A program made the translations under genes and the position numbers. From the IMG/VR virus record IMGVR_UViG_3300024262_002005, positions 1-20,940 of that record: DNA of 20,940 nt; one strand, given 5' to 3'. Below, piece by piece: positions 1 through 20,940 of the stretch. Position 1 is the stretch's first letter. Each line of letters begins with the position of its first letter. The notes beneath the pieces are model-generated. The model was not told where the DNA came from. It saw only the letters and a list, made by a program, of their open reading frames with translations, and did not search any database. Source of the stretch: a virus.

Positions 1-458
1 GGCCGTTCACCATAGGTAATCACGACATGCGTGTTCTCCGATTGGCCGAATCAGTTAATATACCGCCGCAGTACCTTCGAGACTTTAACACAGTATGGAA
101 AACTAAAACGTGGAAGTGGGTAGAAGATACTGTAATTGATGACGTGTTCTATTTTCACGGCATAGGTAGGGGTGGGCTACACCCGGCGTATAATGCTATG
201 AAAGATAACTTGATGTCAACTGTGATGGGGCACTGTCACTCAGTAGCCGGGACTCAGTGGAAAGCCAACCCTAACAGGCGGATATTTGGCATGGACACAG
301 GCTGCGGTATCGACGTTAAGGCGTGGCAGTTTGCATACGGTAAACACATGGCCCGTCGTCCTATTTTAGCAGCCGGTGTAGTCTTAAATGGAGACCCGCA
401 GCATTTCATCATGCCATGTGGACCAGGTGAGAGGTTCCATAAATCGAGGTTCAAATGA
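1..458 (+). CDS. Calcineurin-like metallophosphoesterase, 5'-truncated by window edge
   Basis: Reading frame is open from base 3, so the gene begins outside the window; the ATG at 27 is internal. The codons just before it (15-26) encode GNHD, the metal-binding motif of calcineurin-like phosphoesterases, and GHCH (228-239) is the matching GHxH motif further on. The stretch after it (MDTGCGID, then a YGK and a VVLNG segment) looks like the C-terminal part of small phage metallophosphoesterases. About 151 residues are visible. Family members hydrolyse phosphomonoesters or diesters with two metal ions; the substrate here is unknown. Its ATGA stop/start overlap with the next gene suggests cotranslation with the replication genes. 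The fold assignment is firm from the two motifs; a role in nucleic acid or nucleotide processing is inference from the neighbours. Confidence 0.82.
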   Translation, partial: PFTIGNHDMRVLRLAESVNIPPQYLRDFNTVWKTKTWKWVEDTVIDDVFYFHGIGRGGLHPAYNAMKDNLMSTVMGHCHSVAGTQWKANPNRRIFGMDTGCGIDVKAWQFAYGKHMARRPILAAGVVLNGDPQHFIMPCGPGERFHKSRFK

Positions 459-619
459 GCGTAAAAGGAACATGGCCCCGGCCATTCACAAACACACGAG
501 AGGAACGGGATCTCCGCAAAGAGCTTATGTATGGAGAGATTACCCTGGCGGAGTATAACAGACGATATAAACGCCTTCAGAAACGAGGGTTTATTAAGAG
601 AAATGGGAGGGTGATTTGA
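455..619 (+). CDS. Small basic hypothetical protein (54 aa)
   Basis: A 54-residue frame runs from an ATG overlapping the phosphoesterase stop (ATGA, 455-458) to a TGA that overlaps the polymerase start by four bases (TTGA). It fills the gap between the two genes exactly, which is the main reason to believe it. The product is Lys/Arg-rich, with charged N-terminal residues around TREERDLRKEL and a basic C-terminal half (YNRRYKRLQKRGFIKR), so a nucleic-acid contact is possible but not shown. No family is recognised. Translation may depend on coupling, as there is no strong Shine-Dalgarno close to its ATG. Confidence 0.6.
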   Translation: MSVKGTWPRPFTNTREERDLRKELMYGEITLAEYNRRYKRLQKRGFIKRNGRVI

Positions 620-2649
620 CCGTAACCGAAATACTAACGACAGCTAACTACCCAACCGACGTGCTTACATTAGACTTCGAGAGCTATTATGACCAGGACT
701 ACTCCCTCAAGAAATTATCCATCGTGGAGTACGTTACTGACTCCAGGTTTAGTCTGACCGGCTTAGGTATTAAGATTAACGACGGGACATCCGTATTCGT
801 GCCCGGTCCCCAGGTTCCGTGGGCCATCGAACGGCTTCAGAAGAAGTTCGGCGTCATGTTACACAATGTCGTTTGTGTAACAAAGAACAGCAAATTTGAT
901 ATACTAATTCTGGCAAACAAGTTCGGGATCTACCCGCCGTATAACATCGATATCGAAGACCTCAGTAGGTACTATGACTCCAGGATGAAGCACACATTGG
1001 CGGCTCTGGCTAAACTGTTCAAGCTCCAGGATAAGGGTGACACCAGCCAGTTCAAGGGTCAGCACTGTGCTGACATAGACTGGGTAGCCATGAAGAAATA
1101 CTGCCTGGGTGATGTCGATATTGAATCACAGTTGCTTGAGATACTACTGCCAATGATCGACAACCCAGAGGTGGAGCTACCGCTGATGAACCACACCCTG
1201 AACCTGTACCTGAAGCCGACGTTCGATCTGGATATGGAGATGGCTAAGGATATAGCGTTTGACATGGGTGTTGAACTCGGGAATGATCTGGAACAGATAC
1301 CCTGGATATTGGAGTATGCTACGAAGACCAAGAAAACTATGGAGCAAATTCTTCGAGCCAGGAGTATCTTCCCAAAGATCCTACAGGATGTCCTACCAGA
1401 GGGCGAGAAAGTGCCAATGAAACAGGGTAAGAAGAAGATGATCCCGGCCCTGGCTCAGGATGATGTCGCATTTCAGTTACTACTCACTCACTCGAATGAT
1501 AAGGTGCGGCTGTTGTGCAAGGCTAAGGCCGCGTGTACCAGTTGGCCATTGCATCAAGCAAAAATGCAGCATATAATTAAACAGGCTGAATGTTCGGACG
1601 GTAAGGCCAGAGTCGCTATGAAGTTCTATGGTGCTCACACCGGGCGATGGTCGGGCACACAGGGCACGAATATGCTTAATCTCGGTGGTAAGGGCAGGGG
1701 CAAAGCGATACACCCTTTAATTGGTAAGGTACGACATGCCCTACTTGCACCAGATGACCAGATGCTCGTGATACCAGATTCGTGCCAGATAGAGGCCAGA
1801 GAATTAGCCTGGATATCCGGGCAGAATGATTTAGTGAAAGGGTTTGCAGATGGACAAGATATTTACTCTGTTTTCGCTACTCGGCTTTTCGGTGAGGAGG
1901 TGCGAAAACCTACAGATGCTGACACCCCCGAAGCCGCAAAGATCCTTACGATACGAAGAGGTTTTGGGAAAGACGCTATTCTGGGGTGCGGATACGGAAT
2001 GGGGACCAACACTTTTTTTGATAGATGTAGGCAAAATGAATCCCTACGTCCCCTTTTCGACTCTGGTAAGTATGACTGGGATTTCATCGATAAACTCATT
2101 AAGACGTACCGGACAACGTATACTCAAATCCCTAAATTTTGGAAGGCTATGGAGTCCTGTTTCCGCTGGGTGACGAAGTATCCGCATGAGGTGATGACGT
2201 ACTACATCCCCACGGATGATACCTGTTTACATGAGGGCATGGAGAAGCAGAAGCCGCTTATCAAGAACGCTATACTAACTTTCTGGAAAGAGGGAACCAC
2301 GACGATCATCCAGTTACCGTCAGGCCGACGATTATTCTACCGCCAGGCTTCTGTTGAACCCAAGGGTAAGATTAATACTATTCATGGACCGCTCTGGGGT
2401 GGCAGCATCACGGAGAATGTCATCCAGAGTATCTGTCGTGACCTACTTGGTGGCTGGCTACTGGAATGTGAACGAGAACGAATACCGATCATACTCCACA
2501 CGTATGATGAACTTGTCGGGTGTGTGCCCGAACACCGGGCCGAAGAGAGCCTGGCGAAGATGATAGAAATTATGAGAACCGGCCCTGACTGGGCGGCTGG
2601 ATTACCGTTGGATGCAGAAGGGGGAACATCACCGTGTTTCAAAAAATAA
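616..2649 (+). CDS. Family A DNA polymerase with 3'-5' exonuclease domain
   Basis: Replicative DNA polymerase of the Pol I family, 677 aa, lacking the 5'-3' nuclease domain as is usual in phages. The proofreading domain shows ExoI D20-F-E22, ExoII N91xxFD95 and ExoIII Y162xxxD166. The polymerase domain shows HTGRWSG, motif A PDSCQIEARELA (D388, E393), motif B RRGFGKDAILGCGYG and motif C HTYDE (D631, E632). The residue matching E. coli Pol I position 762 is Leu456, and the motif C His is Tyr630. The start is TTG at 616, with GGGAGG at 605-610 upstream and a TTGA overlap with the preceding gene; no better in-frame start is seen. It should work with the downstream primase-helicase. Family assignment is very secure. 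Confidence 0.96.
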   Translation: MTVTEILTTANYPTDVLTLDFESYYDQDYSLKKLSIVEYVTDSRFSLTGLGIKINDGTSVFVPGPQVPWAIERLQKKFGVMLHNVVCVTKNSKFDILILANKFGIYPPYNIDIEDLSRYYDSRMKHTLAALAKLFKLQDKGDTSQFKGQHCADIDWVAMKKYCLGDVDIESQLLEILLPMIDNPEVELPLMNHTLNLYLKPTFDLDMEMAKDIAFDMGVELGNDLEQIPWILEYATKTKKTMEQILRARSIFPKILQDVLPEGEKVPMKQGKKKMIPALAQDDVAFQLLLTHSNDKVRLLCKAKAACTSWPLHQAKMQHIIKQAECSDGKARVAMKFYGAHTGRWSGTQGTNMLNLGGKGRGKAIHPLIGKVRHALLAPDDQMLVIPDSCQIEARELAWISGQNDLVKGFADGQDIYSVFATRLFGEEVRKPTDADTPEAAKILTIRRGFGKDAILGCGYGMGTNTFFDRCRQNESLRPLFDSGKYDWDFIDKLIKTYRTTYTQIPKFWKAMESCFRWVTKYPHEVMTYYIPTDDTCLHEGMEKQKPLIKNAILTFWKEGTTTIIQLPSGRRLFYRQASVEPKGKINTIHGPLWGGSITENVIQSICRDLLGGWLLECERERIPIILHTYDELVGCVPEHRAEESLAKMIEIMRTGPDWAAGLPLDAEGGTSPCFKK

Positions 2650-2906
2650 TATGTTTATTGCGTGGGCACAAAAGTTGTGGTCGTGATACCAAGTACACGC
2701 GACACTACATTAGGATACCAGCCGGGCGTGGAGCTTTTTGCCAAGACCCAGAACGTTATAGATACGCCGGTAGGTTGTATCGATGTGCCCGTTGTGGTGA
2801 ATTGCTCCTGACCCACGGCGTTCTTTCTTGGGAACTGGCGGATCTTATTAAAGCTACACTCAAGGATTTACCTGAGTTATTTTTTGAAGACATTTTTAAC
2901 CATTAG
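2634..2906 (+). CDS. Small Cys-rich protein, possible zinc-binding (90 aa)
   Basis: A 90-residue protein begins at GTG 2634, inside the last codons of the polymerase gene, behind an AGGGGG ribosome site at 2619-2624. Candidate metal ligands are C7, H12, C15, C36 and a C51xxC54 knuckle (RCARCGE). The CLLRGHK opening followed by a CxxC resembles small prophage proteins of the DUF1660 type, but I am not certain of that. The C-terminal third is acidic and hydrophobic. Function unknown; its place between polymerase and nuclease suggests a minor role in replication or host takeover. Confidence 0.68.
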   Translation: MFQKIICLLRGHKSCGRDTKYTRHYIRIPAGRGAFCQDPERYRYAGRLYRCARCGELLLTHGVLSWELADLIKATLKDLPELFFEDIFNH

Positions 2907-2909
2907 AAC

Positions 2910-2915
2910 TATAAT
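2910..2915 (+). promoter_or_regulatory. Possible -10 box (TATAAT)
   Basis: A perfect TATAAT hexamer lies in the 26-base gap before the VRR-NUC gene, in an AT-rich stretch. A -35 is not convincing: TTGAAG at 2884-2889 is about 20 bases upstream, longer than the usual 16-18. This gap is one of few in the left arm where genes are not overlapped, so an internal promoter is possible but weakly supported. Confidence 0.25.
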
Positions 2916-2932
2916 ATTGTGAGAATTTATAA

Positions 2933-3385
2933 ATGAAACGACGATCCAAAGCCGACAAAATAGGTGATTGCTTCACAGCCTTCAAGTGTATCAAGGAGGG
3001 CAGGAAGGTAAAGCGGAACGGTGCCAAGGACGGCAGTATCCCGACGCATCCGGTGGTGCCAGTAGATGAGACCAAGAGCGAGGCTGAAGTATCAAAAGAG
3101 TGTATGGCCTGGTTGAAACGTCATGGCGTAATGTGTGACAGGAACAATGTTGGTGCCGGGAGTATGGGTACCAGCGGGTTTCATAGCTACGGGATCAAGA
3201 ACGGGGGCGACGGTATTGGACTATTTCCTAATGGCATTCACTTCGAGATCGAGTTTAAGAGGGGTGCCGGTGGTCGGCTTAGTAAGGGGCAGCAGAAACG
3301 AATGAACGATGTCCGGGACAATAAGGGGTATTATTTTATTGTTCACGGTGTCGAGGAACTTAAATATTGTTTTAGGGGATACTGA
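2933..3385 (+). CDS. VRR-NUC domain nuclease
   Basis: 150-aa protein whose C-terminal two thirds match the VRR-NUC fold of the PD-(D/E)XK superfamily. Visible landmarks: an N-terminal helix with a conserved-type acid (KSEAEVSKECMAWLK), a glycine-rich turn GDGIG with D93, the catalytic strand E107-F-K109 (FEIEFKRG), then the characteristic RLSKGQQ (115-121). Phage members are small endonucleases thought to act on branched or modified DNA in replication/recombination. The usual GxPD turn is GDGIG here, so the acid sits one or two residues off the common spacing. The N-terminal 40 residues are Lys-rich. The ATG at 2933 has no strong Shine-Dalgarno. Confidence 0.85.
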   Translation: MKRRSKADKIGDCFTAFKCIKEGRKVKRNGAKDGSIPTHPVVPVDETKSEAEVSKECMAWLKRHGVMCDRNNVGAGSMGTSGFHSYGIKNGGDGIGLFPNGIHFEIEFKRGAGGRLSKGQQKRMNDVRDNKGYYFIVHGVEELKYCFRGY

Positions 3386-3386
3386 G

Positions 3387-3602
3387 ATGAAATTTAAGAT
3401 CAAAGTACGTGGACCTAAAGGAAATGAATGGTGGGAAGAGGATGATCGAGAAGTAGAATCACAAATAAAAGTTCGTGGTTATGAAATACAGCCAGAGTTT
3501 ACTGGCGATATCGATCAATGGGGCCGTGACATCGTCGCGTGGTATAACGAGAGTGAACCACCCGAAAGACATAGGACATTTATTAAGGCAGAAATGCTAT
3601 GA
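3387..3602 (+). CDS. Small hypothetical protein (71 aa)
   Basis: Frame from ATG 3387, one base after the VRR-NUC stop, to a TGA overlapping the next start (ATGA, 3599-3602). A longer reading from 3309 exists but lies inside the nuclease gene, and AGGGGA just upstream of 3387 supports the shorter form. The product opens with a Lys-rich strand (MKFKIKVRGPKG) and is otherwise acidic and Trp-rich. No family is recognised. Its tight packing between two nuclease genes implies cotranslation with them. Confidence 0.65.
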   Translation: MKFKIKVRGPKGNEWWEEDDREVESQIKVRGYEIQPEFTGDIDQWGRDIVAWYNESEPPERHRTFIKAEML

Positions 3603-4795
3603 GTAAACGAAAACTACACATATCAGCGACTTCAATAAACAATTTCAAGGCGTGCCCTATGAGGTTCCGAAACGCGAACGTGCTGGGCATTAGAAAAGAG
3701 GAAGAGACAGAGGCACAGCGGCTGGGGACACACTGGCACCGGATACTCGATATTATAACGAGAAAACCTGAGAGCGTTTGTGCCAGGTGTGCTAAATTAT
3801 CAGCCAACGACCCAGGCTGTTCGATCTGTGCCGGGACCGGATTCCTTCCGAAGAATCTCATGGATGCTGTATACCGTGAACTGGACAGGATTTACGAGAA
3901 GAAAACGTATCTCGATCCCGGAGTAATTGCGGTCGAAAAGAATAAATTACTATACGCATTGACTGGCTATCGGTGGTACTATGAGGACCAGCCCGAAGAG
4001 GTAGTGACACGAGAGCGGCGGTTTGAACTGTCGCTTATTAATCCTGAATCTGGCCGGGCTTTACCGGGTGTAAGACTGGTAGGGATGATTGATAAGATCG
4101 TTAACTGGTCAGGCCGACCGGCGATTAAGGAGCACAAGTCAACCAGCAGTTCAGTGGCACCTGACTCTGATTACTGGGGGCACCTTAACCTGGACACCCA
4201 GACGAAACTGTACCTGTATGCCGCCCGGAGATTACAGCGTGACGGACTCCTGGCTGGCTGGGGGATCAAGGAATCAGATCCGTTGATCAACACGATTCTC
4301 TACGACGTGTTCCACAAGCCCAGCATCAGCCCGAAGAAACTTACCCAGGGCGAGAGTAAACAATTTGTCGAGGATGGGTTGTATTGTGGGCAGGAGTTTG
4401 GGGTAATACAGGGCACTGGTGATTGGATTCATGTTAACGGTATTCAGGCCGAGACTGAACCCGGCAAAAAAGAGGGCACCTTCGCCATCAAGGAAACGCC
4501 AGAGATGTACGGTGCCCGACTCCTGGCTGACATCGGCGAACGTCCCGAGTTTTACTTCAGGTGCGTAGAGATGACCAGGACTGACGCAGAGATGGAATCG
4601 TTCGAGTGGGAACTCTTGAACATATATCGCAGTATGCAGAACATGATTAAAACCGATCACTGGTACCATGATGAGCATCAGTGCCAGGCCACGTTTACCT
4701 GTGACTACATGCCGTTTTGTTATAACAATATCGAGTTATCCATTGATGAAATCCCAGACGGATTTAAGTTAATATTTAATAAAGAGGAGGAATAA
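3599..4795 (+). CDS. Cas4/RecB-like PD-(D/E)XK nuclease with Cys clusters
   Basis: 398-aa nuclease of the PD-(D/E)XK (PDDEXK_1, RecB/Cas4-like) group. In order: ISATSINNFKACPMRF with C19, a GTHWH motif (H45/H47), strand motif GMID (D165), catalytic E178-H-K180, and a DTQTKLYLYA motif matching QxxxY. C19 plus C362, C368 and C374 near the C-terminus match the layout of Fe-S Cas4/AddB-type nucleases, though the first C-terminal spacing (x5 rather than x2) is unusual. A second cluster, C61xxC64 and C74xxC77, is inserted after the first motif and could hold zinc. Likely a DNA exonuclease that resects ends for the Sak4-like ATPase encoded nearby. No CRISPR array or Cas1 is seen, so a CRISPR role is not implied. 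Confidence 0.87.
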   Translation: MSKRKLHISATSINNFKACPMRFRNANVLGIRKEEETEAQRLGTHWHRILDIITRKPESVCARCAKLSANDPGCSICAGTGFLPKNLMDAVYRELDRIYEKKTYLDPGVIAVEKNKLLYALTGYRWYYEDQPEEVVTRERRFELSLINPESGRALPGVRLVGMIDKIVNWSGRPAIKEHKSTSSSVAPDSDYWGHLNLDTQTKLYLYAARRLQRDGLLAGWGIKESDPLINTILYDVFHKPSISPKKLTQGESKQFVEDGLYCGQEFGVIQGTGDWIHVNGIQAETEPGKKEGTFAIKETPEMYGARLLADIGERPEFYFRCVEMTRTDAEMESFEWELLNIYRSMQNMIKTDHWYHDEHQCQATFTCDYMPFCYNNIELSIDEIPDGFKLIFNKEEE

Positions 4796-4797
4796 AT

Positions 4798-5175
4798 ATG
4801 TTTCATGTCTTTACAAGTAGGAGCCGTATTATAGAGCGTTATAGTATTTATGATTCAGCGAATTCCTGTCAGTTTCTACACAGTGACGGTCGTGCGTTAT
4901 TTACACCCGAATATTTCCCAACAGAAGCAGACGCTCAAGCCGTCCTGGATAAGTTCTATCCGAAGCCAGAGCATGTGTGGAGACATGGGGATGTGTTTGA
5001 GTCCGGGCATCCGAGTAATCCGGGTATTATGATGTATATTCGGCTACAAGAAGGGGGTTCCAAAATACACCCAGCACAAGTGATTTATCTGAAGGACGGT
5101 ACCTATACGGTTAGCCCGGCATCAAAGTATCTCATCAATACAAAATTTCTATTCAATATTAGGGAGAAGATCTAA
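4798..5175 (+). CDS. Hypothetical protein (125 aa)
   Basis: Clear gene: GAGGAGG at 4784-4790 sits 7 bases before ATG 4798, and its stop overlaps the next start (TAATG, 5173-5177). The sequence is aromatic and beta-prone, without transmembrane segments or Cys clusters. A segment VWRHGDVFESG followed by IMMYIRL suggests a small beta-barrel, but no family is recognised. It lies between the nuclease and the Sak4-like ATPase genes, so an accessory part in recombination is only a positional guess. Confidence 0.7.
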   Translation: MFHVFTSRSRIIERYSIYDSANSCQFLHSDGRALFTPEYFPTEADAQAVLDKFYPKPEHVWRHGDVFESGHPSNPGIMMYIRLQEGGSKIHPAQVIYLKDGTYTVSPASKYLINTKFLFNIREKI

Positions 5176-6074
5176 TGGCTGTAATACCACCAGCAAGAAC
5201 AGTAAAACCGAAACCCCCGGCGACCAGAGTACCAGCCCCGACAGGGAATAAAAAACCAGCGTCGGTTGCCAAGACATTCAAGACGGCTACCTGGGAGACA
5301 TCCGAAGAAGGCAAACGGATAGTCCTGTACGGAGATTCCGGTATGGGCAAAACCACCCTGGCCGCGTTGCTATACAAGTCTAAATTCATCGACTTTAGGG
5401 GTGGTAGCGATAAGATCAAACACCCCATAACGGGTGAGAAACTGAACCATATTCCTGACGTAGAAACATTTGAGGATGTCCGGGCCGTATGCCGCCAGCC
5501 GGGATTACTCATGCCGGGCGACACCCTTGTTATCGATACCGGCACGGAGTTTGAGGACCGTGGATTGGAGTGGACCCTGGCGAATGTCCCTCACGAGAAG
5601 GGTAAACCGATACACCGTATTGCAGATTATGGTTATGGTAAGGGTTATCGACACCTATATGATACCATGAAACTACCGTTAGCAGACTTTGACACTCTGA
5701 TACGACAGGGGGTGTCGGTGGCCGTAACCTGTCAGATGCAACAAATTAAAGTTGCTCATGCCGGGGGTGAAGACTTTCTTTGTGATGTGCCCAAACTTCA
5801 ACGTCAGCACGGTGAAACATCACCGGCTATCTGGGCTATGTATTGTGAGTGGGCCGATCATATTCTGAAGATCGGATACAATGACATACAGACCGAGGAC
5901 GGTAAGGCAGCGGGTGGCAGTGAACGTGCGATATTTGTTCATGGCAAGGTCTACTTCAAAGCAAAAAGTAGAGTTGTTCCGAGTAGGTTCCCGATTGTCT
6001 CGTTCTCCCATCCTGGTGACGATACGATCTGGCAGTTTATATTCGATGAGAACTGGCCGAAGGAGGGTGAGTGA
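5175..6074 (+). CDS. Sak4-like RecA-fold ATPase (AAA_24-type phage nucleotide-binding protein)
   Basis: 299-aa P-loop ATPase. Walker A is G53-DSGMGKT-T61, Walker B is DTLVID with D121, and a later polar strand VAVTCQMQQ (sensor-like) follows. The arrangement, length and WADHILKIG segment match phage AAA_24 proteins, many of which are Sak4-type single-strand annealing/recombinase proteins. It would bind ssDNA and anneal or exchange strands, acting with an SSB and a resecting nuclease; genes for both kinds of protein flank it. The first 35 residues are a Pro/Lys-rich tail (VKPKPPATRVPAPTG) outside the ATPase core. AGGGAGA precedes the ATG, which overlaps the previous stop. The ATPase call is secure; Sak4 function is likely. 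Confidence 0.85.
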   Translation: MAVIPPARTVKPKPPATRVPAPTGNKKPASVAKTFKTATWETSEEGKRIVLYGDSGMGKTTLAALLYKSKFIDFRGGSDKIKHPITGEKLNHIPDVETFEDVRAVCRQPGLLMPGDTLVIDTGTEFEDRGLEWTLANVPHEKGKPIHRIADYGYGKGYRHLYDTMKLPLADFDTLIRQGVSVAVTCQMQQIKVAHAGGEDFLCDVPKLQRQHGETSPAIWAMYCEWADHILKIGYNDIQTEDGKAAGGSERAIFVHGKVYFKAKSRVVPSRFPIVSFSHPGDDTIWQFIFDENWPKEGE

Positions 6075-6175
6075 TGGGTTATATAGTAGGTGAAGGAGAG
6101 TTTATTCCATTGGTCTGGGACGGCACACCTAATGCCTTTTTATCAAAGGACACGTTAGCTATAAAGATGGATTAG
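6074..6175 (+). CDS. 33-aa ORF, probable N-terminal part of a frameshifted HTH protein
   Basis: ATG 6074 overlaps the ATPase stop (TGATG) and has a strong AGGAGGG ribosome site at 6061-6067, so translation does start here. The frame ends at TAG 6173-6175 after 33 residues (MGYIVGEGEFIPLVWDGTPN and then a Ser-Lys-Asp-Thr-Leu segment). The ending ...SKDTLAIK reads naturally into the helix-turn-helix sequence encoded one frame over from 6165. I think this is the front half of one small DNA-binding protein of about 70 aa, interrupted by a frame change. Confidence 0.5.
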   Translation: MGYIVGEGEFIPLVWDGTPNAFLSKDTLAIKMD

Positions 6176-6287
6176 GTATTTAAGGAAAGCTGGTATTACG
6201 TTACGTGAATTAGCGAATTTTTATGGCGTCACTGAAACACTTATTTCGCTTATTTACAGAAGAAAAATTTGGAAACACGTTTATTAA
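6165..6287 (+). pseudogene. Helix-turn-helix coding segment without a start codon (frameshifted)
   Basis: Forty codons in the frame beginning at 6165, opened by a TAA at 6162 and closed by TAA 6285-6287, encode a convincing HTH: RKAGITLRELANFYGVTETL followed by ISLIYRRKIWKHV. This is the pattern of small phage or HNH-associated HTH domains (LRELA...YGVT..LIS.I...WKHV). No ATG, GTG or TTG occurs in this frame before the HTH. A +1 change between 6165 and 6175 would join it to the ORF starting at 6074 and give a protein of roughly 70 aa. It may be a recent mutation, an assembly error or a programmed shift; no RF2-like stimulatory site is evident. Confidence 0.55.
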
Positions 6288-6302
6288 AAACCGTAAAATT
6301 TT

Positions 6303-6307
6303 GGAGG
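6303..6307 (+). promoter_or_regulatory. Ribosome binding site that fixes the start at 6316
   Basis: GGAGG lies 8 bases before ATG 6316. A longer in-frame reading from ATG 6223 has no such site, and its extra residues overlap the HTH coding segment in another frame, so 6316 is the true start of the SSB-like gene. Confidence 0.8.
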
Positions 6308-6315
6308 AATTAACT

Positions 6316-7218
6316 ATGGGAAATCAAGTAGACAGAACAGGCAGCTTTCGTTTTAATAAAGTGCTCGAAGCTGGCGTAGGTGCCAAAGCAGATGAAAAAG
6401 GCAAGACCACCAACGTGTCATTCAACGTGCGATTGCTCCTCAGTGAATACTGGGATGAGCAGGAGGGCGTCTGGGTAGACTGGTCAGAGTATGAAGTGGA
6501 GTTATCGGCATACTTCTATCTCTTCGGAACCAGCAAGAAAACTGGTAAGAAGGGACCAACGATCAATCACACCCAGGTTATGAAGGTATTCAACTGGGAT
6601 GGCCGGTCGTTTCAGGTTCTCGCCAATGAAGACTACTCAGAAACCAAGGGCCAGGTCAGAATTATCGATAATGACCCTGAGTACGCCGAGCGTAATCCGT
6701 TCCAGGTGGCGTTCCTGGATGTATTCGACGCCGACCCCAGCAGCCAGTTACGCAAGCTCGATCCGGCTGGCCTGAAGAAACTGGATGCAGAGATGGCCAT
6801 GCTACTCCAGTCATCTGGTGCTGCTCCAGCAATAGCAACGGTCCCAGCTAAGAAGACTACAAAACCTAAGCCCCCGGCCAAGGATGGGACTAAACCCTCA
6901 GCCCCTGAGCCAGAGCCAGAGCCAGAAGTGGTAACGCCCCCCACAGAAGCAGAGAAGAAAGCAACACTCAAGGCCAAGTCGGAAAGACTCCTGAAGGCAG
7001 CGGAGACGGAAGCAGCAGAAGGTGGCTTGACGAAACAGCAAGCGTATGAGTTCGTGGTCGAGATGCAAGCCGATGAGTGTACCGATGAACAACGGAACGC
7101 CAGTTGGAACGCGGCTATCGTCGAGATTGCGGGGGATGCCACACCAGACGAGGACGTGACAGATAAACAGTGGCGTCTGATCGCCAATAAGACCCTCGAT
7201 GAAGTGGGGAAATTCTAA
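6316..7218 (+). CDS. Putative ssDNA-binding protein, OB-fold-like with acidic linker (300 aa)
   Basis: Start chosen at ATG 6316 because of GGAGG at 6303-6307. The N-terminal ~150 residues are beta-rich and aromatic (NVSFNVRLLLSEYW, SAYFYLFGTSKKTGK, HTQVMKVFNWDG), ending with QVRIIDNDPEY and NPFQVAFLDVFDADP, as in phage proteins of the DUF669/SSB-like group. A low-complexity linker follows (TTKPKPPAKDG, then a run of Pro-Glu), and then a Glu/Ala-rich helical C-terminal region ending in GKF. Position next to the Sak4-like ATPase and before the primase-helicase fits a single-strand DNA-binding role. The exact family is inference from layout and composition; I see no sequence motif that proves it. 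Confidence 0.62.
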   Translation: MGNQVDRTGSFRFNKVLEAGVGAKADEKGKTTNVSFNVRLLLSEYWDEQEGVWVDWSEYEVELSAYFYLFGTSKKTGKKGPTINHTQVMKVFNWDGRSFQVLANEDYSETKGQVRIIDNDPEYAERNPFQVAFLDVFDADPSSQLRKLDPAGLKKLDAEMAMLLQSSGAAPAIATVPAKKTTKPKPPAKDGTKPSAPEPEPEPEVVTPPTEAEKKATLKAKSERLLKAAETEAAEGGLTKQQAYEFVVEMQADECTDEQRNASWNAAIVEIAGDATPDEDVTDKQWRLIANKTLDEVGKF

Positions 7219-7418
7219 TGGAAGCAGCATATAAAATAAACATAGTTTGTCGAAACTGTGGCCACATACCGATGGAAGAATATGCTTCAGAGGTAGTTAA
7301 AATGGCTAAAAAATTTCCTGTACCCAAGGGTACGACAATAAAGGCTGCTCTAATGAGCATGACCTGTGAGAACTGTGGATGTGAAGGATACATGGGACTA
7401 TTGAACCAACCCGGTTAG
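7218..7418 (+). CDS. Small zinc-ribbon protein (66 aa)
   Basis: ATG 7218 overlaps the stop of the SSB-like gene (TAATG) and follows a GGGGA site. Two CxxC knuckles, VCRNCG near residue 11 and TCENCG near residue 50, are separated by about 36 residues and make a zinc ribbon likely. Such small phage proteins can bind nucleic acid or the host transcription machinery, but nothing here says which. It is the last gene before the structured 96-base gap ahead of the primase-helicase. Confidence 0.72.
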   Translation: MEAAYKINIVCRNCGHIPMEEYASEVVKMAKKFPVPKGTTIKAALMSMTCENCGCEGYMGLLNQPG

Positions 7419-7494
7419 CCCCTAATGCGGGACCGCACGGTATACGGTTGAGGGGTGGATAAGCTCGGTTATCCGCAGCGATTACCCACCCCTC
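7419..7494 (+). promoter_or_regulatory. Structured leader with mutually exclusive stems before the primase-helicase
   Basis: In this untranslated gap, AGGGG (7451-7455) can pair upstream with CCCCT (7419-7423), enclosing a small TGCG/CGCA hairpin (7426-7437), or downstream as part of a 9-bp stem GAGGGGTGG (7450-7458) with CCACCCCTC (7486-7494). A third hairpin, GGATAA (7457-7462) with TTATCC (7469-7474), overlaps the left arm of the 9-bp stem. The 9-bp stem is followed by TGTATTTT. These look like alternative RNA or DNA folds, perhaps an attenuator or an origin element. No covariation data are available. Confidence 0.4.
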
Positions 7495-7514
7495 TGTATT
7501 TTCTGGAGACCAAG

Positions 7515-9791
7515 ATGAATTTCGCAGAAGACTTTGAAATCTACAAACAGAATATGTTCCCGGTCATGTACGATCACCTGGCCAGGGAACTCGGGGTCAA
7601 GGTCTCTTCTATCCAACAGTTAGGCGTCGGGTTCTACCCGGCGAAACAGTCGTGGGTATTCGCCGAGCGGGATTACAAGGGAGAGATCGTCGGTCTATCA
7701 TTACGATCTATGGATGGTAAAAAATTCATGGAACCGGGATCAAAGCGTGGATTGATCTACGCATACAATGAAAATAATTTAGAAGGGGAGGAACGCTATG
7801 CAGCCGGACAATATCACTGGGTGCGAGTGCAAGAAGTCGGTATTGAATGTCCTATTTGTGGAAAGCCAGACTGGTGTATGGTTAGCTCGGATAACCCGGA
7901 AGATCCTTCTGCGGTGCTCTGTTCTCGTATTGAAGAAGGATCAGTCAAATCTATTGGATCAGCCGGGTATCTTCATCTGCGAAAACATCAGCAGCGAGAC
8001 GATACGCTTGGGACAAGTGTGTTACACCTCTCAGATCTACCCATACCCATCGTTGAGGGTGCATCGGATGTACTTGCTGCCCTGGACCTCGGTCTTACGG
8101 CTATTGGTCGGCCTTCTGCTAAAGGGGGCATGGCAGAACTCAAGGAGATGCCACTCGCAGGAAAGACGATCTGGATCTTAGGGGAGAACGATGCCGGTGC
8201 CGGTAAAGCCGGGATGCAAAAGACTCTGGTAAATCTCGTACACCTGTCCAAGGATATCGTGTGCGTTATGCCACCAGAGGGTGTCAAGGATTTGCGACAA
8301 TGGACTAAGCTGCGGCTTACCATAGAATCGCTGACTGCGTATGTGACTAAGTATGGAGTAGTCAATGAAAAAGATCCCAATTTATTTGCTGACGACATCG
8401 CTCACACCATAGCCATTGCTTTCCTGGATCGATACCGGGATGACAACGGGGTACAAACTCTTAGGAGCTATCACGGCGAATGGGAAGAATGGTCTGAAGG
8501 TAGGTATAGACAGCTTGACACTGATGTTTTTAGAGGTAGATTTTACACGTTTCTCAAGGGAAAACGGTATATCAAACCCACTAAAGAGGGTGTCGATATA
8601 GTGGCATATAAGCCGACCAAAAGTAAGATCAATGATATAATAGACGCCTTAAGTAGCCACTGTCCGGTACCCTTTGATCCCCCTACGTGGATTTATCAAG
8701 GGGGCAGACCTGATACCAGGAACCTGATAGCGTTTAAGAACGGGCTTCTTGATGTGGATGAGTATTGCAGGACAGGTAAGGCAAAACTTCTGGACCCGAC
8801 ACCGGATCTGTTTACGCTCGCCACGTTACCCTATGACTATCTACCCTATGCCTGGTCTAAACTATTCGATGACTACTGCACGATGACGTTTAATAAAGAC
8901 GCTGACAGCATACGATTATTGGCCCAATGGTTTGGTTACAATCTTGTGTTCGACACCAGCCAAGAAAAATTTATGATGTTCATCGGACCGACACGCTCGG
9001 GTAAGAGTACGATCCTGTCGGCTATGGAAGCCATGCTCGGCCAGGAACAGTGCGGGTCAACAAGTCTACCCCTTCTGGCTAATTCTCATGGCCTCAGTTC
9101 CCTGATCGGTAAGGGGTCTGCAATAGCTGGTGACATGAAGGGGACCATCCGCAAGGCTGAAATGGACGCTGCACTTGAGGTCATACTCAGGATTACTGGC
9201 CGAGACCGGATACCGATCAATCCTAAATTCGTAGCTCCATTCGACGCAGAACTCGCGTGTAGATTTACGATGGCCATGAACGATCTGCCGATGTTTACCG
9301 ATCACTCCAGGGCTATCGTGGCTCGAACGCTCATATTAAATTTCCCCAACTCATACTATGGCCGGGAAGATTTCTCGCTCAAAAACAGATTACGTGAAGA
9401 GGCTATCAAGGGGAATCTGATAAACTTCGCCCTCTGGGGTTTGAAGGATCTCAGGGAACAGGGTAGGTTCGTAGAACCGGAAATATCAAAGGGCGTCATC
9501 GGTCAGTTTAAGGAACTGGTATCACCTATAACGTCCTTCATAGAAGAGTGCTGCACTACTGGAGCAGGATTGTACCTGGAGAAAAAACAACTGTACGACA
9601 CCTGGCGAGAATGGTGCCGGGATAACGACAGGAAACCAGGCAATAGACAAATGTTTCACAGGTGGCTGCTACAGCAGATGCCACAACTTGTGGTTGTAAC
9701 AAAGGGTCAGGGTGACGACACGCTACACCTATATAAGGATATAGCGTTGAAGCCCTGGGCCGCAATGAAATATCTTGGGAGGCCGATGTAA
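7515..9791 (+). CDS. TOPRIM primase / D5-like SF3 helicase
   Basis: 758-aa bifunctional replication protein. ATG 7515 is preferred over GTG 7455 because GGAG (7505-7508) lies 6 bases before it and 7455 falls inside the leader hairpin. Domain order: N-terminal primase core with a TOPRIM_N-like VGLSLRSMDG...KRGLIYA; an inserted zinc knuckle C112xxC115, C121, C136; TOPRIM with IVEG (E181) and GEND (E224, D226); then a D5-type SF3 helicase with Walker A GPTRSGKST (491-499), Walker B-like SAIAGDMKG and sensor FTMAMNDLP; finally a winged-helix end (YDTWREWCRDN). It should unwind the fork and prime DNA for the family A polymerase. ExD replaces the usual DxD of TOPRIM. Helicase assignment is secure, primase strong. 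Confidence 0.92.
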   Translation: MNFAEDFEIYKQNMFPVMYDHLARELGVKVSSIQQLGVGFYPAKQSWVFAERDYKGEIVGLSLRSMDGKKFMEPGSKRGLIYAYNENNLEGEERYAAGQYHWVRVQEVGIECPICGKPDWCMVSSDNPEDPSAVLCSRIEEGSVKSIGSAGYLHLRKHQQRDDTLGTSVLHLSDLPIPIVEGASDVLAALDLGLTAIGRPSAKGGMAELKEMPLAGKTIWILGENDAGAGKAGMQKTLVNLVHLSKDIVCVMPPEGVKDLRQWTKLRLTIESLTAYVTKYGVVNEKDPNLFADDIAHTIAIAFLDRYRDDNGVQTLRSYHGEWEEWSEGRYRQLDTDVFRGRFYTFLKGKRYIKPTKEGVDIVAYKPTKSKINDIIDALSSHCPVPFDPPTWIYQGGRPDTRNLIAFKNGLLDVDEYCRTGKAKLLDPTPDLFTLATLPYDYLPYAWSKLFDDYCTMTFNKDADSIRLLAQWFGYNLVFDTSQEKFMMFIGPTRSGKSTILSAMEAMLGQEQCGSTSLPLLANSHGLSSLIGKGSAIAGDMKGTIRKAEMDAALEVILRITGRDRIPINPKFVAPFDAELACRFTMAMNDLPMFTDHSRAIVARTLILNFPNSYYGREDFSLKNRLREEAIKGNLINFALWGLKDLREQGRFVEPEISKGVIGQFKELVSPITSFIEECCTTGAGLYLEKKQLYDTWREWCRDNDRKPGNRQMFHRWLLQQMPQLVVVTKGQGDDTLHLYKDIALKPWAAMKYLGRPM

Positions 9792-9991
9792 TGGAAGCGT
9801 TTAAGAAGTGGTGGAGAAATTTAGAGTTTCCTATTTCTGGGGGCAATACAACGGATGCAAAGACTCACTTTTGTCATAAATCTCCTACTGATACGGCAAA
9901 ATTCGTGTGGCGTGCAGCGTTAGAAGAAGTTATGGACAGAACCGTAGATTTTGAATTGATTCAGTGGATTAAAAAAGAACTGGAGAACTAA
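9791..9991 (+). CDS. Small hypothetical protein (66 aa)
   Basis: ATG 9791 overlaps the primase-helicase stop (TAATG) and follows GGGAGG at 9779-9784. The product has an amphipathic, Trp-containing start (MEAFKKWWRNLEF) and an acidic helical C-terminal half ending IKKELEN. No transmembrane segment and no known family. Likely cotranslated with the helicase. Confidence 0.62.
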   Translation: MEAFKKWWRNLEFPISGGNTTDAKTHFCHKSPTDTAKFVWRAALEEVMDRTVDFELIQWIKKELEN

Positions 9992-9992
9992 A

Positions 9993-10211
9993 ATGAAAAA
10001 GAAACATGGTTGGATATTACAGGCAGTAGATGGAAGATTTGTAAATGAGGCAGGCGATGATGTCCTACGTATAAAATCTGCACGTGTATTTTCTACTCGC
10101 AGACAAGCGAGAACAGGTGATCGCTACATAGTAAAACTTAACGACGACATCGTTCGTAAAGTAAAAGTGGATAAACAAGGCAAAGCAGTTAAAATTATTC
10201 CAGGGAGATAA
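9993..10211 (+). CDS. Small basic hypothetical protein (72 aa)
   Basis: ATG 9993 lies two bases after the previous stop, with TGGAG upstream inside that gene. The protein is strongly basic (MKKKHGW, STRRQARTGDRY, RKVKVDKQGKAVK) and beta-prone, resembling a small single-domain barrel. No family is recognised. The charge suggests nucleic acid or ribosome contact, which is speculation. Confidence 0.62.
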   Translation: MKKKHGWILQAVDGRFVNEAGDDVLRIKSARVFSTRRQARTGDRYIVKLNDDIVRKVKVDKQGKAVKIIPGR

Positions 10212-10213
10212 GA

Positions 10214-10615
10214 ATGAACAAAAAGCAAAAACTATTCGCAGGATTTTTAGTGTTGTTTTTAGTTGTATTCATAGGTGCCGGTTGCGTTCAAGACGCCATA
10301 GTGCCAACGTATATCGAACCAGATTTAATGGCCACCAATAACGCGACACCTGTTAACGGACTCTACACTACATTATTTGACGCGAAACGGCTGCAAAGGA
10401 ACTTAACTCATAAATTAGAGTATCAGAAGCTCATGGCTAAACAGGGTAACGAAGATCTTAACATTAGCATCGCTGCTGGAGAGGAAATAAAGAACACTGT
10501 GTTCGATCCAACGGGTCCACTTGCTATGATGTTCCCCGCTTTGGCTGGGTTAGGTCTTGGCAGGTACCTGAAGTCACCTCGTGAGCAGGAACTGGAAAAG
10601 AAAGTAATAGCGTAA
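10214..10615 (+). CDS. Putative lipoprotein (133 aa)
   Basis: The N-terminus is a classic export signal: MNKKQK, a hydrophobic core LFAGFLVLFLVVF, then IGAGC with Cys24, a lipobox-like site (though Gly at -3 is unusual). The mature part has a second Gly/Leu-rich hydrophobic segment near the end (MMFPALAGLGLGRYL) followed by a charged tail. GGGAG precedes ATG 10214. Phage lipoproteins of this size serve in superinfection exclusion or as outer-membrane spanin subunits; neither can be chosen from sequence. It is not a typical proline-rich Rz1. Confidence 0.65.
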   Translation: MNKKQKLFAGFLVLFLVVFIGAGCVQDAIVPTYIEPDLMATNNATPVNGLYTTLFDAKRLQRNLTHKLEYQKLMAKQGNEDLNISIAAGEEIKNTVFDPTGPLAMMFPALAGLGLGRYLKSPREQELEKKVIA

Positions 10616-10959
10616 TGATCCACTTCCAAACAAGAGACGACATAATACGTTGGCTGATATCTCATTGTCCGAGAAAAGCCATCGTCCGTTCCCTCCTCCA
10701 GGACAGAGCCGAACTGCTCGGTGGGTTTAGTAATATCCCGCCGAGCGGTCGGCCTGGCTGGATCGTCAGGGTGGCATCAACACTCACTAAACGTGAGTGG
10801 ATCGTGGCTGTTATACCCTGTATCGGCAAGCCTGACTATGAAATCAGGATATTGAAACAGGTGCCGTGGAAATATTATATTGACCGTCCCTTCACCAGTC
10901 CTATTTGTGCTGGTGACAGGCCGTGGTTGTATGGAGAAATGAAAGAGAGGGCGAGATGA
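10615..10959 (+). CDS. Hypothetical protein (114 aa)
   Basis: ATG 10615 overlaps the lipoprotein stop (TAATG) and its own stop overlaps the next start (ATGA, 10956-10959). The sequence is soluble-looking, mixed alpha/beta, with DDIIRWLISHCPRKAIV at the N-terminus and an aromatic C-terminal half (VPWKYYIDRPF, RPWLYGEM). No family is recognised. No signal peptide, so not obviously part of an envelope function with its neighbour. Confidence 0.62.
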   Translation: MIHFQTRDDIIRWLISHCPRKAIVRSLLQDRAELLGGFSNIPPSGRPGWIVRVASTLTKREWIVAVIPCIGKPDYEIRILKQVPWKYYIDRPFTSPICAGDRPWLYGEMKERAR

Positions 10960-11192
10960 AAGTAGGAACATGCAAAAGACTTCAATCTGCCGCAGAGGAA
11001 GTTGTCAAAAAGTTTGAGCTTGGGACTGTCACAAAGTACAGAGTTGTTACAGCTTTATGGAAACATATTCTTTTACATAATATGGATGATGTGAAAACCT
11101 CTGGAGGCTCTATAAAATTAGTAGCAAAACCTATAGGGGCTGGAGTTTGGGAAATAGAGGAGGTGTATTATAATATATCCAACAGTAATTAA
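10956..11192 (+). CDS. Small hypothetical protein (78 aa)
   Basis: The start is taken at ATG 10956, where ATGA overlaps the previous stop and GAGAGGGCGAG precedes it; a longer reading from 10923 would lie inside the previous gene. The product is a small helical N-terminal part (RLQSAAEEVVKKFELG) followed by a beta-prone half. Its last codons contain the AGGAGGTG that serves the next gene. No family is recognised. Confidence 0.6.
   Translation: MKVGTCKRLQSAAEEVVKKFELGTVTKYRVVTALWKHILLHNMDDVKTSGGSIKLVAKPIGAGVWEIEEVYYNISNSN
11158..11165 (+). promoter_or_regulatory. Perfect 8-nt Shine-Dalgarno without a standard start codon
   Basis: AGGAGGTG matches the 16S anti-Shine-Dalgarno over eight bases, the strongest site noted in the window. 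At the expected distance lie ATT (11167), ATA (11170) and ATA (11173); no ATG, GTG or TTG occurs in the following open frame until TTG 11239. Confidence 0.6.
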
Positions 11193-11448
11193 ACAATCAG
11201 GAACCAGGCTAACCATATCTGGCGAACAGTACGAACAGTTGGCCAAGAAGCCACAGGCGATTTTGTGGAACCGGGACGGCATGTATGGGTTGGTTCCGTT
11301 GGCCAGGGTTAAGAACCAGATCAAATACATACTTGATGTGAATAAAACATGTGACCCCGGTGATGAGCGGTGTCTTATCGAGTTCATCTGGGGCGAGACC
11401 GAAGAAATCCCGGTTGAAACCGGCCAGGCGTTAGAGAGGGATAGCTAA
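11170..11448 (+). CDS. Hypothetical protein with probable non-canonical start (69-92 aa)
   Basis: The frame opens after a TAG at 11155 and runs to TAG 11446-11448. The first standard start is TTG 11239 (69 aa) but it has no ribosome site. The codons before it (IYPTVIKQSGTRLTISGEQY then EQLAKKPQ) read like real protein, and AGGAGGTG at 11158-11165 points to initiation at ATA 11170 or a neighbouring ATT/ATA, giving about 92 aa. The product is basic at the N-terminus and acidic at the C-terminus (GETEEIPVETG), with one Cys pair (TCDPGDERC). No family is recognised. The coding call is good; the exact start is uncertain. Confidence 0.55.
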   Translation: MIYPTVIKQSGTRLTISGEQYEQLAKKPQAILWNRDGMYGLVPLARVKNQIKYILDVNKTCDPGDERCLIEFIWGETEEIPVETGQALERDS

Positions 11449-11476
11449 CATAAATATAAATAGAAGGGTAAAAACT

Positions 11477-11932
11477 ATGAACAGAAGAGAAATGCTAAAG
11501 TCGGTTATGGCTATACCCATTATAGGGTTAGGCGTAATGAAAGTAACACAGTGTAAGAGCAAACCTACTATCTCCAAAAATAAATTATTTACGGATAATC
11601 TTAATTGGGGCAGTATTGTTGTAGACCGAGGATGGGACGCGTATATAGAATCTATCCGGGCGGAACTGGAACGGATTATTGGCGAACCAGTGGAAGCGGG
11701 TTACGCGATAGTTCAACATACCACTATTAACTTTAGGTGTGATGAACTCTATATATTCAGTATAGAAAAAACAGAATATAGACGGCATGTTTGCCACCGC
11801 AAATGTTTAATAGCCATACCGGAAACGCGGTGGGTAGCTTTCTGTTGGGGTCTGAACGATGTAACAAATATGTATATTGACTTTATTCAACGATTCGATC
11901 CCAAGTATAATCCAAGAGATTATAGGGACTAA
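11477..11932 (+). CDS. Hypothetical protein with Tat-like signal peptide (151 aa)
   Basis: ATG 11477 follows AGAAGGG. The N-terminus MNRREMLKS followed by a hydrophobic run MAIPIIGLGVM and then KVTQC matches a twin-arginine export signal (RRxxLK), with C26 a weak lipobox candidate. The rest is a soluble, aromatic domain with a VCHRKC pair and no recognised family. Tat signals are known mainly from bacterial redox enzymes and are uncommon in phages. It is the last gene of the left arm and its stop overlaps that of the convergent gene on the other strand (11929-11932). Export is inferred only from the signal pattern. Confidence 0.66.
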   Translation: MNRREMLKSVMAIPIIGLGVMKVTQCKSKPTISKNKLFTDNLNWGSIVVDRGWDAYIESIRAELERIIGEPVEAGYAIVQHTTINFRCDELYIFSIEKTEYRRHVCHRKCLIAIPETRWVAFCWGLNDVTNMYIDFIQRFDPKYNPRDYRD

Positions 11933-12135
11933 CATAATACAGTGACCAGAACCCCACTGATAACAGTGATGGACGTTAACAGAAGACCAAGAAATAACTT
12001 CCAGTGGCGTTCATCCTGTTTGCTGTGGTAATCAATGTGTCCATCCAGTTTATTCCTGATGGCTCTGACATCACCGATTAAGAAGATTATCAGTTCTCTG
12101 TCACTCATGTCGCCTAATCTTTTATCAACGTCCAT
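11929..12135 (-). CDS. Small membrane-anchored protein, holin/XhlA-like (68 aa)
   Basis: Last gene of the minus-strand virion cluster; its ATG at 12135 overlaps the stop of the 1300-aa gene (TAATG), with AGAAGGAGA upstream. Layout: acidic helical N-terminus (DKRLGDMSDREL), a charged coiled-coil-like middle (DVRAIRNKLDGHIDYH), then one C-terminal hydrophobic span (LFLGLLLTSITVISGVLVTV). This arrangement is that of XhlA-type haemolysin/holin accessory proteins and some C-tail-anchored holins. A lysis role fits the position at the end of the late genes, but no endolysin gene is visible next to it, so this remains a family-level guess. Confidence 0.62.
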   Translation of the reverse strand: MDVDKRLGDMSDRELIIFLIGDVRAIRNKLDGHIDYHSKQDERHWKLFLGLLLTSITVISGVLVTVLC

Positions 12136-15100
12136 TATCCGGGTCTCCTTCTAACTGGTGGTGTCACCCTTCTTCTGGTTGGTGCTTGACTCGTGGTAGC
12201 CTGTTCGTCTTTGAAAATTCCCTTGTTATAGAACAAGAGTTTTGTGAGATCGCCTTTGTTCTCCCAATAGGCTTCTATATCTTTCTTCGCCAGATAGCCG
12301 GGTATAAATGTTTTAATGGAACTTAACATCTTCCACTTAGCCTGATTCCTGGTTCTATCATCGTCTGTAACAATATATTGGTACAGGCCGATAAGTAATT
12401 GGGCGAGCGGGGGTAACGCGTCCGGTGCCGCCCCAAATAAATAGCTCGATCCATAACCAAGCGTATTGAGCACCAGACCACCTATCACCATATACCGACC
12501 CCATCCCACCCTTCTACTCCAGGGGAGTTTCAACCCCTCTCTCGTTTCGCCGGTGAAGAACCTATGTGCCGCTTCACGGTGGAACTTAAAGAAATGATTC
12601 ATCCACCAACTTTGTAGCCTGGTAACTGGTGTGGCCGATTTGTACTTGAACACTCCAGGCATGGCCATAGGGATATAATGATACTCGGAACAACCTGGAC
12701 CAAAATCCATTTCAGCACGTAATTTTTTCTCCTCACTTGGATATAGAAACTCATGTTCCTCGGTATAAGTTCGTTTAGGATCAGCCCAACCTAAGTCTTT
12801 ATGTTTAGGGTCTTCGATGAGTTCAAGAATATCATAGTAAGCCGCCTTCATGGCCGTTTCAGCGTTACTTACTGCCGACCACTGGAAGCCCTTCATCCAT
12901 CCACGACCGAATATGCCCTTACCACGCTCTGACAGATCTTCAAATCCCTGGTCCCGATAGGTCTCGAAGAACAGACTTTCAGAGATAAATTTTTTACATT
13001 GTTCACTGACTGGTAATGCCGCCCTAAGATTAGATTTAGTAGTATAAAAAGCTAAATTCTGGAGAAGCTGAAACTTATTCCTGATAATTTGTTTAGGTCG
13101 TAACCCCATTACCCCGTAAATCTGTAGCCGTCCAAGTTTGCCCAGCATGTTGGTGAATGGTCTATTACTTATCTTCCTGCCAAATGGTTTCAGGACTTTA
13201 TTAACTACTGTTCCGATCCCAGAATCCTTTATCATTTCGTTTAAGCGTTTATCAGTATTGGTCTGTTTACCCACAACCATGTGGTTTATAAAGTTTTCAG
13301 TCCATCGACGGGTAGAGTCGGGGATAAGATCAGAGTGTAGTGCCATCTGAATTTCAAAAAACTTCAGCGGCTTGTCCAGGTGTATTTCTTTCAGTCCTGT
13401 ATACACCATCGCTTTAGTAGCTTTGATTAAATCATTTGAGAATATTGGTGCGAGTTCGTCACCAAGTTTACGTTGATACTCCATAGTATTACTAATTCTT
13501 TTGGGTGCGTTCTTTTCGGCCCAATATTTTAATTCTTCGGGCATCGGGTGTCTTCCGTCTATGATATCCTCAACCATAGTATCTACGATGTGCCTCATGT
13601 ATCCAGTCTTATACGCAATGGGTTCCATGCCAAGTTCTTCTCTTACCGCGTTCTCTCTGGCGAGGATAGTTCTGCTAAGGTTACGGAAATAATTAAACAC
13701 AGCCCTTTCGTCTTTAGATAAATCGGAAGGTGCCTCTTCGTTCTCATTAAGGAGATCGGCGAACCTGGCGACAGACTTAGTAGGTTTATTCTTTAACTTA
13801 GCTATCGCCTTTGTCTTTATCGTCTCCCCGCCTAAGCGTTCGATAATTCGTTTCATCACATCGAGACGTTTAGACATCTTAGCGACTTCAAGATCAAATC
13901 TCTGCTTGCCTATTGCGGCTGGTGACACCATAAACTCTACACCAAGGATCTTAGTCTTGTAGAGTTGCGGCGTTAGACCTATGATGGGCTTCTTAAATCT
14001 ACGCTCTGATGGGAGTATCCCGGTATCAATCTTTTTTTCTTTGGCTAATTTATGTAAGTCATCAATATAATCCTGGGCCTCAAGGGGGGACATCTTGGCC
14101 ATAGATGTCTTACCAGTTGACTTTTTCATAAACGCTCGGCGTTCTTTTTCAGACATCCCGAGAGCTTTAGGGATTTCATGCCCGGCTGCATATTGCGATT
14201 TTATTGGTTTGCTCTTTTGCTTCCCTACTTTTGTTTTATCTTCCGCCGTTTCCCAATCAAGTAAGGCGTCAAGGTTGTTCTTGTGTTCTCCTAAGAATCT
14301 AAACTCTCGCCGTTCATCTACGGTACGTTTAGTAGTTTCTATGCTACCTAATTCCTGGTGGCGGGTTTCCGCAGCAGTAAGTCGTTCAGCTACTTCCTCA
14401 CTATCAAGCCCATACTGCCGACCTATCTTTTCGTTGGGAGTCTCTGCCGCTTGTTCAGGAGCGGCGGGAGTTTCTGCGATAGGTTCAGCAGCCGCAAGTT
14501 CTTTTTGTTGTTCTCTCCATGCGATTTCTTGAACATATTGTTTATGATATGGTGACGCCCGCTGTACTCTTTTTGCAAGCTCATTATCTGAAAGTTCAGA
14601 TAGTGGTTTCTTCAGCATCTGTGGTGTTTCAGGACGTTCTATTATTTCTGTGGTCGCTTCGGCGGGGGTTTCACTCATAGGTGCGTCCAGTCTCCCACTA
14701 ACACTGTGTTCAAAATCTTGTGTTACTTCTATGTCAGTGCCCTTAACGAATAGACGTGAGTTCCCTTCTTCATCCTTCCTTTCTTCTGTCACTTGGGTTG
14801 CTTTGTCCCCCATTTGTGCAGGAGTCTCTATGTAAGTGTTGCCATCATCACCTTTGTAGACATTGGAACCTGGGGGGATGTCTTGCGTAACCTCAACCCC
14901 TTCTTTACCAAGAATCGGGGGTTGTTCCCTGGCAACGTCAGTCTGCTGGCCAGTAGCCAATCTACCAGCCCCGCCAAGTACCGGACCGGCCACGGCACCA
15001 CCCAGAGCAGCCCCACCCAGGCGTTCACCTATCGCCAGCCAGTCTGGTGAACCATCTTCCTTGGTCGGGTACTCGCCCCGGAACGCAGCCGGAACACTGA

Positions 15101-16037
15101 GCGATACACCTTCCTGGCCAAACTCTTCCAGGGCTTCTTCAATCGATAGCCGGGCGATCTCGCCAGACCAGCCCTTGAGTTCCTTGCCAGCGGTCTTCAT
15201 CCCCTTCTTTCGGGCCACCTTAATGAAACTCTTGAGTGAATGTTTACCGCCCTCTGCGAACTTTAGAACCCGGCCCACCTGTAGTGCCTCTACAATAGCA
15301 TTTAACGATCCGACCACCACACGCTCTCGCTGGGCCTGTTCCAAGAGGTCGGGTCTGGCCTCTACCTGGTCTCGTGTGAGCTTGTGCGTCTTCATTAGCG
15401 AGGAGATAGCGTCGTCGTAGGCGTAATCCCCCTCTACCATGAATCCCACGCCAAACGCTCCAGCAGGACCGAAAGCAGCCCCGGCTACGGCAGCATTAGC
15501 CATATACGGCACAGCCTCGGATATCGTTCTGGTGGTCCAGGCCAGGGCACCTGAATATTGAGGTGCGAATTTCTCCTGGGCAGACATTATCTTACGCTTG
15601 GCTTCTTTGATCCCCTTGGTGGACTCGATCTGTTCCTCACGTGTAGGCAGTGATGGTGCCCAGGGTGTTCCCACCTTACGTACCTTTTCAGATGAGATAT
15701 TCAGGGCAGCGTCTACCGTGCCCACTACGCCCTTAGCCACACCAAGTTCTGCACTGACGAGACCTCGACCGACGATACCCGGAACGTCTCGTACTCTGGC
15801 CTTTGGTAGTCCAGATTCTGTCCCGAATGAGCTACCGCCCAGATCAGTATAGCCTCCGCCGAACATGCCCTGACCACCAGTAACTTTACCCACGGTTGGA
15901 AATTCCACCCCGAATTTAGAGGCAAACTCTTCAAACGGTACATCCGAGTAATTTTTGGCGTGCAACTTCGTCGCCAGATCCATATCAGAGATATCATTAT
16001 AACCTGGATACTGCTGTCTGAATTGTTTTATATCCAT
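12135..16037 (-). CDS. Large internal virion/ejection protein (1300 aa, T7 gp16-like by position and size)
   Basis: The 1300 residues begin with a short domain seen in large phage virion proteins (FRQQYPGYNDISD, then KNYSDVPFEEFASKFG). Gly/Ala-rich hydrophobic stretches at about 174-200 (AVPYMANAAVAGAAFG) and 336-361 (GGAALGGAVAGP) could insert in membranes. The middle is charged and helical, the C-terminal third holds a well-ordered region (GYMRHIVDTMVED, GVMGLRPKQIIRN) and a hydrophobic span near 1183-1205, and the tail is Arg-rich (PTRRRVTPPVRRRPG). Length and order after two smaller genes match T7 gp14-gp15-gp16, proteins that form the ejection conduit. I see no clear lytic transglycosylase motif. 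The function is inferred from synteny and layout. Confidence 0.72.
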   Translation of the reverse strand: MDIKQFRQQYPGYNDISDMDLATKLHAKNYSDVPFEEFASKFGVEFPTVGKVTGGQGMFGGGYTDLGGSSFGTESGLPKARVRDVPGIVGRGLVSAELGVAKGVVGTVDAALNISSEKVRKVGTPWAPSLPTREEQIESTKGIKEAKRKIMSAQEKFAPQYSGALAWTTRTISEAVPYMANAAVAGAAFGPAGAFGVGFMVEGDYAYDDAISSLMKTHKLTRDQVEARPDLLEQAQRERVVVGSLNAIVEALQVGRVLKFAEGGKHSLKSFIKVARKKGMKTAGKELKGWSGEIARLSIEEALEEFGQEGVSLSVPAAFRGEYPTKEDGSPDWLAIGERLGGAALGGAVAGPVLGGAGRLATGQQTDVAREQPPILGKEGVEVTQDIPPGSNVYKGDDGNTYIETPAQMGDKATQVTEERKDEEGNSRLFVKGTDIEVTQDFEHSVSGRLDAPMSETPAEATTEIIERPETPQMLKKPLSELSDNELAKRVQRASPYHKQYVQEIAWREQQKELAAAEPIAETPAAPEQAAETPNEKIGRQYGLDSEEVAERLTAAETRHQELGSIETTKRTVDERREFRFLGEHKNNLDALLDWETAEDKTKVGKQKSKPIKSQYAAGHEIPKALGMSEKERRAFMKKSTGKTSMAKMSPLEAQDYIDDLHKLAKEKKIDTGILPSERRFKKPIIGLTPQLYKTKILGVEFMVSPAAIGKQRFDLEVAKMSKRLDVMKRIIERLGGETIKTKAIAKLKNKPTKSVARFADLLNENEEAPSDLSKDERAVFNYFRNLSRTILARENAVREELGMEPIAYKTGYMRHIVDTMVEDIIDGRHPMPEELKYWAEKNAPKRISNTMEYQRKLGDELAPIFSNDLIKATKAMVYTGLKEIHLDKPLKFFEIQMALHSDLIPDSTRRWTENFINHMVVGKQTNTDKRLNEMIKDSGIGTVVNKVLKPFGRKISNRPFTNMLGKLGRLQIYGVMGLRPKQIIRNKFQLLQNLAFYTTKSNLRAALPVSEQCKKFISESLFFETYRDQGFEDLSERGKGIFGRGWMKGFQWSAVSNAETAMKAAYYDILELIEDPKHKDLGWADPKRTYTEEHEFLYPSEEKKLRAEMDFGPGCSEYHYIPMAMPGVFKYKSATPVTRLQSWWMNHFFKFHREAAHRFFTGETREGLKLPWSRRVGWGRYMVIGGLVLNTLGYGSSYLFGAAPDALPPLAQLLIGLYQYIVTDDDRTRNQAKWKMLSSIKTFIPGYLAKKDIEAYWENKGDLTKLLFYNKGIFKDEQATTSQAPTRRRVTPPVRRRPG

Positions 16038-16858
16038 TATCTAAGCCCTAATGGGTCATTATCTGTTTGCTGTTGTGCGTTACCTTCACGCTGGTTTAGT
16101 AACATCTTGGTCTGGTCCTTAATCGATCCACCGATCCTCGGGGATTTAACAGCGGTATTCATCAGGCTGCTGGTGTTGGGGCGCAGGAGCATGTTCTGTT
16201 CTTCTGTGACCCGGCCAAGTTCTTCCTTGATTAAACCGTATGCCTGGATCTCATCAAGTTTAGCCTTACGCCAGGCACCAGCAGTTGAACCTTCCTTGAC
16301 GTTACCCTTGGCATCATAGGCCAGTTTAGAAGGGTCGAATATTTCGAGTTCTTCAGGTGCTGTCTCCTCCCAGCGTCGGGGTTTCCACCAACTCGGTATT
16401 TTACCAGATGGCTGAACCCTGAATTGTTTAGCATTAGACTCAAGTTTATTACGGTAGATATCGAGTTCGCTATACTGCTTCATAGAAGAACCAGACTGGG
16501 TGACAGACATAAGTTTCTCAGCCTCGGGACCGAGTACCATACGCCATTTAGCCTCAGTCGCGTTAGTAATAACACCTTGATTCTGCAACTGCTCCAGGTT
16601 CTTGAAATTACTAAGCTGTGCCTGATATCCTTGGTCGAACTTAGCCGCTCGATCTGCCGCCTTAGTCTGTGCTGTAGCCAGTAGTTGCTGGTGTTTCTGG
16701 GGGCTGAACCTGTTGATCTTGGCCTGTTGATTTATTGTGTCCCACTCCCGTTGGAACTCCTGTTGTATGCCGTCCCGTCCGGCCTTGACCTTCTGCTCGA
16801 ACATACTCTCGGGAGTAAGATTACTACTGGCGGGGTTTACAAATTGTGGATTTGCCAT
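16037..16858 (-). CDS. Putative internal virion protein (273 aa, T7 gp15-like position)
   Basis: ATG 16858 follows AAGAGGG; the stop overlaps the start of the 1300-aa gene (TAATG). The protein is Gln/Lys/Glu-rich and mostly helical, with likely coiled coils in the first 110 residues (FQREWDTINQQAKINRF, AQLSNFKNLEQLQNQG), a Trp/Pro turn (IPSWWKPRRWEE) near the middle and a Gln-rich end. No enzymatic motif. It lies between a Gly/Ala-rich 273-aa gene and the 1300-aa gene, the place of an internal core protein in podoviruses, though it is much shorter than T7 gp15 (747 aa). Confidence 0.62.
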   Translation of the reverse strand: MANPQFVNPASSNLTPESMFEQKVKAGRDGIQQEFQREWDTINQQAKINRFSPQKHQQLLATAQTKAADRAAKFDQGYQAQLSNFKNLEQLQNQGVITNATEAKWRMVLGPEAEKLMSVTQSGSSMKQYSELDIYRNKLESNAKQFRVQPSGKIPSWWKPRRWEETAPEELEIFDPSKLAYDAKGNVKEGSTAGAWRKAKLDEIQAYGLIKEELGRVTEEQNMLLRPNTSSLMNTAVKSPRIGGSIKDQTKMLLNQREGNAQQQTDNDPLGLR

Positions 16859-16868
16859 GATTACCCTC

Positions 16869-17690
16869 TTAGAATCCTGTCGCTTTATTGCCGAGTTTTT
16901 GGTTTAGTGCCGTCAGTTCTGAACTGGACCATGTTTGAGGTTTGGCGGTAGTAGTAGGAGCAGCAGAAGAAAATAAACTTGGGGCAGATGTAGGCACCTT
17001 AAAATTACTACCAGTAGGGGCAACCTGTTTCTTAGCGTTCATCTTAGCGTTTAACTCGGCATATCCAAGGCCAAGTTGTCCTGCCGCCTGTTGCTGCCCG
17101 GCCTGTAACCCGGCGTAACCAAGGCCGAGTTGTCCTGCCGCTTGTTGCTGCCCGGCCCTTAGTCCAGCATAGCCGAGACCAAGTTGATTAGACTGTCCCT
17201 GTGCTTGTAAATCAGCCATATACTTCTGCATCGCCTGGCTTTGGCTGAACTGTTGCGAACTCTGATCCATACCTTGAGTAAATTGCGAAGCACTCTGTTG
17301 GGCACCACCCATAGCCATATTAAGAGCGGCCAGGTTCTGTGCCCTGGTGCTCTCCACTCCCGCTCGCGTTGGTGCGGCTACTTCTTCTTCGTACTTCTTC
17401 CCGAGACCAGCGGCCATCGTTGTACCAGCAAGACCTGAACCAATAAGGGCGTTCATACCTGATGCCATAGACTGTGTTCTACCGCGGTCTAACCCAGCCT
17501 CTACACCCGCACCATATCCGCCACCGGGTTGATAGTATTTCATGGCCTCTTGGAATGGTTTAGACACTTCAGCTTTTTGTCTGGCGATCTTAACGTCAGT
17601 GGGTTCGGGGGCCGATGTCCACGAACTGAAGTCTGGATTCTTCCAATGCTCTTTAACTTCCCCGGTAAATCTATTCTTCCAATAAGCCAT
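16869..17690 (-). CDS. Putative internal virion protein with GLGYAGL repeats (273 aa, T7 gp14-like position)
   Basis: ATG 17690 overlaps the stop of the propeller-like gene (TAATG). The N-terminus is Trp-rich (KNRFTGEVKEHWKNPDFSSW), followed by Gly/Ala-rich helical segments (LIGSGLAGTTMAAGLGKKY, NLAALNMAMGGAQQSAS), a Gln/Ser-rich stretch, and near residues 168-212 an 18-residue tandem repeat (QLGLGYAGLQAGQQQAAG) in about 2.5 copies. Such amphipathic, Gly/Ala-rich small proteins directly after the nozzle gene are typical of the membrane-inserting ejection protein (T7 gp14, P22 gp7 class). No enzymatic motif; the function is inferred. Confidence 0.65.
   Translation of the reverse strand: MAYWKNRFTGEVKEHWKNPDFSSWTSAPEPTDVKIARQKAEVSKPFQEAMKYYQPGGGYGAGVEAGLDRGRTQSMASGMNALIGSGLAGTTMAAGLGKKYEEEVAAPTRAGVESTRAQNLAALNMAMGGAQQSASQFTQGMDQSSQQFSQSQAMQKYMADLQAQGQSNQLGLGYAGLRAGQQQAAGQLGLGYAGLQAGQQQAAGQLGLGYAELNAKMNAKKQVAPTGSNFKVPTSAPSLFSSAAPTTTAKPQTWSSSELTALNQKLGNKATGF
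17051..17186 (-). repeat. 54-bp tandem repeat within coding sequence (~2.5 copies)
   Basis: Two adjacent 54-bp units (17065-17118 and 17119-17172) are near-identical, with partial copies on both sides. Each encodes 18 residues of the form QLGLGYAGLxAGQQQAAG. The 54-bp length keeps the frame. The near identity of the full units at the DNA level suggests recent duplication. Confidence 0.9.
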
Positions 17691-19255
17691 TATTTAATCC
17701 TGCCTTTCCCAGATACATTGACAACCAACTGGTCGAAACTCATGGTCTCGTCAGCCGTAATATTTTCTAATCTAATAACTGCGAACGCCCCGCGTATCTT
17801 CTGTTTCTTCCTCTGTCCCCTGGGATTACCTGGTGCCGTAAACGTACCCGATACCCTGGGGGCGGTATTGGCCTTGGCCTTCTCTATCGCTTCGGACGCA
17901 GTACGCCCTATGAATACTTTATATCCGATATCGTCCGAATCTGTTTCTGTACCGGCAGCACCACCACCAGAAGAGGTTAACGACATCGAGTAAATAGCCC
18001 CCTCTTTGCCATCCGATGCCAGAGCGAATGGCCCGAATGTGGCGTAACTGTTAATAGCTTCGTCCGTACCACCTATATCATCGCTACTTTTGTCAGGATC
18101 GAATTTCCTGATGTAGCCATCTTTACAGCCTACCAACAGATCCCTATAATCTGGATCATTAGCCGCGTAAAAATGCGTAGAGTAGACACCACATTCCTCG
18201 GGATAAGACTCAGGGAAAAACGCATATCTTTGCACTTCTGAATCCCCGAATGTCACTGGACTAAGGCTTATAAAGTAATTGGAGTTAGTCCCATCAGCTA
18301 ATAGGGTTATACAGGTTACGATACCATGTCTCTTACGATCATACCCCATAGTTATACGGTGCGTGGTAGGATTTACTGCCTCATCGTCTACCAGGTTGGG
18401 TAGATTAATCTCCGTTAGAAGTTCAGCGGTTGTGTTACTTTTACTTATTTTATACACCCCACCAGCACCCCAGAAATATAGGTTATCATCCTCATCGAAA
18501 CACCAACTCCTCGCCCCGAATATTCCAGTAGTCTCATCAATCGCACTCAGAGAACCACCCTCGGCAGGATCGCCGTACATAACCCACATAGTCGTAGCAC
18601 ACCCGAAGATAAGGTACTCTCTGCCTCTCGGTATGAGTGCACGGATTATGTCACCAACTTCACCCGGAACGTTGGCGTTCTCGCCGCCAGCCACAGGTGA
18701 ACCACCGTCATTGGCAGCGTAAAGGTAGTCCCACGGATTTCCGTTTCTGGATTTATACCATTGATTGGGGCTATTAGGGTTGCCAGAGAGATAGATTGAC
18801 CCCCTGTATGTACAGCCGAGGTATGCCTTAGCCGGTAACGACCCCGACGCTCCGCCAGGATACACTGTATAATCGTACCAGAGCGGTGTGGTTGAGGCCT
18901 CGGCGACAGCAGATGGCACTCTCGTCTCTGGGTCCATGCCTCCGCCAGATAGTGTGTAACCAGCAGTAGTAACAAATGTACCACTGGTAGTGTAACCATA
19001 GATCATTGTTTTGGCAGTATTAACAAAGTCAACGATCATAGTAGCCCCGGAGGTTGCCTGTGTCACTATAGACCCCTTGGTGGGGGCTGTGGTAAGTGCT
19101 GTTACTGTCAACTTGGTGTTTATAAAATCTACGACCCTTAGGTTGGCACCGTTGATAATAAATATCTTCTGATAAGCCTCGAACATAACGAGTTGATCAG
19201 AGGTATCGATATCATCTACCGAAGCCGCTAACGCTACCATTGTTCCTGCTGCCAT
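17690..19255 (-). CDS. Beta-propeller-like tail protein, candidate nozzle / tail tubular protein B (521 aa)
   Basis: 521 residues, beta-rich, with blade-like repeats of short strands: AYQKIFIINGANLRVVDF, TYRGSIYLSGNPN then QWYKSRNGNPWDYLY, REYLIFGCATTMWVMYGD, DDNLYFWGAGGVYKISKS, DLLVGCKDGYIRKFDPD. Strings of the form 'G.iYlSgnp..pnqw..S..gnpwdy' recur in podovirus nozzle/tail-tube proteins (T7 gp12 and P22 gp10 class), which form a beta-propeller around the exit channel. Its ATG (19255) overlaps the stop of the gene before, and GAGGA at 19262-19266 is the ribosome site. The three genes that follow look like ejection proteins, which supports the assignment. The fold is inferred from strand patterns. 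Confidence 0.68.
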   Translation of the reverse strand: MAAGTMVALAASVDDIDTSDQLVMFEAYQKIFIINGANLRVVDFINTKLTVTALTTAPTKGSIVTQATSGATMIVDFVNTAKTMIYGYTTSGTFVTTAGYTLSGGGMDPETRVPSAVAEASTTPLWYDYTVYPGGASGSLPAKAYLGCTYRGSIYLSGNPNSPNQWYKSRNGNPWDYLYAANDGGSPVAGGENANVPGEVGDIIRALIPRGREYLIFGCATTMWVMYGDPAEGGSLSAIDETTGIFGARSWCFDEDDNLYFWGAGGVYKISKSNTTAELLTEINLPNLVDDEAVNPTTHRITMGYDRKRHGIVTCITLLADGTNSNYFISLSPVTFGDSEVQRYAFFPESYPEECGVYSTHFYAANDPDYRDLLVGCKDGYIRKFDPDKSSDDIGGTDEAINSYATFGPFALASDGKEGAIYSMSLTSSGGGAAGTETDSDDIGYKVFIGRTASEAIEKAKANTAPRVSGTFTAPGNPRGQRKKQKIRGAFAVIRLENITADETMSFDQLVVNVSGKGRIK

Positions 19256-19965
19256 TATATGTCCTCATAATAAAATTGGTCACTTCCAACAGCCACCAAT
19301 CGTGTATAGTTAACACTATCTACGATACGAACGGATACGGAACCAAGGTTCCCTGACATAGCCCCCACCCCAGCTATTGTCCCAGATAATTCACTAATTG
19401 AAAGTACTTCTAAATTTCCAGATGGTGTTCCTGTTCCTGCTATAGTTCCTGATAGTTCTGAGTATGTTGTACCTACTCCCCCGATTGCGTAAATTGCTGT
19501 ATTTACCCCTAAAACTCCTGAGCTAACCCAGGGATTAGTTAATGTCGTAGAAGATGTTTTATATGATGTAGTGCTATCGCCTACAGTATTAATATTAATA
19601 TTTGTTTGTGTGCTGGTATTATCAAGTTGAACAGCTAACCAATAGATAGTTTCAGGAGTAACTTCCCAATTAACCTCTACACTCTTCCATCCCGCATCTG
19701 TGCCTTTTGCATTAGTGTTAGATACATATAATCTATTTGTAGGAAGTCCAGTAACAGCATAATTTTCATATAAACCTACCTCAAAATTAGAAGCCTCTGT
19801 CGCAGTATCACACCACCAACCAATTTCAGTAATAGTGGTTATTCCTTCTGGTACGACAACCTTAAACGCATAAGATATTGCGTCCACTACTGAGTTATCT
19901 CCTTCGGGGTCTGCCACAGGGGCGACTGTTACAAAACCACAATTTGTCCCTATTACAACAGCCAT
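19255..19965 (-). CDS. Beta-rich virion protein with SGTIAG repeats (236 aa)
   Basis: ATG 19965 lies one base after the previous stop (TAATATG). The first ~165 residues look like a beta-sandwich of the kind in phage appendage or carbohydrate-binding proteins (ITEIGWWCDTATEASNFEVG, ETIYWLAVQLDNT, VNTAIYAIGGVG). Then come two copies of SELSGTIAG(T/V)G, each followed by SGNL, a repeat common in phage tail proteins, and a C-terminal motif RLVAVGSDQFYYEDI that recurs in the upstream Fn3-repeat protein. A virion surface or tail-adaptor role is likely; the exact role is unknown. Confidence 0.66.
   Translation of the reverse strand: MAVVIGTNCGFVTVAPVADPEGDNSVVDAISYAFKVVVPEGITTITEIGWWCDTATEASNFEVGLYENYAVTGLPTNRLYVSNTNAKGTDAGWKSVEVNWEVTPETIYWLAVQLDNTSTQTNININTVGDSTTSYKTSSTTLTNPWVSSGVLGVNTAIYAIGGVGTTYSELSGTIAGTGTPSGNLEVLSISELSGTIAGVGAMSGNLGSVSVRIVDSVNYTRLVAVGSDQFYYEDI
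19258..19302 (-). other. C-terminal motif copy A (RLVAVGSDQFYYEDI)
   Basis: The last 15 codons of the SGTIAG-repeat gene. The same pattern, RLVA......F-aromatic-YE-acid-aliphatic, ends the Fn3-repeat protein (20352-20396). The GAG GA of the Glu-Asp codons (19262-19266) also serves as ribosome site for the propeller-like gene. Confidence 0.65.
19346..19460 (-). repeat. Two coding repeats, SELSGTIAG...SGNL
   Basis: Two ~48-bp units, about 66 bp apart, encode SELSGTIAGTGTPSGNL and SELSGTIAGVGAMSGNL. The protein copies are closely similar while the DNA differs at many third positions, so the repeat is older and held by selection on the protein. Confidence 0.8.
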
Positions 19966-19966
19966 A

Positions 19967-20347
19967 TTATGTTAGAGTTACGTTTAACTCCCCCGCTGCA
20001 AATCTTGGAGTAATCCCCGCTGTTATAGCTCTTGAGTCACCGAGAGCAGCAGAACAAAGCATATTACCAGCAGTAATAGCATCGAATAGGGCGAAGTGTG
20101 TTACTGTCCCCCAGGCACCAGCAGCCTCTGGAAACTCTACAGCGGCATCATTGTCAATTTCGTTGGCGGCTCTGCTCCACGCAGCACACGCCACCCTTAC
20201 ATAGGTGTCTCCAGGTTCTGCTAAACCAGAAGCATCATCAAGGGGATCTGCCGTCGATAGTCCTACGTACATTGTAGGAGCGGCATAGGAACCGATATCA
20301 AATAGGTGGTCAAGTATCTCGCCTTCCCAAAAATCACTAAAACTCAT
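19967..20347 (-). CDS. Phage tail-associated protein (126 aa)
   Basis: Start chosen at ATG 20347 (MSFSDFWEGEILDHLF) because GAGGAG (20355-20360) lies 7 bases upstream; the ATG at 20362 overlaps that site and the previous gene. The protein follows a pattern common in phage structural genes: YVGLSTADPLDDASG, GLAEPGDTYVR, a Phe-Pro (VEFPEA) and WGTVTHFALFDA...GNMLCSAAL. These small proteins are generally found beside tail or fibre genes and are thought to be minor virion parts. No enzyme motif. Family resemblance is from memory of the motif; the role is inferred. Confidence 0.7.
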   Translation of the reverse strand: MSFSDFWEGEILDHLFDIGSYAAPTMYVGLSTADPLDDASGLAEPGDTYVRVACAAWSRAANEIDNDAAVEFPEAAGAWGTVTHFALFDAITAGNMLCSAALGDSRAITAGITPRFAAGELNVTLT

Positions 20348-20348
20348 A

Positions 20349-20940
20349 TTATAACTCCTCATACCAGAATTTATTTTCTGCGGCTGCTACTAATCTTCTA
20401 AGCGTCACCAGGTTATTCTCTCCCGTGTATCTCCAATCCGTACCTTCGACGCCGGGTTCGTCTTCAAAATCAGGGGCCGTACCATACGGTCCGGCACCAC
20501 TACCCCCGTCTATTAAAGTATAGGATATCATAATCTGATTAAAGTTTATGGTGGTAAATGACCACTCATCACCCTCTGTGACACCGATTTCGTTTATTGA
20601 GTCTATTCTCCAATAGCGTGTTACGGCATAATCATACGGAGAACCCAGGGTGATTCCAGCTATGGTTAAAGACAGTTCTTCTTGCCCCATAGATGGTGAT
20701 GTCAAGTCCCCTGATGTATCTCCATAATATATGTTATAAGAAGTAGAATTACCACCATCTACCCACGTCATTGCGGCCTGGTCTAATGTAACATCATCTG
20801 CCGCATCTGTAGGGGCAGGAGTAGTGGCTTTTGCTGGCCGGGCATCAAAATTCCATTCGTCACCCTCTGTCGTCCCGGCGTCATTCGTAGCATCTACCCG
20901 CCAATAAATTTTTTGGTTTATTGGACTCGCACCAAAGATA
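20349..20940 (-). CDS. Fibronectin type III-like repeat virion protein, truncated by window edge
   Basis: Open on the minus strand to the window end, so the ATG at 20771 is internal and the N-terminus is missing; 196 residues are visible. Two repeats 97 residues apart carry YWRVDATNDAGTTEGDEW and YWRIDSINEIGVTEGDEW, the final strands of Fn3-like domains. Between them are strand-rich segments (TSYNIYYGD, LSLTIAGITLGSPYDY). The end is RLVAAAENKFWYEEL, the motif shared with the SGTIAG-repeat gene. Fn3-like domains are common on phage tails and capsids and may bind cell-surface glycans. It is the first visible gene of the minus-strand cluster; upstream virion genes (portal, capsid, terminase) are expected beyond the edge. 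Confidence 0.78.
   Translation of the reverse strand, partial: IFGASPINQKIYWRVDATNDAGTTEGDEWNFDARPAKATTPAPTDAADDVTLDQAAMTWVDGGNSTSYNIYYGDTSGDLTSPSMGQEELSLTIAGITLGSPYDYAVTRYWRIDSINEIGVTEGDEWSFTTINFNQIMISYTLIDGGSGAGPYGTAPDFEDEPGVEGTDWRYTGENNLVTLRRLVAAAENKFWYEEL
20352..20396 (-). other. C-terminal motif copy B (RLVAAAENKFWYEEL)
   Basis: The last 15 codons of the Fn3-repeat gene. Matches copy A at seven of 15 positions (R, L, V, A, F, Y, E), with conservative changes at most of the others. The GAG GAG of its two Glu codons (20355-20360) is the ribosome site of the next gene. Confidence 0.65.
20556..20906 (-). repeat. Two Fn3-type coding repeats (97-residue period)
   Basis: The 20-codon blocks at 20847-20906 and 20556-20615 encode closely matching sequences (13 of 20 residues identical), 291 bp apart. 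They mark the ends of successive Fn3-like domains; more copies may lie beyond the window edge. Confidence 0.75.

Follow-up and report, generated by a model that had tools for sequence, protein, structure and literature searches.

Our analysis suggests, with a probability of roughly two in three, that the short C-terminus shared by two viral proteins is the N-terminal beta-hairpin of a podophage tail nozzle, reused as a plug, and that adhesins dock by this hairpin in trans. For docking on the nozzle, natural gene fusions and AlphaFold models provided moderate support. The sequence analyzed, referred to here as the window, is the whole 20,940-nt stretch of the IMG/VR record IMGVR_UViG_3300024262_002005. 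The first-pass annotation of the window had noted that a protein with SGTIAG repeats (Y) and a protein with Fn3-like repeats (X) end in a common 15-residue motif, and this observation was found to be right and general. Both proteins end as described, Y with RLVAVGSDQFYYEDI and X with RLVAAAENKFWYEEL (Table 1). The two 15-mers are identical at 7 of 15 positions and have a BLOSUM62 score of 43, a value that was reached by 0 of 200,000 shuffles of both sequences, which rules out chance similarity. Two copies of the motif at homologous places were detected in nearly every relative, far above chance. The interpretation offered with the observation was partly supported.

The window locus and the 521-aa nozzle protein

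The genes concerned lie on the minus strand of the window in the order X, gp80-type fiber gene, Y and 521-aa nozzle. The GAGGA within the Y tag codons is located 6 nt ahead of the nozzle ATG at 19255, which coincides with the position of an internal GTG in relatives, while the GAGGAG within the X tag codons is located 7 nt ahead of the ATG at 20347. The fiber gene (query 19967-20362) matched PF23140 with 116.9 bits against a curated cut-off of 27, which places it in that family, and matched PDB 8jou_a with an E-value of 4e-6. Its start is likely the ATG at 20347 (126 aa) and not the listed ORF start at 20362, since the latter overlaps the Shine-Dalgarno sequence. The protein encoded immediately downstream of the nozzle is possibly an ejection or tail protein, and a 1300-aa protein is encoded where a large internal virion protein would be expected. 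The replication genes are on the strand opposite to the tail genes.

Table 1. Features of the window, with strand and basis or remark
Feature	Position	Strand	Basis or remark
Family A DNA polymerase and DUF5906/Pox_D5-type primase-helicase	616..2649 and 7455..9791	+	Replication genes
1300-aa protein	12135..16037	-	Weak GemA-like stretch and phrog_286 match
273-aa protein	16869..17690	-	Imperfect QLGLGYAGLQAGQQQAAG repeat; no family match
521-aa tail nozzle (predicted), short hairpin-less form	17690..19255	-	Foldseek of a homologue's model; 70-row family alignment
Y protein ('SGTIAG protein')	19255..19965	-	ORF; N-terminal domain, repeat linker and C-terminal hairpin tag
Y tag, nozzle-type hairpin	19258..19302	-	Gly at position 6
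Shine-Dalgarno GAGGA within Y tag codons	19262..19266	-	Serves nozzle start 19255
SGTIAG repeat linker of Y	19335..19461	-	Equivalent region in L001 has pLDDT <50
GP4 gp80-type fiber gene	19967..20347	-	Pfam PF23140, PDB 8jou_a
X protein, Fn3-like repeats and C-terminal hairpin tag	20349..20939	-	Runs off window end, incomplete
X tag, X subfamily	20352..20396	-	Ala at position 6
Shine-Dalgarno GAGGAG within X tag codons	20355..20360	-	Serves gp80-type gene

A sequence search with the 521-aa protein identified 39 relatives in viral contigs at 40-62% identity, and a profile search extended the set to 80 loci and two MAG contigs, giving a total of 79 distinct loci. The two MAG contigs (L113 and L114) are labelled Neptuniibacter and Candidatus Aegiribacteria; the binning may be wrong, and the labels do not establish hosts. 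Among cultured phages, no relative of the nozzle was found at useful significance, the sole matches being 36 residues shared with Streptomyces phages in the CBM_5_12 module region of L102, a stretch with a weak likeness to Streptomyces phage minor tail proteins. Similarly, no cultured-phage relatives of the SGTIAG protein were found. A profile search of the PDB sequences with the nozzle gave 0 hits, and no PDB sequence match was found for the hairpin; the nozzle assignment thus rests on the fold. We used the AlphaFold model of L005, the first row of the 70-row alignment (pLDDT 85, pTM 0.76). The top nine PDB matches of this model in Foldseek were all podophage tail chains, with E-values of 3e-9 to 4e-13 and TM values of 0.36-0.52 by query length, from SU10, Pa223, Pan3, LME-1, A4, VP1, GP4 and Carin1. 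BFVD viral models named P22 Gp10 DNA-stabilising also matched the nozzle model, and phrog_376 ('tail protein') matched 25 of 70 members of the nozzle family (best 1e-7). Its predicted fold identifies the 521-aa protein as a podophage tail nozzle, which we assumed to form a hexamer. The nozzles of SU10 and T7 likewise have no sequence homology with each other (PMC9509320). An alignment of the nozzles also revealed an extra tandem copy of a segment of ~50 residues (...LTQATSGATMIVDFTNTAKTATYGYVTSGTF...) in L022, L029, L030/L046, L024/L109 and L021/L106; the segment possibly resembles an FCCH domain, a name given by one of the BFVD hits.

Three states of the hairpin and the internal start of the nozzle gene

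The two C-termini are copies of a single hairpin module of ~14 residues, which was found in three states. The 79 distinct loci comprised 33 of type A, 21 of type B, 20 of type C (window included) and 5 that were unclassified, so that 74 were classifiable; two loci were reassigned after reading. In type A the hairpin forms the N-terminus of the nozzle, which begins M-A-V-x-[LI]-T-D-x-x-x-Y-K-RLVAAGNDxIYYED-LDVAAGTM. Type B loci encode an upstream adhesin-like domain, the hairpin and the nozzle in one ORF, mostly of 680-870 aa. In type C the hairpin is the C-terminus of the protein encoded by the preceding gene, and the nozzle starts with MAAGTM or similar. Types A and C are divided at the same residue, with YYEDLDVAAGTM in A corresponding to YYEDI-stop-MAAGTM in C, and the border codons are GAG GAT TTA GAC GTG in A and GAG GAC ATA TAA ATG or ATA TAATG in C. 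The split is made by an in-frame stop in L001, L011, L040 and L114, and by a TAATG overlap in the window, L003, L013 and L034. Programmed frameshifting at the TAATG junction was rejected because there is no slippery sequence and the stop is in frame in the first four loci, and sequencing error as the source of the splits was ruled out by the 20 type C loci across many clades.

The second copy (X) ends the next upstream protein in every type A locus and in every type C locus except two (L013 and L079, where the upstream sequence is too short); the X tag of L080 had a low score and was recognised by reading. At least 21 state changes are needed on the 70-row maximum-likelihood tree of nozzle cores, indicating recurrent switching among the three types, and sister pairs that differ in state include L003/L005, L074/L080, L002/L059 and L053/L056. 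Three hairpin copies were present in L022 (3687-5528), L108 (5232-6040) and L078 (4775-5822), as two tagged proteins in series together with the hairpin of the nozzle, which shows that stacking of tagged adhesins is possible.

A search for the motif had been proposed, and we ran it as a DNA pattern over 2.9 million viral contigs. Twenty stretches matched. In each of them the motif was 1-2 residues from the stop or was the nozzle hairpin itself, and never at a random internal position. The nozzle gene adjoined the motif in 19 of the 20 matches, the twentieth (L121) being a cut piece of a contig seen as L086; thus the DNA pattern detected no tag outside the nozzle loci in these contigs.

At the border between hairpin and nozzle, the codon was a start codon in 33 of 33 type A loci (31 GTG and 2 ATG). 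The valines of the aligned border column were encoded by GTG in 24 of 24 cases, as against 6 of 32 and 9 of 30 at two other conserved valine positions of these genes, taken as controls, and 20% for all valines. The mean Shine-Dalgarno energy ahead of the type A border was -6.4 kcal/mol, and 97% of the sites were at or below -5 kcal/mol. The corresponding means were -5.9 kcal/mol for type C starts, -3.8 kcal/mol for the long-form start of type A, -2.3 kcal/mol for type B borders and -2.2 kcal/mol for random sites. GAG was used in 28 of 31 type A loci versus 41% of all Glu codons. When the YED codons and their GAGGA were changed, the Shine-Dalgarno sequence was rebuilt in neighboring codons (L039, L048, L054, L058 and L069). 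A conserved in-frame start codon with a ribosome site, as expected of a dual-start gene, thus occurs in every type A locus and not in the controls. A start that is in use would be expected to show such a conserved codon with a rebuilt Shine-Dalgarno sequence, so the internal start is likely used, and a hairpin-less nozzle is probably made in type A as in type C. The first-pass annotation had proposed that tag and ribosome site are interlocked. The overlap is real, the GAGGA lying in the YED codons, but the two are separable: type B retains the peptide without the Shine-Dalgarno sequence, and the five loci above retain the Shine-Dalgarno sequence with changed YED codons.

We compared the internal start with the presence of a separate tagged protein in the 52 loci on the tree that have the hairpin in frame. 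Both were present in 33 loci and neither in 19, with 0 mixed cases. Each character changed 9 times on the tree, and 8 of 8 independent pairs agreed (sign test p=0.008). When whole records were scanned by profile, those of type B (up to 51 kb) gave no second tag; the number of hairpins per record was one in type B and, as a rule, two or three in types A and C. L056, which alone among type B loci combines an internal start with sufficient sequence upstream, has a tagged X protein too. A nozzle lacking the hairpin is therefore encoded only alongside another protein that can supply it.

Proposed docking of the hairpin and competing explanations

The domains ahead of the tag in separate X and Y proteins were found to have homologues among the domains that are joined to the nozzle in type B fusions. 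The Y protein of L071 matched the L056 fusion at 62% over 157 aa (full length), the X proteins of L048 and L086 matched the L102 fusion at 44% and 39%, respectively, and the X protein of L002 matched the L064 fusion at 32% over 317 aa; 80 of 95 modules fell in one similarity cluster. The same adhesin-like domain is therefore joined covalently via the hairpin in some phages and has a free hairpin C-terminus in others. The domains that could be named were mostly carbohydrate-binding types, with Laminin_G_3 over the cut-off in L022 and L034 (7e-17 and 2e-18) and sub-cut-off matches to CBM_4_9, DUF4082 and Lectin_like in L071, L077 and L001. No curated lectin or CBM domain was found by Pfam in the window proteins. 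We infer from these sequences that the tagged proteins may act as carbohydrate-binding adhesins. A second N-terminal domain family of ~300 aa, with a weak beta-propeller match in L064, is likewise fused to the nozzle in L064 and L104 (type B) or tagged for it in the X protein of L002, and is perhaps also present in L097.

In the AlphaFold model of L005, the hairpin folds with the nozzle (strands 15-18 and 21-25). For the split form we used L001, which belongs to the window's own well-supported clade (4 rows, 100/99), and modeled a read-through chain of Y, tag, one residue for the stop and nozzle; this chain is artificially continuous and its alignment includes natural fusions, so that it serves as a single-chain proxy. 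The model had a well-folded beta-sandwich (3-159) and, where the repeat linker lies, a linker with pLDDT <50 (162-213); the hairpin that precedes the nozzle was folded (222-232, block pLDDT 89). Such a model agrees with a flexibly tethered adhesin that ends in a structured plug, and the SGTIAG linker of Y is probably flexible. An exchanged strand completing the 521-aa neighbor had been suggested as one role of the tag, and this part of the earlier interpretation is supported by types A and B, in which the hairpin is, respectively, the N-terminus of the nozzle and covalently fused to the nozzle, and by the AlphaFold models. The part completed may be a propeller blade or the platform domain. The element that would complete the nozzle is thus found in cis in homologues of types A and B, and a partner lacking it is found in the 20 type C loci, where the nozzle starts past the hairpin, and at the internal start of type A.

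The reading of the two C-termini as one tag needs correction, because the tags form two separable subfamilies. X tags mostly have Ala at position 6 where nozzle hairpins and Y tags have Gly, and differ by Lys at position 9. Leave-one-out sorting placed 53 of 54 X tags and 29 of 32 type A nozzle hairpins correctly, and 52 of 54 and 19 of 20 when X tags were sorted against Y tags; Y tags and nozzle hairpins were hardly separable. By sequence, the Y tag is the nozzle's own hairpin moved onto another chain, whereas X tags look like a paralogue of it. Of the two tags, only that of the SGTIAG protein is the nozzle's own displaced hairpin.

In the mechanism that we favor, ribosomes would start at the border between hairpin and nozzle and produce a hairpin-less nozzle, the sole form in the window, a step for which the support is good. 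The C-terminal tag of the adhesin would then supply the missing hairpin in trans and fix the adhesin to the nozzle via its flexible linker. In the window, the nozzle-type hairpin of Y would most likely fill the nozzle's own socket, and the paralogous hairpin of X would dock in the same socket of other subunits, or at a related site. Type A genes retain the long form too, so that a fraction of the nozzle would already possess a hairpin, which speaks against docking in trans. A broader version, which we advance tentatively and at somewhat less than even odds, is a plug-in system in which different adhesins, all with a nozzle-type hairpin at the end, complete internally initiated, hairpin-less nozzle subunits in trans. 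The tail would then bear a mixture of adhesins at a ratio set by the two start sites, and new adhesins would be acquired in evolution by gaining the 14-residue C-terminal hairpin.

The subfamily difference is the main weakness of the single-socket model, since a single shared socket does not require it, and X tags may as a distinct subfamily use a different site. An arrangement with two sites, in which the nozzle-type hairpin is part of the nozzle and the X tag docks at a different, related site, is unlikely in our judgement but deserves serious attention. The second site might, for example, be a position edge-on beside the nozzle hairpin or, as the adaptor is 12-fold and the nozzle 6-fold, the other of the two adaptor subunits beneath each nozzle, and such an arrangement would agree with the separateness of the X tags, with the poor separation of Y and nozzle hairpins in sorting, and with the SU10 platform domain, which contacts two adjacent adaptors (PMC9509320). 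However, it leaves unexplained why the hairpin-less start is kept exactly when an X protein exists, and X-like hairpins that are nevertheless fused to the nozzle occur in some type B loci (L060 and L090). Pairing of the X tag with the nozzle or Y hairpin, giving a heterodimer that joins the adhesins to the nozzle, would account for the two copies, one per subfamily, in almost all A and C loci; it is made improbable by 19 type B loci that have one hairpin and no partner on the fetched contigs.

Two further explanations dispense with docking. Neutral fusion and fission of neighboring tail genes, with the hairpin as a linker remnant, would fit the frequent changes of architecture and the location of the hairpin at a domain border, but we give it very little credence: the C-terminal motif is conserved over deep divergence and in this locus only, the internal start is tied to tagged partners with no exception, and the hairpin is predicted to be folded. 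The faintest prospect of all is that the peptide likeness is mainly a by-product of the translation signal, the YED codons holding GAGGA for the next gene. Most loci do have GAGGA within these codons, and the preference for GAG noted above points the same way. On the other hand, conservation extends to the first nine residues (RLVAAGNxx), which lie outside the signal, type B retains the peptide with neither signal nor start, and the Shine-Dalgarno sequence is rebuilt elsewhere when YED is changed; a peptide serving the ribosome site alone is contradicted by the type B loci and the relocated Shine-Dalgarno sequences.

Relation to known systems

The proposed exchange works like donor-strand complementation in chaperone-usher pili, in which an incomplete beta fold is completed by the terminal strand of another subunit; there is no homology, a hairpin replaces the single strand, and the exchange is here proposed from sequence and model. 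Phage genes with in-frame internal starts, such as T7 4A/4B, lambda S and lambda C/Nu3, also give long and short forms in one frame, but in the present case what is missing from the short form is precisely the module found on other proteins. To our knowledge, podophage nozzles have been described as single-form proteins. Those of T7 (gp12), P22 (gp10), SU10 (gp17), GP4 and VP1 share the predicted beta-propeller fold with the proteins described here and have no sequence match to them; the detachable N-terminal hairpin and the conserved internal start are features of this group.

Descriptions of phage adhesins usually have them attached to the tail through anchor domains at their N-termini. The gp80-type protein of the window belongs to the family of the fiber I protein gp80 of Ralstonia phage GP4 (PF23140; PDB 8JOU chain a) and, unlike X and Y, carries no tag. 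Of the 20 type C loci, 13 have its gene between the two tagged ones, so that the order in the window (X, gp80, Y, nozzle) is the standard one; it is upstream in 2 more type C loci in which the X tag was unscored, and between tags in 1 type A locus only (L022, with three tags). In SU10, the short tail fiber is held by a fiber-dock loop of the nozzle and clamped by fiber residues 23-25 (PMC9509320). That fiber is likewise fixed directly to the nozzle by a short peptide element at blade 1, but there the nozzle offers a loop, whereas here the C-terminus of the adhesin copies the nozzle's own hairpin. Phage receptor-binding proteins carry variable receptor-binding domains on a conserved N-terminal anchor (PMC12692247). 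The tagged proteins similarly combine variable domains with a conserved putative anchor; in place of an N-terminal domain, they have a hairpin of 14 residues at the C-terminus, with homology to a part of the proposed partner. In the literature searched, we found no precedent for proteins anchored to a phage nozzle by a strand or hairpin at their C-terminus.

Taken from a tail protein, a very short C-terminal module thus appears to anchor adhesins and to pass between binding domains that are not related to each other. The finding that the internal start occurs together with a tagged partner provides a clear, falsifiable prediction for this uncultured group of short-tailed phages, and the loci illustrate that gene fusion and fission can make part of one protein an anchor for others.
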